Assembly: GCA_028876385.1 (NCBI GenBank)
Contig: JAGWSF010000111.1
Coordinates: 62,001 to 126,000, forward strand
Direction of reading: 5' to 3'
Length of the DNA stretch: 64,000 nucleotides
Source of the DNA: Acidobacteriota bacterium
GTDB taxonomy: Bacteria > Actinomycetota > Acidimicrobiia > Acidimicrobiales > Palsa-688
Below the pieces are notes generated by a model. It had not been told where the DNA came from. It saw only the letters and a program-made list of their open reading frames with translations, and did no database searches. A program made the position numbers and the translations under genes. Below, piece after piece: positions 1-64,000 of the stretch (positions are counted from its first letter, which is position 1; the number at the start of each line of letters is the position of its first letter).

Positions 1-331
1 CCGAGGCGGCGGCCGCCACGCCGCTGTACAGCAGCTCGAGATCGGTGTCGGGTGGCCCGGCCACGGTGACGAGGGCGTGGGCCGCCTCCCCGCCCATGGC
101 CGCGATGTCGCTCACCGACGCCGCCACGGCCTTCCACCCGAGATCGTCGATACCGGTCAGTCCGAGATCGGCGTGCACCCCCCCGACCACGGTGTCGGCG
201 GCGAGCAGCAGCCAGGAGCGCCCGTCGCAGCGGACCGCCGCGGCATCGTCTCCTATCCACACTGCGACGTCGTCTCCGGGGCGGGGTAGAAGAGCGGTCA
301 GGGCGGCGATGGAGGCAAACTCGCCTCTCAC
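1..331 (-). CDS. thiL: Thiamine-monophosphate kinase, N-terminal part (runs off the window)
   Basis: Reading the minus strand from a GTG at 331 gives an uninterrupted frame to the window edge. It starts [16 protein letters not shown] and then carries the ThiL signatures IGDDAA (metal/ATP-binding acidic loop), a [16 protein letters not shown] segment, and [19 protein letters not shown]. ThiL phosphorylates thiamine monophosphate to thiamine diphosphate in the cytoplasm, the cofactor used by kgd and dxs elsewhere in this window. About 110 residues are present, so roughly two thirds of the protein lies outside. There is no well-placed ribosome binding site; an AGGAG lies too far upstream. Divergent from pckG across 68 bp. 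Confidence 0.85.
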
Positions 332-399
332 CGGACCGGTCCAGTACGCTCCTGCACAGGGGGATCGTAGGCCGAAGTGACAAGGAGAAACCTTCAGAC

Positions 400-2202
400 G
401 TGACCTCCACCGAGCCTCTCACCGGTAACCGGCGCCTGATCGACTGGGTCGACAGTTGGGCGGCGATCACCCAGCCCGACCAAGTCCTGTGGTGCGATGG
501 CAGCGCCCGGGAGTACGACCAGCTCTGCGCCGACCTGGTGGCGAGCGGGACCTTCGAGCGTCTGTCGGATGCCAAGCGTCCCAACAGCTACTGGGCCACG
601 TCCGACCCGGCCGACGTGGCCCGGGTGGAGGACCGTACGTTCGTGTGTTCGGCCCGGGAGGAGGACGCCGGCACGAACAACAACTGGCGCGATCCGGCCG
701 AGATGAAGGAACTGCTCACCGAGCTGTACCGGGGCAGCATGAAGGGCCGCACGATGTACGTGGTGCCTTTCTCGATGGGCCCGCTCGGCTCACCCATCGC
801 CCACATCGGGGTGGAGATCACCGACAGCGCCTACGTGGCGGCCAGCATGCGGATCATGACCCGGATGGGTCAGGGTGCTCTCGAGGTGCTCGGCGACGAC
901 GGTGAGTTCGTGCCCTGCGTCCACTCCGTCGGAGCCCCGCTCGAGCCGGGACAGCCCGACGTGGCGTGGCCCTGCAACGGTGACAACAAGTACATAGTCC
1001 ACTTCCCCGAAACCCGCGAAATCTGGTCTTACGGCTCGGGCTACGGCGGCAACGCCCTGCTCGGCAAGAAGTGCTTCGCCCTGCGCATCGCCTCGGTCAT
1101 GGCCCGCGACGACGGGTGGCTGGCCGAGCACATGCTCATCCTCAAGCTCACCTCCCCCGAGGGTGAGGTCCGCTACGTGACCGGGGCCTTCCCGAGCGCC
1201 TGCGGAAAGACCAACCTGGCCATGCTCGTCCCGACCCTGCCCGGGTGGAAGGTCGAGACCATCGGGGACGACATCTGCTGGATGAAGTTCGGTCCCGACG
1301 GGCGCCTGTGGGCCATCAACCCCGAGTACGGCTTCTTCGGGGTGGCGCCGGGCACCAACAACAAGACCAACCTGAATGCCATGCTGACCCTCTCGGGCAA
1401 CTGCATCTTCACCAACACCGCCCGGACCGACGACGGCGATGTGTGGTGGGAGGGCATGACCGACGAGCCCCCCGCTCACCTCGTCGATTGGAAGCGCCAA
1501 GACTGGACCCCGGAGTCGGGGACCCCGGCGGCCCATCCGAACGCCCGCTTCACCGCTCCCGCGGCCCAGGACCCGGCCATCGCCCCGGAGTGGGAGGACC
1601 CCGCCGGGGTGCCCATCTCGGCCATCCTCTTCGGAGGCCGCCGCTCCTCGGTCGTCCCCTTGGTGACCGAAGCCTTCGACTGGAACCACGGCGTGTTCAT
1701 GGGCTCGATCATGGCGTCGGAGACGACCGCGGCCGCGGCCGGAGCCGTCGGCAACCTGCGCCACGACCCCTTCGCCATGCTCCCCTTCTGCGGCTACAAC
1801 ATGGCCGACTACTTCGCCCACTGGCTGTCGATCGGCGCCACCGCCGACACCGACAAGCTGCCCAAGCTCTTCTACGTCAACTGGTTCCGCAAGAGCCAGG
1901 ACGGCCGTTTCCTCTGGCCCGGCTACGGCGAGAACAGCCGGGTCCTCGAGTGGGTGTTCAAGCGCTGCAGCGGCGACGGTGAGGCGGTGGCCACCCCCAT
2001 CGGCCTCCTCCCCACCGCCGAGGCGCTGCGCACCGATGGCCTCGACATCGATGCCACCGACCTGGCCACCCTGCTCGAAGTGGACGTCGATGGATGGCGG
2101 GGGGATCTGGCGTCCATCCGCAACTACTACGAGGGGCTCGGCGAGCGCATGCCGGCGGAGCTGCTCGACCAGCTCGGCGAGCTGGAGAAACGCCTGAGTT
2201 GA
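400..2202 (+). CDS. pckG: Phosphoenolpyruvate carboxykinase (GTP)
   Basis: GTP-type PEPCK (600 aa, normal for the family), converting oxaloacetate and GTP to phosphoenolpyruvate, CO2 and GDP; a cytoplasmic gluconeogenic and anaplerotic enzyme. The start is GTG at 400 with a good AAGGAG at 382-387. Visible family signatures are the kinase-1a P-loop FPSACGKTN around residues 263-272 with the hyper-reactive Cys at about 268, [16 protein letters not shown] near 210, and [12 protein letters not shown] near 508. The protein is intact. A small Lrp-type ligand-domain gene follows 38 bp downstream on the same strand, which may be co-transcribed. Confidence 0.97.
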
Positions 2203-2240
2203 CCAACCCGCTCAGACCCCGGTAACGACAGGAGATCCCC

Positions 2241-2480
2241 GTGGCCGTGAACGCCTATGTCCTGATCCAGACCGAGGTGGGTAGGGCCGCGACGGTAGCG
2301 GCGCAGGCACGCGACATCCCCGGGGTGACCGCCGCCGACGACGTCACCGGCCCCTACGACGTGATCGTGAGAGCCGAGGCTGAGTCGGTGGACGACCTCG
2401 GTCGGATGATCGTCAGCCGGCTGCAGATGCTGGAGGGGATCACCCGGACTCTCACCTGCCCGGTCGTCAACCTCCAGTAG
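2241..2480 (+). CDS. Stand-alone Lrp/AsnC ligand-binding (RAM) domain protein
   Basis: This 79-residue protein consists only of the effector-binding domain of Lrp/AsnC regulators: an alpha-beta sandwich beginning AYVLIQTEVG, a central GPYDVIVRAEAES turn that lines the ligand pocket, and LEGITRTLTCPVVNL at the end. There is no helix-turn-helix, so it cannot bind DNA by itself. Family knowledge says such stand-alone domains oligomerise and bind amino acids. The GTG start at 2241 follows ACAGGAGAT at 2228-2236. It lies 38 bp after pckG, so a role in sensing a metabolite related to gluconeogenesis is possible but is only inference. Confidence 0.85.
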   Translation: MAVNAYVLIQTEVGRAATVAAQARDIPGVTAADDVTGPYDVIVRAEAESVDDLGRMIVSRLQMLEGITRTLTCPVVNLQ

Positions 2481-2528
2481 CGGTCGCCCGTAGTTCGGTC
2501 GGGCGGTCGTCCACGATGCCCCAGGCGC

Positions 2529-3680
2529 CTATCTGACCGCACCCGACTGGCGCAGCCGGGCCAACTCGTCGTCGTCGAAACCCCAGTCCAGGAGGGTCTG
2601 GTCGGTGTGCTCTCCGGGCCGGGCCGGGGGCCCCGGCTGGGCCGGAGGAGTCCGGCTGAAGCGAGGGGCCGGCGCCGGTTGGAGCATGCCCTCCACGGTG
2701 GTGAAGGTTCCCCGCGCCACGTTGTGGGGATGGGCGGCCGCCTCCTCGGGACTGAGCACCGGGGCGAAGCAGGCGTCGCTGCCCTCCATGATGCGGGACC
2801 ACTCGTCACGGGTCCGGGTCTTGACGACCTCGGCCAGCCGCTCCTTCATTTCCGGCCAAGTGGACCGGTCGTGCTGGGACGGCAACTCCCCGGGCAGGCC
2901 GGTGAGGCGGACCATCTCGGCCAGGAACTGCGGCTCTATGGACCCGAGGGAGATGTAGCGCCCGTCCTTGGTCTCGTAGACGTCGTAGAACCAGGCGCCG
3001 GTATCGAGCAGGTTGGTACCCCGCTCCCCCCACTGCCCGGCGCCGCGCATCCCGTAGATCATGGTGGCGAGCAGGGCCGATCCGTCGACCATGGCGGCGT
3101 CGATCACCTGACCCTGGCCCGAGCGCGACGCCTCGAGGATGCCGCAGACGATCCCGAACGCCAGCAGCAGCCCACCACCGCCGAAGTCGCCGACCAGGTT
3201 GAGCGGCGGCACCGGAGCCTCCCCCCGACGCCCGATCATGTCCAGGGTCCCCGACAGCGCCACGTAGTTGATGTCGTGCCCGGCGGTCGGGGCGTAGGGC
3301 CCATCCTGGCCCCAGCCCGTCATGCGGGCGTAGACCAGCCTCGGGTTGCGCGCCGCGCAGTCCTCGGGGCCGAGCCCCAGCCTCTCGGTCACCCCCGGGC
3401 GATAGCCCTCGATCAGGGCGTCAGCCGCCTCGACCAGACGGAGCACCGTCTCGCGGCCCTCCGGGTGCTTGAGATCCACCGCCACCGAGCGCCGGCCCCG
3501 ACCGAGCAGGTCGGCCGATGGGCGACGGCCCGGGCCGGGGTCGGACGGGTCGGCAACAGCCTGGACCCGGTCGACGCGCACCACCTCGGCGCCCATGTCG
3601 GACAACATCATCCCGGCGAACGGGCCCGGCCCGATGCCCGCCAGCTCGATCACCCGGTAGCCGTCCAGAGGTCCTGACAT
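2529..3680 (-). CDS. CaiB/BaiF CoA-transferase family, alpha-methylacyl-CoA racemase-like
   Basis: 383 aa starting at ATG 3680 (MSGPLDGYRVIELAG). The N-terminal GPGPFAGMMLSDMGAEVVRVDR is the standard class III CoA-transferase opening. Residues matching the racemase active site of mycobacterial MCR are present: His135 in AGHDINY, Asp165 in GDFGGGG, and Glu249 in GSIEPQF. That favours racemisation of 2-methyl-branched acyl-CoAs (side-chain degradation of sterols or branched fatty acids) over CoA transfer, which uses a catalytic Asp. It begins 11 bp after the BtuF-like gene ends and is probably co-transcribed with it. The frame extends further upstream, but that part overlaps the neighbour and lacks family similarity. 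Confidence 0.88.
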   Translation of the reverse strand: MSGPLDGYRVIELAGIGPGPFAGMMLSDMGAEVVRVDRVQAVADPSDPGPGRRPSADLLGRGRRSVAVDLKHPEGRETVLRLVEAADALIEGYRPGVTERLGLGPEDCAARNPRLVYARMTGWGQDGPYAPTAGHDINYVALSGTLDMIGRRGEAPVPPLNLVGDFGGGGLLLAFGIVCGILEASRSGQGQVIDAAMVDGSALLATMIYGMRGAGQWGERGTNLLDTGAWFYDVYETKDGRYISLGSIEPQFLAEMVRLTGLPGELPSQHDRSTWPEMKERLAEVVKTRTRDEWSRIMEGSDACFAPVLSPEEAAAHPHNVARGTFTTVEGMLQPAPAPRFSRTPPAQPGPPARPGEHTDQTLLDWGFDDDELARLRQSGAVR

Positions 3681-3691
3681 GGCGTCGATGT

Positions 3692-4483
3692 TTACCCGAC
3701 GCCCAGCTCGTTCGCCATTTCTCGCAGTCGCCCCAGGGCCCCGGCGGTGCGGCTGCCCCACCAGAAGAGATCCCGGCCGTCCACGAACGCCACCGGTCCG
3801 ACCTGCTCCAGCTCGCGACGGTGGCGCTCGGCGAACGCGTAGGGCTCCGACGGGGCCAGGACCAGGTCGGGCCGGCGCCGGGCCGCCTCGTCGAGCTCCA
3901 CGGTCGGATAGGGGTCGGCGGCATCAGCGAAGATGTTCTCGAAACCGGCGGCCCGCAGCAGCGACGACCCGTACGTGGCTTCGCTCACCGTCATCCACGG
4001 CCGCCGCCAGATGGGCACGAACACCCGGGTCAGGGCGCCGGACGGGGTCGCCTCCGACCCGGTCGGCGGGGGATCCTCTCGGTTAGTTGCAGGGTCGGCG
4101 GCGGCCCCGAGAGCAGGGTCGGCGGCGACCCCGAGAGCAGGGTCGGCGACGACCCCGAGAGCAGGGTCGGCGGCGACGCCGACGGCGTCGGCGAGGACCG
4201 CGAGAGCGGGCCCCACGTCGCCGACGGAGCGCACTGCGGTGGCCACCACCGGGATTCCCTCAGCCGCGAGCCGGGCGGCGTCGGGGGCCCGATTCTCCTC
4301 CTCGTCCATCAGGACCACGTCGGGGGCGAGAGCCTTGATGGCCTCGATATCGGGGTTCTTGGTCCCCCCGACCAGGGCGATCCCCTCCGTCTCGCAGAAG
4401 CGGGTCACGCCCACCGGGACGACCCCCCACGCAAGGAGGGTCTCGGTGATAGACGGGACCAGGCTGACCGCCCGCCGGCTCAC
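3692..4483 (-). CDS. BtuF-like periplasmic-binding-fold protein without a signal peptide
   Basis: 263 aa. The frame opens RRAVSLVPSITETLLAWG and continues with VGVTRFCETEGI, VGGTKNPDIEAIKALAPDVVLMDEEENR, and a second lobe with FVPIWRRPWMTV and TYGSSLLRAAGFENIF. This is the helical-backbone metal-receptor fold of BtuF and siderophore/cobalamin binding proteins. It has no signal peptide or lipobox, so it is predicted to be cytoplasmic, and no ABC permease is nearby. The linker between lobes contains an in-frame 24-bp tandem repeat coding for four copies of an ADPALG-type octapeptide (4089-4182). The GTG start overlaps the stop of the upstream PH-domain gene by 4 nt, indicating translational coupling. 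Confidence 0.75.
   Translation of the reverse strand: MSRRAVSLVPSITETLLAWGVVPVGVTRFCETEGIALVGGTKNPDIEAIKALAPDVVLMDEEENRAPDAARLAAEGIPVVATAVRSVGDVGPALAVLADAVGVAADPALGVVADPALGVAADPALGAAADPATNREDPPPTGSEATPSGALTRVFVPIWRRPWMTVSEATYGSSLLRAAGFENIFADAADPYPTVELDEAARRRPDLVLAPSEPYAFAERHRRELEQVGPVAFVDGRDLFWWGSRTAGALGRLREMANELGVG
4089..4182 (+). repeat. 24-bp in-frame tandem repeat, about 3.9 copies
   Basis: Units begin at 4089, 4113, 4137 and 4161 (the last is about 22 bp). Each starts GCAGGGTCGGCG and they differ at one or two positions. On the minus strand they encode repeats of Ala-Asp-Pro-Ala-Leu-Gly plus two small residues, in the loop joining the two lobes of the BtuF-like protein. Since 24 is a multiple of three, copy number changes would leave the frame intact. 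Confidence 0.95.
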
Positions 4484-5082
4484 AGCCGGTCCAGCAGTTC
4501 GGCCTTCTTGCGCTCGAACTCCTCATCGGTGAGTATGCCTCGTCGGCGCAACTGGTCGAGTTGGTCGATCTGCTCGGGTATCGACGGCGACGCCGCCAAG
4601 CCGCCCGGGCCGGGCCGACGCGGCTGCATCTGGGCGTAGATCTCGTTGTGCACGGCCGCGGGGTGGGGGATGTCGCTGAACACCTCCCGGCCGTCGCGGC
4701 CCGCCGACTCGATGACGACGTCGCCGGTGCCGATCAAACGCTCGAAGATCGACTGGTGGTATCCGATGTCGGTAAGGGCGGCGAGCGGGATCTCCCGACC
4801 GGACCGGCCGAGGATGCCCTTCCGCTCGATGATGCGGCTGGACGTGACGATCAGCCGGGTGGTGGTCCACCTCAGGTAGCGGGCGACGAGCCACAGGGCC
4901 GACATCCCGAGGGCGGCCACCACGAGCCACTTGGCCCACCCTGGGGCGCTTTCGACCAGGGCCGCCACGGCTCCGGCGATGACCGCGGCCAGGACGGCGA
5001 TGGGCCCGGCCAGATACCACCAGTGGGGACGGACGTCGACCACGACGTTCTCCCCCTCAGCCAGCCTTCTCACGTCCGACAC
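4480..5082 (-). CDS. Bacterial PH domain membrane protein with C-terminal SHOCT domain
   Basis: 200 aa from GTG 5082. The order is an N-terminal soluble stretch, two adjacent transmembrane segments (about residues 25-48 and 53-68, LAGPIAVLAAVIAGAVAAL and WLVVAALGMSALWLVARYL), then a bacterial PH/YdbT-type domain (TTTRLIVTSSRIIERKGIL, IPLAALTDIGYHQSIFERLI, GDVVIESAG) and a final SHOCT domain (LDQLRRRGILTDEEFERKKAELL). SHOCT domains are short oligomerisation modules of unknown exact role. Membrane-anchored with the PH domain in the cytoplasm is likely. A longer reading to 5154 is possible but the extra N-terminus lacks membrane-protein character. First gene of a three-gene unit with the BtuF-like protein and the CoA-transferase-family gene. 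Confidence 0.85.
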   Translation of the reverse strand: MSDVRRLAEGENVVVDVRPHWWYLAGPIAVLAAVIAGAVAALVESAPGWAKWLVVAALGMSALWLVARYLRWTTTRLIVTSSRIIERKGILGRSGREIPLAALTDIGYHQSIFERLIGTGDVVIESAGRDGREVFSDIPHPAAVHNEIYAQMQPRRPGPGGLAASPSIPEQIDQLDQLRRRGILTDEEFERKKAELLDRL

Positions 5083-5125
5083 GCTAACGGCGCCGCGGTA
5101 AAGGCGGCAGCCCGCTTGACTTGGA

Positions 5126-5145
5126 AGTGTGCCGTCGGGCACACT
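5126..5145. promoter_or_regulatory. Perfect 8-bp inverted repeat between PH-SHOCT gene and helicase
   Basis: AGTGTGCC at 5126-5133 and GGCACACT at 5138-5145 are exact reverse complements around a 4-nt GTCG centre. It lies in a 209-bp divergent intergenic region, just after a TTGACT at 5116-5121. It could be an operator for either gene or a small hairpin; the sequence does not decide. Confidence 0.5.
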
Positions 5146-5166
5146 CCTCTGCATCGACGACTAAAA

Positions 5167-5225
5167 CCCGGTTGCAGCGCCGGCTGGTTGGTTCGGGGGG
5201 ATCGACCGCCAGGCGCGCAACCGGG
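5167..5225. repeat. Long-loop inverted repeat in the helicase leader region
   Basis: CCCGGTTGC at 5167-5175 pairs exactly with GCAACCGGG at 5217-5225, enclosing 41 nt. It ends 66 bp before the helicase start. It may form a stem in the leader RNA or be a protein site. Confidence 0.4.
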
Positions 5226-5291
5226 TCGTCGAGCCCGCTTCGGGCCCGACCATCCCCCAGACCGTCACACCCGGTCCGTATCGTCAAGGCG

Positions 5292-7373
5292 ATGCTCGAC
5301 GGGACAGACCTGGCCCGGCTGCTCGAAGGCCTGAGCGGCCCTCAGCGGTCGGCAGTCGTGTCCGAGGCCACCCCGTTGTGCGTGGTGGCGGCCGCCGGGG
5401 CCGGCAAGACCCGGGTGCTGACCCGGCGTATCGCCTACCTCTGTGCCACCGGCCGGGCCGACGCCGGCCACACCCTGGCCCTCACCTTCACCCGCAAGGC
5501 GGCCGGCGAGCTCCAGCACCGGCTGGCGGCTCTCGGCCTGCGTGAGCGGGTGGCGGCCGGCACGTTCCACTCCCATGCCTCAGCCCAGCTACAGCGGTGG
5601 TGGACCGACCGTCGCCAGCCCCCGCCCACCCTGCTCGACCGCAAGTCCCGCATCCTGGGCCCCCTCGTCGCGGGGCGCCCCGGCCTGGGCTCGGTGCCCC
5701 TTTCGGATCTGGCGGCGGTCATCGAGTGGGCCAAGGCCCGCACCGTGGCCCCCGAGGCTTTGGAGGCGGTCCTGGCCGACGGACGCTACGTGCCGGGCGG
5801 TCGCGGCCTGCCTTCGGGGGTGCGCCCAGCCGACGTGGCAGCCCTCTACCGACGCTACGAGGACGAGAAGCGCCGCCGGGGCCTGATCGACTTCGACGAC
5901 CTGCTCGGTCGGTGCGCCGATGCGCTGGAGACCGACCAGGAGTTCGCCAGGGCCCAGAGATGGCGGTGGCGCCACGTCTACGTCGACGAGTTCCAGGACC
6001 TCAACCCGCTGCAGTACCGACTGCTCCGAGCCTGGCTCGGCTCGTCCGAGGACCTGTGCGCGGTCGGCGACCCCAACCAGGCCATCTACGGGTGGAACGG
6101 TGCCGATCCGGGCCTCCTCCGTTCGTTCCAGGATCACTGGCCGTCGGCCCAGATCATCCACCTCGACGCCAACCATCGCTGCAGCGAGCCGGTGGTGAGA
6201 GCCGCGGCGGCGGTGCTGGGCCGTGACGGAGCCCACCTGAGCGGCGTCGGTCGCGGGGGACCGGTCCCGGGTATCCACCGCTTCGACACCGAGTCGGCCG
6301 AATCCGAAGCCGTGGCCGCAGCCTTGGCGGCGGCCCACGGCGAGGGCCGCAGGTGGGGTTCGATGGCCGTTCTGGCTCGCACCAACGCCCAACTGCCGGC
6401 CTTGCAGGAGGCCCTCAGCGCAGCCGGGATCCCGTGGTGGTCGGCTTCCTCGGCGGCCCTGCTCGACGAGCCCGTGGTGCGCGACACCATGAGCCAGTGG
6501 CGGGCCAGTCCCCGCCGGCCCCTGCGCATGGCCGTCGCCGACCTCCAAGAGGCGATGCTCGCCGACCGACGGTCCGAGACCGGGCCCGGGGAGGACCACG
6601 ACGCCCTGGCCGCCCTGGCCGACACCGCCTGGTCCCTCCTCGGGTCACGTCCTGAGGCCAGCGTGGGCGACTGGCTGCAGTGGCTCCCCTCCACGGTCAA
6701 GGACCGATCGGATCGCACCGGACCCGCCGATGCCGTCACCCTGAGCAGCTTCCACCGGGCCAAGGGCCTCGAATGGGACATGGTCTGGGTGGCCGGCGTG
6801 GAGGAGGGCCTGGTACCCATGGGCCGATCCACGGGCCGCGCCGCCGAGAGCGAAGAGCGGCGCCTCCTCTACGTGGCCCTCACCCGGGCCGGTAGCGAGC
6901 TGCACATGTCGTGGTGCGCGGCCCGCTCGTTCGGGGGGAGGCCGGTGGTCCGCCGACCCTCCCGATGGCTGGAGGCGGTGGCCCGGGCCTGCGAGACCAT
7001 GATCGCCGACGAGAGCGACCGACGGGCCGGGCCGGGAGCCGACTGGCGCTCCCGCCTCGACGCCCAGCGTGAGGCTCTGCGCCGATCGGCCACCGAGGCC
7101 GGCCGCCCGGCGGGTCGGACCAGCCCTCCCGGCTGGCCCGACCCCGATCCCGACCTGCGCCAGGCCCTGCTCGCCTGGCGCCTAGACGCGGCCCGCAACA
7201 GCGGGGTGCCCCCGGGGGTGCTCCTCCACGACGCCACGGTCGAGGCGCTGGCCTCGATACGTCCCCGCACCATGGAGCAGCTGCTCGCCATTCCCGGGTT
7301 CGGGCCGGTGAAGGCCTCCCGCTACGGTCCGATACTGCTCCATCTGCTCGGTGAGCGGGCCCTGAGCGCCTGA
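5292..7373 (+). CDS. UvrD-family superfamily 1A helicase with C-terminal HRDC domain (UvrD2-like)
   Basis: 693 aa from ATG 5292. SF1A motifs appear in order: Walker A AAGAGKT (Lys39), TFTRKAA, motif II DEFQD, motif III GDPNQAIYGWNGA, LDANHRCSE, motif V SSFHRAKGLEWD, and motif VI EERRLLYVALTRA. The last 65 residues form an HRDC domain (RPRTMEQLLAIPGFG). Helicase plus HRDC is the layout of actinobacterial UvrD2, an ATP-dependent 3'-5' DNA unwinding enzyme for repair. The C-terminal tetracysteine motif known from mycobacterial UvrD2 is not visible here; the protein ends directly after HRDC. The frame continues upstream, but the family similarity begins just after this ATG. Confidence 0.92.
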   Translation: MLDGTDLARLLEGLSGPQRSAVVSEATPLCVVAAAGAGKTRVLTRRIAYLCATGRADAGHTLALTFTRKAAGELQHRLAALGLRERVAAGTFHSHASAQLQRWWTDRRQPPPTLLDRKSRILGPLVAGRPGLGSVPLSDLAAVIEWAKARTVAPEALEAVLADGRYVPGGRGLPSGVRPADVAALYRRYEDEKRRRGLIDFDDLLGRCADALETDQEFARAQRWRWRHVYVDEFQDLNPLQYRLLRAWLGSSEDLCAVGDPNQAIYGWNGADPGLLRSFQDHWPSAQIIHLDANHRCSEPVVRAAAAVLGRDGAHLSGVGRGGPVPGIHRFDTESAESEAVAAALAAAHGEGRRWGSMAVLARTNAQLPALQEALSAAGIPWWSASSAALLDEPVVRDTMSQWRASPRRPLRMAVADLQEAMLADRRSETGPGEDHDALAALADTAWSLLGSRPEASVGDWLQWLPSTVKDRSDRTGPADAVTLSSFHRAKGLEWDMVWVAGVEEGLVPMGRSTGRAAESEERRLLYVALTRAGSELHMSWCAARSFGGRPVVRRPSRWLEAVARACETMIADESDRRAGPGADWRSRLDAQREALRRSATEAGRPAGRTSPPGWPDPDPDLRQALLAWRLDAARNSGVPPGVLLHDATVEALASIRPRTMEQLLAIPGFGPVKASRYGPILLHLLGERALSA

Positions 7374-7446
7374 CCGTTCCCCGCCCGAGATACGCCCTCC
7401 GCCACCATGGTCCGGATCGGGGCTTTCCTCGATGACCACAAAAGAG

Positions 7447-7452
7447 TAGAAT
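7447..7452 (+). promoter_or_regulatory. -10 hexamer TAGAAT of a probable leaderless gene
   Basis: TAGAAT ends 8 nt before the GTG start at 7461, so the predicted transcription start falls at or next to the start codon. There is no ribosome binding site between them. Confidence 0.6.
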
Positions 7453-7460
7453 CCCGCTCT

Positions 7461-7886
7461 GTGAGCACGTGGTATTCGATCGAGGTCTTCGATGGGGCCA
7501 CGTCCGCCTCGGTTTGGGCGGAGGCCTACCGCGACGCGTTGATGGAGACGGCGGTCACCTCGGGGGCCTCGGACTGGTCCTGGCACCGTCACACCTGGGG
7601 TGTGGTCTTCGAGGTCGCTTTCGCCGACGAGCAAGCGTGGGAGGACTACGCCAACCTCCCGGTGGTACGAGCCGCCCTCGACGCCGTGCCCGACCCTCTC
7701 ACCGGCCTCATCGTCTACCGGGGCCGGGGTGGAAGCAGCGGGTCGCCCTTCCCCCGCAAGCCCCGCCCGCTGATCGGTTCCGGCTCTGCGGCGCTGCCCC
7801 TCCCGTGGATCATGAGCAGCGACGATCTTCCTGCTCTCACCCCGCTGACTCGGCCGCTGGCCATACCGGTGGCGGCTGGCGCCTGA
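7461..7886 (+). CDS. Uncharacterised protein
   Basis: 141 aa from GTG 7461. I do not recognise a family. The first 95 residues look like a small alpha-beta domain: STWYSIEVFDG, a helix with AEAYRDALMETAV, a Trp-rich strand (DWSWHRHTWGVVFEVAF), a helix FADEQAWEDYANLPVVRAALDA, then LTGLIVYRGRG. That pattern is reminiscent of dimeric alpha-beta barrel (ferredoxin-like) proteins, but this is only a fold-level impression. The last 45 residues are Pro/Ser rich and probably disordered. The start is supported by the TAGAAT box at 7447. A 20-bp tandem repeat begins across its stop codon. Confidence 0.7.
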   Translation: MSTWYSIEVFDGATSASVWAEAYRDALMETAVTSGASDWSWHRHTWGVVFEVAFADEQAWEDYANLPVVRAALDAVPDPLTGLIVYRGRGGSSGSPFPRKPRPLIGSGSAALPLPWIMSSDDLPALTPLTRPLAIPVAAGA

Positions 7887-7928
7887 GACCTGCGGCCGAC
7901 GCCTGAGACCTGCGGCCGGCGCCTGAGA
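7879..7928 (+). repeat. 20-bp tandem repeat, 2.5 copies, starting across a stop codon
   Basis: Units at 7879-7898, 7899-7918 and 7919-7928 follow the pattern RCGCCTGAGACCTGCGGCCG. The TGA at 7884-7886 that ends the upstream gene lies inside the first unit, so each copy repeats that stop. Confidence 0.95.
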
Positions 7929-7965
7929 GGCTCGGGCGCCGCTCACCGTCGGAGCCGGGGCCCGG

Positions 7966-8706
7966 TCAGTCCGGTGGAGCTGAATCTTCGTCGACTGTCG
8001 ACCCGGGCCGTGGCTGGCGCTGATCGGCCAGGGCCCTGAAGGTTTCGGCTTTCATGCTTACAAACAGCCCGGCGGCTTCGGCGGTGAGCGTTTCGCCGCA
8101 GTACATGCGCCCGCTCACCAGCACCTTGCGACCGTTGACGGAGTCCACCGTGCCTTCCAGACGCAGGACGCGGTGCAGAGGGGTCGGCCGGCGGTACTTC
8201 ACCGTCAGGGTGCCGGTCATGCCGGCCTGCCCCGAAAGGGACTGGGTGAGCCCCAGTAGTTCGTCGAAGGCGGCCGCGATGATCCCCCCGTGGACGCAGC
8301 CGGGAGGCCCCTCGTAGGCGATGCCGAATCGGGCTCGGCCGGCGATGCTGCGGCCGTCCACCCAGACCCGCATAGGGGGAGCCAGCGGGTTGGCCAGACC
8401 CAGCAGCGGGGACCAGTCGAAAAAGGCCCGGTCCGGGCCCAGACCGGAGGCCTCAGCTGTGCCGACGTAGCCCCGCACGACCTGGCCGTAGGGCTCGAGC
8501 AGTTCCTCCACGGGGGCCAGTCGGGACACGACCTCCCGCAGCACCTCGGGTGGGGCGGATGTGGCCGTCAGGCGATCGATGATCCGCCGCAGGGCCTCCC
8601 CGGCCTGGCGGGCGGCAGCCACGTCGTCGGTGACCGGCCCTTCGACCGCGGCCAGGCGCTCGGCCATCCCGGCCGCTCTCGCCTCGTCGATCTCGAACGG
8701 CTCCAT
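7966..8706 (-). CDS. Hotdog-fold thioesterase (PaaI-like)
   Basis: 246 aa from ATG 8706 (MEPFEIDEARAAG). The N-terminal 110 residues are helical and of no recognised type. The C-terminal half is a hotdog domain: a CVHGGIIAAAFDELLG segment that corresponds to the HGG-helix of PaaI/YbgC acyl-CoA thioesterases, then TGTLTVKYRRPTPLHRVLRLEGTV and GRKVLVSGRMYCGETLTAEAAGLFVSM. A cytoplasmic acyl-CoA thioester hydrolase of unknown substrate is likely. Its start codon overlaps the exonuclease III stop by 1 nt (TGATG), so the two are coupled. Confidence 0.85.
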   Translation of the reverse strand: MEPFEIDEARAAGMAERLAAVEGPVTDDVAAARQAGEALRRIIDRLTATSAPPEVLREVVSRLAPVEELLEPYGQVVRGYVGTAEASGLGPDRAFFDWSPLLGLANPLAPPMRVWVDGRSIAGRARFGIAYEGPPGCVHGGIIAAAFDELLGLTQSLSGQAGMTGTLTVKYRRPTPLHRVLRLEGTVDSVNGRKVLVSGRMYCGETLTAEAAGLFVSMKAETFRALADQRQPRPGSTVDEDSAPPD

Positions 8707-9482
8707 CAGACCGCTTCGACGTCGACGAAGACCGGTGCGTGATCGGACGGCTGCTTGCCCTTGCGGGCGTTGCGGTCGACCAGAGCCCAGCGCATCCGGG
8801 CCACCAGCGGTTCGGTCATGAGCACCAGATCGATGCGCATCCCCCGGTGCTCGTGGAAGTCCCCGGCCCGGTAATCCCAGTAGGTGTACAGCCGGTCGTC
8901 GGGGTAGCGCCGGCGGAAGGCGTCCACCAGCCCCCATTCCTCGAGACGGGCCAGCGCCTCCCGCTCCGGTTGGCTCACGTGGGTGGAACCGCTGAACGCA
9001 GCGGGGTCCCAGACGTCGGCGTCGGAGGGGGCGATGTTGAAATCTCCGCAGACGGCCACCTCACCGTCGGGACGGCCCAGAGCGTCGACGTGGTCACGCA
9101 ACCGTTCGAGCCACGCCAGCTTGTAGGCGTAGTGGTCCGAGTCGAGGCTGCGGCCGTTGGGCACGTACACGCTGCTCACCGTCACCCCCCCGCAGGTGGC
9201 GGTGATGATGCGGGTGTCGGGGTCGGCTTCGAGGTGGGACGCGAACCCGGCCACCGGGTCGTCGATCCCCACTCGGGACAGGATGGCCACCCCATTCCAC
9301 TGACCCGAGCCGTGATGGACGCTCTCGTAGCCGAGGGCGGAGAAGGCCATGTGCGGGAACGCGGCGTCGCTCAACTTGGTCTCCTGCAGGCACAGCACGT
9401 CCGGGCGGGCGTAACTGATCCACTCCTCCACGCGCGGCATACGCACTTTCAGAGAGTTGACGTTCCAGGTGGCGATGCGCAT
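8706..9482 (-). CDS. xthA: Exodeoxyribonuclease III / AP endonuclease
   Basis: 258 aa, full length for the ExoIII/EEP nuclease family. Conserved elements are ATWNVNSL (Asn7), LQETK (Glu34), VYVPNG, GDFNIAPSDADVWDP, YTYWDYR, RIDLVL and the terminal SDHAPVFV with the catalytic His. It cleaves DNA 5' to abasic sites and degrades 3' ends during base excision repair. A TACGAT hexamer on the minus strand (plus-strand 9492-9497) ends 9 nt before the ATG, consistent with a leaderless transcript. The thioesterase gene follows with a 1-nt overlap. Confidence 0.96.
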   Translation of the reverse strand: MRIATWNVNSLKVRMPRVEEWISYARPDVLCLQETKLSDAAFPHMAFSALGYESVHHGSGQWNGVAILSRVGIDDPVAGFASHLEADPDTRIITATCGGVTVSSVYVPNGRSLDSDHYAYKLAWLERLRDHVDALGRPDGEVAVCGDFNIAPSDADVWDPAAFSGSTHVSQPEREALARLEEWGLVDAFRRRYPDDRLYTYWDYRAGDFHEHRGMRIDLVLMTEPLVARMRWALVDRNARKGKQPSDHAPVFVDVEAV

Positions 9483-9560
9483 GACCCGGTCATCGTAGGG
9501 GCCATCCCGGAGGTGGTGACCATCTGATCCGGGGGAGGGCCGCTAGGGGTCCGGCCGGGG

Positions 9561-11681
9561 TCAGCCCCTGCCGGTCGAGTAGGGGTTCCTGCGGCCCGCC
9601 GGCCGAACCGGCGCCTTGGTCGCGGCGGCCTTCTCGACCGGCGCCTCCCTCGGGGCCGGCTGCTCGACCGCGGCCTTACGCGGCGCGGCCTTTCTCGATG
9701 CTGCCTTGCCGGCGGGTGCCCCCACCGCTGAGGCGTCGCCGACCGCCGCCGCTGGCGTGGCCCTGTCGGTCGCTGATTTAGGGGATGCGGCCTTGGTCGG
9801 TGCCATCTTCTTGGCCGCCGCCTTCCTGGCCGCCGCCTTTTCGGCCGGCGCCTTTTCGGCCGGCGCTTTGTTGGCCGCGGCCTTGGGCGCTTCAGCCTTG
9901 GGCGCGGCGGTCTTCGACACCGCGGTCTTGGGCGCCGCGGTCTTCGACACCGCCGCCTTCTTGGGCGTGGCCTTCCCGGCGTCGGTCTTCCCGGCGGCGG
10001 TCTTCCGGGCGTCGGTCTTCCCGGCCGTGGTCTTACTGGTGCTGGCCTCGCCGGCCGCCCTCTCAGCAGGGGCCTTCCTCGGGGCCGTCTGCCGCGCCGG
10101 GGCCTTCTCGGCGGGGGCCTTCGCGGCCGCCGCCTTCCTCGGCGCCGCCTTCTTGGCCGCCCCCTTCACAGCCGGGGCCTTCTCAGTCGGGGCTGACGCA
10201 GCCGGCGCCTGCCTAGCCGGGGTCGGGCCGGCTACGGCCCTGGCGGACCCGACCGACCGACCCGCCGCGGCGCGACGCGGCGTCGGGCCCTCGGCCTCGG
10301 TCTCTTCGGATACGGCCGTCTGTGGGGCCGCAACCCGCCGAGCCGCCGACTTGCGGGTCGGGGTGGGCTCCGACGCGGATCCAGCAGGGGCCACTTCGGC
10401 CACTGCTTTGCCGGCCGCGGGCCGGCGGGAAGTGGCGGCCGGCGCCGCGCCGAGCTCCTCCCCTGCGGCCTTACGGCCCGAGGCCTTGCGAGCCGCCACC
10501 TTTCGGGCCGGCCCGGGCTGGCCGGTGAGCGTGGCCGGCCGGTCTTGCGCCCCGGCCTCCTCCGCCGCCGGGCCGTCCGCCGTCGGGCCGCCGGCGCCCG
10601 CCGAGGCCGGCTCAGCCTCCACCGGAGCGGTCTTGGCCGCCACCCGACGGCGCGGTGCCCTCTTCACCGGCTCCGCCTCGCCGGCCGCGGTTGAGGCCGC
10701 CCCGACACCAATCAGCTCCTCGTCGTCATCGGGCTCGGCGGCGATCTCGGCTTCCACCGTCTCGGCCGTCGGGCTGCCCGCCACCCGGGCGAACCCCGGC
10801 AGAGCCAACTCGACCCCGCGGCGGGGAGGATCGAAAGCCTGGACCACGAAGGTCCGGGCCTCCCCCTTGGTGACCACTTCCCTAGCCCGCCGCGGCGGCG
10901 GGGACGCCATGGCCGACAGCGGTATGTAGCAACGGGCCCCGTCGGCTTCGACGAAGGCTCCGTGGGAGGAGTACTCGAGCACCGAACCCACCACGTCGCT
11001 GCCCAAAGGATGGGCGGCGATGAAGGTGATGAAGGCCAGCGGCTCGTTCACCGGTTCGGCCGGGGGGACACTGGAGCGGCGACGGCGCGACTTGGACCCG
11101 CTGGCCGGCTCGACCACCTCCTCGGTGGCGCGGGCGATGGCCCGGTCTATGGCCTTGGGCCGGGATTTCGGTCGGCTCTCGGGAGGGTGCTTGGCCCCGA
11201 CGACGTCGGTCTCGACCCGCTTCTTGCGCTTGGCCTCCTTGGTCACCTCGCGACTCTTGGCCCCCCGCACCGGTGTGCGATCCATGAAGATCCAGCCCAC
11301 GCCCGGCACCGGCTTGCCACCGACCAGCCGTCCCTTCTCGAACAGCCACACGTGCTCCCCGTGGAACTCCTGGAAGGAGTCGTTGGACAGAACCGTGGCC
11401 CCGGTCTTCTCGGCGATGCGCAGCAGGAAGGCATCCCCGCGGCCGATGGCCCCCGCCGGTGGCGACACCACCTCCCCGGCGGCCTCAGCCGCCTCGAAGT
11501 CGGCCAGCTCCGACGGGTCGATGCGGTGACCGAACGAAGCGTCCACGACGACTGTCACCTGGTCGTCGGGGTTCTCGGCGATGAACTCTCTCACCGCCTG
11601 ATCCAACTGGGCCAGACTGGGCATGCTTCGGCCCTCGGTCGCCAGGTTGGACCCATCAACTATCACGTGGCGCACTGACAT
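9561..11681 (-). CDS. Zc3h12a-like NYN-domain RNase fused to an S1-like domain and a histone-H1-like tail
   Basis: 706 aa. Residues 1-140 form a NYN/PIN-type nuclease domain: IVDGSN (Asp9, Asn12), VVVDASFG (Asp47), GRGDAFLLRIA (Asp83) and LSND (Asp101) give the acidic metal-binding set of Zc3h12a-type RNases. A basic linker follows (RKKRVE, PKSRPK, SRRRRS). Residues 215-300 resemble an S1/OB RNA-binding domain (GSVLEYSSHGAFVE, CYIPLSAMA, VVQAFDPPRRGVELAL). From about 310 to the end the protein is Ala/Lys/Pro-rich low-complexity sequence made of repeated KAPAEK, KTAAPK and RKAA motifs, like bacterial H1-like or HupB tails. Likely a nucleic-acid-binding RNase; the exact substrate is unknown. 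It stands alone, 77 bp from xthA. Confidence 0.8.
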   Translation of the reverse strand: MSVRHVIVDGSNLATEGRSMPSLAQLDQAVREFIAENPDDQVTVVVDASFGHRIDPSELADFEAAEAAGEVVSPPAGAIGRGDAFLLRIAEKTGATVLSNDSFQEFHGEHVWLFEKGRLVGGKPVPGVGWIFMDRTPVRGAKSREVTKEAKRKKRVETDVVGAKHPPESRPKSRPKAIDRAIARATEEVVEPASGSKSRRRRSSVPPAEPVNEPLAFITFIAAHPLGSDVVGSVLEYSSHGAFVEADGARCYIPLSAMASPPPRRAREVVTKGEARTFVVQAFDPPRRGVELALPGFARVAGSPTAETVEAEIAAEPDDDEELIGVGAASTAAGEAEPVKRAPRRRVAAKTAPVEAEPASAGAGGPTADGPAAEEAGAQDRPATLTGQPGPARKVAARKASGRKAAGEELGAAPAATSRRPAAGKAVAEVAPAGSASEPTPTRKSAARRVAAPQTAVSEETEAEGPTPRRAAAGRSVGSARAVAGPTPARQAPAASAPTEKAPAVKGAAKKAAPRKAAAAKAPAEKAPARQTAPRKAPAERAAGEASTSKTTAGKTDARKTAAGKTDAGKATPKKAAVSKTAAPKTAVSKTAAPKAEAPKAAANKAPAEKAPAEKAAARKAAAKKMAPTKAASPKSATDRATPAAAVGDASAVGAPAGKAASRKAAPRKAAVEQPAPREAPVEKAAATKAPVRPAGRRNPYSTGRG

Positions 11682-11819
11682 GGGTTCCTAAGAGTCAAGC
11701 ACCTGCGACACCGGCTGCAGTGGGACCCTGGCCCCAGCCGCCCTGCTCGCCGCCTGCGCCAGGGGTCGCACGGCCATCCGGCCCCCGGCCCGACCCGCTC
11801 CGGTAGCTTGTGTCCGCTC

Positions 11820-12563
11820 ATGGCCAGCCATCCCGACGCCGACGACCGGTCCCCCACCGGACAGCGCCCCCCGACCCCCGAAGACCCCACCCCGGATAGG
11901 GCCGCCGCTTCGGCCGGCCCCGGCCGGCCGACACAGGGCGGGCCGCCCGTGCAGGCCGTCCTGTGGGACTACGGGGGGGTGCTCACGACCAGCCCCTTCG
12001 AGGCCTTCCTCGCCTATGAGAAGGCCAACGGTCTCGAACCCGGTTTCATCCGCCGGGTGAACGCCACCAACCCCGACACCAACGCCTGGGCCCGCTTCGA
12101 GCGCTCCCAGGTCAGCGTGGCCGAGTTCGCCGAATTGTTCGAGGCCGAGGCCCGCGCGGCGGGCGGCGAGGTGGACGCCGCGGCGATCCTGGCCGCCCTG
12201 CGCGGCGCCCTGCGGCCCGCCATGGTCCGAGCCGTCGAACGTTGCCGCCAGCACGTCAAGACAGCGTTGCTCACCAACAACTTCACCAGTGCGGCCAGAG
12301 AGGCCGACGCCCACGAGTCGGTGCTCGAACTGTTCGACGTGGTGGTCGAGTCGTCGAAGGTCGGCTACCGCAAGCCCGATCCCCATTTCTACCGACACGC
12401 CTGCCAGCTTCTCGGGATAGACCCCTCCGAGGCGGTGTTCCTCGACGATCTGGGCATCAATCTCAAACCGGCCCGGGCCATGGGCATGCGCACCATCAGA
12501 GTGTCCGACCCGGCCACCGCGTTGGCTGAACTACAGGAGATGGTGGACTTCTCCCTGGACTGA
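11820..12563 (+). CDS. HAD-superfamily hydrolase (HAD-IA type)
   Basis: About 247 aa from ATG 11820; a TTG 12 nt upstream is an alternative. HAD motifs are present: I, LWDYGGVLTT (nucleophile Asp, with the second Asp replaced by Gly as in the YihX / epoxide-hydrolase N-domain branch); II, LLTNNFTS; III, KVGYRKPDPHFY; IV, VFLDDLGINLKPARAMGM. The first 40 residues are Pro-rich and probably disordered. Likely a cytoplasmic phosphatase of unknown substrate. A TAGCTT hexamer at 11804-11809 ends 10 nt before the ATG with no ribosome binding site. Confidence 0.88.
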   Translation: MASHPDADDRSPTGQRPPTPEDPTPDRAAASAGPGRPTQGGPPVQAVLWDYGGVLTTSPFEAFLAYEKANGLEPGFIRRVNATNPDTNAWARFERSQVSVAEFAELFEAEARAAGGEVDAAAILAALRGALRPAMVRAVERCRQHVKTALLTNNFTSAAREADAHESVLELFDVVVESSKVGYRKPDPHFYRHACQLLGIDPSEAVFLDDLGINLKPARAMGMRTIRVSDPATALAELQEMVDFSLD

Positions 12564-12566
12564 GCT

Positions 12567-12611
12567 GCGATCGACCGTGCGGCGATCGACCGACCGGCGA
12601 TCAACCGAGCG
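12567..12611 (+). repeat. 15-bp tandem repeat, 3 copies, at the convergent ends of the HAD gene and kgd
   Basis: Units at 12567-12581, 12582-12596 and 12597-12611, all beginning GCGATC(G/A)ACCG. The third unit includes the kgd stop codon (12601-12603 on the minus strand) and last codons, and the first unit begins 4 bp after the HAD stop. Confidence 0.93.
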
Positions 12612-15600
12612 CCCGCTCGAGCAGATCGCTCTGCTCCAGTTCGTGCATGGCGTGGGAACCGGTGGCCGGGGATCCCGATGCCCGGCGCGTCTGCCTCGAC
12701 ACCCGGTAGTCGGAACCGAACATCACATCCAGGCGGTCCCGCACGAAGTTGGCGGCGCCCATGTTGGCCGGCTCCTCCTGCACCCAGACGATCTCCTGGG
12801 CCTGCTCGTAGTCGGCCACCGCCGCCACGATCTGCTCGGCCGGCCACGGATGCAGCTGCTCGATCCGCACCACCGCCACATCGTGGCGTGCCGCCTTGGC
12901 CCGGGCATTGGCCAGGTCGAGGGCCGCCTTGCCGGTGGCCAGCACCACCCGGCGCACCCCGCGGCGATCGGCCTCACCATCAGCGAACAACGGGTCGTCG
13001 AGCACCTCGCGGAAGTGCCCGGAGGTGAACTCCGCCACCGGGCTGTAGGCCTCCCGACCCCGCAGGTAGCGCTTGGGGGTGAACACGACGAGCGGTTTGC
13101 GGATCGACATCAGCACCTGGCGGCGCAGCAGGTGGAACAGCTGGGAGGCGGTGGTGACGTCGACCACCTGAATGTTGTCCTCGGCGCAGAGGTCCAAGAA
13201 GCGCTCCATGCGCGCCGAGGAGTGCTCCGCACCCTGACCCTCGTAGCCGTGAGGCAGTAGGAGGGTCAGCCCCGATGTCTGGCCCCATTTGATCTCGGCG
13301 GCGGCGAGGAACTGGTCGATGATGATCTGGGCCCCGTTGACGAAGTCCCCGAACTGCGCCTCCCATGCCACCAACCCGTCGCGGGCGATGAGGGAGTAGC
13401 CGTACTCGAAGCCCAGCGCTGCGTACTCCGACAGCAGCGAGTCGAAGATGGTGAACCGCCCCGGACCGAGCTGGCCGAGCGGCACGTACTCCTGGCCGGT
13501 CTGGTAGTCGACGACCGCGGCGTTGCGGTGCCCGAAAGTACCCCGACGGCTGTCCTGACCGGCCAGTCGCACGTCGTGGCCGTCGAGCAGGAGGGTCCCG
13601 TAGGCCAACGCCTCGCCCAACGCCCAGTCGGCTTCCCCCGAGGCCCACAGCTTGGCCCGGGTGTCGAAGACCTTGATCAGCTTGGGGTGGACGGTGAAGC
13701 CCTCGGGGAACTCCGACAGGGCGTCGACGACACGATCGAGCCGGGCCGCCGCCACCGACGTCTCGATGGGCGGCAGGACCGCGGCCGGCACGAGCGCCGG
13801 CGGCAGGGACGTGACCGCCGGCGGGGCCGCCGCTCTCGTCTCGTCGAGCGCGGCCTGGAGACGCTGGGAGAAGTTCTCGAGGGCCGCCTGGGCCTGGTCC
13901 AGGTCGATGTCGCCCCGCCGGACCAGGGACTCGGTGTAGAGCTTGCGGACCGAGCGGTGCTCCTTGATCAGCTGGTAGAGCAGCGGCTGGGTGAGGGAGG
14001 GGTCGTCCTGCTCATTATGGCCGAAGCGGCGGTAGCAGACCATGTCGATGACGACGTCTTTGTGGAACTGCTGGCGGAACGCGAAGGCCAGCCGACCGAC
14101 CCGCACGCACGCCTCGGGATCATCACCGTTGACGTGGAAAATGGGGGCCTGCACCATCTTGGCCACGTCGGTGGCGTACACCGACGAGCGGGCCGACTCG
14201 GGGTTGGTGGTGAAGCCGAGCTGATTGTTGATGACCAGGTGCACGGTGCCGCCGGTCTCGTAGCCGGGCAGCGCCGACATGTTGAGGGTCTCGGCGACCA
14301 CGCCCTGGCCGGCGAAGGCGGCGTCGCCGTGGATGAGCAGGGGCAGCACCGGGTGGGCGCCCCGGTCGGTGATCTGGTCCTGCAGGGCCCGGGCCATGCC
14401 CTCCACCACGGGGTCCACGGCCTCGAGATGGGAGGGGTTGGAGGCCAGCCTCACGTCGATGGTCAGGCCCGATCGACCGGTGAACTTGCCCTGGAAGCCC
14501 TTGTGGTACTTGACGTCCCCCGAACCCTGGACGGTTCCCGGGTCGACGTTCCCCTCGAACTCGCTGAACAGTTCGCCGTAACCCTTGCCGACGATGTTGA
14601 TCAAGACGTTGAGCCGGCCGCGGTGGGCCATGCCGATCACCACCTGGCTGAGCCCGTCGGTGGCGGCCTGGTCGATCACCGCGTCGACCAACGGTATGGC
14701 CGACTCACCGCCTTCGAGGCCGAAGCGCTTCTGGCCTATGTACTTGGTGTTGAGGAACTGCTCGAGGGCCTCGGCGGCGTTCAGGCGGTCGAGGATCCAG
14801 CGCTGCTCGTCGGGGTCGAGGTTGCTCGGCACCCCTTCCACGTGCTCCTGGATCCAGCGCTTCTGGTCCGGCTCCTGAATGTGCATGTACTCGACGCCGA
14901 TGGTCCGGCAGTAGGCGTCGCGCAGGATCCCCAGAATGTCGCCCAGCTTCATGCGGTCGGAGCCGGCCAGACCGTTGGTGAAGAACTCCCTCCCCAGGTC
15001 CCACACCGACAGCCCGTGGCTGGCCGGGTCGAGCTCGGCGTGCATGTGCGGGTCGCGCCAGTCGAGCGGGTCGAGATGGGCGATCAGGTGGCCCCTCACC
15101 CGGTAGAGGTTGATGAGCTTCTCAACCTCCATCTGCTTGCGCAGGTGCAGCTCGCCGCTCTCCCCGAGGTCGTTGGTATCGCGGTGCAGCTGGACCGGCT
15201 CGTAGGGGACCCCCATCGCCTTGAAGACGTGGTGATAGAAGGAGTCGTCACCGTTCAGCAGCTGGTGCACCTTCTGGAGGAACAGACCGGACTCGGCGCC
15301 CTGGATGATGCGGTGGTCGTAGGTGCTGGTGATGGTGACCACCTTGGATACGCCCAGTTCGGCTAGCACCCTCGGGTCGGCCGACTGCCACTCGGCCGGA
15401 TAGTCGATGGTCCCCACACCGACGATGGCGCCCTGGCCGGGCATGAGCCTCGGCACCGACTGCACTGTGCCGATGGTGCCCGGGTTGGTCAGGCTGACCG
15501 ACGCGCCGGCGAGGTCGTCGGCTCCCACCTTCCCGGTCCTGACCTTGCGGATGAGATCCTCGTAGGCGGACCAGAAAGCCCGGAAGTCCATGGCGTCGGC

Positions 15601-16281
15601 GCCCTTGATGACCGGCACCATCAACGTGCGCGAACCGTCGGGCCTCTGCAGGTCCACTGCGATCCCGAGGTTCAGGTGCTCGTGGCGCCTCACCGCCGGA
15701 GCGGCCTTCGGGTCGTCGGGGTCGGCCTCGACGAACGACGAGTTCAACGCCGGCACCGCCCCGAGCGCCGTGACGACGGCGAACCCGATCAGGTGAGTGA
15801 AGCTCACCTTGCCGGCCGAACCGGTACGCGACAGCTGGTTGTTGAGGATCCGGCGGTTGATCTCGAGCAGCCCCGCCGGCACGGCCCGGAAGCTGGTGGC
15901 GGTGGGCACCGCCAGGCTGGCGGTCATGTTGGCCACCACCCGCGCCGCGGCACCGCGCAGGGGGCTGGCCGGCTCCTGCTCTACCGGAGCTCGCACCGTG
16001 GGCCCCGGTGCCGGGTGCGGCGCAGCCGGGGGCGGGGCGGGTCGGTCGCGCCCGTCACCACCGGCGACCGTGCCCACCTCGTCGGACGTGGTCGGGGGGG
16101 CCTGGCGGGCCTCGGGGGAGGAGGGCCGGGCCAGGTTGACCCCACCGGGTCGGTAGTCAAGGAAGAACTCCCGCCAGCTCTCGCTCACCGACGAGGGGTC
16201 CTGGCGGTACTGCTCGTACATGTCGTCGACCAGCCAGGCGTTGGGACCGAAGCTGGCCTCCCCGGGGGAGGGTGTGCTCAT
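12601..16281 (-). CDS. kgd: Multifunctional 2-oxoglutarate decarboxylase/dehydrogenase E1 with E2 succinyltransferase domain
   Basis: 1226 aa from ATG 16281. The order is: residues 1-40 an OGDH N-terminal segment ([19 protein letters not shown]); a Pro/Ala-rich linker to about 110; residues 110-345 an acyltransferase (E2-type) catalytic domain with the active-site [11 protein letters not shown] (His near 323); then the thiamine-diphosphate E1 domain ([41 protein letters not shown]) and the C-terminal transketolase-like part ([16 protein letters not shown]). No lipoyl domain is present, as in actinobacterial KGD/OdhA, which rely on another complex for lipoyl groups. It converts 2-oxoglutarate in the TCA cycle. 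The frame extends to 16383 but homology begins at this ATG. Divergent from ettA. Confidence 0.96.
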
Positions 16282-16357
16282 AACAAACACCCAGCGTACG
16301 GCTCGCGGCGCCCAAACCAGGCGACCACCTGCGCCTGTCGTCCAGACTGGAGGGAAT

Positions 16358-18040
<1,683 letters not shown>

Positions 18041-18190
18041 GGCCTCGCCGGGGGCCGGACGGGGTGCCGGCCGAACTGATCGGGCCCTCTCCCGCGAACC
18101 ACACCGACCACCCGCCCGCGGCTACAAGGCCAGGTGGAGCCGGAGGGCCACCGATCCGGGGGCTGTTCAGCGCGGCGGGCCCGGGGAAGG

Positions 18191-18850
18191 TCAGGCGCCG
18201 AGCTCCCGCTTGAGCTCCCTGACCTCCTCCCTCAGCGCTTGGATCTGGCCGGCCAGGTCGTCCACCTCCGACCGCAGGGCGTCCAGCTCGGCGGAACCTC
18301 CCGGGTCGGCCGCCAACGGGGCGGGCCGGTCCCCGTCGAGGTCGTCGACGTCCATGAGCAACTGGGTCCAGCGCTCCTCCTTCTGGCCGGGCCGGCGGGG
18401 CAGGCGGGCCACGAGTGGCGGGTCCCGCCGGGTCAGCCCGGCGAGGTCGGATTCGACGGCGGCCACGTCGTCGAAATCGGCCATACGCTCGGTCCGGCTG
18501 CGCAGCTCGCCGGCGGTCTGCGGGCCCCGCAGCAGGAGCACGCCGACCAGGGCCAGCTGGCGGGCGTCGAGCGCCAGTCTCTCGTCGAGGACGTGGCGGT
18601 AGCGCACCACCGAGCGGCCATGGGAGGGCAGCACGAAGCGGACCAGGCCGTCGGCTTTGAGCGAGTCGAGGGCGGCGTGGACCTCGTCCTCGGAGAGGGA
18701 GACCACGGGGTAGCGGTTGGAGGTCTGGTTGCAAGCCAGGGTCAGGCTGTTGAGAGTGAGCGGGTACTGCTGCGGAGTGGTCAGGTGCTTCTCGATGAGG
18801 CTCCCGACCACCCGGCCGGCGACGGCGTCCAACGGCATGGGAGCGAGCAT
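18191..18850 (-). CDS. YceH-like DUF480 family protein
   Basis: 219 aa. It contains two winged-helix-like repeats typical of YceH: RVVGSLIEKHLTTPQQYPLTLNSLTLACNQ split over the start, TSNRYPVVSLSEDEVHAALDSL, and a second repeat with QLALVGVLLLRGPQTAGELRSRTER. The C-terminus is a coiled coil (LDALRSEVDDLAGQIQALREEVRELKREL) seen in many members. The function is not established; a DNA- or protein-binding role is presumed from the fold. The gap of 150 bp after ettA carries no evident gene. Divergent from the alpha/beta hydrolase. Confidence 0.88.
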   Translation of the reverse strand: MLAPMPLDAVAGRVVGSLIEKHLTTPQQYPLTLNSLTLACNQTSNRYPVVSLSEDEVHAALDSLKADGLVRFVLPSHGRSVVRYRHVLDERLALDARQLALVGVLLLRGPQTAGELRSRTERMADFDDVAAVESDLAGLTRRDPPLVARLPRRPGQKEERWTQLLMDVDDLDGDRPAPLAADPGGSAELDALRSEVDDLAGQIQALREEVRELKRELGA

Positions 18851-18903
18851 ACGGCGGTCACCGAGCCGGACCGGTGGTGCGGTGTTCGCTACCGTGACCG
18901 CTC

Positions 18904-19683
18904 GTGTCGGCCACCGGGAGCTCCGAGCAGATCGACCGCAGTGGGCTGCGGGTCATTCAACGCGGCGCAGTGGGGGACGGGCCGGCCCGGCGGTTGATCT
19001 GCGTCCACGGGGCCATGGATCGGGCGACGAGCTTCACCCGTCTGATGGGCCGGATGCGCGACTGGTCGATCGTGGCCTACGACCGGCGGGGCTACGGCGG
19101 ATCGGCCCACCTCGGTCCGCCGGTCAGCTTCGACCAGCAGGTCGACGACATGGTCGCGGTCCTCGACGGTGAGCCGGCCGTGGCGTTCGGCCACAGCCTC
19201 GGCGGCGACGTGGTGCTGGCGACCGCCGAGCGTCACCCTGGGCTGATCCCGACCGCCCTGGTTTGGGAACCCCCTCAGCCCTGGCTGCCCTGGTGGCCAG
19301 CGGAGTCGGGGGCGAGCACCGCAGGAGCCGATCTCGAACCGGAGGATCGGGCCGAGTGGTTCATGCGACGGATGGTCGGCGACCGGGTCTGGGAGCGCCT
19401 GCCCGAGTCCACCCGCCGCCGGAGGCGGGCCGAGGGCTGGGCGTTGGCAGCCGACCTGGCGCTCCTCGGGCGGGCGGTCTTCGACCCGGCTCGGATATCG
19501 ATACCCGTCCTGGTCGGGCGGGGCGGGACTTCCCGTCCCCACCAGCGCCGCGCCGCCCGGGAACTGGCAGCCACTTTGCCGAATGGCCGACTGGTGGAGA
19601 TCCCCGGCTGCGGGCACGGCGCCCACCTGAGCCATCCCGGGGAGCTGGCCGAGCTTCTCAGTCAGATCGCCGAGAGGGCCTGA
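18904..19683 (+). CDS. Alpha/beta hydrolase
   Basis: 259 aa from GTG 18904. The fold is shown by the oxyanion strand LICVHGAMDRATSF, the nucleophile elbow FGHSLGGDVV (Ser), the acid-bearing region after RISIPVLVGRGG, and the catalytic His in GCGHGAHLSHP. No lid signature identifies a substrate, so it may be an esterase, a hydrolytic dehalogenase-like enzyme or similar. A TACCGT hexamer at 18890-18895 lies 8 nt before the start and suggests a leaderless transcript. Confidence 0.88.
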   Translation: MSATGSSEQIDRSGLRVIQRGAVGDGPARRLICVHGAMDRATSFTRLMGRMRDWSIVAYDRRGYGGSAHLGPPVSFDQQVDDMVAVLDGEPAVAFGHSLGGDVVLATAERHPGLIPTALVWEPPQPWLPWWPAESGASTAGADLEPEDRAEWFMRRMVGDRVWERLPESTRRRRRAEGWALAADLALLGRAVFDPARISIPVLVGRGGTSRPHQRRAARELAATLPNGRLVEIPGCGHGAHLSHPGELAELLSQIAERA

Positions 19684-19735
19684 GCCGCCGTAGGCCCGAG
19701 AGGTCCCCGCCGGGCCGGCACACCGGTCAGACGGG

Positions 19736-20158
19736 TCAGGTAGCGACCGGCGAGGTGAAATCCACGTGGAGGCGGGTGAGTACCGAGCTTTTGATCTTCC
19801 AGGCCCCGTCTACCTTCTGGTAGGTCTCGTGGTAATGGCCGTAGCCCACCATGCGGGTCCCGTCGGGCCACACGAGGGTGTCCTGCATGGCCCAGATCCC
19901 TCTGGCCTCTCCGGGTGAGAGCAGCTCGAGCTCGGGCATGTGACCGTGGTGGACCGTCACCACGTCGGCCAGCGTCGGCGCCAGAAACTCCAAGAACGCG
20001 TCGGCGCCGGTGATGATCCCGCCGCCGGAGGAGCTGGTGTCCATCACCACGTCGTCGGCGAAGACCGTCCGCATGCCGGCCCAGTCCTTGGTGTCCATGG
20101 TGCGGAAGTAGCGGGCCTTCAGCTGCCGCAACTGCTCCAGGTCCTCCATCTCGCCCAT
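19736..20158 (-). CDS. SnoaL-like / NTF2-fold protein
   Basis: 140 aa from ATG 20158, preceded by AAGGAGACGG on the minus strand. The sequence EDLEQLRQLKARYFRTMD, KDWAGMRTVFADDVVMD, VTVHHGHMPEL, and AWKIKSSVLTRLHVDF fits the cone-shaped NTF2/SnoaL fold shared by ketosteroid isomerases and ring hydroxylase small subunits. The specific activity cannot be read from sequence. A second member of the same fold lies at 21444-21890, separated by other small genes. Confidence 0.85.
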   Translation of the reverse strand: MGEMEDLEQLRQLKARYFRTMDTKDWAGMRTVFADDVVMDTSSSGGGIITGADAFLEFLAPTLADVVTVHHGHMPELELLSPGEARGIWAMQDTLVWPDGTRMVGYGHYHETYQKVDGAWKIKSSVLTRLHVDFTSPVAT

Positions 20159-20288
20159 CCCCACCGTCTCCTTCCCCGTCTCCTCGGCCCGACTGACACT
20201 AACCGCACCGACGTCTTCCGACCGGTCCCCCGCTGGGAGAACGCCAGCGGCCCGAGGCCGGGACCGGGGCCGTCCTAGACTGCGCGGT

Positions 20289-20645
20289 GTGCCCACCTTC
20301 CACCATGTCAACCTCGGCGTCCTGCCCGGTCAGGCCGACGACGAGGGGCGCTTCCTCGTCGACGTGCTGGGCTACCGCAAGGTGCCCGATGAGGAGTTGC
20401 CGGAGGGTGTCGAGGTCCTCTGGTACCGGGCCGACGACGGCACCGAGGTCCACCTGAGCGACGACCCCGAGCACCGGGCGGCGAAGCGGGCCCATGTGGC
20501 GGTGGTCGTCGGCGAGATGCTCGCCGCCATCCGCGACCGCCTCGCCGCCACCGCGGTCGAGTACCGCAGCTTCGACCGGGAGGGATTTCCCCCCATCGTC
20601 ACCTGCCGGGACCCAGCCGGCAACCTCTGGGAGCTGCGCGGCTGA
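20289..20645 (+). CDS. VOC-superfamily protein (glyoxalase/dioxygenase fold)
   Basis: 118 aa, one vicinal-oxygen-chelate module: FHHVNLGVLPG with the first metal-ligand His, FLVDVLGYRKVP, TEVHLSDDPEHR, RAHVAVVV, and the closing PAGNLWELRG with the Glu ligand. The metal-binding residues appear intact. The substrate is unknown. TAGACT at 20276-20281 lies 7 nt before the GTG start, so the transcript is probably leaderless. Its stop abuts the convergent methyltransferase. Confidence 0.87.
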   Translation: MPTFHHVNLGVLPGQADDEGRFLVDVLGYRKVPDEELPEGVEVLWYRADDGTEVHLSDDPEHRAAKRAHVAVVVGEMLAAIRDRLAATAVEYRSFDREGFPPIVTCRDPAGNLWELRG

Positions 20646-21259
20646 TCAGGCTGCGACAGCTACCCCTTCGAACATGTAGCCGACGAACTTCGGCCCCGCC
20701 AGGTAGAAAGTTTCCAGGCGGTCCATCTCGAAGCCGGCGCCGGTCACCAGGTCGGGTATCGCCCGGTTGAGGTGGCAGCCGCCGAACAAGCGGCGCTGGA
20801 TGGGGGTGAGGCGGTCCTGCCATTCGGCCACCCGGGCGTCCGGGGAACGGCCGTGCTCGACGAAGTGGAGGCTGCCCCCGGGGCGCAGCACCCGTCGCAT
20901 CTCGCCCAGCGCCCGCCCGGCGTCGGGAATGGTGCACAGCGTCCAGGTGACCAGCACGTGGTCCATCGACGCCGACTCCAGCGGTAGTTCCTGGCCGTCC
21001 AGGCCCACGAACTCCACCGGCACGGAACTGGCGGCCAGCCGGCTCTCGCCAGGCGCCGGCCCTGACTGGCCGGCTCCACGGCGTACACCCGGCGGACACC
21101 CTCGGGGTAGAAGGGCACGTTCAGACCGGAACCGAACCCCACCTCGAGGACGTCGCCCGTCAGCCCGGCGGCCACCCGCCGGCGGATACGGGACATCTCC
21201 TTGCCGCTCAGGGCCAGATTGATGACGTAGGGAAGGATTCGATCTTCGTACACGCCCAT
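20646..21259 (-). pseudogene. Class I SAM methyltransferase interrupted by a one-base frameshift
   Basis: The N-terminal half starts at ATG 21259 (MGVYEDRILPYVINLALSG) and carries the SAM-binding motif I VLEVGFGSGLNVPFY and post-I YAVEPASQGRRLA. The C-terminal half continues in another frame with RLAASSVPVEFVGLDGQELP, DHVLVTWTLCTIPD, RVLRPGGSLHFVEHG and MDRLETFYLAGPKF, ending at 20646. The switch falls at about 21045-21055. Adding one G to the minus-strand GCGAG gives a continuous GRRLAESRLAASS. Either the gene is inactive or there is a sequencing error; neither half has other lesions. The family resembles UbiE-type small-molecule methyltransferases. Confidence 0.88.
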
Positions 21260-21325
21260 CCTCCCAGTCTGCCCGAGTCGCCACCCGGCTGGGTGGCCCG
21301 GCGGAGGGGGCACTAGGATGCCTCC

Positions 21326-21398
21326 GGGCCTGTAGCTCAGTTGGAAGAGCGCCTCGGTCGCATCGAGGAGGTCGCCGGTTCGAGTCCGGTCAGGTCCA
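21326..21398 (+). tRNA. tRNA-Ala (anticodon CGC)
   Basis: Folded by eye: acceptor GGGCCTG/CAGGTCC (21326-21332 and 21391-21397), including the G3-U70 wobble that is the alanine identity element; D stem GCTC/GAGC; anticodon stem CCTCG/CGAGG around loop GTCGCAT, which gives anticodon CGC; T arm GCCGG-TTCGAGT-CCGGT. The discriminator is A, followed by CCC, so a full CCA tail is not encoded. A TAGGAT box at 21314-21319 lies 6 nt before the 5' end. Confidence 0.95.
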
Positions 21399-21443
21399 CC
21401 CGCAGCCCCGTCCTTGCGCGCCCAGCCTGTTGGTTGATGGCCG

Positions 21444-21890
21444 TCAGGCCGAGGTGTCGGGCCACCCGGTGGCTTCGAAGACGGCGATGGGGTCAAGGTA
21501 GTCCCTCCAGCGCGCAACCTTGCGGTTCTCGACCGTGATGATTGACACGAAGTGGTTGTGGTAGGGCCGCCCGGTCTGAACGGATTCTCCGTGGACCTGG
21601 TATTCGAGGATGACCACTCCCGCCTCCGTATCTCGGTAAACGCGGAGATGGTCGGCGCGGTGGACCTTCATGTAGTCGTCGTAGCCGCGGTAGAGATCGA
21701 TGACGCTCTGGCGTCCCTCGACGTGCCGGGGGTAGCCGGGCACGGAGATGACGTAGTCGAAGACCACGTCAGCGGCTAGGAGATCGAAGTAGTCGTCACC
21801 GTCGGCCAGCCCGTTGAGTCCTTGGCGGATGATGTGGAAGAAGGGGCCGTTGGCGCCGAAGTTCGAATCGTCGTCGGTGTACTTGGTCAT
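21444..21890 (-). CDS. SnoaL-like nuclear-transport-factor-2 fold protein
   Basis: 148 aa. The pattern FFHIIRQGLNGLADGDDYFDLLAADVVFDYVI, VEGRQSVIDLYRGYDDYM, VVILEYQVHGE, PYHNHFVSIITVENRKVARWRDYLDPIAVFEA matches SnoaL-like / ketosteroid isomerase-related proteins. A specific substrate is not evident. A ribosome binding site AGAGGA precedes the ATG. The 279-bp gap before the next gene contains no protein or RNA gene that I can recognise, only a TAGCAT box at 22126-22131 for the downstream gene. Confidence 0.85.
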   Translation of the reverse strand: MTKYTDDDSNFGANGPFFHIIRQGLNGLADGDDYFDLLAADVVFDYVISVPGYPRHVEGRQSVIDLYRGYDDYMKVHRADHLRVYRDTEAGVVILEYQVHGESVQTGRPYHNHFVSIITVENRKVARWRDYLDPIAVFEATGWPDTSA

Positions 21891-22169
21891 TGGTCCTCTT
21901 TGGTGGTCCAGGCCGCGGCTTGGCGCGGCACGAACGTGGGGAAGCTGACGGGGGTCGGCCGGGGATGGAGGTCAACCAGGCGAGTGTCTCAAACAAGAAA
22001 TCACCGGTCCAGCTCATTGCGAGCGGCAGCCAAGCTCCGGCCGCCCGCGTCGAGGGCAACCCTCAGGGGCCTCCGACCCGCCTCCGGTGACTCGGGGCGC
22101 CGACATGTCAGCTGATCGGCGTGGCTAGCATCGCCGCCGGCAGCTGGGCTACCGGAAAGGAGAAGGGTC

Positions 22170-22883
22170 GTGGCAATTCAGGCGCCCGATGTATGGCAGT
22201 CACTGGACGAGCCATTCTGGAAGAAGGAGTTCGACCGCTGGGGTCAGCGCACCAACACCAATGTCGGTGACCTGGTCACCTTCGTCGACGCCGTGGAGCG
22301 GTTCCGCAGGCACCCGGTGATGGGCTTCGCCAACTTGGAGCTGGTCGTTCCCTTCATCGGCACCCCCGAGTACGACTGGACCCACGGCTGCGCCTACGAG
22401 TTCCCCCGGGACATCGCCGTGACCATGACCCAGAATCTGCGGACCAACATCGAAGAGGACGAGGAGTACGAGCAACTGGCCCAGGCGGAGATCCCGGTGC
22501 CCCTGGACGCCTTCGACATCGGTCTGGAGTTCGCCGGACGGGAGATCCAGGCGGCCTGGCCTCGCTTCTTCCAGGATTGGCTGGACAGCTACGACGCCGC
22601 CTCGGTCAACCAGGCCGCCCTCAAGGGCATCGAGGACGGAGAAATGATCAATTTCGTCCAGAACGGGGACCTGCTGCTCATCGGGGGAGAGCACGAGCCC
22701 CGCATCCTCGAGATGGTCCGCACGGCGCCCACGTCGCTCGGCAGCATCCAAATCGAGAAGGGCGGCTTCCTGTCCACCGGCAAGCTGAAGGTCTGGGGCT
22801 GCGTGGCCGCCGACCAGGGCGCCTTCAAGACCGCCGTGGCCGAGTTCTCGCAGAAGGGCGTGAGCTTCGTATCCGACCGCTGA
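22170..22883 (+). CDS. Uncharacterised protein
   Basis: 237 aa from GTG 22170, well supported by AAAGGAGAAGG. I recognise no family. It is soluble, acidic and rich in aromatic residues (EPFWKKEFDRWGQR, EYDWTHGCAYEFPRD, AAWPRFFQDWLDSYDAAS), and has no membrane segment, signal peptide or clear nucleotide or metal motif. The C-terminal part (DGEMINFVQNGDLLLIGGEHEPRILE, STGKLKVWGCVA) looks beta-rich. A TAGCAT box at 22126-22131 gives a leader of about 30-35 nt, unlike the leaderless neighbours, and its strong ribosome binding site suggests high expression. Confidence 0.75.
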   Translation: MAIQAPDVWQSLDEPFWKKEFDRWGQRTNTNVGDLVTFVDAVERFRRHPVMGFANLELVVPFIGTPEYDWTHGCAYEFPRDIAVTMTQNLRTNIEEDEEYEQLAQAEIPVPLDAFDIGLEFAGREIQAAWPRFFQDWLDSYDAASVNQAALKGIEDGEMINFVQNGDLLLIGGEHEPRILEMVRTAPTSLGSIQIEKGGFLSTGKLKVWGCVAADQGAFKTAVAEFSQKGVSFVSDR

Positions 22884-22897
22884 TCTGCTCAGCCAGA

Positions 22898-23602
22898 TCA
22901 GGGATCGACGGTGCCCGCTTCGATCCCGCCGGCGGTGGGGACTCCGGGGTGGGCACAATCGTCGCTCGGGCCATCGGCGGGGTGGGCCCCGATGGCCGCC
23001 GAGCAGCGATCGAGGGCGGACTGCAGGCGCAACTGCATCACGGTGGTGGTCACGTCGCTGCGGGTGCGCTCGACGACGGCCCGCAAGGCGTCGGCGCTGC
23101 GGCGAAGACCGCCGGTGACGGCGTCGGGAAAGTCCACCCCGACCAGCGCTTCGTAGGTCTCCTCCATGCGCTCTAGCAGCCCCTCGGCCGTCCCGGTCCG
23201 TCCCTGACGGAGCCGGTCGAGCAGGTGCCGACGCAGCTCCGACGCCGCCTCGGCCAGGCCGTTCAGCCAGGCCGGAACGCCCACCCCGAGCACCTCGGGG
23301 CCGGGCAGGGGTGTGCCCCCCACCAGCGCTCGGGTCAGCACCGCCTCGGCGTACTCCTTCTCGGCGTCGTGGAGGAACCCGGCGTAGGCCACCGCCGGGT
23401 ACGGGGCGAGCGCCTCCTGAGCCCGGCGCAACGCCGCTTCGCTGTCAGCTATGAAGGCGGCGGCCTGGTCGTCGTCGAGGCGGTGCACCGCCCGGATGGC
23501 GCTGCTGGCCGCCCGCACCACCTCCCGGCACCGGGGTAGGCCGGCCTCCCGGGCGCCGTGGACCGCGGCCAGCTCCTGGCGGGCGGCGGCTACGAGCGAC
23601 AC
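22898..23602 (-). CDS. Translin-family protein (archaeal Trax/translin-like)
   Basis: 234 aa. The whole length follows the all-helical translin family: REVVRAASSAIRAVHR, YPAVAYAGFLHDAEKEYAEA, WLNGLAEAASELRRHLLD, RMEETYEALVGVDFPDAVTGGLRR and ADALRAVVERTRSDVTT. The acidic helix DAEKEYAEA is where TRAX-type proteins carry catalytic Glu residues. Translin/TRAX form octameric RNA-binding shells (C3PO) with RNase activity in eukaryotes; archaeal homologues are closest by pattern. Bacterial members are uncommon. It lies 59 bp after the GlpR-like gene on the same strand, and may be co-transcribed. An RNA-processing role is inference. Confidence 0.85.
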   Translation of the reverse strand: MSLVAAARQELAAVHGAREAGLPRCREVVRAASSAIRAVHRLDDDQAAAFIADSEAALRRAQEALAPYPAVAYAGFLHDAEKEYAEAVLTRALVGGTPLPGPEVLGVGVPAWLNGLAEAASELRRHLLDRLRQGRTGTAEGLLERMEETYEALVGVDFPDAVTGGLRRSADALRAVVERTRSDVTTTVMQLRLQSALDRCSAAIGAHPADGPSDDCAHPGVPTAGGIEAGTVDP

Positions 23603-23661
23603 CAGTTCGGCAGCCGTGCCGGGGCCGGGGCCGGCCGGCGGCGGAGAGTCCTCCGACGGGT

Positions 23662-24231
23662 TCAGTTGGCCACGCGGCGCAGGTCCAGCTCACCGTAGCC
23701 TGCGGCCCCGAAGTCGTATCCTCCCCGGCGGGCCACCACGGCGGTACGCGCCGGGGGCATGTACCGGAGCTTCATCTCCCGCTCGGCGGCCCGGTTACGC
23801 AGGTTGACCAGGATGGCGACGTAGGCCACGAAGACGATGTCGAACAGGACCTGCACCGACCACATGATGGACAGGCCAGGGAGCATGGCCAAGGCGAGCG
23901 AACCGACGGTGCCGGCGAGCAGGACGAAGAACACGTCCCGGCGCCGCTTCTGGGTCTGACGGCGACGCAGGGCGGCGCTGTTGGATGCCAGCGGGCGGGA
24001 CATCCGGCCGGGGGTGGGACGACCGGCGAGGGGAGCGGGTTGGCGCCGGGCCGGGCCGGCCAGCCGGTTGGCCGGCCTCACCACGGTGGGGGTGGTCTTC
24101 TCCAGCACGTTCAGGTGGTGACGGAAGGTCACCACCGGGTCGCTGAAACCCGCCGCCGAGCGGGAGCGCAGCCATGAGAGCAGCAGGACTCCCCATATCA
24201 GTGCAAGCACCAGCAGAACCACAGTGGTCAA
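23662..24231 (-). CDS. GlpR/SepX-like divisome membrane protein
   Basis: 189 aa; start TTG 24231 or GTG 24222 after AAGGAG. Layout: an N-terminal membrane segment (VVLLVLALIWGVLLLSWL), a short conserved-looking FSDPVVTFRHHLNVLEKT, a basic disordered stretch (about 55-95), two more membrane segments (VFFVLLAGTVGSLALAML, VLFDIVFVAYVAILV), and a C-terminal tail with YDFGAAGYGELDLRRVAN. This matches the architecture of SepX/GlpR, the membrane partner of the MoeA-like Glp in actinobacterial cell division. The same strand carries galU, moeA/glp, moaA and moaC upstream, the neighbourhood in which glpR is known. Identity rests on architecture and context rather than strong sequence signatures. Confidence 0.65.
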   Translation of the reverse strand: MTTVVLLVLALIWGVLLLSWLRSRSAAGFSDPVVTFRHHLNVLEKTTPTVVRPANRLAGPARRQPAPLAGRPTPGRMSRPLASNSAALRRRQTQKRRRDVFFVLLAGTVGSLALAMLPGLSIMWSVQVLFDIVFVAYVAILVNLRNRAAEREMKLRYMPPARTAVVARRGGYDFGAAGYGELDLRRVAN

Positions 24232-24357
24232 GACTCCTTGGCCTACCCTTCGATGTCAGGGACCGTAAGGGATGACGCGCTCAAAGTGGTGGATACCACC
24301 GCTTCTCCGCACAATCTCTCAGGTCCAGCCGGTTGGTTTCGGGGAACGAGAACTGGG

Positions 24358-24386
24358 AATTCAGCGATCGTTAAGGTCCCGGTCAA
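24358..24386 (-). promoter_or_regulatory. Possible promoter for the GlpR-like/translin pair
   Basis: On the minus strand TTGACC (plus 24381-24386) is followed after 17 bp by TGAATT (plus 24358-24363). It sits in a 193-bp gap between moaC and the GlpR-like gene, with locally lower GC, and would give a leader of about 120 nt. The -10 match is only partial. Confidence 0.4.
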
Positions 24387-24424
24387 CCTAGCCGACGCGC
24401 CGGAGGCTGCCAACCGCCGACCAC

Positions 24425-25012
24425 TCACAGTGGCTGGTCGTCGTCGCTCTCGGTGCCTATGAGGGCGTCTATATCGCTGTCCAGGTCGTCGATGTTGGGC
24501 ATGGGCGTATTCACCAACGGCATCGACAGCTCCCCGGGGGGGCGGCGCCAGTGACCGCTGCGGCCGCCGGTCTTCTCCCACAGGGCCAGCTCACCGATGA
24601 CCATCGACCGGTCGGCCGACTTGCACATGTCGTAGATGGTCAGGGCGGCGATGGAGCAGGCCGTCATGGCCTCCATCTCGACCCCCGTCCGGTCGACGGT
24701 CTCGACCTGGGTCTCGACCTCGACGTAGTTATCCCCGAGGTTGAAGTTGATGGTCACCGCCCCGACCAGCAGCGGGTGGCAGAGAGGGATCATGTCGGCG
24801 GTCCGCTTGGCGGCCTGGATGCCGGCAATGCGAGCTGCCCCCAAGACGTCACCCTTGGACATGGCGTTGGCCGCCACCTTGCCCGTGGTCTCGGGCATCA
24901 TGAACACCTTGCAGCGGGCGATGGCCCGCCGGTGCGTAGCCTCCTTGGGGGTGACATCGACCATCCGGGCGCGCCCGAGAGGATCGATATGGGTGAGACC
25001 GCGGTCCGACAT
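24425..25012 (-). CDS. moaC: Cyclic pyranopterin monophosphate synthase MoaC
   Basis: 195 aa. Signatures: LTHIDPLGRARMVDV, IPLCHPLLVGAV, TGVEMEAMTACSIAALTIYDMCKS, and the catalytic Lys in YDMCK. It converts the MoaA product into cyclic pyranopterin monophosphate, the first stable molybdopterin intermediate. The last 35 residues (MPNIDDLDSDIDALIGTESDDD) form an acidic tail not present in the E. coli enzyme, probably disordered. It follows moaA by 24 bp. No moaE, moaD or mog is in the window. Confidence 0.96.
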   Translation of the reverse strand: MSDRGLTHIDPLGRARMVDVTPKEATHRRAIARCKVFMMPETTGKVAANAMSKGDVLGAARIAGIQAAKRTADMIPLCHPLLVGAVTINFNLGDNYVEVETQVETVDRTGVEMEAMTACSIAALTIYDMCKSADRSMVIGELALWEKTGGRSGHWRRPPGELSMPLVNTPMPNIDDLDSDIDALIGTESDDDQPL

Positions 25013-25036
25013 GGCCGCGAGTCTAGCTAGCCGGGC

Positions 25037-26032
25037 TCAGCCGCCGATCTGGCTCATGCTGCGGCCGGGGCGTATGAAGTGCACCTGACCTATGGAGTGG
25101 CCCGCCCACTTGCGGCCGACCTCGGCCTCGATGGCTGCAGCGAGGTCGTCGTCGCTGCCCCCACCGCGCAGGATGGGACGCAGATCGGTCTCGCGCACAG
25201 CGAAGAGGCAGTTGCGCAGGTGACCGTCAGAGGTCAGCCGGACCCGGTCACACGTCGAGCAGAACGACCGGGTGACGCTGGCGATTACCCCGATCCGGCC
25301 CTTGCCATCGGCGTAGCGGTAGCTCTCGGCCGGCGACGCCGGGTCGGCCGCCCGGCCGTCCCCCGTCTCTAGCGGCCACTGCTCGGCCACGGCGGCGATG
25401 ATCTCCCCGGCGGGCACGACCTGACCGGCGTTCCAGGTGCCCCCACCGTCGAGGGGCATCCACTCTATGAACCGGACCTCCACGCCGCGCTGGCGGCCGA
25501 AGGCGGCGAAGTCCACAATCTCGTCGTCGTTGACCCCGCGCATGATGACGCAGTTGAGCTTGACCGGGTCGAGACCGGCATCGATGGCCGCGTCGATCCC
25601 GGCCAGCACCCGATCGAGGGCGTCACGGCCGGTGACCGTGGCGAAGCGGTCGGCGCGCAGGGAGTCCAATGAGATGTTGATCCGGGTCAGCCCGGCCCGC
25701 TTCAGCTCGGCCGCCTGGTGCTCCAGGGTGGAGCCGTTGGTGGTCATGGCCAGGTCCACCCCGAGCTCGGCCAGCCGCCCGATCAGGACCGGCAGGTGGG
25801 CCCGTACGGTGGGTTCGCCGCCGGTGACCCGGATGCTCTCGAAGCCGAAGCGTTCGACACAGACCCGCGCCACCCGGGCCAGCTCCTCGTAAGTGAGGAG
25901 CTCGTCGCGGGGCATCCACTCCATACCCTCGGCGGGCATGCAGTAGGTGCAGCGGAAGTTGCACCGGTCGGTGATCGAGACCCGCAGGTCTCGGACGACG
26001 CGGTTGAAGGGGTCCACCAGTGGTTCGGCCAC
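25037..26032 (-). CDS. moaA: GTP 3',8-cyclase MoaA
   Basis: 331 aa radical SAM enzyme. The N-terminal cluster CxxxCxxC is Cys24, Cys28 and Cys31 (TDRCNFRCTYCMPAEG). The C-terminal cluster binding GTP is SFCSTCDRVRLTSDGHLRNC. VTGGEPTVR is the GGEP-type SAM motif. It converts GTP to 3',8-cyclo-7,8-dihydroguanosine triphosphate for molybdopterin synthesis. It starts 13 bp after the MoeA-family gene ends. It ends without the usual C-terminal GG tail, closing SIGQVHFIRPGRSMSQIGG, which does finish in Gly-Gly. Confidence 0.96.
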   Translation of the reverse strand: MAEPLVDPFNRVVRDLRVSITDRCNFRCTYCMPAEGMEWMPRDELLTYEELARVARVCVERFGFESIRVTGGEPTVRAHLPVLIGRLAELGVDLAMTTNGSTLEHQAAELKRAGLTRINISLDSLRADRFATVTGRDALDRVLAGIDAAIDAGLDPVKLNCVIMRGVNDDEIVDFAAFGRQRGVEVRFIEWMPLDGGGTWNAGQVVPAGEIIAAVAEQWPLETGDGRAADPASPAESYRYADGKGRIGVIASVTRSFCSTCDRVRLTSDGHLRNCLFAVRETDLRPILRGGGSDDDLAAAIEAEVGRKWAGHSIGQVHFIRPGRSMSQIGG

Positions 26033-26045
26033 GACGCCGACCAGC

Positions 26046-27266
26046 CTACGGGGTCAGGCGCAGGACCGCGACGGTGTCGCCGCGTCCGACGTCGACCCCC
26101 GGCGGCGACACGGCCAGAGCGTCGGCCTGGGCCATGGCGTAGAGCTGATGCGATGCCTGCCCACCGGAGCTGACCACCCGCAGCCGGCCGTCGTCATCGA
26201 AGCGGGTCGAGACCCGTACGTAGCTGGTCCGGCCGTCCCGGCTACCCGACCAGCCCTCGTCGTCGGTCACCCCCGGCAGCGGTCGTCGGTGCAGGTCGTC
26301 GTCGGGGCGGCCCCCCATGCGCCGCAGCCCGGGCCGGGCCAGCAGCTCGTAGCTGACCATCGAAGACACGGGATTACCGGGCAGGCCGAACACCGGCGTG
26401 TCACCGATGACCCCGAAGGCGAACGGCTTGGCCGGCCGGATGGCGACCTGCATCCAGCGCATCCGACCGATGCGGTCGAGCACCGCCTTGACGTAGTCGA
26501 AGTCCCCCATGCTGACCCCGCCGCTGGTGATCACCGCGTCGCAACTCTCCACCCCGGCCCGCAGGGCGGTCTCGATCATCTCCTCGTCGTCGCGGGCGAT
26601 GCCCAGATCCACGGCCCGAAACCCGTCGCGGGTGAGCAGCGAGAGCAGCGTGCGGCGATTGGAGTCCCTGATCTGACCGCGTTCGAGCGGACCGCCCCCC
26701 TCCACCAGCTCGTCGCCGGTGGACAGCACCCCGACCGCCGGCGCCGGCACCACCTGCACCGACGGGCAGCCGACGCTGCAGAGCACCCCGAGGTGGCCGG
26801 GACCGAGCACCGTGCCGGCCGGGAAGAGTTCCTGCCCGACGGCGATGTCGTCGCCGGCCGCCCGGATGTGGGCTCCGACGTGCGCCGGGGCGACGATCTC
26901 CACGAAATCTCCGTCGCTACGGGTGCTCTCCACCACGGCGACGGCGTCGGCCCCGTCGGGGAAGACGGCGCCGGTCATGATGCGCAGGGCCTCCCCGCGG
27001 CCCACCGCCCGGGACGGGGCCCGCCCGGCGCCGAGGGTGCCGATCACCTTCAAGCGGACCGGGTGCTCGGGTGACGCATCGGCCAGATCGGCGCCGTGCA
27101 CGGCGAAGCCGTCCATGGCGGTGTTGCGGAACGGGGGAACCGCCTCGGCGGCGTCGACCCGGCCGGCCAGGGTGAGCCCCAGCACCTCGCCGACCGGGAG
27201 TGAGACGGGCTCGGCCCGACGGCAGGCGGCCAGCACCTCGGCCTGGGCCTCCTCGAGCGGGATCAC
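26046..27266 (-). CDS. moeA: MoeA-family molybdopterin molybdotransferase (possible Glp)
   Basis: 406 aa from GTG 27266 (MIPLEEAQAEVLAACR). MoeA/gephyrin E-domain elements: VPPFRNTAMDGFAVHG, RIMTGAVFPDGADAVAVVE, GVLSTGDELVEGG, ITSGGVSMGDFDYVKAVL, and FGLPGNPVSSMVSYELL. MoeA inserts molybdenum into adenylated molybdopterin. In corynebacteria and mycobacteria a MoeA paralogue named Glp, encoded next to galU, has been recruited to cell division with the receptor GlpR. The presence here of galU upstream and a GlpR-like gene downstream makes that dual or alternative role plausible. The GTG overlaps the galU stop by 4 nt. Confidence 0.93.
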   Translation of the reverse strand: MIPLEEAQAEVLAACRRAEPVSLPVGEVLGLTLAGRVDAAEAVPPFRNTAMDGFAVHGADLADASPEHPVRLKVIGTLGAGRAPSRAVGRGEALRIMTGAVFPDGADAVAVVESTRSDGDFVEIVAPAHVGAHIRAAGDDIAVGQELFPAGTVLGPGHLGVLCSVGCPSVQVVPAPAVGVLSTGDELVEGGGPLERGQIRDSNRRTLLSLLTRDGFRAVDLGIARDDEEMIETALRAGVESCDAVITSGGVSMGDFDYVKAVLDRIGRMRWMQVAIRPAKPFAFGVIGDTPVFGLPGNPVSSMVSYELLARPGLRRMGGRPDDDLHRRPLPGVTDDEGWSGSRDGRTSYVRVSTRFDDDGRLRVVSSGGQASHQLYAMAQADALAVSPPGVDVGRGDTVAVLRLTP

Positions 27267-28138
27267 CCGCCGCTCACCACTTCTTCGAGGAACGAACGGA
27301 ACTCCGGGCCGAGATCGTCGCGTTCGAGGGCGAAAGTCACGGTGGCCTTCAAGAAGTCCAACTTGTTGCCCACGTCGAATCGTCCCTCCGAGAAGGTGTA
27401 GCCGAATACCGGCTCGCGGTCGAGCAGCCCTTTTATGGCGTCGGTGAGCTGGATCTCCCCGCCCCGGCCTGGTTTGGTGGCCGCGATGGCGTCGAAGATG
27501 GCGGGGGTCAGCACGTAGCGACCCATCACGCCTAGGTCCGAGGGGGCGTCCTCGGGGGCGGGCTTCTCGATCAGGTCTCGGACCTGCACCATCGACCCGT
27601 GGTAGCCGTCGAAGGCCACGCAGCCGTACAGCGAGACCTCCCGGTGGTCCACCTGCTTCAGGCACAGCACCGACGCGCCGGTCTGCTGGTGGGCCACCAG
27701 CATTCCCGACAGGATCGCCGACTTCGGATGACACAGGTCGTCGGGCAGCAGGACGGCGAAAGGCTCGTCACCGACATGGTGGCGGGCCAAGCCGACGGCA
27801 TGGCCCAGCCCGAGCGGCTGGCCCTGGCGGATGAAATGGATCTGCGCCAAGCCGGAGATGGCCCGCACGGCGCTGAGCTCCTCCTCCTTACCGGCCTCCC
27901 GCAGGAATGCCTCGAGCTCCACCGAACGGTCGAAATGGTCCTCGACGTCGCGCTTGCCCCGGCCGGTGACGATCAGGATGTCGGTGATCCCGGCGGCGAC
28001 GGCCTCCTCGACCACGTACTGGATGGAGGGCTTGTCCACCAGCGGCAGCATCTCCTTGGGGACCGCCTTGGTGGCCGGCAGGAACCGGGTTCCCAAGCCG
28101 GCGGCGGGGATGACCGCCTTGCGGACGGAACTGGGCAT
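27263..28138 (-). CDS. galU: UTP-glucose-1-phosphate uridylyltransferase
   Basis: 291 aa from ATG 28138 (MPSSVRKAVIPAAGLGTRF). GalU signatures: PAAGLGTRFLPATKAVPKEMLPLVDKP, GRGKRDVEDHFDRS, GQPLGLGHAV, LLPDDLC, and GGEIQLTDAI. It makes UDP-glucose for envelope glycans and trehalose or glycogen. The operon continues with moeA/glp, moaA and moaC, the first junction overlapping by 4 nt. The divergent partner is the FmdB-like gene 100 bp away, with a CIRCE-type palindrome between them. Confidence 0.95.
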   Translation of the reverse strand: MPSSVRKAVIPAAGLGTRFLPATKAVPKEMLPLVDKPSIQYVVEEAVAAGITDILIVTGRGKRDVEDHFDRSVELEAFLREAGKEEELSAVRAISGLAQIHFIRQGQPLGLGHAVGLARHHVGDEPFAVLLPDDLCHPKSAILSGMLVAHQQTGASVLCLKQVDHREVSLYGCVAFDGYHGSMVQVRDLIEKPAPEDAPSDLGVMGRYVLTPAIFDAIAATKPGRGGEIQLTDAIKGLLDREPVFGYTFSEGRFDVGNKLDFLKATVTFALERDDLGPEFRSFLEEVVSGG

Positions 28139-28188
28139 GGGTGCCTTTCTACCACCCGACCCACCAGCCGAATCCTCCTTGCGTCGGA

Positions 28189-28220
28189 TACACTTGGCAC
28201 TCGACAGCCTTGAGTGCCAA
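28189..28220 (+). promoter_or_regulatory. CIRCE-type operator overlapping a -10 box
   Basis: TTGGCACTC at 28194-28202, a 9-nt spacer, and GAGTGCCAA at 28212-28220 form a perfect inverted repeat. It matches the CIRCE consensus TTAGCACTC-N9-GAGTGCTAA bound by HrcA, with one symmetric change in each arm. A TACACT at 28189-28194 could be the -10 box just upstream, so a bound repressor would cover the transcription start. Confidence 0.85.
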
Positions 28221-28238
28221 CGGCCGGAGGAGCCACCC

Positions 28239-28562
28239 ATGCCCACCTACGAATACGCCTGCAAAGACTGCGGGGAGCACCTCGAGGTGGTGCAGTCGTT
28301 CAAGGACGATGCCTTGACCGACTGCCCAAGCTGCGGGGGGTCGCTGCGGAAGGTCTTCGGGAACATCGGCATCTCCTTCAAGGGGAGCGGTTTCTACAAG
28401 ACCGACAGCCGTAGCTCCTCGTCGTCCTCGAAGACGGCCACGTCGTCAACCTCCCCGGGAGGCTCGGAGACCTCGTCGACGAGCGACTCGTCGAGTGGAT
28501 CGTCGGAGACCAAGACCACCACCAAGAGCGACTCCTCTCCTCCTCCCGCCAAGGCCTCCTAG
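28239..28562 (+). CDS. FmdB-type zinc ribbon protein with Ser-rich tail (Ruc-like redox chaperone)
   Basis: 107 aa from ATG 28239 after GGAGGAG. The first 60 residues are a FmdB zinc ribbon: CxxC at YACKDCGEH and CxxC at TDCPSCGGSLRK, then VFGNIGISFKGSGFYKTD. The rest is a Ser/Thr/Lys-rich disordered tail. This is the layout of mycobacterial Rv0991c (Ruc), a heat-induced redox-regulated holdase chaperone in the HrcA regulon. The perfect CIRCE-type palindrome directly upstream and the adjacent galU-moeA gene pair match that locus, which supports orthology (inference). The stop codon overlaps the convergent tag stop in a CTAG palindrome. Confidence 0.85.
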   Translation: MPTYEYACKDCGEHLEVVQSFKDDALTDCPSCGGSLRKVFGNIGISFKGSGFYKTDSRSSSSSSKTATSSTSPGGSETSSTSDSSSGSSETKTTTKSDSSPPPAKAS

Positions 28563-29155
28563 CCTTCGCTGCGGCGCTTGGCCGGGCAGCCCCGCAGATG
28601 GTCGTCGATGACCCCGACCGCCTGCAGGAACGACTGCACGATGGTCGGCCCGACGAACCGGAAACCGCGCTTCTTCAGATCGGCACTGAGCCGCTCGGCA
28701 AGGGCGCTGCGGGGAGCCACCTCGGCGGCGACGGCCGGGTGGTTGACCACCGGTCGGCCGTCGACCCACCCCCACAGGTAGGAGGCGAAGGACCCGAAAC
28801 CACGCTGGACCTCGATGAACGCCGCGGCGTTAGTGACACTGGCGGCCACCTTCGAGCGGTGGCGCACGATCCCCGGGTCGGCGAGGAGCACTTCTTGGCG
28901 GTCCGGCCCGAAGGCGGCCACCACCGCCGGATCGAAGCCCATGTAGAGCTCCCGGTAGCGCGGCCGTTTGGCCAGCACCACCGCCCACGACAGGCCCGCC
29001 TGAGCTCCCTCGAGGGTGAGCATCTCGAAGAGGTGCATGTCGTCATGGCTCGGCACGCCCCACTCCCTGTCGTGGTACTCCGCCATGGCTTCCGACGACT
29101 CGGCCCAGGGGCAGCGGCGGCCCCGACTCTCGGTCACTGACCGAAAGGCTCCCAC
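28559..29155 (-). CDS. tag: DNA-3-methyladenine glycosylase I
   Basis: 198 aa. Tag signatures: RCPWAES (zinc Cys), YHDREWGVPSHDD (zinc His and catalytic region), HLFEMLTLEGAQAGLSW, FVGPTIVQSFLQAVGVIDDHLRGCPAKR, where the final His and Cys complete the zinc site. It removes 3-methyladenine from alkylated DNA. The start is GTG 29155 or GTG 29137; the conserved part begins after both. Convergent with the FmdB-like gene, overlapping by 4 nt. Confidence 0.95.
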   Translation of the reverse strand: MGAFRSVTESRGRRCPWAESSEAMAEYHDREWGVPSHDDMHLFEMLTLEGAQAGLSWAVVLAKRPRYRELYMGFDPAVVAAFGPDRQEVLLADPGIVRHRSKVAASVTNAAAFIEVQRGFGSFASYLWGWVDGRPVVNHPAVAAEVAPRSALAERLSADLKKRGFRFVGPTIVQSFLQAVGVIDDHLRGCPAKRRSEG

Positions 29156-29188
29156 ATTTCGTCCCGGCGCGTGCCGGTCGGAATGCGT

Positions 29189-29620
29189 CTACTCGCTCCC
29201 CTCGTCGGCCTGGTCGGCCGAGACGTAGACGCCGAGCAGGTCCCGGGCCGACACCACTCCGAGGAACCGCCCTTCCTCCTCGACGAGGAGGTGGCGGACC
29301 CAGTGGTTCATCATCTCGTCGGCGACCTCGGCCACCGTAGCCGTGGCGTCGCACCACGCCAGGTCGGTGTGGGCCACGTCACCGACGCGGGTGGTACCCG
29401 GGTCGCGGCCCTCAGCCACGGCGCGGACGATGTCGCGCTCGGACACGACGCCGGTGGGCCGCCCGCCCGGCTCGCCGACCACCACCAGTCCTACCTCGGC
29501 CTCCACCAGGACGCGTCCCGCCTCGGCCAGCGACGCCTCTGCAGCGATGGTCACCGCCTCGTCGGATACGACCGCAGACACCGGCGTCTGCCCAGCCCTC
29601 ACCACATCGGTCATCACCAC
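29189..29620 (-). CDS. Tandem CBS-domain protein
   Basis: 143 aa made of two CBS motifs: the first, PVSAVVSDEAVTIAAEASLAEAGRVL through GVVSERDIVRAVAEG; the second, VGDVAHTDLAWCDATATVAEVADEMM through RFLGVVSARDLLGVY. The two form one Bateman module that binds adenosine nucleotides in many proteins. No enzymatic domain is attached, so it is probably a nucleotide-sensing regulator of an unidentified partner. The frame starts GTG-GTG-ATG, so the exact first codon is uncertain. Confidence 0.9.
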   Translation of the reverse strand: MVMTDVVRAGQTPVSAVVSDEAVTIAAEASLAEAGRVLVEAEVGLVVVGEPGGRPTGVVSERDIVRAVAEGRDPGTTRVGDVAHTDLAWCDATATVAEVADEMMNHWVRHLLVEEEGRFLGVVSARDLLGVYVSADQADEGSE

Positions 29621-29947
29621 CAGAGTCTGGTCGGCCAGGGCCCCGGAACCGAGGGCCCAAGGTCACATTCTGCGGCCGTCACGGTCAACCGCCTCGGCCC
29701 CGGGGAGGTGCCGAAGGTCACATCAGGCCCGAACCGGGGACCGCCGAGGATCCAGGCGACGGCAGGCGGCGCCGGCGGCGGCCGAAGCGAGGGCGGGTTG
29801 TGCTACCTAAAGTCCCAAATCACCCAACCAGGTAAACAATTGCAATCCCGGATGCCAAATCCAGGTCGGCGCCGGCTCCTCCTACAGCCGCCGGTCCCCG
29901 CGTGTCGAACTGCAGGACATTCCACCCTCTAGCAACGGAGACCCGCG
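29621..29947. other. 327-bp divergent intergenic region with a repeated decamer
   Basis: No gene is supported here. It separates the CBS gene (minus) from the chemoreceptor (plus). The decamer AAGGTCACAT occurs twice in direct orientation, 29659-29668 and 29714-29723 (55 bp apart). From about 29808 to 29865 the composition falls well below the local GC level (CTAAAGTCCCAAATCACC, GTAAACAATTGCAATCC), which marks the likely chemoreceptor promoter and leader. I could not fit a known riboswitch. Confidence 0.6.
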
Positions 29948-31063
29948 GTGAGGACTTTCAGATCGTCCCCCAAGAAGTCGGGGGGGGCCGCCACCATCGA
30001 CACCATGATGAGCGCTCTGGCCGAGCACATCCCGGCCAACATCATGGCCGCCGATGCCGAGTTCAAGTTGGTCTTCTTGAACAAGTTCGCCAAGAAGACC
30101 CTGGAGGGTCTCGACCAGGAAATCCGCTCAGCCTTCCGGCTGGGCAGCGACGACCTCCTCGGCGGCTCCATCCACCGGGTCCATCGCAACCCCGAGCGGG
30201 TGGAAGCCATTCTCCGGAACCCCAACTCCTTCCCCCACCGGGCGACCCTGCGCTTCGGCGATGTCGCCCTCCGGTCGACCATCAACGCCATCCGGGGCGA
30301 TGATGGGCGGGTCCTCGGCTATGTCGTCATATGGGACAGCGTCGCCGCGACCGAGCGCCAAGCTCAGGAACTGACCAGCGACCTGTCGGCGGTGGCCTCG
30401 GCCGCCTCGAACTCGGCGGGACTGGTGGCGGCCAACTCCGTCAACTCGTCCTCGCAGGCCGATCTGGTAGCCGCCGCCGCCGAGGAGATGTCGGCGAGCA
30501 TCGGCGAGATTTCGAGCCGCATGAACCAGGCTGCGGCGGCGACGATGCGCGGCGTGGAGACCACGAGCGCGGTCACCGCGACCATCGAGGAGCTCAACGC
30601 CGACATGAAGCAGATAGCCGGCCTGGTCACCTTCATCGAAGGGGTGGCCTCCCAGACCAACCTTCTGGCCCTCAATGCCACCATCGAATCGGCGCGCGCG
30701 GGTGAGGCGGGCAAGGGTTTCGCCGTGGTCGCCTCGGAGGTGAAATCGCTGGCCCAGCAAGTCGCCGAGGCGACCCACGAGATCCGCACCAAGGTGCACG
30801 CCATAGAGGCTTCGGCGGTGTCGGCCGAGCGGTCCATCCAGGAGCTCAGCCTGGTGGTCAACGAGATCAGTGAGCAGCAGAGCGGCATCGCCGCGGCCGT
30901 CGAGGAGCAGTCGGCCACGGCGGCCGAGATGACCCGCAGCATCGGCTCGGTGGCGTCGACTTCGCACGCCCTGAAGGAGATCGCCGAGGAACTCGAAACC
31001 ATCGCCACTCAGGTCGAGGTGCGCACCGGAGACCTGAAGACCCTGCTGCTCGATCAGACCTGA
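29948..31063 (+). CDS. Soluble methyl-accepting chemotaxis protein with N-terminal PAS domain
   Basis: 371 aa from GTG 29948. Residues 20-130 are a PAS-like sensor ([64 protein letters not shown]). Residues 140-370 are a helical chemoreceptor signalling domain with the highly conserved hairpin tip [20 protein letters not shown] and [20 protein letters not shown]. There is no transmembrane segment or HAMP domain, so it is cytoplasmic. The PAS pattern resembles those of energy- or redox-sensing receptors. No cheA, cheW or flagellar genes lie in the window. A GACCGGGT-type repeat follows the stop codon. Confidence 0.92.
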
Positions 31064-31076
31064 CCTACGGCCGGGG

Positions 31077-31145
31077 CACCCGGTTGACCGGGTGGACCGG
31101 GTACCCGGGTTGACCGGGTACCTGGGTGACCGGGTACCGGCGGGT
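31077..31145 (+). repeat. Degenerate GACCGGGT tandem repeat after the chemoreceptor
   Basis: The 69 bp hold six or more copies of (T)GACCGGGT or near-variants with ACCCGGG blocks, with two larger copies starting TTGACCGGGT near 31084 and 31110. It lies between the convergent chemoreceptor and msrA stop codons and is GC-rich and partly self-complementary (CCCGG/CCGGG), so it could also act as a terminator hairpin. Confidence 0.75.
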
Positions 31146-31147
31146 GT

Positions 31148-31834
31148 TCAGGCCTCGGCGCCGGTGGCGTCGAGGACGGCGCCGGTGACGAGACCGGTCG
31201 GACAACCCACCCCGGTGCCCCCGAGGCCGCAGTAGCCCTCGGGGTTCTTGGCCAGGTACTGCTGGTGGTAGTCCTCGGCGTAGAAGAATCCGCCCTCGGG
31301 GAGGAGGGCGATCTCGGTGGTGACCGGGCCGTAACCGGCCGCTCCGAGAGCCTCACCGTAGGCCCGGCTCGAGCTGCGGGCCAGCTCCATCTGGGTCGGG
31401 TCGGTGGCGTAGATGGCCGAGCGGTACTGGGTCCCCACATCGTTGCCCTGGCGCATCCCCTGGGTCGGATCGTGGGACTCCCAGAAGATCCGCAGCAGGG
31501 CCTCGAAGGTGGTAACCGCGGGGTCCCACACCACCAGCACCACCTCGGTGTGACCGGTGCGGCCGCTGCACACCTCGCTGTAGGTCGGGTTGGGGGTGTA
31601 GCCCCCGGCGTAGCCGACGGCCGTGGTCCACACGCCCGGGGCGGTCCAGAACTTGCGCTCGGCGCCCCAGAAGCAGCCCATCCCGAACACCGCGGTGGCG
31701 AACCCGTCGGGGAACGGCGGCTTCAGCGGGTGGAAGTTGACGAAGTGCTGGGCCGGCACGGCGAGGGGGGTGGCACGCCCGGGAAGGGCGTCGGAGGGGT
31801 CGACCATCGCGGTCTTGTGACGGGAGAGGAACAC
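31148..31834 (-). CDS. msrA: Peptide-methionine (S)-S-oxide reductase
   Basis: 228 aa from GTG 31834 ([20 protein letters not shown], aligning with full-length MsrA including its N-terminal extension). The catalytic Cys54 is in [11 protein letters not shown]; other conserved parts are [31 protein letters not shown], and [13 protein letters not shown]-terminal resolving cysteines appear in [13 protein letters not shown]. It reduces oxidised methionine in proteins using thioredoxin. Last gene of the tldD-tldE-nudix-msrA unit, 22 bp after the nudix gene. Confidence 0.95.
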
Positions 31835-31856
31835 GCCACCAGCGTAGGCCTTTCCC

Positions 31857-32375
31857 TCAGAATACGGGGCCCAACTCCCCCAGGTGGATGGGCTCAGACG
31901 GGGCGCCCTCGGCGAGGAACCGGGCGAGCTGCTCGGGCAGCCACGGCGGGATGATCCGCTCCCCTCCGTCCCGGAGGGCCACCAGGTCCTCCGCCGCCCA
32001 CCATCCGATTCCGGAGAAGGCCATGGCCTCGAGCGGTTCCTGACCGCCCGGCCGGTACGAGCGGGTGTCACCCGTACCCGCCCAGCGGGCCACGTGGATG
32101 TGCTCCAGTTGGTCGAAGTGGATACCGGCGAAGACGAAGCGGGCGTCGTGGCGCCACACGCACGGACCGACCTCCACCCCCCGCAGGCCCGTCTCCTCCT
32201 CGATCTCCCGGGCCGCCGCAGCCGCGCTCTCCTCGCCCGACTCCATGCCCCCGCCCGGCAGCTCCCACCAACCTCCCTTGGCCGGAACGAACGGGTCACG
32301 GGCCCGCAACAGGAGCACCCGGTCGGCCTCGTCCAGCACGACCGCACGCGCCGCCTGCCGGCGCCGGGCAGCCAC
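31857..32375 (-). CDS. Nudix hydrolase
   Basis: 172 aa. The Nudix box is complete: [24 protein letters not shown] (residues about 40-63) fits GX5EX7REUXEEXGU. Before it, [22 protein letters not shown] and WWELPGGGM are typical. The substrate is not determined; the family cleaves nucleoside diphosphates linked to another group. It starts 8 bp after the tldE gene stop and belongs to that operon, so a housekeeping or oxidative-damage link with msrA is possible. Confidence 0.92.
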
Positions 32376-32383
32376 CGGGCGCC

Positions 32384-33778
32384 CTACTGACCGCTCATCG
32401 AGATGTCGGATATGGCCAGGGTCAGACCCGACGCCGACGACGGCAGGCGCTCGAGGTCGTCCCCCACCGCTACCACCCCGCTCAGCATCCGCTGGATGGT
32501 CGAGGCGATGGTGATCTCCCGCACCGGACCGGCCAGTTCCCCGCCGCTGATCAGCACGCCCTCCGCCCCCACCGAGAAGTCACCGCTCACCGGGTTGACC
32601 CCCGAGTGCAGGCCCGACACGGACTGGACCAACAGGCCCTCGCCGATCTGGGCGTATATCTGCTCCGGTCGCAAAGAGCCGGGCACCAAGGTGAGGGCAC
32701 GGGCCCCGGTCCCGGGTGCACCCCGGTAACCGGCCCGCACCGCCGAGCCCGTCGATACCGTCCCGGCCCGGCGCGCCGCGTAGGTGTTGTAGAGGAACAT
32801 ACGCAGCACCCCGCCGTCGATGAGGACGTTGCGGCGGGTGGCCAGGCCCTCGGCGTCGTGGGTGGCGGCCGAGTAGGCCTCCGCATCGGTCGGGTCGTCG
32901 ACCAGCGTGATCTGCGCCGCGGCCACGGCCTCGCCGACGCGCTCGGCGAACAGCGAACGGCCTTTCAGCACCGACTCGCCGTCGAGTGTCCCGGCCAGGA
33001 TGGACAGCAGGGCGGCGGTGATGCGCGGTTCGAGGACGGCGGTGAGATGAGCGGAGCGGGGCTTGACCGCGCCGAGGAGGCGGGTGGCCCGCAGCACAGC
33101 GTCGGACGCCGCCCGCTGGAGGTCGAGGTCGGCGGGGCCCCGCCCCACCGAGTAGCCGCTGCCGGTCTGGGTGTCGTCGCCCTCCCCAGCGATGGCCTCA
33201 GCCGACAGGTAACAGGCGGTGCGCCGCGACGACGCCTCGATGCCGGTGCTGGTCACCACGGCCGACTCGACCGAGGCGTCACCCCACTCCGAGGCCCGCA
33301 ACTGGCGGATCCGCCGGTCGCCGGCCCGCACCGCGTGCTCGAGAGCTATGGCCTGCTCGATCTTGCGCTCGGTCGGGTAGGTGGCCAGGTCGTCGCGCCA
33401 CAGGTCGAGCGAGACGGCGGCCACACCGTCGGGAACGGCCAGCCCGAGGAAGGGGTCCTCGCTGGCGAAGCCGGCATTGTCCCGGGCGTCGGCGAGAGTC
33501 TCGGCCACCACGTCGGCGTCGAGCGACCCGGCGTAGGCGAAACCCTGGCGGGACCCGGCCACGACCCGGATGCCGATACCGGCCGACTCGGCCGACGACA
33601 GCGACTCGACCTCCCCCTCGAACACCCGGATCTCGGTGTCGCGCCCGCGGGCCACGTAGGCCTCGACCTGCTCGCCGTGGCGCGCCCAGCCAGCCACCTG
33701 CCGGGCCAGGTCCAGCAGGTTCTCAGGGGAAGCACCTCCGCTGCGGCCCGGGCCGGAGCGGTCCTCGGTGACGGTCAT
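32384..33778 (-). CDS. pmbA: TldE/PmbA-family metallopeptidase subunit
   Basis: 464 aa. PmbA/TldE elements: a VEAYVARGRDTEIRVFEGEVESLSSAESAGIGIRVV segment, ALEHAVRAGDRRIRQLRASEWGD, and ALTLVPGSLRPEQIYAQIGEGLLVQSVSGLHSGVNPVSGDFSVGAEG. TldE lacks the metal-binding HExxxH found in TldD and is its obligate partner in a proteasome-like protease chamber that degrades unfolded peptides and matures some ribosomally made peptides. Its start overlaps the tldD stop by 4 nt. Confidence 0.94.
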   Translation of the reverse strand: MTVTEDRSGPGRSGGASPENLLDLARQVAGWARHGEQVEAYVARGRDTEIRVFEGEVESLSSAESAGIGIRVVAGSRQGFAYAGSLDADVVAETLADARDNAGFASEDPFLGLAVPDGVAAVSLDLWRDDLATYPTERKIEQAIALEHAVRAGDRRIRQLRASEWGDASVESAVVTSTGIEASSRRTACYLSAEAIAGEGDDTQTGSGYSVGRGPADLDLQRAASDAVLRATRLLGAVKPRSAHLTAVLEPRITAALLSILAGTLDGESVLKGRSLFAERVGEAVAAAQITLVDDPTDAEAYSAATHDAEGLATRRNVLIDGGVLRMFLYNTYAARRAGTVSTGSAVRAGYRGAPGTGARALTLVPGSLRPEQIYAQIGEGLLVQSVSGLHSGVNPVSGDFSVGAEGVLISGGELAGPVREITIASTIQRMLSGVVAVGDDLERLPSSASGLTLAISDISMSGQ

Positions 33779-35169
33779 CGGGCGGTGCCCCCCACGGTCA
33801 GCCCGGTGACCCGCAGGGTGGGCTGGCCGTCCCCTACGGGAACGCCCTGGCCGTCCTTGCCGCAGGTCCCGGGGCTGCCCATGGCGAAGTCATTGCCGAC
33901 CACGTCGATGTTGCGCAGCACCTCGGGGCCGTTGCCGATCAGGTTGGCGTCGCGCAGGGGCTCGGTGATCCGCCCGTCCTCGATGAGGTAGGCCTCGGTC
34001 ATGCCGAACACGAAGTCACCGGAAGCGGTGTTCACCTGGCCGCCGCCCAACTGGGCCACGTAGACCCCGTAAGGCGTCTGGCGGATGATCTCCTCGGGGT
34101 CCTCCTCCCCGGCCAGGACGTAGGTGTTGGTCATGCGCACCATGGGCAGATGCTGGTAGCTCTCACGGCGGCCGTTGCCCGACCCCGCCCGGCCCTTCTG
34201 GCGGGCCCGCAACCAGTCCCACATGTAGTCGGTGAGAACCCCGTCCTGGATCAGGACGTTGCGCTGGGCCGGGTGCCCTTCGTCGTCGATGGCGATGGCG
34301 CCCCACTCGGGGCCCATGGTCCCGTCGTCTACAAGAGTGACCAGCGGGCTGGCAACCAGCTCACCCACCTTGCCGGCGAAAACCGAGGAATCCTTGGCCA
34401 CCAGGTCGGCTTCGAGGCCGTGGCCGCACGCCTCGTGGAACAGCACGCCACCGCTCCCCTGCTTGATCACCACCGGCACCCGACCCGACGGCGCGGGGCG
34501 GGCGTTGAGCTTGGTGATGGCCCGCGCCGAGGCGGCCGCGGCCAGGTCCTCGACGTCCACCCGATCGAACAGCTCGAACCCGAGCGTGGCGCCCACCGAT
34601 TCCCGTCCCGTCTGCAGGCCGGTGTCGCCCGACGCCACCGCCGACACCGCGAAACGGGTCTTCACCTGGTCGTCGCCGGCCAGGACCCCCTCGCTGTTGG
34701 CGACGAGAATGCGCCGACGGCTGTCGCCGTACACGACGCTCACCTGGCGGATGGAACCGCCGGCCCGCCGGGCGGCCTCATCGGCCCGGCGCAGCAACTC
34801 GACCTTGGTGGCCTTGGCGACGGTCTCGGGGAAGACCGCCACCGCGGTGGGCGCAGGGGCGTCGACTCGGCGCAGCTCCGCCCGCTTCACCCCCCCGCCG
34901 CCACCACGCGCCGCCGCTGCGGCGGCCTCAGCGGCGGCCCGCAAACCCGCCTCGCTCAGATCGCCGGTGTGGGCGAAGCCCGTCGTGTCGCCGATGACGA
35001 CCCGGATCCCGGCCCCTCTCTCCCGGCCGGAGGCCATGTCCTCGACCCGCCCGTCGTCGAGGCGGGCACCCGTGGCCCGGCGATCCTCGGCGAAGACCTC
35101 GGCGAAATCACCGCCGCTGCGCAGCGCCGCCCCCAGAACCCCATCGATCACCGCTTCGTCGATCAGCAT
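33775..35169 (-). CDS. tldD: TldD metallopeptidase subunit
   Basis: 464 aa. The zinc site is HEACGHGLEAD (HExxxH) near residue 243, preceded by GSGGVLFHEACGHG. Also present are LMIDEAVIDGVL-like N-terminus, ARQKGRAGSGNGRRESY and MRMTNTYVLAGEEDPEEII. TldD is the catalytic half of the TldD-TldE protease. No precursor peptide for a ribosomally made natural product is recognisable nearby. First gene of a four-gene unit with tldE, nudix and msrA. Confidence 0.95.
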   Translation of the reverse strand: MLIDEAVIDGVLGAALRSGGDFAEVFAEDRRATGARLDDGRVEDMASGRERGAGIRVVIGDTTGFAHTGDLSEAGLRAAAEAAAAAARGGGGGVKRAELRRVDAPAPTAVAVFPETVAKATKVELLRRADEAARRAGGSIRQVSVVYGDSRRRILVANSEGVLAGDDQVKTRFAVSAVASGDTGLQTGRESVGATLGFELFDRVDVEDLAAAASARAITKLNARPAPSGRVPVVIKQGSGGVLFHEACGHGLEADLVAKDSSVFAGKVGELVASPLVTLVDDGTMGPEWGAIAIDDEGHPAQRNVLIQDGVLTDYMWDWLRARQKGRAGSGNGRRESYQHLPMVRMTNTYVLAGEEDPEEIIRQTPYGVYVAQLGGGQVNTASGDFVFGMTEAYLIEDGRITEPLRDANLIGNGPEVLRNIDVVGNDFAMGSPGTCGKDGQGVPVGDGQPTLRVTGLTVGGTAR

Positions 35170-35244
35170 GTCACTCCTATTCGCTCCGCCCGGCGGCGGC
35201 CGGCATTGGAACAGAGGGAGGCTACCCGCGTACCGTGGACAACC

Positions 35245-35622
35245 GTGGCCCTGCAGACTCCCTTATGCGCCCAGGTCGAACTGGTGGTCACCGAGGCCGA
35301 CACGGCCATCGCCTTCGGCAGCGGCGACGTGCCGGTGCTGGCCACCCCCCGGCTGGTCGCACTGTGCGAGCGGGCCGCCGCCGAAGCCCTGCGGGCCCAC
35401 CTCGACGGCGACCAGACCTCGGTGGGCTTCCGAACCGAGATCACCCACCTGGTTCCTGTGCTCATCGGCAGCCGGGTCACCGCGGTGGCGGCGTTCGAGC
35501 GCGCCGACGGCAAGCGCATCGCCTTCAACGTCTCTGTCACCGACCGTTTCGGTCTGGTGGCCGCCGGGAAGGTCGTGAGAGTGGTCGTCGATCCCGCGGT
35601 GTTCATGGAGAAGGCCCGCTAA
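35245..35622 (+). CDS. Hotdog thioesterase, fluoroacetyl-CoA thioesterase-like
   Basis: 125 aa from GTG 35245. The sequence VELVVTEADTAIAFGSGDVPVLATPRLVALCERAAAEAL, SVGFRTEITHLVPVLIGSRVTAVAAFERADGKRIAFNVSVTDRFGLVAAGKVVRVVVD fits the FlK-type hotdog family, with the conserved ATP-containing helix N-terminus and the HL-P pattern. It is probably a small acyl-CoA thioesterase. TACCGT at 35231-35236 is 8 nt upstream of the start, consistent with a leaderless transcript. The PAP2 gene may start 4 bp after its stop. Confidence 0.87.
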   Translation: MALQTPLCAQVELVVTEADTAIAFGSGDVPVLATPRLVALCERAAAEALRAHLDGDQTSVGFRTEITHLVPVLIGSRVTAVAAFERADGKRIAFNVSVTDRFGLVAAGKVVRVVVDPAVFMEKAR

Positions 35623-35626
35623 ACGC

Positions 35627-36514
35627 TTGGCAGCGCGGGTCGCGGCTGGATCAGCCGTTAATGTCGACCAGTTGGAAGAGTCCACCGCGCCCCAGATGCC
35701 CCACTCGCCGCGGCGGGTGCTGCCCTCGCACTGGTGGCGGGAGGTCCTCATCATCGCCGTCTTCTACGGCCTCTACACCCTTGTCCGCGACCTGCGCGGC
35801 GACAAGCCGGTGTCGGTCGACCAGGCGTTCACCAACGCCAAGCGGATCATCCACCTGGAGCGGTGGGTCGGTCTGTTCCACGAACAGGATCTGCAGCACG
35901 CTCTGCTGAGCCAACGGTGGCTGATCCGCATCTGCGACGACTACTACGGAACCGCCCACTTCGTCATCACCATCGGGGTGCTGGTCCTGCTGTTCTTCCG
36001 CTTCCCCTACCAGTACCGCTTCTGGCGCAACGTTCTGGCCCTCATGACCGGCCTGGCCCTGCTCGGCTTCTACTTCTTCCCCCTGATGCCGCCCCGGCTC
36101 CTACCGGCGGGGTACGGCTTCGCGGACACGCTGAAGGTGATCGGGGGCCTGTGGAACTTCACCAGCGGGCCGGTCAACGACGTGTCCAATCAGTACGCGG
36201 CGATGCCCAGCCTCCACACCGCCTGGGCCACCTGGTGCTCGTTCGCTCTCGCCTCGGTCATCCGCCCGCTGTGGGCCCGGGTCCTGATCTTTCTCTACCC
36301 GGTGTTCACCATCTTCGCCATCGTGGTGACCGCCAACCACTTCTTCGCGGACGCCGCCGCCGGGCTGGCCCTGCTCGGCCTGTCCCTTGCGGTGGTCCAT
36401 CCCGTCACCGCCGCCCTCGACCGCCAAGCGTGGCGGCGGGCCGTCCGCCACGAGCACGACGGGTTGGCGCCCACGGGCACCCCTCTCGCCGGCCGGACCA
36501 AAGCCGCCCCATGA
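35627..36514 (+). CDS. PAP2-superfamily membrane phosphatase/transferase
   Basis: 295 aa if TTG 35627 is used; it sits behind GGAGAAGG inside the previous gene, and TTG 35672 or ATG 35696 are alternatives. About six membrane segments (EVLIIAVFYGLYTLV, FVITIGVLVLLFF, VLALMTGLALLGFYFF, WATWCSFALASV, VLIFLYPVFTIFAIVV, AAGLALLGLSLAVV). The PAP2 motifs C2 and C3 are seen as MPSLHTAWA and ANHFFADAAAG, with catalytic histidines. The layout resembles the inositol-phosphotransferase (AUR1-like) branch. It lies directly upstream of GGPP synthase with a 4-nt overlap, so it may act on polyprenyl diphosphates or another lipid phosphate (inference). Confidence 0.87.
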   Translation: MAARVAAGSAVNVDQLEESTAPQMPHSPRRVLPSHWWREVLIIAVFYGLYTLVRDLRGDKPVSVDQAFTNAKRIIHLERWVGLFHEQDLQHALLSQRWLIRICDDYYGTAHFVITIGVLVLLFFRFPYQYRFWRNVLALMTGLALLGFYFFPLMPPRLLPAGYGFADTLKVIGGLWNFTSGPVNDVSNQYAAMPSLHTAWATWCSFALASVIRPLWARVLIFLYPVFTIFAIVVTANHFFADAAAGLALLGLSLAVVHPVTAALDRQAWRRAVRHEHDGLAPTGTPLAGRTKAAP

Positions 36515-37569
36515 ACCTTCCCCCGCCCGTTCAGGCCGTGGCCGGGCCGGTCGAGGCGCGCCTGCGCCGGTTGTTCGACCAAGAGGACGAGCGATGGGCC
36601 GCCGTCGACCCCGATCTGCTGGCCCCCTTCGAGGCCCTCCGCTCCTACGTGCTGTCGGGGGGCAAGCGGCTGCGACCGGCCTTCTGCTACTGGGCCTTCG
36701 TTGGCGCCGGCGGCTCGCCCGACGACCCCGCGGTCATCGACGCCGGGGCCGCCATCGAGATGCTCCACACCGCGGCGCTGATCCACGACGACATCATCGA
36801 CCGGTCCCTGCGCCGCCACGGCGCCGACACCGTCCACGTCCGCTTCGAGGCGATGCACGCCGTACAGGGATGGTCGGGGACGTCGGCCCGCTTCGGGGAG
36901 GGAGCGGCCATCCTCATCGGCGACCTGTCCCTCATCTACAGCAGCCTCCTCCTGGCCGGGTCGCCCCCGGCGGCGGTGGCCACCTTCGAGGAGATGCGCC
37001 TCGAGGTCAACGTGGGCCAGTACCTCGACATCCTGGGGGGTGCTCAGGGCGTCAGCCGACCCGGCCTGGCGGCCGCCGACCGGGCCCGGCGGATCTGCCG
37101 CTTCAAGACGGCCAAGTACACCATCGAGCGGCCCCTCCACCTGGGCGCCGCCCTGGCCGCCCCCGAGCGGCTCGGCGAGCTGGCCGGCCCGCTCTCGGAG
37201 TTCGGGCTGCCCCTCGGTGAGGCCTTCCAACTCAAAGACGACCTGCTGGGGGTGTTCGGCGACCCGGGAGTCACCGGCAAGCCCGTCGGGGACGACCTGC
37301 GGGAAGGCAAACCGACCCTGCTGGCCGCTCTGACCGCCGATCGCGACCCGCGTTTCGCGGCCCGCTTCGGGGCCGCCGATCTCGGCCCGGAGGACATCGC
37401 CGAGCTGCAGGGGATGATCGAGTCCACCGGTGCCCGAGCCGAGGTGGAGCAGGCCGTCGAGGAGCTCGTGGCCCGCTCCGAGACCGCGCTCGAGCGCCTC
37501 CCGCTGGCGGCCCCGGCGGTCACCGCGCTCGGTCTGGTCGCCCGCTACGTGGCCGGGCGCGACCGCTGA
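36511..37569 (+). CDS. Polyprenyl (geranylgeranyl) diphosphate synthase
   Basis: 352 aa from ATG 36511. The first Asp-rich motif is IHDDIIDRS (Asp93, Asp94, Asp97), preceded by SGGKRLRPAFCYW; the second is AFQLKDDLLGVFGD near residue 245, where DDxxG replaces the classic DDxxD, as in several actinobacterial E-type prenyl synthases. GKPVGDDLREGKPTLL is also typical. It condenses allylic diphosphates with isopentenyl diphosphate. It overlaps the PAP2 gene by 4 nt, and dxs follows 71 bp downstream, so a coupled isoprenoid supply is likely. Chain length cannot be read with certainty. Confidence 0.93.
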   Translation: MNLPPPVQAVAGPVEARLRRLFDQEDERWAAVDPDLLAPFEALRSYVLSGGKRLRPAFCYWAFVGAGGSPDDPAVIDAGAAIEMLHTAALIHDDIIDRSLRRHGADTVHVRFEAMHAVQGWSGTSARFGEGAAILIGDLSLIYSSLLLAGSPPAAVATFEEMRLEVNVGQYLDILGGAQGVSRPGLAAADRARRICRFKTAKYTIERPLHLGAALAAPERLGELAGPLSEFGLPLGEAFQLKDDLLGVFGDPGVTGKPVGDDLREGKPTLLAALTADRDPRFAARFGAADLGPEDIAELQGMIESTGARAEVEQAVEELVARSETALERLPLAAPAVTALGLVARYVAGRDR

Positions 37570-37640
37570 AGCGGCTCCCTCGGCGGGTCGGCCGGAGGGG
37601 TCGTCCCTTCAAAGGCGGGCGGGGGAGGTAGCCTCGGGAG

Positions 37641-39521
37641 ATGCTTTTGGAGTCGATCGGCTCGCCGACGGACCTCGCTCGGCTGGACCACGACGAGCTC
37701 GACACTCTCGCCGCCGAGATACGGGCCTTCATCGTCAACGCGGTGGCGGTCAACGGAGGGCACCTGGGCTCCAACCTGGGGGCGGTCGAGCTGACCATCG
37801 CCTTGCACCGGGTGTTCTCCTCGCCGCGTGACATCCTCCTGTGGGACACCGGCCACCAGGCTTACGGCCACAAGCTGCTCACCGGCCGGCAGGACATGTT
37901 CTCCTCGCTGCGCCAAGGCGGTGGGCTGTCGGGCTACCCGTCGCGGGCCGAGTCGGTCCATGACTGGGTGGAGAACAGCCACGCCTCGACCATCCTGAGC
38001 TACGCCCACGGCATGGCCGCGGCGGTAGCTCGCAGCGCCAGCCCCGACCGCCGGGTAGTGGCGGTCATCGGAGACGGCGCCCTCACCGGGGGCATGGCCT
38101 TCGAGGGTCTCAACAATCTCGGCCACAGCGGCAGCCGGGTCGTCATCGTCCTAAATGACAACGGTCGTTCCTACGCGCCGACCGTGTCCCGCCTGTCGGA
38201 GAGTCTCACCAAGCTACGGCTCCACCCCGGGCTGACCTCGGTACGGTCGCGGATCGAGGAGCGCCTGCGGGAACTTCCCGGGGTCGGCAGTCTCGCCTAC
38301 AGCAGCCTTCAGGGCCTGTACTCGGCGGTGCGTGAGGTCATCGAGCCCCCGGCGTTCTTCGAGGCGCTCGGCGTACGCTACGTCGGTCCCATCGACGGGC
38401 ACGACATCGCCGGTATGGAGATGGCCCTGGTCCAAGCGGCCGAGCACGAGGGCCCCATCGTCGTGCACGTGGTCACCCGCAAAGGCCGCGGTTACGCCCC
38501 CGCCGAGGACGACGACGAGCGCTGTCTCCACGACGCGCCGGTGTTCGACCCGGCGGTGGGTCCCGGCGACGATCCCCACGCCCTGAAGGGCTACACCCAG
38601 GCCTTCAACGAGGCCATGTTGGCGGCCGGGGAGCATCACCCCAACCTGGTGGCCATCACCGCAGCCATGCCGGGTCCGACCGGGCTCCTGCCCTTCGCGG
38701 CCCGCTGGCCCGACCGCTTCTTCGACGTCGGCATCGCCGAACAGACGGCGGTCACCTCGGCCGCGGGCATGGCCATGGGCGGGTTGCGACCGGTCGTGGC
38801 GGTCTACTCGACGTTCTTCTCGCGGGCTTTCGACCAGGCCAACATGGACGTGGGGCTGCACGGCCAGCCGGTGGTGTTCGCCTTGGACCGGGCCGGCATC
38901 ACCGGTCCCGACGGGGCCAGCCACCACGGCGTGCTGGACATGGCGCTCAGCCTGCGCATCCCGGGGATGAGCATCTTCGCCCCCTCGTCGGCCCAGGAAC
39001 TGTCGGTGATGCTCGACACCGCCTTGGAGATGAGCGGCCCGTCGGTGATCCGCTATCCCCGGGGGGCGGCCCGCCAGGTCGGCCCCGATCAGGTCGGATC
39101 GGGCCTGAGCGCCCGCCTGCTGCGCCACGGCGACCGCGCCACGGTGTGCATCCTGGCCGTGGGCAAGATGCTCGAAGCCGCCGAGGAGGCGGTGGACATC
39201 CTCGCCGCCGACGACATCGACGCCACTCTGTGGGACGTGCGGGTCGTCCGCCCGCTCGATCCGCGGATGGTCGCCGACGCCGGCCGCCACTCCTTGGTAG
39301 TGACCGTAGAGGACGGCATCCGATCCGGGGGGGCCGGGTCGTTCATCGCCGACGCCGTGGCCGACCTGCAGGAGACCAGGGTCGCCCCACCGTTCCTCAT
39401 CCTCGGGGTGCCCACCGCCTACATCCCCCACGGGGCCCAGGAGCAGATCCTCTCCCAACTGGGCCTCGACGGCCCGGGCGTGGCCGCCGCCGTGGCCAAG
39501 GCTCTCCCCCGCCCGGCATGA
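37641..39521 (+). CDS. dxs: 1-deoxy-D-xylulose-5-phosphate synthase
   Basis: 626 aa from ATG 37641. Thiamine-diphosphate motif GDGALTGGMAFEGLNN; conserved GHLGSNLGAVELTIALH, DTGHQAYGHKLLTGR, GYPSRAESVHDWVENSHAST, LNDNGRSYAPTVSRLS, the C-terminal FFDVGIAEQTAVTSAAGMA and YSTFFSRAFDQ. It condenses pyruvate and glyceraldehyde 3-phosphate, the entry step of the MEP pathway. TAGCCT at 37629-37634 ends 6 nt before the ATG, so an internal leaderless promoter may supplement read-through from the GGPP synthase gene. The MDMPI-family gene overlaps its end by 4 nt. Confidence 0.96.
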   Translation: MLLESIGSPTDLARLDHDELDTLAAEIRAFIVNAVAVNGGHLGSNLGAVELTIALHRVFSSPRDILLWDTGHQAYGHKLLTGRQDMFSSLRQGGGLSGYPSRAESVHDWVENSHASTILSYAHGMAAAVARSASPDRRVVAVIGDGALTGGMAFEGLNNLGHSGSRVVIVLNDNGRSYAPTVSRLSESLTKLRLHPGLTSVRSRIEERLRELPGVGSLAYSSLQGLYSAVREVIEPPAFFEALGVRYVGPIDGHDIAGMEMALVQAAEHEGPIVVHVVTRKGRGYAPAEDDDERCLHDAPVFDPAVGPGDDPHALKGYTQAFNEAMLAAGEHHPNLVAITAAMPGPTGLLPFAARWPDRFFDVGIAEQTAVTSAAGMAMGGLRPVVAVYSTFFSRAFDQANMDVGLHGQPVVFALDRAGITGPDGASHHGVLDMALSLRIPGMSIFAPSSAQELSVMLDTALEMSGPSVIRYPRGAARQVGPDQVGSGLSARLLRHGDRATVCILAVGKMLEAAEEAVDILAADDIDATLWDVRVVRPLDPRMVADAGRHSLVVTVEDGIRSGGAGSFIADAVADLQETRVAPPFLILGVPTAYIPHGAQEQILSQLGLDGPGVAAAVAKALPRPA

Positions 39522-40258
39522 CCGTCGACACCTCAGTCCACCTGTCGGCTCTCACCGCCGACAGTGAGGCATTCGCTCAGTGGGCTGCGGGTCATCTCGA
39601 TCAGCCCGTCCTCACCTGCCCCGGTTGGACCGTCGCCGACCTGGTCGGTCACCTGGGGGGCGTATACAGCTGGGTCCGGATGGTCGTCGACGCCGCCGGG
39701 CCCAAGCCGGACTCCGACCGGGACCGCCCCCCGCCCGAGCAGGACCGGCTCCTCGAGTGGTTCGCCGACCGGCGGGACGCCGTAGTCGAGGCGCTCACCG
39801 GTCGCGAGCCCTCGTCGCCGGCGTGGATCTTCGCCGCGCCCCACACCGGCGACATCGGGTGGTGGCGACGCCGTCAGGCGCTGGAGACCGCCGTCCACCT
39901 GTACGACGTCCAGAGCGCGACTACGACCCCGGCGGCGGTGGCGCCCGAACTGGCCGCCGACGGTGTGGACGAGGTCCTGACCATGTTCCTGCCCCGTTTC
40001 TTGGCCCGGCGGGACGTCCCGGGACTCGAAGGGTCCGTGCACCTGCACTGCACCGACACCGACGGAGAGTGGGTGGTCCAGTTCGGGGGCACCGAGCCGG
40101 AGGTCCGGCGTGAGCACGCCAAGGCGGACACCGCACTGCGGGGGCCGGCCTCAGATCTGTTCCTGGTGCTGTGGAACCGCCTGACCCTCGACGGGGCTGG
40201 TATCGAGGTGTTCGGTAACCGTCGGGTCGCTGAAGCGCTGAGCGACGTCCGGCTCTAA
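39518..40258 (+). CDS. Maleylpyruvate isomerase-family (MDMPI) protein
   Basis: 246 aa from ATG 39518, overlapping the dxs stop as ATGA. The N-terminal DinB-like metal-binding domain of mycothiol-dependent maleylpyruvate isomerases is seen in PVLTCPGWTVADLVGHLGGVYSWVRMVV and RRRQALETAVHLYDVQSA; the C-terminal half is the MDMPI C domain (GSVHLHCTDTDGEWVVQFGG). Members depend on mycothiol or act on other small molecules, so the reaction is not predicted. Its tail overlaps the convergent SRAP gene by 4 nt. Confidence 0.88.
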   Translation: MTVDTSVHLSALTADSEAFAQWAAGHLDQPVLTCPGWTVADLVGHLGGVYSWVRMVVDAAGPKPDSDRDRPPPEQDRLLEWFADRRDAVVEALTGREPSSPAWIFAAPHTGDIGWWRRRQALETAVHLYDVQSATTTPAAVAPELAADGVDEVLTMFLPRFLARRDVPGLEGSVHLHCTDTDGEWVVQFGGTEPEVRREHAKADTALRGPASDLFLVLWNRLTLDGAGIEVFGNRRVAEALSDVRL

Positions 40259-40986
40259 CAGGGCCGCTCCCCGAGCGGTTCGAGCAGCTCCGGTCCGTCG
40301 TTGGCGACGTGGTTGACCCGGGTGGACACCGGATAGACCTCGAGGAGATCGTCGGCGGCGGGCCTCATGAGGGTCTCCACGAGGCCCATGTCGGTCGCCG
40401 GGTCGAGCCACGGCTGCCAGTCGGGCTCCTCCACTATCACCGGCATCCGGTCATGGATGGGAGCCAGGAGGCGATTGGCGGCGGTGGTGACTATGGCGCA
40501 GGTGCGCATCGGCGGGGCCGCCGGATCCGCCGGGTCGCGCCAGGACTCCCAGACTCCCGCCAGGGCCATGGGCCGCCCGTCCCGCCGCCGCACGGCGTGG
40601 GGCAGGCGTCCGGCGGGTCGACCGTCGGAGCCGACCCGGCGTTGCCACTCGTAGAAGGCGTCGGCCGGGATCAGGCACCGTCGCCCTGCGACGGCCCGGC
40701 GGTAGGCCGGCTTGGTGGTGATCCCCTCGGCTCGGGCGTTGATCATCCGGTTGCCCACCGCAGGGTCGGTGGCCCAAGACGGGACCAGACCCCACTTGAA
40801 GGTACCAAGGGCCCGGTGGGCGGCCTGGCCCGAACCACCGTCGGGCCGCCGCAGAGCGACCGCGTAGACGGGCAGCGAGGGGGCCACGTTGTACCGGGGT
40901 TCCAGTGGCTCGGCCCGTACCTCCTCGACGCCGAACACCTCGGCAAGGTCGGTGACGGTCGAGGTGGAGGTGAAACGGCCGCACAT
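40255..40986 (-). CDS. SRAP-domain protein (YedK/HMCES-like abasic-site DNA crosslinker)
   Basis: 243 aa from ATG 40986. It begins MCGRFTSTST: after Met removal, Cys2 is the residue that bonds covalently to abasic sites. Other SRAP parts are EPRYNVAPSLPVYAV, KWGLVPSWATDPAVGNRMINARAEGITTKPAYRRAV, RCLIPADAFYEWQR, and IHDRMPVIVEE with the catalytic His. It shields abasic sites in single-stranded DNA. A TACGGT hexamer on the minus strand (plus 40993-40998) ends 6 nt before the ATG, giving a probable leaderless transcript. No actinobacterial LexA box is visible nearby. Confidence 0.94.
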   Translation of the reverse strand: MCGRFTSTSTVTDLAEVFGVEEVRAEPLEPRYNVAPSLPVYAVALRRPDGGSGQAAHRALGTFKWGLVPSWATDPAVGNRMINARAEGITTKPAYRRAVAGRRCLIPADAFYEWQRRVGSDGRPAGRLPHAVRRRDGRPMALAGVWESWRDPADPAAPPMRTCAIVTTAANRLLAPIHDRMPVIVEEPDWQPWLDPATDMGLVETLMRPAADDLLEVYPVSTRVNHVANDGPELLEPLGERPC

Positions 40987-41032
40987 ACGCCCACCGTAGG
41001 CCGGTCGCCCAGTAGACTTCGATCTTCGGACC

Positions 41033-42784
41033 ATGGTTCTCGTCTCCCCTGCCCCTTCGCCGCGGCTGCTCTGGCTGCGCCGGCGCGCTGACTCGATCGG
41101 CCCCTCGGCTCTGACGTTGATCCTCGCGTCCACCGTCTTGGTGCTCGGCTGGGCCGGCGTGGACCAGGCGGCCCAGACCTACCGCACGCTGCAGTACCAG
41201 CTGCACGGTTTCATGCTGTGGGACAGCGGATGGTACGCCGGTAACTTCCCGCTCGGCTACAGCGTCCTGTTCCCGGTGGTCGCCGGTACGTTCGGGATCA
41301 AGATCGTGGCCGTGGCCTCGGCGGTCATGGCCACGTGGTCGTTCGACCGGGTGATACGCACCTACTTCGGTTCCCGTCCCCTCGGCACCTGGTACTTCGC
41401 CATCTCCATGCTTCTTCCGGTGACGATCGGCCAGTGGCCGTTCCTCGCCGGCGAAGCGGCGGGCCTTCTGTCCCTCCTCAGCCTGCAGAAGGGGCGACGG
41501 TCCCTCGCCTTGGCCCTCGGGGTGCTCTCCGCGCTCTTCTCTCCTCTCGCCGCCGCCTTCTTGGCCATGGGCTATCTGGCCTGGGCGGCGTACTCCAACC
41601 GGCGCTGGTGGATGGTGGCCACGGCGGCGGTCAGCCTCATCGTGGTCCTGATCCTCGGCGTGCTGTTCCCCGGCACCGGTCCCTTCCCGTTCCCCTGGAC
41701 CGGCCTGGTGCCGACCGAGTTGCTGTGCCTGAGCGTCATGACCCCCCTGGTCAGGACCACCCCGGCGGTGCGCCTGGGAGCGCTGTTCTATGCGTCGTCG
41801 TCGCTGTTCTCCTTCATCGTGCCCAACCCTCTCGGAGGTAACGCCCCCCGCCTGGCGGCCTCGGTGGGGATTCCGCTCCTGGCCTGCTTCCTCACCGTTC
41901 CCGGTCCGGCCCACGACCGGGTCTCCCTCTCAGGTCTGCTCCAGCGCAGCACCCACAAGACCCGCTGGCGGCGCTGGACGCTGCCCGACCGGTGGCGCTA
42001 CGCCGCCGTTCTGCTCGTAGTGCCTTTCGCAGTGTGGCAGTGGGCCCCCTGGGACGGCGTGGTCACCTCGCCGCAGGCCGCCCGCTACACCCAGGCGTCG
42101 TTCTACCAGCCCCTCCTGGCCACCCTCGCGGCGCAGTCCGCCAACCCGGTCCGGGTGGAGATACCTCCCACCAGCGATCACTGGGAGTCGGCCTTCGTGG
42201 CGCCCTACGTTTCGCTGGCCCGGGGTTGGGAGCGTCAGCTCGACATCGTCGACAATCCGCTGTTCTACACCAAGGGGGCGCTGGCCGGGACCCTGAACGC
42301 GGCGGCCTACACCACCTGGCTGGACGCCGAGGGGATCGGCTACGTGGCGCTACCCTCGGCCCCTCTCGACTACGCCGCCAAAGCCGAGGGGGCGCTGCTC
42401 GACTCGGGCCGGGTCCCAGGGCTGCGCCTGGTGTGGAGCAGTCCCGACTGGAAGCTCTGGCAGGTGGTGTCCAGCCCGGGGCTGGTCAGCGGGCCGGCCA
42501 CCCTCACCGCCCTCGAACCCGACCACCTGACCCTGCAGGCCCACGCCGCGGGGACCATCATCGTGCGGGTCCGCTGGACCAACTTCTGGTCGGTGACCAC
42601 GGCCAACGCCTGCGTCTCGGCCGCTCCGACCCCGGGAGCACCCCTAGCTTCGGGGGAGTCGGGTCACGACCCGGCGGCACCCCCCTACCAGTGGACGTCC
42701 GTGAAGGCCCTCTCGGCCGGCACCATCAGCCTGTCGGCATCGGTGCTGCACCCGACGGCGCCGGCCTCCTGCCCGTCGTCTTGA
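41033..42784 (+). CDS. Polytopic membrane protein, family A copy 1 (GT-C-like)
   Basis: 583 aa. About ten hydrophobic segments in the first 330 residues, then an extracytoplasmic-looking C-terminal half. The first large loop, YQLHGFMLWDSGWYAGNFPL, has a D-x-x-W-Y-x-G pattern typical of GT-C type membrane glycosyltransferases, but no GT family is certain. It is clearly homologous to the gene at 50297: shared blocks include TIGQWPFLAGEAAGL, LARGWERQLD, DNPLFY, VPGLRLVW, SSPGLVSGPATL and IIVRVRWT. TAGACT lies at 41013-41018. The PQQ-propeller lipoprotein gene follows 103 bp downstream. Confidence 0.8.
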   Translation: MVLVSPAPSPRLLWLRRRADSIGPSALTLILASTVLVLGWAGVDQAAQTYRTLQYQLHGFMLWDSGWYAGNFPLGYSVLFPVVAGTFGIKIVAVASAVMATWSFDRVIRTYFGSRPLGTWYFAISMLLPVTIGQWPFLAGEAAGLLSLLSLQKGRRSLALALGVLSALFSPLAAAFLAMGYLAWAAYSNRRWWMVATAAVSLIVVLILGVLFPGTGPFPFPWTGLVPTELLCLSVMTPLVRTTPAVRLGALFYASSSLFSFIVPNPLGGNAPRLAASVGIPLLACFLTVPGPAHDRVSLSGLLQRSTHKTRWRRWTLPDRWRYAAVLLVVPFAVWQWAPWDGVVTSPQAARYTQASFYQPLLATLAAQSANPVRVEIPPTSDHWESAFVAPYVSLARGWERQLDIVDNPLFYTKGALAGTLNAAAYTTWLDAEGIGYVALPSAPLDYAAKAEGALLDSGRVPGLRLVWSSPDWKLWQVVSSPGLVSGPATLTALEPDHLTLQAHAAGTIIVRVRWTNFWSVTTANACVSAAPTPGAPLASGESGHDPAAPPYQWTSVKALSAGTISLSASVLHPTAPASCPSS

Positions 42785-42887
42785 ACTAGCGGGTCCGGCC
42801 GCGACCTCCCCGAGTTCTCCCGTCTCGGCCGCCTGGGGTACCCCGCCGGCCAGCCGACGGTCGGTCGGCCGGCACCGGGGCCGTCGC

Positions 42888-44354
42888 TTGGTGGCCGTCG
42901 CCCTGACCGCCATACTGAGTGGCTGTACCGCCACCGCCGGGCATCCCGCCGGAGCGGCGGGAAGTGCGGTCAGCGGCCCGTCCGGTTCCTCGGTGACCAC
43001 TGCGGGGGCTCCCACCACCTCCGACCAGCCCGCGCCCGACCCGGCGGCCGCCACCACTACCGACGCGTGGACCACCTATCAGGCCGATCCCCAGCGGCTC
43101 GGCGTGGCCCCCACCCAGCCTCCGCTGGCACCGTTGCACCTGGCCTGGTCCGCCCCCCTCGACGGCACCGCGGTGTACGGCCAGCCGCTGTACGCCTCGG
43201 GGTTGGTACTGGTGGCCACCGAGGGCGACGACGTCTACGCTCTCGACCCCCGCCACGGCACGGTGGTCTGGAAGGACACCATCGGCGTGCCGCTCCGCCA
43301 CACCGCGTCCTACGCCGGCTGTGGGGACATCGATCCTCTAGGGGTGACCAGCACGCCGGTGGTCGATCGCGGCGCCGGGGTGCTCTACGCCGTCGGCGAG
43401 GTCAGCCAGGGCGGGGTTCCACCGGTCAGCCATGTGCTGGTGGCCATCGACGTGGCCAGCGGGCGGATCCTCGAGAGGGTGGGGGTGGACCCGCCGCTGC
43501 CCCCGGGCGAGAGCACCATCCACCTGCTCCAGCGGGCCGCTCTGGCCCTCGGTAACGGCCGGGTGTACGTGGGTTACGGTGGCCAGGCTGGCGACTGCGG
43601 CCGCTACCACGGATGGCTGGTCTCGGTCCCGGTGGTCGGGGGGCCGTCAGGCGGCTCCGAGACGGCCTTCGACGTCACCCCCGACAGCACGGGCGGCGCC
43701 ATCTGGGAGGGCGGCAGCGGGCCGGCGATCAGCACCGACGGCGGGGTCTACGTCACCACCGGCAACCCCAACTCGGGCGGGCCCTCGCCGTGGGCCGAGG
43801 CGGTCGTGGAACTTCCCCCCCTCCTCGGCGCCACCCCCGAGGCGGTCTTCCAGGACCGGGCCGCGTCGGGAGATTTGGACCTGGCGACGGGCGGCCCGGA
43901 ACTGCTCCCCGACGGCACCGTCTTCGCCGCCGGCAAGACCGAGATCGGCTACCGGCTGCGCCAGTCCGATCTCAGCCCGCTCGGTCCCGTCGGGGGCCGG
44001 GTGTGCGCCAGCGATCCCGACGGCGGTGCCGCCTACGACGGTGGACTGGCCAGCCTGTTCCTGCCGTGCAACCGGGGCGGTCTGCAGCAGATCGATCTGG
44101 CTGCGGGCCGCGTCGGATGGCGGGCCGGATCGGTCAACTCGACCCCGGTGCTGGTTGACGGGGCACTTTGGGCCCTGTCCTACCCGGCCGGGCACATCGA
44201 GGAGCTCGATCCCGCCACCGGCCGGACGCTCTACCGGTCGCAGGTGGGCCGCAAGGTCCCCACTTTCGCCTCGTTGAGCGCCGCCGACGGCCTCCTGCTG
44301 GTGCCGACCCTCACCGGCGCGGCCGCCTTCGCCGGCCCGCAGGGCCCGGGCTGA
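42888..44354 (+). CDS. PQQ-type beta-propeller lipoprotein
   Basis: 488 aa at most. The N-terminus has a lipobox, AILSGCTATAG, so Cys13 would be lipidated and the protein anchored outside the membrane. A Ser/Thr/Pro linker runs to about residue 60. The rest is a propeller built of PQQ-like repeats: VYALDPRHGTVVWKD, LVAIDVASGRILERV, LQQIDLAAGRVGWRA and IEELDPATGRTLYRS. The start is unclear: TTG 42888 or GTG 42891 gives a signal peptide with no positive charge, while the frame upstream (RRSVGRHRGRRL) has the charges but no start codon. A 29-bp tandem repeat begins across its stop codon. Confidence 0.85.
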   Translation: MVAVALTAILSGCTATAGHPAGAAGSAVSGPSGSSVTTAGAPTTSDQPAPDPAAATTTDAWTTYQADPQRLGVAPTQPPLAPLHLAWSAPLDGTAVYGQPLYASGLVLVATEGDDVYALDPRHGTVVWKDTIGVPLRHTASYAGCGDIDPLGVTSTPVVDRGAGVLYAVGEVSQGGVPPVSHVLVAIDVASGRILERVGVDPPLPPGESTIHLLQRAALALGNGRVYVGYGGQAGDCGRYHGWLVSVPVVGGPSGGSETAFDVTPDSTGGAIWEGGSGPAISTDGGVYVTTGNPNSGGPSPWAEAVVELPPLLGATPEAVFQDRAASGDLDLATGGPELLPDGTVFAAGKTEIGYRLRQSDLSPLGPVGGRVCASDPDGGAAYDGGLASLFLPCNRGGLQQIDLAAGRVGWRAGSVNSTPVLVDGALWALSYPAGHIEELDPATGRTLYRSQVGRKVPTFASLSAADGLLLVPTLTGAAAFAGPQGPG

Positions 44355-44469
44355 CCGGGACAGGGCTACAGGGCCCGGCCCGGCCTGACCGGGACAGGGC
44401 TACAGGGCCCGGCCTGACCGGGACAGGGCTACAGGGCCCGGCCTGACCGGGACAGGGCTACAGGGCCGG
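44350..44469 (+). repeat. 29-bp tandem repeat, 4 copies
   Basis: Units at 44350-44378, 44384-44412, 44413-44441 and 44442-44469 follow CCTGACCGGGACAGGGCTAC plus AGGGCCCGG. The first copy starts with G and is followed by an extra CCCGG. The TGA stop of the propeller gene (44352-44354) lies in the first unit. The array ends 4 bp before the convergent histidine kinase stop. Confidence 0.96.
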
Positions 44470-44472
44470 CCT

Positions 44473-45909
44473 TCAGCCGACGGGCGCCGGATGGGGATGG
44501 GAATGGGGCGCAGGCGCCGTCGGGCTGGGAGCCGGGGCGGCGACCGCGGGTAGCCGCAGCACGAACTCGGCACCCTCGCCGACCACCCCGCCGGCCCGGA
44601 TGGTTCCACCGTAGAAGCGGCTCAGGTCAGCCACTATGGCCAGTCCCAGGCCGAACCCGCCCTCCCCCCGGTCCCGGGCCGAGTCGAGGCGCACGAAACG
44701 CTCGAAGATGCGTTCCCGGTCCGCTTCGGCCACGCCCGGGCCGTCATCGGTGACGGTCACCTGGGCGCAGGCCACCCCGTCCTCGACGACCGGCCCGACC
44801 TTGACGGTCAGGGCGCTCTCGGCGAAACGCCGCCCATTGTCCACCAGGTTGGCCACCATGCGCTCGGCGTAGACCGGCGGAACCCCCACCAGGACCGGGC
44901 TCGCCTCCAGGACCACCCTCGGGCCGTTGGGAGCGGCATCGGCGACGATCCGCTCGACGAGGGCGGCCAGGTCGGTGGGTTCCTTGCTGGCGATGAGCGA
45001 GCCCTCGTCGGAGCGGGCCAGGAGCAGCAGCCCCGAGACCAGCTCCTCCATGCGACGGTTCTGCTCGAGGACTTCCCCTGCCACCTCGATCCAGTCGGTC
45101 ACCGCCGGATGGTGCATGGCCACCTCCAGCTCGGTGCGGATGTTGGCGATCGGGGACCGCAGCTCGTGGGAGGCGTCGGAAACGAAGCGGCGTTCCCGAC
45201 GCGACGACGCTTCGAGTCGGTCGAGCATGGAGTTGAGCGTGCGGGCCAGGCGGGCGATCTCGTCCTCGTTGGCCGGCTCGGCCACCCGGTAGCTGTACCC
45301 GCCCCGAGTCGAGACCGACATCCCGGCCACCTGCCGCCGCATCCGCTCGATGGGACGCAGCGACCGTCCCACGACGACCCAGCAGATGGCCCCCACCACT
45401 CCGAGCAACATCGGGGTGCCGATCTCGAGCAGGCGCTGTATGTCGGCCACGGTGTGATCGAACTGGGCCATGGACGAGATCACCACGACGTCACCGACCG
45501 CCTTGCCGGCCTGCACCGGCACCGACACCATGACCGCGTCGCGTGCCGTGTCGGCGAAGAAGTCGGGTACGGGCTGGACTCTCGGCGCGCCCGGCTGCCA
45601 GAGCGGCGGCAGGTGGCGCAGGGGTTTGCTGGCCCCCACCACCCGACCCCCCACGATCACCTGCAGGAACCCGCTGTCGATGGTGGCACCGGAGGGCACG
45701 AAGACGGGGCTGGAGAGGGTCGGGTTGAAGGCCACCACTTCCCGGGCGTCCTGCTCGGCGCTGTTGAGCAGGATCTTCTGCCGCTCGTGATGCAGGTCGA
45801 GCTGGATCACTCCCGCGGCCACGACCATGGCGCAGCCCACGGCGAGGAGGGCCGTGACGGTGATCCGCACTCGGACGCTCCCCACGAAGCGGGAGATGAG
45901 CCGCCTCAT
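44473..45909 (-). CDS. Sensor histidine kinase
   Basis: 478 aa. Membrane segments at about 12-34 and 165-181 flank a 130-residue extracytoplasmic sensor domain; a HAMP domain (SLRPIERMRRQVAGM to SMLDRLE) follows. The H box is FVSDASHELRSPIANIRTELE with His248; N box NLVDNGRRFAES; G1 TVTDDGPGVAEADRERIFERF; G2 GGFGLGLAIV. The last 25 residues are Pro/Ala/His rich. It pairs with the response regulator just upstream (4-nt overlap). The neighbours are envelope genes, so a cell-envelope signal is possible but not shown. Confidence 0.95.
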   Translation of the reverse strand: MRRLISRFVGSVRVRITVTALLAVGCAMVVAAGVIQLDLHHERQKILLNSAEQDAREVVAFNPTLSSPVFVPSGATIDSGFLQVIVGGRVVGASKPLRHLPPLWQPGAPRVQPVPDFFADTARDAVMVSVPVQAGKAVGDVVVISSMAQFDHTVADIQRLLEIGTPMLLGVVGAICWVVVGRSLRPIERMRRQVAGMSVSTRGGYSYRVAEPANEDEIARLARTLNSMLDRLEASSRRERRFVSDASHELRSPIANIRTELEVAMHHPAVTDWIEVAGEVLEQNRRMEELVSGLLLLARSDEGSLIASKEPTDLAALVERIVADAAPNGPRVVLEASPVLVGVPPVYAERMVANLVDNGRRFAESALTVKVGPVVEDGVACAQVTVTDDGPGVAEADRERIFERFVRLDSARDRGEGGFGLGLAIVADLSRFYGGTIRAGGVVGEGAEFVLRLPAVAAPAPSPTAPAPHSHPHPAPVG

Positions 45910-46586
45910 CCGACTGGCACCTCTACGAGGCGGTAACCCTGGCTGCGTACGGTCTCGACGTGCGAGGGCCTTCCGGGTTGGTCGAGCTTCCGACGGAGGT
46001 AGCCGACGTAGACCTCCACCACGTTGGGGTCCCGGTCGGCCGCCGGGTCCCAGACGTGATCGAGCAACTCGGCTTTGGACACGTTCCGGTCGGTGCAGTG
46101 CAGCAGATACACGAGGAGGGCCAGCTCGCGTCGAGTCAGGGACACCTCCTCACCAGCCCGCCAGCAGCGATGGTTGGCGGTGTCCAAACGCAGGTCGCCG
46201 AACTCGAAGACGGCGCCGACCGGGGCTCCGCCCCGCCGGATGAGGGCTCTCAGACGGGCCAGCAGCACCGGGTAGGAGAACGGCTTGGACAGGAAGTCGT
46301 CGGCACCGCAGTCGAGGGCCTCGGTTTGATCATCCTCGTCCTGCTTGGCGGTCAGCATCAGCACCGGGACGTTGGCGCCGGCGGCCCGCAGCTTGGACAC
46401 CACCTCGTAGCCGCTCAGGCGGGGCAGCATGAGGTCGAGGATGATGGCGTCGTAGTTGCCGCTCAGGCTCCGCTCGAGCCCGGTCTCCCCGTCGGCGGCC
46501 AGTTCCACGCCGTAGCCCTCGGCCGCCAGTCCCCGCTCGAGCGAGCGGGCCATGGCCGCCTCGTCTTCCACGACAAGTATTCGCAC
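45906..46586 (-). CDS. OmpR-family response regulator
   Basis: 226 aa from GTG 46586 (MRILVVEDEAAMARSL). Receiver residues: Glu7-Asp8 acidic pair, phospho-acceptor Asp51 in IILDLMLPRLSGYEV, Thr and Lys in VLMLTAKQDEDD. The C-terminal winged helix is of OmpR type: FGDLRLDTANHRCWRAGEEVSLTRRELALLVYLL and DRDPNVVEVYVGYLRRKLD. The signature resembles TcrA/PrrA/MprA-like actinobacterial regulators. Translationally coupled to the downstream kinase. Confidence 0.95.
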   Translation of the reverse strand: MRILVVEDEAAMARSLERGLAAEGYGVELAADGETGLERSLSGNYDAIILDLMLPRLSGYEVVSKLRAAGANVPVLMLTAKQDEDDQTEALDCGADDFLSKPFSYPVLLARLRALIRRGGAPVGAVFEFGDLRLDTANHRCWRAGEEVSLTRRELALLVYLLHCTDRNVSKAELLDHVWDPAADRDPNVVEVYVGYLRRKLDQPGRPSHVETVRSQGYRLVEVPVG

Positions 46587-46646
46587 CGCCCCCAGTCTGC
46601 CGCGCCGGAGACGTGATCGCCGTCCGCGCCGCTCTACAGTTCTCGG

Positions 46647-47882
46647 ATGGGGGATCTCCGTACCGATACCGAACCGTCCGAAGTGGGTCTCGACCCGTCC
46701 CGCTTGGCCCGCATCGACCGGCACTTCGCTTCCTACGTGGAGGACGGTCGCCTACCGGGCTGGTTGATAGTGGTGGCTCGTCGGGGCCGGGTGGCCCACG
46801 TCGGGTCCAACGGCTGGCGTGACCGTGAGGGGAACCGGCCGGTCACCACCGACACCCTCTGGAGGCTGGCTTCGATGACCAAGCCGGTGACCTCAGTGGC
46901 CGCTCTCATGCTCTACGAGGAGGGCGCCTTCGAGCTGAAGGATCCCATCTCCCGCTGGCTGCCGGAGTTCGCCGAGGCGCGGGTGTACGAGTCGGGCGGG
47001 TCGTCGAATCCGACCACCCGGCCGGCCGAGGAGCCCATCCGGGTCTGGCATCTGCTCACCCACACCGCCGGCCTCACCTACGGCTTCCACCACTCCCACC
47101 CGGTGGACGCCATGTACCGGGCGGCGGGCTTCGAGTGGGGCACGCCGCCCGGGGCCGACCTGGCCCGCTGCTGCGAACTTTGGGCTGAGCAGCCGCTGCT
47201 GTTCGAGCCGGGACGCGAATGGAACTACTCGGTGGCCACCGACGTCCTCGGCCGCCTCGTGGAGGTGGTCTCGGGCGAGACCCTGGAGCAGTTCTTTCAC
47301 TCACGGGTGCTCGGACCGCTCGGCATGCAAGACACCGGCTTCTGGGTGACCGAGGAGCGCGCCGAGCGGCTGGCCGCCGCCTACGCCGCCAACCCGGCCG
47401 GCCGATCGGCGCCGGCGGTGCCCTTCGACGGTAGCGGCGCGCTGTCGCCGCCTTCGAGCCTCTCAGGCGGCGGCGGCCTGATCGGACCGGCCGGCGATTA
47501 CCTGCGCTTCGCCGAGATGCTGCGCCGGGGCGGGGAGCTCGACGGGGTGCGGCTGCTGTCGCCCCGCACCGTCGCCTACATGACGGCCAACCATCTGCCC
47601 GGCGGCGTGGACCTGGAGCAGTTCGGTCGGCCACTGTTCGCCGAAACCACTTTCGACGGTGTCGGGTTCGGCCTCGGGGTGTCGGTGGTGACCGATCCGG
47701 TCAAGGGCAAGGTGTTGAGCCGGGCCGGGGAATTCGGCTGGGGCGGGGCCTTCAGCACGTTCTTCTTTGTCTCGCCGGCCGAGGACCTCACGGTGGCGCT
47801 GTTCACTCAGCTGCTGCCCTCGAGCACCCATCCCATCCGCAGCGAGCTCAAGCAGCTGGCCTACCAGGCCATCATCGACTGA
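46647..47882 (+). CDS. Serine hydrolase of the class C beta-lactamase fold
   Basis: 411 aa from ATG 46647. The SxxK motif is SMTK (Ser76, Lys79) in LWRLASMTKPVTS; the Tyr motif is WNYSVATDVLGRLVE near residue 192; the third strand motif appears as FGWGGAFSTFFFV. There is no signal peptide, so it is cytoplasmic and more likely an esterase (EstB type) than a penicillin-binding protein. IRVWHLLTHTAGL is typical of the family. TACAGT at 46635-46640 lies 6 nt before the start, so it is likely leaderless. Confidence 0.92.
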   Translation: MGDLRTDTEPSEVGLDPSRLARIDRHFASYVEDGRLPGWLIVVARRGRVAHVGSNGWRDREGNRPVTTDTLWRLASMTKPVTSVAALMLYEEGAFELKDPISRWLPEFAEARVYESGGSSNPTTRPAEEPIRVWHLLTHTAGLTYGFHHSHPVDAMYRAAGFEWGTPPGADLARCCELWAEQPLLFEPGREWNYSVATDVLGRLVEVVSGETLEQFFHSRVLGPLGMQDTGFWVTEERAERLAAAYAANPAGRSAPAVPFDGSGALSPPSSLSGGGGLIGPAGDYLRFAEMLRRGGELDGVRLLSPRTVAYMTANHLPGGVDLEQFGRPLFAETTFDGVGFGLGVSVVTDPVKGKVLSRAGEFGWGGAFSTFFFVSPAEDLTVALFTQLLPSSTHPIRSELKQLAYQAIID

Positions 47883-47939
47883 ACGGGTCTCGCCGCCCGG
47901 CGACGGGCCGGGGCACGCCCGGCGTCGGGCCAGAGGAAA

Positions 47940-48614
47940 TCAGGCGACGGGAGTGGCGATACGGGCCACGGGCCGGCAGCCGGCGCAGGCGCTGGCGACG
48001 AGCCCGGCGGCGCGGGCCCGGCAGATGAGCAGCGAGATCACCGCTCCCGACCCGCTCCAGAACCACCCGGTGAGGGTGTGGGCCCCGAGGAACACCGACA
48101 TCGGGGTCATCATGAGCAGCACCAGGGTGGTCGCCCCGCTGCCCAGATAGACCACCGTCCACACGATCGACAGGGTCCGGGTGAGCGAGCGCCGGGCGGC
48201 CAAACCGTCGGCCGCGGTGGGCACCAGGTCGCGGGCCAGGCGCACGACCAGCGGCTCGCTGGTGAACATGGTGGCGAGGAACATCAGCCCGAACCCGGCC
48301 GTCTCGGCCACGGGTATGGCGAAGTACACGAAAGGATGACCCGAGAGGATGGCGGCGAGCCCCCGCAAGGTGGCCATGAACACCGTGATGAGCAGCATGC
48401 CCGACACCCGGTGATTGCGGAAATGCTGGTAGGCGGCGACGGTGTAGGCGTAGACGACCGACAGGCCGATGGCCCAGGTGATGGTCCCGGCGGCCATAAC
48501 GACGTAGAACAGCAGCAGCGGGATGAGCGTCGCCACCAACAGAGCGGGTATGGCTCCCCGCACGAGACTCAACGCCGTCCGCCACACAGATCTCTTGTCG
48601 GTGCCCTCGGGCAT
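47940..48614 (-). CDS. Integral membrane protein, VC0807-like
   Basis: 224 aa from ATG 48614, with AAGGAA right upstream. Five to six membrane segments (AIPALLVATLIPLLLFYVVM, ITWAIGLSVVYAYTVA, MLLITVFMATLRGL, FVYFAIPVAETAGFGLMFLATM, LSIVWTVVYLGSGATTLVLL, VISLLICRARAAG). The arrangement resembles VC0807-type membrane proteins, which have no known biochemical function; the assignment is only moderate. Divergent from the GT39 gene with 48 bp between. No transport or enzyme motif is evident. Confidence 0.7.
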   Translation of the reverse strand: MPEGTDKRSVWRTALSLVRGAIPALLVATLIPLLLFYVVMAAGTITWAIGLSVVYAYTVAAYQHFRNHRVSGMLLITVFMATLRGLAAILSGHPFVYFAIPVAETAGFGLMFLATMFTSEPLVVRLARDLVPTAADGLAARRSLTRTLSIVWTVVYLGSGATTLVLLMMTPMSVFLGAHTLTGWFWSGSGAVISLLICRARAAGLVASACAGCRPVARIATPVA

Positions 48615-48662
48615 TTCCTTGACGACCCCTAACCGGCGGCCGGCAACGGTTAGCCTGCTCGG

Positions 48663-50297
48663 GTGCTCCCCAATACCCACGGGGAAGGCGGTGCGGTGAC
48701 CACCGCCCCGGCGACCACCGCTGAGTGGCTGCTCCCCCGGTTTGCCGGGTACCGCCGGCCCCGGGTGCTCCAAGCCGATCGCGCCCTGGTCGCCGCTCTC
48801 CTCGCGCTGGCGGCCGTTCTGCGGGTGCCGAACCTGGGCCGGGCCTACTGGATCGACGAGGGGATAAGCGTCGGGATCGCGTCCCACCCCCTCACCCAAC
48901 TGCCCCGTCTGTTGCGCCAGGACGGATCTCCGCCCCTCTTCTACGTCCTGCTTCACTTCTGGCTCGAGACCGTGGGCCACTCCGAAGTAGCGACCCACCT
49001 ACTTCCCCTGCTCGTCTCGCTGCTCACCATTCCGGCAGGCTACTGGGCCGCCACCGAGCTTTTCGATCGGCGGGCCGGGCTGGCCGCCGCCGGGCTGCTG
49101 GCCACCAACCCCTTCCTCAACTGGTACTCGACCGAGACGCGCATGTACACGCTGGTGGTCCTCCTGGTACTGATCGGGGTGACCTTCGCATGGAGGGCCC
49201 AGCGAGACCGGAGTGCGGCCGATGCTATCAAGGCGGTGATCGCCTACGCCGCCTTGATGTACACCCATGACTGGGGCATCTACCTGCTCGGCGCCACCGC
49301 GTTGGTCCTGTTCCTGATGACCTGGCGGCGCGGCGACCGGACGGTCTCTCTGTGGGTGGCGGGCGGCGGCTCGGCGGTAGTGGTCCTGTGGCTCCCGTGG
49401 CTCCCCTCATTCCTCTACCAGGCCGGCCACACTGCGGCGCCGTGGGCCGTCCGGCCGGGAATCGGTGACATCTTCGCCGACCCCGCCTCGGTGCTCGGGG
49501 GCACCCTGGGTTTCTTGGTGGCACCGGCCTTGGCCATCGGTTCGTACGTGTGCTGGAGCAAGCTGGCGCCGGGCCACCGCCAAACGGCGGGGGCCATGGC
49601 CTGGGTGGCCTTGGCCGCCACCGTGGCGGGGTACGTCGGCGCGCTGATCGAGCCGTCGTGGACGGCCCGCTACCTGGCGGTGATCGTGGCGCCGTACCTG
49701 CTGGCCGCGGCCGGGGCCCTGTCGACGACGTTGAGGGGCCGGGTGGTGCTGGCCTCGGTGGGGTCGGGGCTGGCTCTGTGGTCGATCGTCGGAAGTCTGC
49801 TGCCCAACCCCAACGGGCGTTACGCCAAGGACAATATGGCGGCCATCGCCGGTGCCGCCCGCCCCTACCTGGCCGCCGGCGACATGGTGGTGGTGGACCA
49901 GACCGAGCAACTCGCCGTCGCCCGCCACTACCTGCCCGGGGACCTCCAGTACCTGACGCCTTCGGGACCGGTCGCCGATCCGACGGTGGTGGACTGGCGC
50001 AACCTGGTGCAGCGACTGCAGCAGGCGACGCCCTGCGAGGCCATAGGCCCCACCCTGCGGTCGTTGGCCATCGGGTCGAGCGTCCTCGAGATCCTTCCCG
50101 CCCGCAAGCTGGGGGCCAGCGGTTCGGCATGGTCCAAGGCGGTCACCGGCCAGGTCCTCGCCGTCGACGGCTTCTTGAGCCGCGACCCCAGCCTGCGGAT
50201 CGTGGCGCTGTTCAGGCAGGGCCTGCACCCCCAGCCCTACGCCCCGGTAGAGGGAGTCCTCTACCAGAAGACGGCGCGGACGCCTCCCTGCACCTGA
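48663..50297 (+). CDS. GT39-like membrane glycosyltransferase (ArnT/PMT type)
   Basis: 544 aa from GTG 48663; GTG 48696 is an alternative. Roughly ten membrane segments in the first 400 residues. The first extracytoplasmic loop carries LGRAYWIDEGISVGIASHP, where the Asp-Glu pair matches the metal-coordinating motif of GT39/ArnT-like polyprenyl-phosphate-sugar transferases. QDGSPPLFYVLLHFWLE and FLNWYSTETRMYT are also typical. Likely a transferase of a sugar from a lipid carrier to an envelope acceptor. TAGCCT at 48651-48656 is 6 nt before the start. The paralogous membrane gene follows with a 1-nt overlap. Confidence 0.87.
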   Translation: MLPNTHGEGGAVTTAPATTAEWLLPRFAGYRRPRVLQADRALVAALLALAAVLRVPNLGRAYWIDEGISVGIASHPLTQLPRLLRQDGSPPLFYVLLHFWLETVGHSEVATHLLPLLVSLLTIPAGYWAATELFDRRAGLAAAGLLATNPFLNWYSTETRMYTLVVLLVLIGVTFAWRAQRDRSAADAIKAVIAYAALMYTHDWGIYLLGATALVLFLMTWRRGDRTVSLWVAGGGSAVVVLWLPWLPSFLYQAGHTAAPWAVRPGIGDIFADPASVLGGTLGFLVAPALAIGSYVCWSKLAPGHRQTAGAMAWVALAATVAGYVGALIEPSWTARYLAVIVAPYLLAAAGALSTTLRGRVVLASVGSGLALWSIVGSLLPNPNGRYAKDNMAAIAGAARPYLAAGDMVVVDQTEQLAVARHYLPGDLQYLTPSGPVADPTVVDWRNLVQRLQQATPCEAIGPTLRSLAIGSSVLEILPARKLGASGSAWSKAVTGQVLAVDGFLSRDPSLRIVALFRQGLHPQPYAPVEGVLYQKTARTPPCT

Positions 50298-51865
50298 TGG
50301 CGGCCGCGCTGCTGGCGGCCGCCGTGGTCGCCCTCGGCCGCCTGCTCGGCTGGCAGGGCGTGGACATGGCCGCTCAGGTGTACCGGGTGGACAGCCTGCG
50401 CCGCAACGGCTTCACGCTGTGGGATTTCAGCTGGTACGGGGGGCACTGGACCCTCGACTACAGCCTGCTGTACCCGCCAATGGCCCGGTTGCTCGGCATC
50501 ACCGCGACCACCATTGCGTCGGCGGCGCTGGCCGCGCTGGCCTTCGACCGCCTGGCGCGCCGCCACCTCGGGGAGGGGGCGGCGGTGGCTTCGCTGGTGT
50601 TCGCGGCGGGGACCCTCGTGTCGGCCTCGATCGGCCAGTTGACCTTCCTCGGCGGCGAGGCCTTCGGCCTCGGGGCGGTCTGGGCCCTGTCGGGTCGCCG
50701 GCGCTTCATCGCCGTGCTGCTGGCCTTGGGCGCCACCCTTACCAGCCCGCTAACCGGCGCCTTCGTGGCTCTCGCCGGCGCGGCGTGGGCCCTCGACCGC
50801 TGGTGGGCGCGCGACCCGGCCGGATGGTGGGGGGTGGCGGTGGCCGCAGCCGGGGCGGTGCCGGTCCTCGTCGCCGCGGTGGTCTTCCCCGGCGACGGGC
50901 CGATGCCCTACCCGGCCGTCGACTGGCTGTGGGAGATGACCGTGGCCGCCGTCGTGGTCGCCCTGGCCGGCCGCCGATGGCGCCCGCTCAGCATCGGCGG
51001 CCTGCTGTACATGGCCAGCGCAACCGTCTCCTTCGCCGTCCCGAGCGCTTTGGGCGGCAACGTGGGGCGCCTCGAGGACCTGGTGGCGCTGCCCGTGGCG
51101 CTGGCCCTGGCCTGGTCACGCCGTCGGCTCCTGGCGCCGGTGGCGGCGCTGCCTCTAGCCCTCTCGCAGTGGGCGCCGGCCTGGGGTGCCTTCGCCGTCG
51201 CCCCCGCCGCCCCCGCCGCCCACCGGTCCTTCTACGACCCGCTGGTGCAGGTCCTCGCCGCCCGGGCCGCGACCGGACCACCCGGGCGGGTCGAGGTGGT
51301 TCCTACGGCGTGGCACTGGGAAGCGGCATGGGTCGCTCCCGTCGTGCCGCTGGCCCGGGGTTGGGAACGCCAGCTCGACGAGGCCGACAACCCGATCTTC
51401 TACCGGGCCGGCGCCCTCAACGGGGCGAGCTACCGGGCCTGGCTGCTCGCCAACGGCGTCCGCTTCGTGGCCCTCCCGGCGGCCGAGCTCGACATGGCCG
51501 GACGAGCCGAAGGGCACCTCGTATCGGCGGGGCTGGTGCCGGGCCTGCGGCTGGTCTGGAGGTCGCCGCAGTGGCAGCTGTACGTGGTAGCGGGAAGCCC
51601 GGGCATCGTGTCGGGGCCGGCCGAGCTCGTATCCACCCGCGCCGCCCGGATCCGGGTGGACGTGCGGGCGCCGGGGATCGTGGCGGTGCGGGTCCGCTGG
51701 ACACCGGATTGGTATGTGGCGTCGGGGTCGGGGTGCGTGTCGGGCCACGACGGGTGGATCGATCTGCACGCCTCCCGACCGGGGCCGGTCAGCCTCGCTC
51801 TGTCCCCCCTCCATCCGGGTCGCGGCGCCTGCCCGGGACCGGCGCTGACCGCCCGGCGCGGCTGA
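50297..51865 (+). CDS. Polytopic membrane protein, family A copy 2 (GT-C-like)
   Basis: 522 aa from ATG 50297, overlapping the previous stop by 1 nt (TGATG). It is a paralogue of the protein at 41033: both have the loop RRNGFTLWDFSWYGGHWTLD versus LHGFMLWDSGWYAGNFPLG, SIGQLTFLGGEAFGL, ALGGNVGRL, the block LARGWERQLDEADNPIFY, VPGLRLVWRSPQWQL, GSPGIVSGPAEL and VRVRWTPDWYV. It has about ten membrane segments, followed by a roughly 200-residue presumed extracytoplasmic domain. Coupling to a GT39-type gene supports a role in glycan or lipid assembly at the membrane. I do not recognise the family precisely. Confidence 0.82.
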   Translation: MAAALLAAAVVALGRLLGWQGVDMAAQVYRVDSLRRNGFTLWDFSWYGGHWTLDYSLLYPPMARLLGITATTIASAALAALAFDRLARRHLGEGAAVASLVFAAGTLVSASIGQLTFLGGEAFGLGAVWALSGRRRFIAVLLALGATLTSPLTGAFVALAGAAWALDRWWARDPAGWWGVAVAAAGAVPVLVAAVVFPGDGPMPYPAVDWLWEMTVAAVVVALAGRRWRPLSIGGLLYMASATVSFAVPSALGGNVGRLEDLVALPVALALAWSRRRLLAPVAALPLALSQWAPAWGAFAVAPAAPAAHRSFYDPLVQVLAARAATGPPGRVEVVPTAWHWEAAWVAPVVPLARGWERQLDEADNPIFYRAGALNGASYRAWLLANGVRFVALPAAELDMAGRAEGHLVSAGLVPGLRLVWRSPQWQLYVVAGSPGIVSGPAELVSTRAARIRVDVRAPGIVAVRVRWTPDWYVASGSGCVSGHDGWIDLHASRPGPVSLALSPLHPGRGACPGPALTARRG

Positions 51866-51888
51866 CCCGCCGTATCATCGGGATCACG

Positions 51889-52635
51889 ATGCGACCTCTC
51901 TCCTGCCTCGAGGTCACCAACTCGGCGCCGGGTTTCGCTCTCGACATTCTCGATCCCGCGACCAGGGCCCAGGTGGCGGCCCACCTGCTGCGCTGCGACG
52001 ACTGCCGGCGGCGGGTCACCTCGATGCAGTCGTCGGCGGCGGAGCTGCTCGACTTGAACCGCGGCGACGGTCCCCCCTCCGGCCGGCGGCCCGAGTCGTG
52101 GTCGGCCGGCTGGGGCGGCGAATCGTGGTCGGCCGGGTGGGGCGGCGAGCCCGACGTCCCCTCCGACTGGGCCGCCCCCGATGACGCCGACTGGCTGGAA
52201 GACTCCGACGGGTCCACGCCTGCGGTGCGCCCGGTCCGGCGTCGCCTCCGTACCGTTCTGTCGGTAGCCGCCGCCGCTCTGCTCGTGGTCGGCACGACGC
52301 TCGGACCCGAACTCGAACAGGCGGCATCGCACCCCGAGAACCCGACGGTGACCGCCCGGTTGATGGCCGCCGGCTCGGCGGTCGGCACCGTCGCCCTGTT
52401 CACCGGCGCGGTGGAGGCCATCGACGTGGCCGTCGAGGGCCTGTCGGAGTCGGGGACCATGGACATCCTGGTGGTCGACCGGTCCGGCACGGCCACATCG
52501 GTCGGCCAGATCGAGGTCTCCCGAAACCGCGGGGCCTGGCTCGGGCACCCGCCGGTGCTCCTCGGTTCGTTGACCAGCCTGGTCCTCGTCGACGGCCAGC
52601 GGCGGGAGGTCGCCTCGGCCGCCCTGGCCACCTGA
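51889..52635 (+). CDS. Anti-sigma-factor-like membrane protein with zinc-finger N-terminus
   Basis: 248 aa from ATG 51889. The first 40 residues are a zf-HC2-type anti-sigma domain: SCLEV, then AAHLLRCDDCRRRV (HxxxCxxC). A disordered acidic linker follows with a direct repeat of ESWSAGWGG. One membrane segment VLSVAAAALLVVGTTLG (about 120-136) precedes a C-terminal outer domain (VALFTGAVEAIDVAVEGLSESGTMDILVVDR). This is the plan of membrane anti-sigma factors with a sensing tail. No sigma-factor gene is adjacent. TATCAT at 51873-51878 may be the -10 box. Confidence 0.85.
   Translation: MRPLSCLEVTNSAPGFALDILDPATRAQVAAHLLRCDDCRRRVTSMQSSAAELLDLNRGDGPPSGRRPESWSAGWGGESWSAGWGGEPDVPSDWAAPDDADWLEDSDGSTPAVRPVRRRLRTVLSVAAAALLVVGTTLGPELEQAASHPENPTVTARLMAAGSAVGTVALFTGAVEAIDVAVEGLSESGTMDILVVDRSGTATSVGQIEVSRNRGAWLGHPPVLLGSLTSLVLVDGQRREVASAALAT
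52093..52146 (+). repeat. 27-bp in-frame direct duplication
   Basis: Two copies, 52093-52119 and 52120-52146, start GARTCGTGGTCGGCCGGSTG and differ at two positions. They encode ESWSAGWGG twice in the linker between the zinc-finger domain and the membrane segment of the anti-sigma-like protein. Confidence 0.95.
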
Positions 52636-52647
52636 ACCGGGACCGGT

Positions 52648-52701
52648 CACCAGCACCAGCACCAGCACCGGTGCCGGCACCGGCACCGGCACCGGCACCG
52701 G
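52648..52701 (+). repeat. Hexanucleotide microsatellites (CACCAG then CCGGCA)
   Basis: Three CACCAG-type units, then GCACCGGTGCCGG and about five CCGGCA-type units, run over 54 bp between the anti-sigma-like gene and the MFS gene. The GCACCGGTGC part is palindromic. It lies 35 bp before the MFS gene's -10-like TACGGT. Confidence 0.92.
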
Positions 52702-52747
52702 GGGAAAACCAGTTTCGTCCGTGCCACCCGGTGGCTACGGTCGACGC

Positions 52748-53977
52748 GTGCGCCTCCTCCGCCAGCCCCGCCTGGCTCTCATGTTCGCCGGCGCCGCCCT
52801 CAACGAGATAGGCAGCTGGGCCTCCATCATCGCCTTTTGGGGTTACGCCGCCTATCGGTTCCACTCCAGCCCCGACCAGATCGCCCTCGTGAGCGTCATG
52901 TGGTCGGCACCGGGTGCGCTGTTCGGTCTGGTCAGTGGCGGGCCCATAGACCGCTACGGGCCCAAAGTGGTGATGATCGCCGCCGACGTGGTCGGCTTCG
53001 TGGCCGCGGTGGGGATGGTGTGGTCCACCACCTACCTCCAACTGGTCACCATGGTGACCCTCTCGGGCACGGCCGGGGCGTTCGGGCGGCCGGCGGCGAC
53101 CAGCCTTGCGCCCCGGCTGGTCGACGACACGGAGCTTCTGGCGGCCAACGCCCTGCTCGGCTTGACGACCCAGGTAGCCCTGGTCGTCGGGCCACTGGTG
53201 GCGTCGGTCGCCATATCGGTGTGGAGTGTGCGGGCCGCCTTCGTGGTCGACGCGGCCACCTTCGTGGTCGGAGCCCTGACCACCCTGCCCCTGCGTCTGC
53301 GCCCCGTGCGCCCCGTCGACGTCCACGACGGGGCCGGAGCGACCCACGGGTCTGGAACCTCCGACCTGTGGAGCGGCCTGCGGCTGGCGTGGCGGGTGGG
53401 GAGCGTCCGGCGCACGCTTCTCGTCGGTCTGGCCCTGTTCGGCTCGTGGGGAGCGTCGATGGTGATGGAGCCGTTGTACGTGCGCGATGTCCTGCACCGC
53501 TCGAGCGCCACCTTCGGATGGCTGCAGACGGTGTTCGGCCTCGGCCTCATCGTCACCACCCTCCTTCTGCCCCGGCTGGGCGAGCGGGTGGTCAACGGGC
53601 GGGCCCAGGCCCTCTCGGTGATGGCCTCGGCCGGGGCGGTGACCCTGTACCTGGCCACCAGCTCCCTGGTGGCCGCCGCGGTAGGGATCTTCCTGTGGGG
53701 CGTCCTCACCAGCCTGTTCCTCCCGCCCTTCTACACCCTGCTGCAACGCTCGACCCCGGCCGACAGCCACGGGCGGATCATGGCGACGGCCGGGATGGCC
53801 AACGGCGTGGCCGGTCTCGTCACGACCCCGCTGGCCGGGGTGGTGGTCGCCGCGGTCGGGGTGCGCACCACCGCCTTGGCCGTCGCCGCCGGCCTGCTCG
53901 CGGCCGGCGCGTCGGGGTGGCTGGCCGATCAGGGAGCGGCGAACAGCGAGTCGAGGGCGGCGGCCAGGGCCGGGTAG
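52748..53977 (+). CDS. Major facilitator superfamily transporter
   Basis: 409 aa from GTG 52748, with TACGGT at 52736-52741 6 nt upstream (leaderless). Twelve membrane segments; the MFS loop 2-3 motif is degenerate (GGPIDRYGPKVVM) and the second-half loop is RSTPADSHGRIMATA. The pattern FAGAALNEIGSWASIIAFWGYAAYRFHSS resembles the DHA3 / EntS-like exporter group. Probably an efflux permease of unknown substrate. Its last 49 bp overlap the convergent surE gene. Confidence 0.9.
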   Translation: MRLLRQPRLALMFAGAALNEIGSWASIIAFWGYAAYRFHSSPDQIALVSVMWSAPGALFGLVSGGPIDRYGPKVVMIAADVVGFVAAVGMVWSTTYLQLVTMVTLSGTAGAFGRPAATSLAPRLVDDTELLAANALLGLTTQVALVVGPLVASVAISVWSVRAAFVVDAATFVVGALTTLPLRLRPVRPVDVHDGAGATHGSGTSDLWSGLRLAWRVGSVRRTLLVGLALFGSWGASMVMEPLYVRDVLHRSSATFGWLQTVFGLGLIVTTLLLPRLGERVVNGRAQALSVMASAGAVTLYLATSSLVAAAVGIFLWGVLTSLFLPPFYTLLQRSTPADSHGRIMATAGMANGVAGLVTTPLAGVVVAAVGVRTTALAVAAGLLAAGASGWLADQGAANSESRAAARAG

Positions 53978-54780
53978 GCCGACTCCTCGGCCGAGCTGTC
54001 AGGGGTGGAGTCGATGTCGGTCAGGTGGCCGAGAAGGCTGAGCGAGATGAGGTTCCGTTCCACCGCCCCGCCGTCGGTCCCTTCGGGCAGGGAGACCGCG
54101 TCGCCCCACTCCATGACCACCTTGTAGCTTCCGGGGCGGCCCTCATGCGGATCGAGCCGGGCCTCGGAGATGACCCGGGGAGGCACCCTTCCCAGAATGG
54201 TGCGCTGCCAGCCGGCCATCTCGTCGAGGGGCAGGTTGGGCACGTTGAGGTTGACCAGCACGGGGACCGGCACCCCGCTGCCGGCCAGGGCGCCGGTCAC
54301 CGCCGATGCGGCGGCCGCGGCCGACTCCCAGTGCATCCCTTTCAGCATGTCGTCCCACCCCTGGCCTTCGATCCCGTAGCCCTCCACCGCCTGGCTGACC
54401 GCCACCGCCGGGATGCCCCGCGTCCGCGCCGTCAAAGCCGCCCCGACGGTGCCGGAGTGGTACACCGAGCGGCCCACGTTGATCCCGGGGTTGATGCCGG
54501 CCACGACCAGATCGAAAGGCGGCCCGAAGACCCCGAGACCGGCGAAGAGGACGCACAGGGCGGGCGGGCCGCTCACCGTCCACGCCTCGTGCACGCCGGC
54601 GACGTCGCAGCGGCGGACCTCCGGACGCATCTCGTTGAGGACGCCCAGCGAGGCGGCCGCCCCGGAGAACTCCCGGTCAGGGGCGATCACCGTGACCTCA
54701 CCGTGAGCGGCCACCGCCCGGGCCAGGACATGTATGCCCTCGGAGTCGATTCCGTCGTCGTTGGTCACGAGGATGCGCAC
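53929..54780 (-). CDS. surE: 5'/3'-nucleotidase SurE
   Basis: 283 aa. The SurE metal-binding set is intact: TNDDG with Asp8 and Asp9, Ser39 in APDREFSGAAASLG, and Asn97 in VVAGINPGINVGRSVYHSGTVGAA. SurE hydrolyses nucleoside monophosphates and other phosphate esters and is linked to stationary-phase survival. The C-terminus is slightly extended with TPDSSAEESAYPALAAALDSLF. It overlaps the MFS gene 3' end by 49 bp in opposite orientation. Confidence 0.96.
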   Translation of the reverse strand: MRILVTNDDGIDSEGIHVLARAVAAHGEVTVIAPDREFSGAAASLGVLNEMRPEVRRCDVAGVHEAWTVSGPPALCVLFAGLGVFGPPFDLVVAGINPGINVGRSVYHSGTVGAALTARTRGIPAVAVSQAVEGYGIEGQGWDDMLKGMHWESAAAAASAVTGALAGSGVPVPVLVNLNVPNLPLDEMAGWQRTILGRVPPRVISEARLDPHEGRPGSYKVVMEWGDAVSLPEGTDGGAVERNLISLSLLGHLTDIDSTPDSSAEESAYPALAAALDSLFAAP

Positions 54781-54806
54781 ACCTACTTACTACTACGGTC
54801 TCGGGC

Positions 54807-55355
54807 ATGCTCTACGCGTGGGGTTTCGACCGTATCGGCGTGGTCGCCGGTGACCTGTTCTTCGTCGACCCTGACCCGGCCCCGGGCCAGGAGGGAGCCG
54901 AGCACGGCGTCCGCCTGGAGGTGCGCCTGCTCGAGCGGCCACCGCTGACCGGCTCGGTGTACGCCGCCCAACCCATAGTCATAGACCGACCGGTGTGGCG
55001 GGCCGACCTGCTCGAGACGCTGAGCGGCGAACCCGGCAGCCACGACCGGACCCACCACCACCCCCGCTTCCGGGGTTGGGAGCCGGGGAGCCGCCAGTAC
55101 GAGGAGGGCCTGTCCACCGACCCCCTCGGGTGGCTGCAGCAGCGGCTGGAGGACCTACCCGGTCTCCTCTCCGGGGCCGACCTGCCCCCCGATACCGCCG
55201 GTCCGGGCGACGCCGAGGCCCTGGCCCGGGTGGCGCCCCTCATCGCCTCCGCCGTATCGGATCTGCTCTTTCAGGTCCGACGCGGGGAGCTCGGCAACCC
55301 CCCCGAGGGGGTACCGGCCGATCAACTGACCGGAGCGCGCGTCAGCTGGCTGTGA
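54807..55355 (+). CDS. Uncharacterised protein
   Basis: 182 aa from ATG 54807, with TACGGT at 54794-54799 7 nt upstream (leaderless). No membrane segments. The sequence has features of a conserved soluble protein I cannot place: YAWGFDRIGVVAGDLFFVDPD, LLERPPLTGSVYAAQPIVIDRPVWRADLLETL, DRTHHHPRFRGWEPGSRQYEEGL. The cluster THHHPRF could bind metal. The remainder is helical (AEALARVAPLIASAVSDLLFQ). Its 3' end overlaps the convergent GH15 gene by 14 bp. Confidence 0.7.
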   Translation: MLYAWGFDRIGVVAGDLFFVDPDPAPGQEGAEHGVRLEVRLLERPPLTGSVYAAQPIVIDRPVWRADLLETLSGEPGSHDRTHHHPRFRGWEPGSRQYEEGLSTDPLGWLQQRLEDLPGLLSGADLPPDTAGPGDAEALARVAPLIASAVSDLLFQVRRGELGNPPEGVPADQLTGARVSWL

Positions 55356-57351
55356 ACCCGGCGTCGGGCTCGTCGGCCTCGGGGTGACCGTTGGCGGTGA
55401 TCGCCACGGGGTTGCCGTGCACGTTCACCGCCACCTGGTCCTGGGTCTGCTCGGCCCGCACCACGTGCATGACCGCGTTGACCAGGGCCAGATGGGTGAA
55501 CGCCTGCGGGAAGTTGCCGAGGTGGCGGCCGTTGCGGGGGTCGAGCTCCTCGGCGTAGAGCTCGAGGGGGCTGGCCAGGGAAAGCAGCCGTTCGCAGAGT
55601 CTCCGCCCCCGGTCCATCTCGCCGATCTCCACCAGGGCCGACACCAGCCAGAACGAGCAGATGGTGAACGTGCCCTCGTGGCCCTCGAGTCCGTCGCTGG
55701 TCTCGTCGGTGCGGTAGCGCAGCACCAGGCCGTCCTCGGTCAGTTCGTCGGCGATAGCCAGGACGGTGGCCTGGATGCGCGGGTCGTCCGGCGGCAGGAA
55801 ACGCAGCAGGGGCAGCAGCAGCAGCGAGGCGTCGAGGTTCGTCGAGCCGTAGTGCTGGACGAACACGCCCCGCTCGTCGACCCCGCGGGCGCAGATGTCG
55901 GCGTGGATCTGATCGGCCAGCGACTGCCATTTCTCGGCGTAGTCGGGCTTCTCGTACATGTGGGCCAGGCGGGCCCCCCGATCCAGAGCGACCCAGCACA
56001 TCAGCTTGCTGCTGGTGAAGTGCTGCGGGTCGCCTCTCACCTCCCAGATACCGCGGTCGGGCTCCTCCCAGTTGGCCGCCGCCGCCTCGACCTGTCGGAG
56101 CAGGAAGGGCCACATCGACTCCTGCAGCCGGCTGCGGGACCGGACGTGGAGGAGGACCGAGTCGAGGACCGCGCCCCACACGTCGTGCTGCCGCTGGTTG
56201 TAGGCGCCGTTGCCGATCCGCACCGGGGATGCCCCCTCGTAGCCCGACAGGTGCGGGAGGGTCGACTCGGCCAGGTCGGTCTCGCCTCCGACCCCGTACA
56301 TGATCTGAAGGTCGGAGTCGCGCGACGCGTCGCCGATGAAGTAGAAGAAGTCGTCCGCCACCCGGTCGAAGCCGAGGGTGTAGAGCCCCCACAGCGCGAA
56401 GGTGGAGTCGCGCACCCAGGCGTAGCGGTAGTCCCAGTTGCGCTCCCCCTGGGGGGTCTCGGGCAGGCTGGTGGTGGCGGCCGCCAGGAGGGCCCCAGTG
56501 GGGGCGTAGGTGAGACCCTTGAGGGTCAGCGCGCTGCGCTGCAGGTAACTGCGCCAGCGGTGATCGGGGAAGGTCCCCCCGGTGATCCACTGGCGCCAGT
56601 GCTCCGAGGTTCGGGACATGCGGGCGGCGGCGTCGGCGAAGGTGCGCGGCGCGGGCAGCGGCGACCACGAGAGGGCGACGAAGTGCTCGTCGCCCTCGGC
56701 CATGCGGGTCCGGGCCTTCAGGCAGCGGCGCTCGATACCCGGGCGCAGGTCGGTGGTCAGCCGCAACTGCACCCCCGATCCGTCGTGGGATGTCACCAGC
56801 TCCCCGTAGCCGTCACCCTGGTACTCCCAGCGGGCCTCGTCGCGGCCGTAGTCGAACATCGGCTCGCAGGTCATGGACAGGTCGACGGTGCCGCTCACGC
56901 ATTTCACCGTCCGTAGGAGGCAGTGCTCGGCGTCGTGGTCGGTGGGCGAACGGCGATGGGTGTGTGACCTCTGGTCGACGTTGTGCCAGGGACCGACCAC
57001 GAGGGCGTCGCGGACGATCAGCCACCCGGTGCGGGTCTGCCAGGTCGTCTCCAGCATGAGGCTGCCGGGCAGGTAGCGGCGGGCCGCCGGGACGATCTCG
57101 TCGTAGGGGCCCACCCGGAAGCTCCCGGCGCTGCGGTCGAGCAGCGCGGCGAAGATGCTCGGGGAGTCGGGCCGGGGCAGGCACATCCACTCCACCGCCC
57201 CCGAAGGGGCGATGAGACAGTTGGTCTCGCAATCGGACAGGAAGGCGTAGTCGCCTATGGGCGGGAAGGCGCTACCCCCCGCCGTCCACATTCCAGAGTC
57301 GGCCTGGAAGGCTCCAGTGGACGCGTCGGGCGAGGACGGGGTCTTATCCAC
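55342..57351 (-). CDS. GH15-family glucoamylase/trehalase-like enzyme
   Basis: 669 aa. The N-terminal beta-sandwich (FPPIGDYAFLSDCETNCLIAPSG, VEWMCLPRPDSPSIFAALLD) is followed by the alpha/alpha toroid of GH15. Catalytic regions: PDRGIWEVRGDPQHFTSSK (Glu acid) and LEGHEGTFTICSFWLVSAL (Glu base); NWDYRYAWVRDSTFALWGL is the substrate-site signature. No signal peptide, so it is cytoplasmic. The pattern matches the mycobacterial GH15 trehalase group, so trehalose hydrolysis is the best guess, although GH15 also includes glucoamylases. Fits with galU-supplied trehalose metabolism (inference). Confidence 0.9.
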   Translation of the reverse strand: MDKTPSSPDASTGAFQADSGMWTAGGSAFPPIGDYAFLSDCETNCLIAPSGAVEWMCLPRPDSPSIFAALLDRSAGSFRVGPYDEIVPAARRYLPGSLMLETTWQTRTGWLIVRDALVVGPWHNVDQRSHTHRRSPTDHDAEHCLLRTVKCVSGTVDLSMTCEPMFDYGRDEARWEYQGDGYGELVTSHDGSGVQLRLTTDLRPGIERRCLKARTRMAEGDEHFVALSWSPLPAPRTFADAAARMSRTSEHWRQWITGGTFPDHRWRSYLQRSALTLKGLTYAPTGALLAAATTSLPETPQGERNWDYRYAWVRDSTFALWGLYTLGFDRVADDFFYFIGDASRDSDLQIMYGVGGETDLAESTLPHLSGYEGASPVRIGNGAYNQRQHDVWGAVLDSVLLHVRSRSRLQESMWPFLLRQVEAAAANWEEPDRGIWEVRGDPQHFTSSKLMCWVALDRGARLAHMYEKPDYAEKWQSLADQIHADICARGVDERGVFVQHYGSTNLDASLLLLPLLRFLPPDDPRIQATVLAIADELTEDGLVLRYRTDETSDGLEGHEGTFTICSFWLVSALVEIGEMDRGRRLCERLLSLASPLELYAEELDPRNGRHLGNFPQAFTHLALVNAVMHVVRAEQTQDQVAVNVHGNPVAITANGHPEADEPDAGFTAS

Positions 57352-57417
57352 CCCAACAAGTTAAGCCCGACCGGGGCGCCGGGGCGGGCCGGGCGCGCCG
57401 AGCACCCGGGGGACCGA

Positions 57418-58695
57418 TCAGCTGCGCGCCGGCGCCAACCGCTTGAGAGCCAGGCCCCCCTCGAAGGGACGGCGCTGGAACGCCGCGGGAGCGACGTAGC
57501 CGGTCGGGCCCAGGGGCTTGTGGACGTCCTCGACGAGCGGCCCGATCTCGGCCGCGATCGGGGCCAGGGCGTCGAGGTCGAACCCGTAGAGACGACCGGC
57601 GTTGCCAGCCAGGATCTTGCGGGTGTTCTCCACCGACTCCGAGTGCAGAGCCCACTGGATGGCCACCTTGGAGTCGGGCGTGGTCCCCTCCTCGTGGGGG
57701 TAGTCGCTCCCCCACAGGATGTGGTCGGCGCCGACGAAGCCGATCATGTCGAGCTCGTAGGGACTGAAACCCGACGAGCCGAAGTACACGTTGCGCTTGA
57801 CGTACTCGCTGGGGCTCAGGCTGAGCTCGTCCACCGAGGAGCCCCCGAAGATGCCGTAGGTGCGGTTCTCGGCCGAGGACTTCATGGTCGGCACCATGGC
57901 GTCGAGGGTCGCCACCACCATCCGGACCCAGAGCGTGCCCTGCTCGGTGGGCACGAAACGCAGGTTCGGGTAGCGCTCGAAGACGCCGGCCAGGATCAGA
58001 TGGCCGAGGGTCCGCTGGGCCCAGGACGCCATCTCGGTGATGAGCACCGGGTTGGACGCCGGCTGGTCCATGGGCATGATGGGGCTGCCCGCACCCGAGT
58101 GCTGCACGACGGTCAGGTCGAGGTCGTGGCAGAGAGCCCACAGCGGCTCGTAGCAGGTGTGGAACAGGGGGGCCACCACCTCGTCGCCAGGCGACACGGC
58201 GGGCACGAGGACGCCACCGAAGCATCCCTGCTCGACGCCCCATTTGATCTCCTCGATGGCCAGATCGACATCGTTGGGGAAGATCTGGATCAAACCCCGC
58301 CGCCGGGCCGGGGCCTGGGACACGAAGTCGACCTGCCAGCGGTTGTGGGCCTTGACCCCCGCCCAGCGCTTGTCCAGTTCGTCGGCCGTGCGGGGCAGGC
58401 TGATGGTGATATTGGGAGTGGTGGGGAAGAAGGGGGGGACGGTGTTGGGGAACAGAAGTTCCCCGGCGACGCCGTCGGCGTCCATCTCGGCCATCCGGAA
58501 GTCGTGGTCCCAGTTGCGTTTGGCCGTGGCGATGATCAGATCGTCGAAGGGGCTTATGTAACTGTCGGCCCACGCGTCGAAGTCGTCGTGCAGGCGGGTC
58601 GGCAGGTAGGGCTTGTAGTCACGGAGGTCGGCTCCGGCGTGGGTGTCCGCCGAGATCACCACATAACGATCGCCATCATCCCACTTAACGGTCAT
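57418..58695 (-). CDS. Amidohydrolase-family metal-dependent hydrolase (amidohydrolase 2 type)
   Basis: 425 aa TIM-barrel enzyme. VISADTHAG, EMDADGVAGELLFPN, LTVVQHSGAGSP, HLILAGVFERYPNLRFVPTEQG and HILWGSDYPHEEG are the strands carrying metal and catalytic residues in the ACMS decarboxylase-like amidohydrolases; the N-terminal H-x-H is replaced by D-x-H. It probably hydrolyses or decarboxylates a small organic acid or ring product. Upstream is a near-ideal promoter with an overlapping palindrome, suggesting regulated expression. The neighbouring SDR gene lies on the same strand upstream. Confidence 0.88.
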   Translation of the reverse strand: MTVKWDDGDRYVVISADTHAGADLRDYKPYLPTRLHDDFDAWADSYISPFDDLIIATAKRNWDHDFRMAEMDADGVAGELLFPNTVPPFFPTTPNITISLPRTADELDKRWAGVKAHNRWQVDFVSQAPARRRGLIQIFPNDVDLAIEEIKWGVEQGCFGGVLVPAVSPGDEVVAPLFHTCYEPLWALCHDLDLTVVQHSGAGSPIMPMDQPASNPVLITEMASWAQRTLGHLILAGVFERYPNLRFVPTEQGTLWVRMVVATLDAMVPTMKSSAENRTYGIFGGSSVDELSLSPSEYVKRNVYFGSSGFSPYELDMIGFVGADHILWGSDYPHEEGTTPDSKVAIQWALHSESVENTRKILAGNAGRLYGFDLDALAPIAAEIGPLVEDVHKPLGPTGYVAPAAFQRRPFEGGLALKRLAPARS

Positions 58696-58701
58696 GTTCT
58701 C

Positions 58702-58730
58702 AGACTAGGGATATCTTTGACATCTGTCAA
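58702..58730 (-). promoter_or_regulatory. Promoter TTGACA-N17-TAGTCT with overlapping palindrome
   Basis: On the minus strand -35 TTGACA (plus 58725-58730) and -10 TAGTCT (plus 58702-58707) are 17 bp apart, and the -10 ends 6 nt before the amidohydrolase ATG (58695), giving a leaderless transcript. The palindrome TTGACA-tc-TGTCAA at plus 58717-58730 covers the -35 box, so a dimeric repressor bound there would block RNA polymerase. Confidence 0.8.
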
Positions 58731-58737
58731 TGATCCG

Positions 58738-58817
58738 GAGCGTTCGGGGCGCTCGGGGCGCTCGGGGCGCTCGGAGCGTTCGGGGCGCTCGGGGCGCTCG
58801 GGGCGCTCGGGCGCTCG
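58738..58817 (+). repeat. 9-bp tandem repeat with 36-bp higher-order duplication
   Basis: Nine-base units GGGCGCTCG, with GAGCGTTCG in positions 1 and 5. Units 1-4 (58738-58773) are repeated exactly as units 5-8 (58774-58809), then a shortened unit. It lies between the amidohydrolase operator and the stop codon of the SDR gene. Confidence 0.95.
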
Positions 58818-58822
58818 GGCGG

Positions 58823-59659
58823 TCAGGCGGTGACGCGTGCCGACGCCCCCGCCGACAGGTCGAGGACGGCACCGGTCATGTGGCGGGCCTCGTGGCTGCA
58901 GAGGAACACGACCATCGCCGAGATCTCCTCGGGCTCGAGCACGGCGTCGGGCTGCACGTGCAGCAGGCCGAGGAAGGCCTTGGCGTCCTCGAAGGTGGGT
59001 GCTTCGAGGTCGGGACGCACCTTGCGGGCCAGCCCGTCGTTGTGCACCATCGGGGTGTCGATGTTGCCCGGGGCGATGGCGTTGACGGTGATGCCGAAGC
59101 GGGCCAGGTCCTGCGCCGTGCTCTTCACCAGACCGATGACCCCCCATTTGGACGCCACGTAGGCCCCCATCCCGCCGCTGGCGCCCCGCCCCATCATGGA
59201 GGAGATGCCAATGATCCGGCCCGAGCCTCCTTTGATCATGTGCGGGGCAGCGGCCCGGAAGGTGTGAAAGGTCCCGGTCAGGTTGGTGTCGATCACGTCG
59301 GCCCAGCGGGCCGGATCGGCCACCTGTACGGGGTCGCCCCCGCTGATCCCGGCGTTGGCCACGGCGATGTCGAGCCGGCCGGCGTCGGCCACCACCGCGC
59401 CCACCGCGGCGTCGAGCGAGGCGAAGTCCCTGACATCGACCCGCTCGGCCCACACCCGGCGGCCCTCGGCGCGGATCATGTCGGCGGTCGCCTTCAGGTC
59501 CTCCTCCCGGGCCAGGGGGTAGTCGAGGGTCGGGAGGTCGTGGCACTGGTCGAAGATGGCCACGTCCGCTCCCTCCCGGGCGAGAGCCAACGCATGACTG
59601 CGTCCCATTCCCCTGGCCCCACCCGTGACCAGAGCCACCTGACCGTCGAACCGTCCCAT
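58823..59659 (-). CDS. Short-chain dehydrogenase, mycofactocin-dependent type
   Basis: 278 aa. Rossmann motif VTGGARGMGRSHA, NAGI, catalytic SMM-GRGASGGMGAYVASKWG with Ser153/154, Tyr167 and Lys171. The insertion DQCHDLPTLDYPLAREEDL after the second strand is the hallmark of SDRs that carry non-exchangeable NAD(H) reoxidised by mycofactocin. No mycofactocin biosynthesis genes lie in the window. Minus-strand TAACCT ends 9 nt before the ATG. A 9-bp tandem repeat follows its stop. Confidence 0.92.
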   Translation of the reverse strand: MGRFDGQVALVTGGARGMGRSHALALAREGADVAIFDQCHDLPTLDYPLAREEDLKATADMIRAEGRRVWAERVDVRDFASLDAAVGAVVADAGRLDIAVANAGISGGDPVQVADPARWADVIDTNLTGTFHTFRAAAPHMIKGGSGRIIGISSMMGRGASGGMGAYVASKWGVIGLVKSTAQDLARFGITVNAIAPGNIDTPMVHNDGLARKVRPDLEAPTFEDAKAFLGLLHVQPDAVLEPEEISAMVVFLCSHEARHMTGAVLDLSAGASARVTA

Positions 59660-59759
59660 GGAGCGGGCAGGTTAGACACTCCGGGCGCCGATCGCGCCGG
59701 ATGGCGGCGATCCCGCCGCTCCTGCGGGTACCGGCCCGGCCCGGGTAGCGTGACCCGCC

Positions 59760-62105
59760 ATGGAGCCGGTGGAAGAGTCGCATGAGTTGCAGCGCAGGGC
59801 CAGGACCATCCGGGACCGCGCTTTCGGCACGCGGGTCACGTTCTCCCCCAAGGTGTTCATACCTCTGACCATGCTGTGCCGCGACCGCTGCGGCTACTGC
59901 ACTTTCGCCAAGGCCCCGGCCCGCATCGACTCGCCCTTCCTCAGCCCCGACGAGGTCCTCGACCTGGCCCGCCGGGGGGCCGAGGTGGGCTGCCACGAGG
60001 CGTTGTTCACCCTCGGCGAGCGTCCCGAGGAGCGCTACCCCCTGGCCCGGGCCTGGCTGTCCGAGCACGGTTACCGCTCCACCGTCGACTACCTGGTGGC
60101 CATGTGCCGCCTGGTGATCGACGAGACCGGTCTGCTCCCCCACGCCAACGCCGGGGCCCTCTACGCCGAGGAACTGTCGGCGCTGCGCCCGGTTACGGCC
60201 AGCCAGGGAATGATGCTCGAGACCCTCAGGGAGGACATCGAGGCCCACCGGGGTTCCCCGGACAAGCTGCCGGCCCGGCGCCTGGCCACGCTGGAGGAGG
60301 CCGGGCGCCTGGCCATCCCCTTCACGACCGGAATCCTCGTCGGCATCGGCGAGACCCGCGCCGACCGCATCGAGGCCATCGAGGCCATCGCCGCCGCCCA
60401 CGGCCGCCACGGCCACGTCCAGGAAGTGATCGTCCAGAACTTCCTGCCCAAGCCGGGGACGGCCATGCACCGGGACCAACCGTGCCCCGACGCCGACTTC
60501 CTCGAGGCCATCGCCCTGGCCCGGACCATCCTCCCCCCCGAGGTGCACCTGCAGGCCCCGCCCAACCTGTCCGACGACTTCGGGCGCCTGCTCGACGCCG
60601 GCATCGACGACTGGGGCGGGGTGTCGCCGGTGACCGCCGACCACGTGAACCCTGAGCGGCCGTGGCCTTCCCTCGAACGCCTGCGGGCGGCCACTGAGGC
60701 GGCCGGCAAGACTCTGGCCCCGCGCCTCACCATCTATCCCGAGTTCGCCGCCGACCCCGGCAGGTGGCTCGACGCCGATATGCGCTTCGCCGTGCTCGAC
60801 CGTTGCGACGCCGAGAGCCTGGCGCGCGACGACCCCGGCTCGGTCTTCCCCCAGAAGGTCGGCGAGTACCGCAACATCGGCGACGGCGCCGAGGTCATCC
60901 TGGTCGGCCGGCGGTCGACCCAGTGGTACTCCGGGGCCGACCGCAGCCCCACCCGGCTGGTCGGCGCCGAGGCACCCGAGCGGCGGTTGGCCCCGGGGCC
61001 GGTGGCCGACGTGCTGACCGGTGTGCGTCTCGGTCAGGAACCCGGGGAGGAAGAGCTCACGGTGCTGTTCTCGGCGCGCGGAGCCGAGGTGGCGGCGGTG
61101 GCCGCGCTCGCCGACGAGCTGAGAGCCGAGGCGGTCGGCGACACGGTGACGTGGGTCTCCAACCGCAACATCAACTACACCAACGTGTGCACCTTCAAGT
61201 GTCGCTTCTGCGGCTTCTCCAAGGGCCCGTTGTCTTTGAACCTGCGGGGCACGCCCTACCTTCTCACCCTCGAGGACATCGCGGCCCGGACCCGCGAGGC
61301 CTGGGACATGGGAGCCACCGAGGTCTGCCTGCAGGGAGGCATCCATCCCGACTTCGACGGCGACTACTACATCGACGTTACGAGGGCGGTCAAAGAGGCC
61401 GCTCCCGACATCCACGTGCACGGCTTCACCGCCCTGGAGGTCACCGAGGGGGCCCGGCGCCTCGGTGAGCCGCTGGAGACCTACCTGAGGCGCCTCATGG
61501 ACGCCGGCCTGCGCAGCCTCCCCGGGACCGCGGCGGAGATCCTCGACGACGGCATACGGGCCACGCTCTGCCCGGACAAGATCGACACCCAGCAGTGGCT
61601 CGACGCCCATCGCTCGGCCCACCGGGTCGGCCTGCGGTCCAACATCACCATCATGTTCGGATCCATCGAGACCCCCCGCCACTGGGCCCGTCACCTGGTC
61701 ATAACCCGCGACCTGCAGAAGGAGACCGGCGGCTTCACCGAGTTCGTCGCACTCCCCTTCGTGCACATGGCCGCCCCCATCTACCTGCAGCGCAAGTCCC
61801 GCCGCGGACCGACGTGGCGCGAGGTGGTGCTCATGCACGCCGTGGCCCGTATCGCCTACCGCGGCCTGATCGACCACGTCCAGGCGTCGTGGGTCAAACT
61901 CGGTGCCGACGGGGTACGCCAACTGCTCCAAGCGGGAGTGGACGACCTCGGGGGCACCCTCATCGACGAGAACATCTCCCGGGCCGCCGGGGCCTCCCAC
62001 GGGCAGGGCATGCAGGAGGACGGTTTCCGGTCGATCACCTCACCGCTTGGGCGCACCCTGGAACAGCGGACCACCCTGTACGGCAGGGTGGCCGCGGCCC
62101 TCTGA
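59760..62105 (+). CDS. fbiC: 7,8-didemethyl-8-hydroxy-5-deazariboflavin (FO) synthase, bifunctional
   Basis: 781 aa, a fusion of CofG and CofH as in actinobacteria. The N-terminal radical SAM domain has Cys40-x3-Cys44-x2-Cys47 (TMLCRDRCGYCTF); the C-terminal one has Cys477-x3-Cys481-x2-Cys484 (VCTFKCRFCGFSKG). It builds the deazaflavin core of cofactor F420 from tyrosine and a ribityl pyrimidine. PKPGTAMH and GGIHPDFDGDYYID are also characteristic. TAGCGT at 59746-59751 lies 8 nt before the ATG. Other F420 genes are absent from the window. Confidence 0.96.
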   Translation: MEPVEESHELQRRARTIRDRAFGTRVTFSPKVFIPLTMLCRDRCGYCTFAKAPARIDSPFLSPDEVLDLARRGAEVGCHEALFTLGERPEERYPLARAWLSEHGYRSTVDYLVAMCRLVIDETGLLPHANAGALYAEELSALRPVTASQGMMLETLREDIEAHRGSPDKLPARRLATLEEAGRLAIPFTTGILVGIGETRADRIEAIEAIAAAHGRHGHVQEVIVQNFLPKPGTAMHRDQPCPDADFLEAIALARTILPPEVHLQAPPNLSDDFGRLLDAGIDDWGGVSPVTADHVNPERPWPSLERLRAATEAAGKTLAPRLTIYPEFAADPGRWLDADMRFAVLDRCDAESLARDDPGSVFPQKVGEYRNIGDGAEVILVGRRSTQWYSGADRSPTRLVGAEAPERRLAPGPVADVLTGVRLGQEPGEEELTVLFSARGAEVAAVAALADELRAEAVGDTVTWVSNRNINYTNVCTFKCRFCGFSKGPLSLNLRGTPYLLTLEDIAARTREAWDMGATEVCLQGGIHPDFDGDYYIDVTRAVKEAAPDIHVHGFTALEVTEGARRLGEPLETYLRRLMDAGLRSLPGTAAEILDDGIRATLCPDKIDTQQWLDAHRSAHRVGLRSNITIMFGSIETPRHWARHLVITRDLQKETGGFTEFVALPFVHMAAPIYLQRKSRRGPTWREVVLMHAVARIAYRGLIDHVQASWVKLGADGVRQLLQAGVDDLGGTLIDENISRAAGASHGQGMQEDGFRSITSPLGRTLEQRTTLYGRVAAAL

Positions 62106-62153
62106 CGGGGCCGGAGGGGTACGGCCCGAGCGGCAGCTCCTAAGGTCGGGCCC

Positions 62154-63131
62154 ATGAGAGCTGTTGTGTGCCGGGAGATCGGCGGTCCCGACCTCCTGAC
62201 CATCCAGGACGTGGCCGAACCGGTCGCGGGGCCGGGGCAGGTGCTGGTCGAGGTCCGGGCCTGCTCGGTCAACTTCCCCGACCTGCTCATGATCCAGAAC
62301 CTGTACCAGTTCAAGCCGGAGTTGCCGTTCATCCCCGGCAGCGAGGTGGCCGGTGTGGTCCGCGCCGTCGGGGACGGCGTCGACCGCTTCTCGCCCGGCG
62401 ACAGGGTTCTCGGCAGCTCGCTGTTCGTGGGAGGGCTGGCCGAGCTGGCGGCGCTGTCGGCCGACACGACAGTCGCGGTACCCGACGATGTCAGCTTCGA
62501 GGACGCCGCCGGGCTCCTCTACGCCTACGGCACCTCCCAGTACGCGCTGAAGGACCGGGCGCGCCTGCAGCCGGGCGAGACCCTCCTGGTGCTCGGCGCG
62601 GCCGGAGGGGTGGGTCTGGCGGCGGTGGAGATCGGAGTCCTGATGGGCGCCCGGGTCATCGCCGCCGCCTCGACCGCCGAGAAGCTAGAGCTGTGCCGGG
62701 CCCACGGCGCGGCGGAGACCATCAACTACAGCCGCGAGGACCTGAAGACCCGGGTGCGCGAGCTCACCGGCGGCGCCGGTGCGGACGTGGTCTACGACCC
62801 TGTGGGCGGCCCCTACTCGGAGCCGGCCCTGCGGTCGACGGCCTGGGAGGGACGCTTCCTCGTCATCGGTTTCGCCGCCGGCGACATCCCCAGGGTGCCG
62901 CTCAACCTGGCTCTGCTGCGCGGCTGCAGCATCGTCGGCGTGTTCTGGGGCTCGTTCGTGGGACGCCAACCGCAACGTCACCGGGCCAACGTCTCGGAGC
63001 TGGTGGAGTGGTGGCGCAACGGGTCGCTGCGACCGCACACTTCGGCGTCCTACCCGCTCGAAGCCTCGGCGTCGGCGTTCGCCGACCTGGCCGAGCGGCG
63101 GGTCATGGGCAAGGTGGTCGTGGTCCCCTGA
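62154..63131 (+). CDS. NADPH:quinone oxidoreductase-like zinc-type alcohol dehydrogenase family
   Basis: 325 aa. MDR-family features: MRAVVCREIGGPDLLTIQDV, EVRACSVNFPDLLMIQNLYQ, PFIPGSEVAGVVRAVG, VLGAAGGVGLAAVEIG (Rossmann), VVYDPVGGPYSEPAL. It lacks zinc-binding cysteines and belongs with quinone oxidoreductases (QOR group). It reduces quinones or other activated double bonds with NADPH. TAAGGT at 62141-62146 is 7 nt before the ATG, so it is likely leaderless. Confidence 0.92.
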   Translation: MRAVVCREIGGPDLLTIQDVAEPVAGPGQVLVEVRACSVNFPDLLMIQNLYQFKPELPFIPGSEVAGVVRAVGDGVDRFSPGDRVLGSSLFVGGLAELAALSADTTVAVPDDVSFEDAAGLLYAYGTSQYALKDRARLQPGETLLVLGAAGGVGLAAVEIGVLMGARVIAAASTAEKLELCRAHGAAETINYSREDLKTRVRELTGGAGADVVYDPVGGPYSEPALRSTAWEGRFLVIGFAAGDIPRVPLNLALLRGCSIVGVFWGSFVGRQPQRHRANVSELVEWWRNGSLRPHTSASYPLEASASAFADLAERRVMGKVVVVP

Positions 63132-63198
63132 CCACGACCACCCGGGCCTACGGAGGCGGCCCCGGCGCCCCACCGGCCTCCCGCGTAGGATCGGCGGA

Positions 63199-64000
63199 AT
63201 GAGCAGAATGGTCGATAGGGAACTCGCAGTCGATCTGAGACGATCCGCCGGGTCGGCCATGGAGGACGCCGTCGACACCCGACGCCGCATCCACGCCGAC
63301 CCCGAGATCGGCCTGGAACTGCCCCACACCCAGGAGCTGGTGGCGTCGAAGCTGGCGCAGCTCGGCCTGCGGATGGTCATGGGCCGCGGGTGCTCGTCAG
63401 TGGTCGCCGTCATCGAAGGTGACCGTCCCGGACCGACCACGCTCCTGCGCGCCGACATGGATGCCCTGGAGATGCCCGAGGACACCGGCCTCGAGTTCGC
63501 ATCGCGGACCGTGGGGCGGATGCACGCCTGCGGCCACGACGCCCACACCGCCATGCTCCTCGGCGCCGCCCGCCTCCTCTGCGACCGGCGTCGCGAGCTC
63601 GCCGGCCGGGTGGTCCTCATGTTCCAACCAGGCGAGGAGGGCCACGACGGGGCCAAGGTCATGCTCGACGAGGGCCTCCTCGCCGAGTACCACCCGGACC
63701 GGGCTTTCGCCCTGCACATCTCCTCGGTGCTGCCTTCCGGGTGGATCAGCACCCGACCGGGAACGCTGATGGCGTCGGCCGACGAGTTCCGCGTGACCGT
63801 CACCGGGCGGGGCGGGCACGCCTCGATGCCCCACGACGCCACTGACCCGGTCCCGGCGGCCTGCACCATCGTGACGTCGATCCAGTCCATGGTGACCCGT
63901 ACCGTGCCGGCCTTCGATCCCGCGGTGGTCACCGTCAGCACCATCCACGGGGGGACGGCTACCAACGTGATACCCGAGCGGGTCGTTCTCGGCGGAACCA
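63199..64000 (+). CDS. M20-family amidohydrolase, N-terminal part (runs off the window)
   Basis: 267 complete codons from ATG 63199, with no stop before the window end. Features: RRRIHADPEIGLELPHTQELV, LRADMDALEMPEDTG, RMHACGHDAHTAMLLG (Cys/His metal ligands), VLMFQPGEEGHDGAK and TVTGRGGHASMPHDATDPV (dimerisation-lid His). These match N-acyl amino acid or peptide deacylases of the aminoacylase/HipO group. TAGGAT at 63186-63191 lies 7 nt before the start. Confidence 0.9.
   Translation, partial: MSRMVDRELAVDLRRSAGSAMEDAVDTRRRIHADPEIGLELPHTQELVASKLAQLGLRMVMGRGCSSVVAVIEGDRPGPTTLLRADMDALEMPEDTGLEFASRTVGRMHACGHDAHTAMLLGAARLLCDRRRELAGRVVLMFQPGEEGHDGAKVMLDEGLLAEYHPDRAFALHISSVLPSGWISTRPGTLMASADEFRVTVTGRGGHASMPHDATDPVPAACTIVTSIQSMVTRTVPAFDPAVVTVSTIHGGTATNVIPERVVLGGT

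Follow-up and report, generated by a model that had tools for sequence, protein, structure and literature searches.

We describe here a protein of 706 residues, encoded by a single-copy gene, in which an N-terminal NYN (Zc3h12a-type) nuclease domain, a basic linker, an S1 domain and a long low-complexity tail are read in one open frame. By our searches it represents a new family with an undescribed domain architecture, built of known parts: none of the curated family models searched describes the layout, and our search of the literature on NYN plus S1 in bacteria found no description of it, in agreement with an earlier note, made from the letters of this stretch, whose author knew of no characterised protein of this kind. 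The gene lies in what we call the window, that is, the whole 64,000-nucleotide stretch of DNA analyzed (Table 1). The order of parts, the coordinates and the frame proposed for it at the outset were exact, and the tail that had been put at nearly 400 residues has 408. On balance, we consider it probable that the protein is a lineage-specific, housekeeping, metal-dependent endoribonuclease that would bind RNA through its S1 domain and be held in place by a polycationic tether.

Table 1. The gene under study and the parts of its product, in window positions
Feature	Positions	Strand	Basis or remark
Whole ORF, 706 aa, NYN-linker-S1-basic tail protein (start ATG at 11681, stop at 9561)	9561..11681	(-)	Translation; single copy in genome
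NYN/Zc3h12a-type nuclease domain, residues 1-143 (Pfam match 3-110)	11253..11681	(-)	PF11977, profile and Foldseek matches
Asp9, equivalent to Regnase-1 D141	11655..11657	(-)	Invariant in 100 homologues; alignment to 3v32/8wzc
Asp83 (GRGD83), equivalent to Regnase-1 D226; Gly82 at the D225 position	11433..11435	(-)	Invariant; alignment
Asp101 (SND101SFQE105FH), equivalent to Regnase-1 D244; Glu105 at the D248 position	11379..11381	(-)	Invariant; alignment
Basic linker, residues 144-212, net +9	11046..11252	(-)	IF2_N repeats or a long K/A stretch here in relatives
S1 (OB-fold) domain, residues 213-298 (Pfam match 227-292)	10788..11045	(-)	PF00575, Foldseek, invariant residues
Low-complexity tail, residues 299-706, net +34	9564..10787	(-)	Composition, charge, dN/dS
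Lys-rich second tail half, residues 499-706, net +33, HC2-like repeats	9564..10187	(-)	Charge; HC2 match 540-693

The nuclease and S1 domains

The N-terminal domain matches the Pfam family RNase_Zc3h12a (PF11977) at residues 3-110 with 33.7 bits against a cut-off of 23 (E 3.7e-8), and a profile of the NYN part, searched against the PDB, retrieved KHNYN (2.6e-6) and ZC3H12A (6.2e-6), along with ZC3H12C and ZC3H12B. In the Pfam scan of the window protein, run up to E 10, the YacP profile (PF05991) was not matched. An AlphaFold model built on a 34-sequence alignment has a mean pLDDT of 88, with values mostly above 90 in the NYN and S1 domains and low confidence in the linker at residues 161-172 and 195-204. 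The nuclease fold that had been proposed for residues 1-140 is borne out by this model, in which pLDDT is mostly above 90 across that segment, and by Foldseek, which pairs the NYN domain with the PIN domains of Regnase-1/ZC3H12C (5h9v, 3v34, 7ndk) at a target TM of 0.61-0.67 and a probability of 1.00.

Across 100 aligned homologues, residues D9, G10, S11, N12, D47, D83, N100, D101 and E105 are invariant. Using Regnase residue numbers that we assigned from the profile alignment, D9, D83, D101 and E105 align with Regnase D141, D226, D244 and D248, while Gly82 falls at D225, so that three of the four Regnase Mg-site aspartates are present and invariant. In Regnase, Mg is bound by D141, D225, D226 and D244, all of which are required (PMC8306088), and Regnase-1 D226N/D244N is inactive (PMC4772114). 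Three conserved aspartates are found in MARF1 and in the CRISPR-associated NYN protein of Bacteroides fragilis, the latter being a Mn2+-dependent RNase whose activity is abolished by D13A (PMC11346440). As judged from the alignment, the putative D9/D83/D101 site matches the three-aspartate site of these two proteins, and the acidic residues would cluster in the NYN domain. The statement that the acidic residues of the nuclease were intact holds, therefore, for D9, D83 and D101 but not for the D225 position, which is glycine, nor for the D248 position, which is glutamate.

The S1 (PF00575) match, at residues 227-292, scores 21.1 bits (E 4e-4), just below the cut-off of 22, and an orthologue (L054) exceeds the cut-off with 30.7 bits. 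Foldseek pairs this part with ribosomal protein S1 of Mycobacterium tuberculosis (4nni; 8.8e-7, probability 1.00), to which the fold is closest, and we can thus read what had been called an S1-like domain as an S1 OB-fold. Its invariant residues among the 100 aligned sequences are S239-H240-G241, Y252, P254 and P263. The NCBIfam models gave weak ribosomal-S1 and H1-like matches only.

Charge, composition and evolution of the tail and linker

The tail (residues 299-706) is composed of 32% Ala, 11% Pro, 10% Lys and 8% Arg and contains seven bulky hydrophobic residues; its charge lies almost wholly in the last 208 residues (net +33 at 499-706 versus net +1 at 299-498). Lys-Ala motifs occur 17 times, versus 5.2 in shuffled sequences. 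HC2 (PF07382) matches residues 540-693 with 32.2 bits, below its cut-off of 40, the whole protein scores 21.5 against the cut-off of 135 of the Hc2 model NF038052, and the tail alone reaches 46 bits against HC2. Neither two shuffled tails nor the tails of two other orthologues gave an HC2 match, so we rejected homology to HC2 and attribute the likeness to local Lys-Ala repeats rather than to a conserved domain. Of the tail once described as histone H1-like, then, the Ala/Lys/Pro richness and the positive charge, which is kept among relatives, stood, but the likeness itself is one of low complexity and only the second half is strongly basic.

Among 106 closed proteins, the median net charge is +39 for linker plus tail, versus -7 for NYN and -2 for S1, and linker plus tail exceed +5 in 105 of them. 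A tail of at least 40 residues is present in 88 (median 184 residues, net +31.5). Most of the remaining 18 terminate with the S1 domain. Of the 18, 14 belong to family f22, L093 and L107 group with that family, and L110 and L171, with short tails, stand apart from it. Taken together, these 18 proteins have linkers with a median of 114.5 residues and a net charge of +21, compared with 72 residues and +9 in the others, and placing the tail label on the tree takes 4 changes versus a mean of 16.8 in shuffles. Since the tail-less proteins of f22 carry a basic stretch in the linker instead, the positive charge is kept whereas its place in the chain is not. In both genomes of genus g242, within f22, two IF2_N repeats lie between NYN and S1 (L160:594-2147(+) and L175:1-1443(-); Pfam E 1.6e-15 and 5.9e-16, respectively); L160 has a K/A tail in addition, and the frame of L175 runs into a K/A stretch that is ended by the contig end. 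Between the two closest species, dN/dS is 0.54 in the tail, which also carries many indels, versus 0.03-0.05 in the domains and 0.03-0.08 in domains plus linker: the domains are under strong purifying selection and the tail is drifting fast.

We found no further K/A-rich frames within the window besides the NYN-S1 gene. Elsewhere, Ala/Lys-rich tails of a like kind were seen by sequence reading on HU (L147, G008) and on a phasin-like protein of the same genome as the window (L150), and an Ala/Lys-rich N-terminal stretch was seen on a putative membrane protein (L151, G032). Because such stretches recur on these proteins, the tail is probably a trait common in these genomes and not a targeting signal particular to this protein.

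Distribution and genomic context

Homologues were drawn from relatives, from a scan of 84,980 species (the best 80 of 103) and from phylum and class samples. An architecture search in other genomes had been suggested, and NYN and S1 stand together in one open frame in all 133 distinct homologues, which takes the architecture far beyond chance and argues against a chance fusion. Within the class, a full NYN match was obtained in 62 of the 79 genomes that belong to the order and in 6 of the 118 that do not; of the matches listed from elsewhere in the phylum (about 269 genomes), none covers NYN. Moreover, a search with PF11977 in 119 genomes sampled from the phylum was positive in 6, and every match above the cut-off was the NYN-S1 protein. 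In these samples, the family is thus specific to the Acidimicrobiales and a few relatives in the Acidimicrobiia. The 17 genomes of the order without the protein are spread over several families, and this absence implies that it is dispensable or can be lost in some lineages.

Among the 64 loci whose sequence extends 2.5 kb or more upstream of the gene, 57 have kgd (2-oxoglutarate dehydrogenase) on that side. An xthA-like gene of the Exo_endo_phos family (PF03372) follows the NYN-S1 gene closely, on its strand, both in the window and in 40 of the 55 loci in which this nuclease gene was found, and a HAD hydrolase on the opposite strand is common at the loci of relatives. Window positions 8706-16383 hold kgd, the HAD hydrolase (opposite strand), the NYN-S1 gene and the xthA-like nuclease gene, a set conserved in many relatives. 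The protein forms an orthologous family that is inherited across the order with conserved synteny, and the fusion is an old, selected one with a fast-drifting tail. Of 38 genomes tested, 37 encode RNase E, whether or not they carry the NYN-S1 protein, so compensation for a missing RNase E was rejected. Likewise, we rejected an origin in defence, toxin, phage or plasmid systems, as the protein matched nothing in the phages, plasmids and viral contigs searched and no family among the PADLOC defence models at E up to 1.

Three side observations concern the family at large. In some members of the order there is a second NYN protein that is shorter, with an open frame of 153-267 aa and an E of about 1e-10 to 1e-13; these were seen at G049:C36:101805-102074 and G042:C1:187158-187406 and also in G406, G481 and G457. 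The contig of L093 is labelled Acidobacteria and bears a tail-less NYN-S1 gene that groups with the actinobacterial family f22; given this placement with the tail-less clade, the contig is probably mis-binned. Finally, a TGA inside the profile match was reported for four relatives; recoding was rejected, since the one of them that was read (L121) stops normally just after S1.

Candidate function and comparison with known systems

In the reading that we favor, the NYN domain would cut RNA at the D9/D83/D101 metal site, and S1 would bind single-stranded RNA and present it to that site. The disordered Lys/Arg-rich segment, mostly the tail and in one family the linker, may serve as an electrostatic tether by which the enzyme, acidic in its other parts, stays bound to RNA, to ribosomes or to the nucleoid; by analogy with the lysine repeats of actinobacterial TopA, this tether could raise the enzyme's local concentration and processivity. 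Against this reading speak the glycine at one of the four Regnase metal aspartates, the S1 match of the window protein, which by itself is under the Pfam cut-off, the 17 of 79 genomes of the order without the protein, and the K/A-rich stretches on unrelated proteins, which would allow the tail to be a generic feature of a GC-rich lineage.

A more specific form of this reading, which we hold as a tentative possibility, is that the enzyme is brought to the ribosome or to mRNA under translation by S1, by IF2_N in the members that have it and by the polycation, and that the NYN domain would there cut mRNA or pre-rRNA in a Rae1/YacP-like manner. The nearness of the S1 domain to ribosomal protein S1, the IF2_N repeats of two relatives and Rae1, which is cited in PMC11346440 as a ribosome-dependent NYN RNase, are all consistent with it; nevertheless, IF2_N occurs in one genus only and no ribosomal-gene neighbourhood was seen. 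While S1 and IF2_N lean to translation, the parallels with TopA and HU and the adjoining nuclease gene lean to the nucleoid. There, a nucleoid-bound nuclease would act on nascent transcripts, R-loops or DNA-repair intermediates, its H1-like tail binding DNA and its NYN domain cutting RNA or, as other PIN-like nucleases do, flap-like structures. The lysine repeats of TopA indeed act on DNA, as Streptomyces coelicolor TopA without its C-terminal repeats leaves DNA sooner and is less processive (PMC7398561), and both the HU with a similar tail in a relative and the xthA-like exonuclease/endonuclease-family gene downstream fit such a role, but the RNA-binding nature of the S1 fold and the specific match of the NYN domain to RNases (KHNYN, ZC3H12A) speak against it, and we hold this role to be rather unlikely.

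Somewhat less likely again is that the polycation mainly drives RNA condensates and so concentrates decay, for which the BR-bodies of RNase E are the precedent (PMC10412687). A long, disordered, charged segment on a probable endoribonuclease would suit this role, and the RNase E of these genomes likewise bears a long extension rich in Arg, Gly and Ser; even so, tail lengths vary widely and some members are short-tailed or tail-less. In one such RNase E (L174:426-2930(+)), the extension, of low complexity, lies ahead of the core. We give little credence to the tail being functionless low-complexity drift in a GC-rich genome: a tail dN/dS of about 0.5, the many indels and the similar stretches on unrelated proteins would fit such drift, but the retention of positive charge in linker plus tail in 105 of 106 proteins, its placement in the linker of proteins that have no tail, and the excess of Lys-Ala motifs over shuffles speak against it. 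That the protein is a defence effector or toxin nuclease is very improbable, for although NYN nucleases are known from CRISPR contexts (PMC11346440), this one is single copy, adjoins kgd in most relatives and has no PADLOC, phage, plasmid or viral-contig match.

Returning to the tethered endoribonuclease, it occurs in most of the sampled genomes of an actinobacterial order whose members are mostly uncultured, although no curated model searched describes its layout; it is thus a candidate for a core RNase of that lineage that annotation has overlooked. It would also give Regnase-type nucleases, which are known chiefly from the immunity of animals, a housekeeping role in bacteria. The location of the charge in the tail of some members and in the linker of others amounts to a natural experiment that offers a clean test of polycationic tails as simple tethers. 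A broader proposal, which we regard as doubtful at present, is that of a new order-level RNase family in which a Regnase-type nuclease would owe its processivity, and its place on nascent RNA or on mRNA under translation, to a polycation free to change position in the chain; such a family would provide the order, alongside RNase E, with a way of processing or degrading RNA that is absent from other actinobacteria.

The closest known systems share parts of this design. Regnase/ZC3H12A-D and KHNYN (PF11977) have the same nuclease family and fold, with the D141/D226/D244 positions kept, and likewise join the nuclease to RNA-binding elements; the window protein differs in the glycine at D225, in having no CCCH zinc finger, UBA or KH domain but S1 and a polycation instead, and in its bacterial chromosomal context. 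Rae1/YacP (PF05991) is also a bacterial NYN-class RNase but belongs to a different Pfam family, and its best-known role is ribosome-dependent mRNA decay; it is known as a stand-alone domain and is not known to have S1 or a basic tail. The CRISPR-associated NYN ribonuclease of B. fragilis shares the three-aspartate active site but is a CRISPR locus protein, whereas ours matches no defence model. RNase E/G likewise combines an endoribonuclease core, S1 and a long charged disordered region, yet its catalytic fold is unrelated and RNase E coexists with the NYN-S1 protein. Finally, the lysine-repeat tails of actinobacterial TopA and HU (HupS/HupB) are also rich in Ala, Lys and Pro, have been likened to histone H1 and, in TopA, hold the enzyme on DNA; they sit on DNA enzymes or architectural proteins, while the tail described here sits on a putative RNase, and the likeness is compositional.

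Follow-up and report, generated by a model that had tools for sequence, protein, structure and literature searches.

The window analysed here is a 64,000-nucleotide stretch of contig JAGWSF010000111.1 which carries, on its minus strand, a cluster with the gene order GalU-like, MoeA, MoaA, MoaC, SepX/GlpR-like and translin-like. The cluster starts with an ORF (27263..28246) which has homologues at the same place in relatives and which, from its sequence, we presume to be GalU-like. This is followed by a MoeA/Glp-type ORF (26046..27734, with the Pfam MoeA_N domain at residues 158-322), MoaA (25037..26032, radical SAM and Mob_synth_C domains according to Pfam), MoaC (24425..25012; Pfam PF01967, E 4.4e-52), a SepX/GlpR-like divisome membrane protein of 189 amino acids (23662..24231), and, directly downstream of the latter, a TRAX/translin-like protein of 234 amino acids (P0001; 22898..23602). 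The MoeA ORF, as listed, overlaps the GalU-like ORF with its first ~157 codons and its MoeA domains begin at residue 158; the true start of MoeA is probably near 27262. The MoeA_N match is the only one found in the source genome, so that cofactor synthesis and a Glp-like role may both fall to this one MoeA. On the other side of the translin-like gene, a 237-aa ORF on the plus strand (22170-22883) converges on it; this ORF is matched by no family of Pfam or NCBIfam at E<=1 and by no PHROG, and its only homologue among 81 loci, the window's included, is found at locus L002 (87% identical).

The reading frame of the translin-like gene runs on the minus strand from a GTG at 23602 to a stop codon ending at 22898. 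The coordinates given in the initial annotation are correct, and the four motifs quoted there are all present in the 234-aa translation. The neighbour, which had been called GlpR-like, does adjoin the gene, and its probable identity is that of a SepX/GlpR divisome protein, assigned from NCBIfam NF050099 (SepX_GlpR_2; E 5.4e-7, 29.8 bits, below the cut-off of 150) and from its position, since a homologous ORF lies directly upstream of translin in many relatives. SepX/GlpR proteins are described as very divergent, with less than 10% identity (PMC8748795). A glycerol repressor, the other meaning of the name GlpR, was ruled out by the scores on the SepX/GlpR divisome models. The stop codon of sepX and the start of the translin-like gene are separated by 59 nt. 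The common strand, this short gap, a scan of 22700-24500 that found no terminator-like or promoter-like site, and the adjacency of SepX in relatives support an operon-like layout.

Membership of the translin/TRAX superfamily, proposed in the initial annotation from the sequence, is borne out over the full length of the protein. As a single sequence compared by phmmer with the PDB, the protein matches AfTrax of Archaeoglobus (E 1.1e-18, residues 7-187) and, among solved structures, NEQ131 of Nanoarchaeum (E 9e-4). A profile of 40 bacterial members (A1) finds AfTrax at 1.6e-36 and NEQ131 at 2.9e-15, and extends to the TRAX proteins of eukaryotes (human TRAX 3.9e-5, Drosophila TRAX about 3e-4 to 4e-4); none of the translin chains among the solved structures is matched up to E 10. 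Because the profile recovers AfTrax, NEQ131, and human and Drosophila TRAX without the translin chains, the window protein is a translin-superfamily member of the archaeal/TRAX-like rather than the translin-like kind. The search with the translin family itself, suggested as a check, gave a divided answer: the profile of the bacterial family makes the matches just described, while the Pfam Translin model (PF01997) finds nothing in the 234-aa protein at E<=1 and nothing in the whole source genome. Taken at face value, the silence of PF01997 is one of the outcomes that the initial annotation named as refuting its proposal. The same Pfam model does match three archaeal control genomes (Methanocaldococcus, Sulfolobus and Methanosarcina). 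PF01997 is too insensitive for this branch, and its silence, a property of the model, is overridden by the homology to solved members and by the translin bundle of the fold.

The names found in NCBIfam point elsewhere. All six sub-models of PRK14562 (NF011156-NF011161) match the protein, the best being NF011160 (E 2.5e-70) with 236 bits, which is below its cut-off of 291 bits; this cut-off is exceeded in 23 of 151 genomes from the phylum of a Dehalococcoidia genome. The curated name of NF011160/PRK14562 is "haloacid dehalogenase superfamily protein". Such an identity was rejected, as no HAD Pfam family is matched at E<=1, the model is all-helical, and the top structural rows are all C3PO or translin. 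The curated name appears to be wrong; the family is translin/TRAX-like.

The AlphaFold2 monomer model built from A1 has a mean pLDDT of 92.5 and a pTM of 0.83, with lower confidence in the last ~30 residues. Its helices span residues 2-40, 44-65, 76-95, 109-132, 136-154 and 166-205, in addition to some short ones. In VIA-align, the model superposes on AfC3PO with Z 23.7 (1.8 A over 190 residues), followed among other chains by NeC3PO (Z 20.9), human TRAX chain J (19.6) and the full-length translins (15-17). The 16 best rows are all translin, TRAX or C3PO, with Z from 23.7 to 12.2, and the first unrelated row is at 9.8. For helical bundles, a Z value below about 13 may be of little significance, and the C3PO rows of the predicted model are well above this level; a fold by itself, however, does not demonstrate a function. 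Foldseek agrees, the best 22 matches being all AfC3PO, NeC3PO, translin or TRAX, with a TMt of 0.88-0.90 for the best AfC3PO chains. The comparison with C3PO thus recovers the all-helical translin bundle that had been anticipated, and the statement that the protein looks closest to archaeal forms holds among solved relatives, in the order AfC3PO, human TRAX, translin. With AfC3PO/AfTrax (Archaeoglobus fulgidus; PDB 3zc0, 3zc1), the window protein shares full-length homology (30-32% identity in structure alignments), the acidic cluster described below, and the DA..E..EA and NG..[DE]..xELRR motifs; unlike AfTrax, it has a Glu instead of an Asp at position 118 and a ~30-residue low-confidence C-terminal tail, it is bacterial, and it is encoded next to sepX. 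NeC3PO/NEQ131 (Nanoarchaeum equitans; PDB 5jr9, 5jrc, 5jre), likewise a single-gene system, is 19% identical and has an Asp in its GIGDIAGE motif, and human TRAX in C3PO (PDB 3pja, 3qb5) is 15% identical.

A search of the source genome returned a single translin-type gene. Eukaryotic TRAX works with translin as a second subunit, whereas no such partner was found in the window genome; with one copy, the two-subunit composition of eukaryotic C3PO is absent and the protein could form at most an archaeal-type single-gene C3PO.

The protein carries an acidic cluster formed by two motifs. The first, D79-AEKEYAE-A87 (23342..23368, minus strand), contains E83 (23354-23356) and E86 (23345-23347), and is invariant in 81 of 81 copies apart from A87. 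The second, G115-LAEAASEL-R124-R125 (23228..23260, minus strand), contains E118 and E122. Conservation was followed over 121 loci, namely the window's own (L001), 80 kept of 88 close-similarity places, and 40 picked for family spread from genomes already matching; the set includes two pairs of identical proteins (L050/L089 and L039/L084) and three partial or masked copies (L033, L072 and L078). E83, E86 and E122 are each kept in all 121 bacterial copies, while at position 118 there are 115 copies with Glu and six with Asp, so that this site too is acidic throughout. The six Asp118 copies (L102-L107) belong to a lineage with genomes of ~1 Mb. Other invariant or nearly invariant residues are R18, R26, H40, R124, R125, D129, D171, R174 and R181. 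We take E83, E86, D/E118 and E122 to occupy the positions of the TRAX nuclease site (Glu, Glu, Asp, Glu). The residue of AfTrax that matches position 118 is an Asp; at this very place, the AfC3PO-duplex RNA entry 3zc0 has Ala and 3zc1 has Asp, which suggests that in 3zc0 a catalytic residue was inactivated by the depositors so as to keep the RNA bound. Such strict conservation of acidic residues argues for an enzyme. The change from Asp to Glu at position 118 is the main ground for caution, since it could weaken or retune metal binding.

The initial annotation regarded a translin-family protein as unusual in bacteria, which is overstated. The close relatives kept from the species-representative genome collection are labelled mainly as Acidimicrobiia and other Actinomycetota, Dehalococcoidia and other Chloroflexi, Zipacnadia, and Eremiobacterota. 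Of the genomes drawn from the window's phylum, 111 of 296 carry the family, as do 107 of 198 drawn from its class (105 without two weak partial matches, G080 and G113) and 82 of the 151 from the phylum of a Dehalococcoidia genome. In the ~1-Mb genus, the gene is found in 30 of 42 genomes, and in five of the eight more complete ones. The translin/TRAX-like family is thus ordinary in these phyla. A 2012 paper on the evolution of the translin superfamily already has eubacteria in its title (cited in PMC5424206, PMC8762117 and PMC3834833). In a tree, the copies mostly sort by phylum or class, a pattern compatible with vertical descent but no proof of it. Many forks are open, the long branch of L117 (~10) is a trimming artefact, and the archaeal rows, just two and both with very long branches, could not be placed in the phylogeny; the tree speaks neither for nor against a recent transfer from archaea. 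A mobile or plasmid-borne gene was also considered and rejected, as no match was found in plasmids (where the AfTrax stretch has none either), no relative on viral contigs, and no PHROG match. Three copies come from MAGs labelled Burkholderiales or Acidobacteriota (L038, L013 and L039) and group with UBP9/Eremiobacterota or Actinomycetota, that of L039 being identical to L084 from the window's phylum; these are probable cases of misbinned or mislabelled MAGs.

The position of the gene, behind a GlpR-like gene in a molybdopterin/division cluster, had been left with no obvious explanation, and here the available literature and the relatives say otherwise. In Streptomyces, the formation of cross-walls and sporulation septa is reported to require SepX (PMC8748795). 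In Corynebacterium, GlpR is described as the membrane receptor of the MoeA-like protein Glp, and glp and glpr as co-localised in a well-conserved context (PMC10522489). The mixed character of the cluster follows from this published link between SepX/GlpR and a MoeA-like Glp. The SepX-translin pair, for its part, is conserved across Actinomycetota. Clustering of the ORFs of the 121 translin loci showed that in 60 the ORF directly upstream, on the strand of translin, is SepX-like, and a SepX profile made from those 60 found 67; together with five loci from the ORF clusters (L012, L018, L021, L027 and L110), the pair is present in 72 of 121. In 64 of the 67, SepX lies between -63 and 188 nt of the translin start, and in three it is further off. 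Of the 72 pairs, 46 also have galU, moeA, moaA or moaC within the sequence retrieved; in 21 these genes are missing although 4 kb or more of upstream sequence is available, and for the remaining five the sequence is too short. In the draw from the class, SepX lies just upstream, on the same contig and strand, in 68 of 74 translin genomes tested. These 74 are what remains of 105 translin genomes after setting aside those of the ~1-Mb genus (30) and one with a split match (G437). In two of the six genomes lacking the pair (G296 and G411), the distance to SepX exceeds 1 kb; for the other four, the SepX match may be among those not listed. In the ~1-Mb genus itself, a short SepX-like ORF (cluster 58) is found a few bases upstream in all six fetched loci (L102-L107), with profile E values of 1.6e-8 to 3.6e-10 in four rows.

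The two genes are also found apart. SepX is present by profile in 140 of 198 class genomes, many of them without translin, and it is therefore independent of translin. Translin without a SepX neighbour occurs in Dehalococcoidia, Zipacnadia, Eremiobacterota and some Actinomycetota. Judged by eye from their sequences, the neighbours are an FmdB-like small protein and RNase HII-like genes in Dehalococcoidia, subunits of a 2-oxoacid:ferredoxin oxidoreductase in Zipacnadia-type loci (preceding translin in ten: L049, L055, L062, L064, L065, L067, L071, L076, L079 and L081), and a cyclase-like gene with an aminotransferase in another actinobacterial group. The neighbourhood thus changes once Actinomycetota are left, and no RNA-processing gene stands constantly beside translin in these loci, which weighs against the nuclease reading given below. 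The pair is thus an actinomycetotal feature that outlasts the surrounding cluster, and the position of the gene is not accidental, given that SepX lies upstream in nearly all translin-bearing class genomes tested and that the pair persists in 21 loci without the moa, moe or galU genes. The pair may reflect a shared task or shared expression alone. A comparable arrangement is provided by the archaeal TRAX-SepRS operons (described in PMC5424206 and PMC8762117), where TRAX likewise shares a conserved operon with a cellular system to which it is unrelated; the partner there is an aminoacyl-tRNA synthetase, whereas in the window it is a divisome membrane protein.

Taken as a whole, these data make it probable that the gene encodes a bacterial translin-superfamily protein of the catalytic TRAX/archaeal C3PO kind, that is, a homo-oligomeric, metal-dependent endoribonuclease co-expressed with SepX. 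TRAX is reported to be the catalytic subunit that carries the catalytic sites of C3PO (PMC3834833), and the Trax of N. equitans to degrade RNA alone, via oligomerisation (PMC9051087). The window protein would be translated from the sepX transcript, 59 nt behind sepX, and its amount would therefore follow that of a divisome protein. C3PO assemblies are octamers that enclose their active sites. Since the genome has one copy of the gene and the search revealed no other translin-type subunit, the protein would self-assemble in the manner of AfC3PO and NeC3PO, and the resulting oligomer, shaped like a shell or barrel, would contain several active sites. There, E83, E86, E118 and E122 are predicted to bind a divalent metal, and short single-stranded or structured RNA would be cleaved. 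Processing debris such as tRNA leader fragments is a plausible class of substrate by analogy with the Neurospora C3PO, which removes 5' fragments of pre-tRNA (PMC3834833). No experimental work on a bacterial member of the superfamily was found in the open-licence literature.

The replacement of the catalytic Asp by Glu invites a different reading, in which the bacterial protein would be a non-catalytic oligomer that binds RNA or DNA. The prevalence of Glu at position 118 (115 of 121 copies, against the Asp of AfTrax) is what speaks for it. Residues such as these, however, usually drift once catalysis is lost, and in this family E83, E86 and E122 do not vary, position 118 never ceases to be acidic, and the ~1-Mb lineage has Asp at that place; a purely binding protein is accordingly rather unlikely. 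A role in cell division together with SepX, for instance as a partner of the Glp-SepX complex in the cytosol or as a septal RNase, would mean that the RNase fold was recruited to serve the divisome, and is compatible with an endoribonuclease of the archaeal kind. It draws on how often SepX adjoins translin (68 of the 74 class genomes tested, 72 of the 121 loci), on the 21 pairs kept without moaC, moaA, moeA and galU, and on the short SepX-like ORF of the ~1-Mb genus. Against this, translin does without a SepX neighbour in several groups, SepX occurs without translin, co-expression alone can keep gene order, and no paper on both translin and the divisome was found in the open-licence literature, so that such a role is unlikely on present evidence. 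Its most explicit form, in which an archaeal-type C3PO made from one transcript with SepX/GlpR would be a divisome partner in Actinomycetota and act on RNA at or near Glp-SepX-FtsZ, is quite unlikely.

It could also be thought that the translin-like protein replaces oligoribonuclease (Orn) in finishing RNA decay. Among 136 high-quality class genomes, 34 have both genes, 33 only translin, 50 only Orn, and 19 neither. The 33 with translin and without Orn, set against the 19 lacking both, speak for this idea; the odds ratio over the four groups is 0.39 (p 0.013, uncorrected for kinship). The genomes with both and with neither do not fit an exchange of one enzyme for the other, nor does the window genome, which carries both (and stands outside the 136 owing to its contamination value), and the pattern looks like one or a few lineage losses of Orn. 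The association is weak and confounded by kinship, the counts do not support a simple replacement, and this idea is very improbable. Several families of the class (f11, f12, f13, f81, f89, f94 and others) have no Orn match, and many of their genomes have translin; these families are a possible lead on RNA decay, a weak one without correction for kinship.

The translin superfamily is itself known, chiefly from archaea and eukaryotes, and work on it has centred on RNA interference and tRNA processing in the latter; it is nonetheless encoded by a large share of the genomes in at least two bacterial phyla, where the insensitivity of the Pfam model and what appears to be a wrong NCBI name have kept its members out of sight. 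The pairing with SepX is apparently the undescribed part: no description of such a link was found in the open-licence literature, and the word "translin" is absent from the main text of the Glp/GlpR paper (PMC10522489). This pairing offers a handle on the ancestral function of C3PO and on a possible link between RNA and division. If the divisome reading were true, RNA turnover would be tied to cytokinesis in these bacteria, through an ancient two-gene module that has outlived its cluster.
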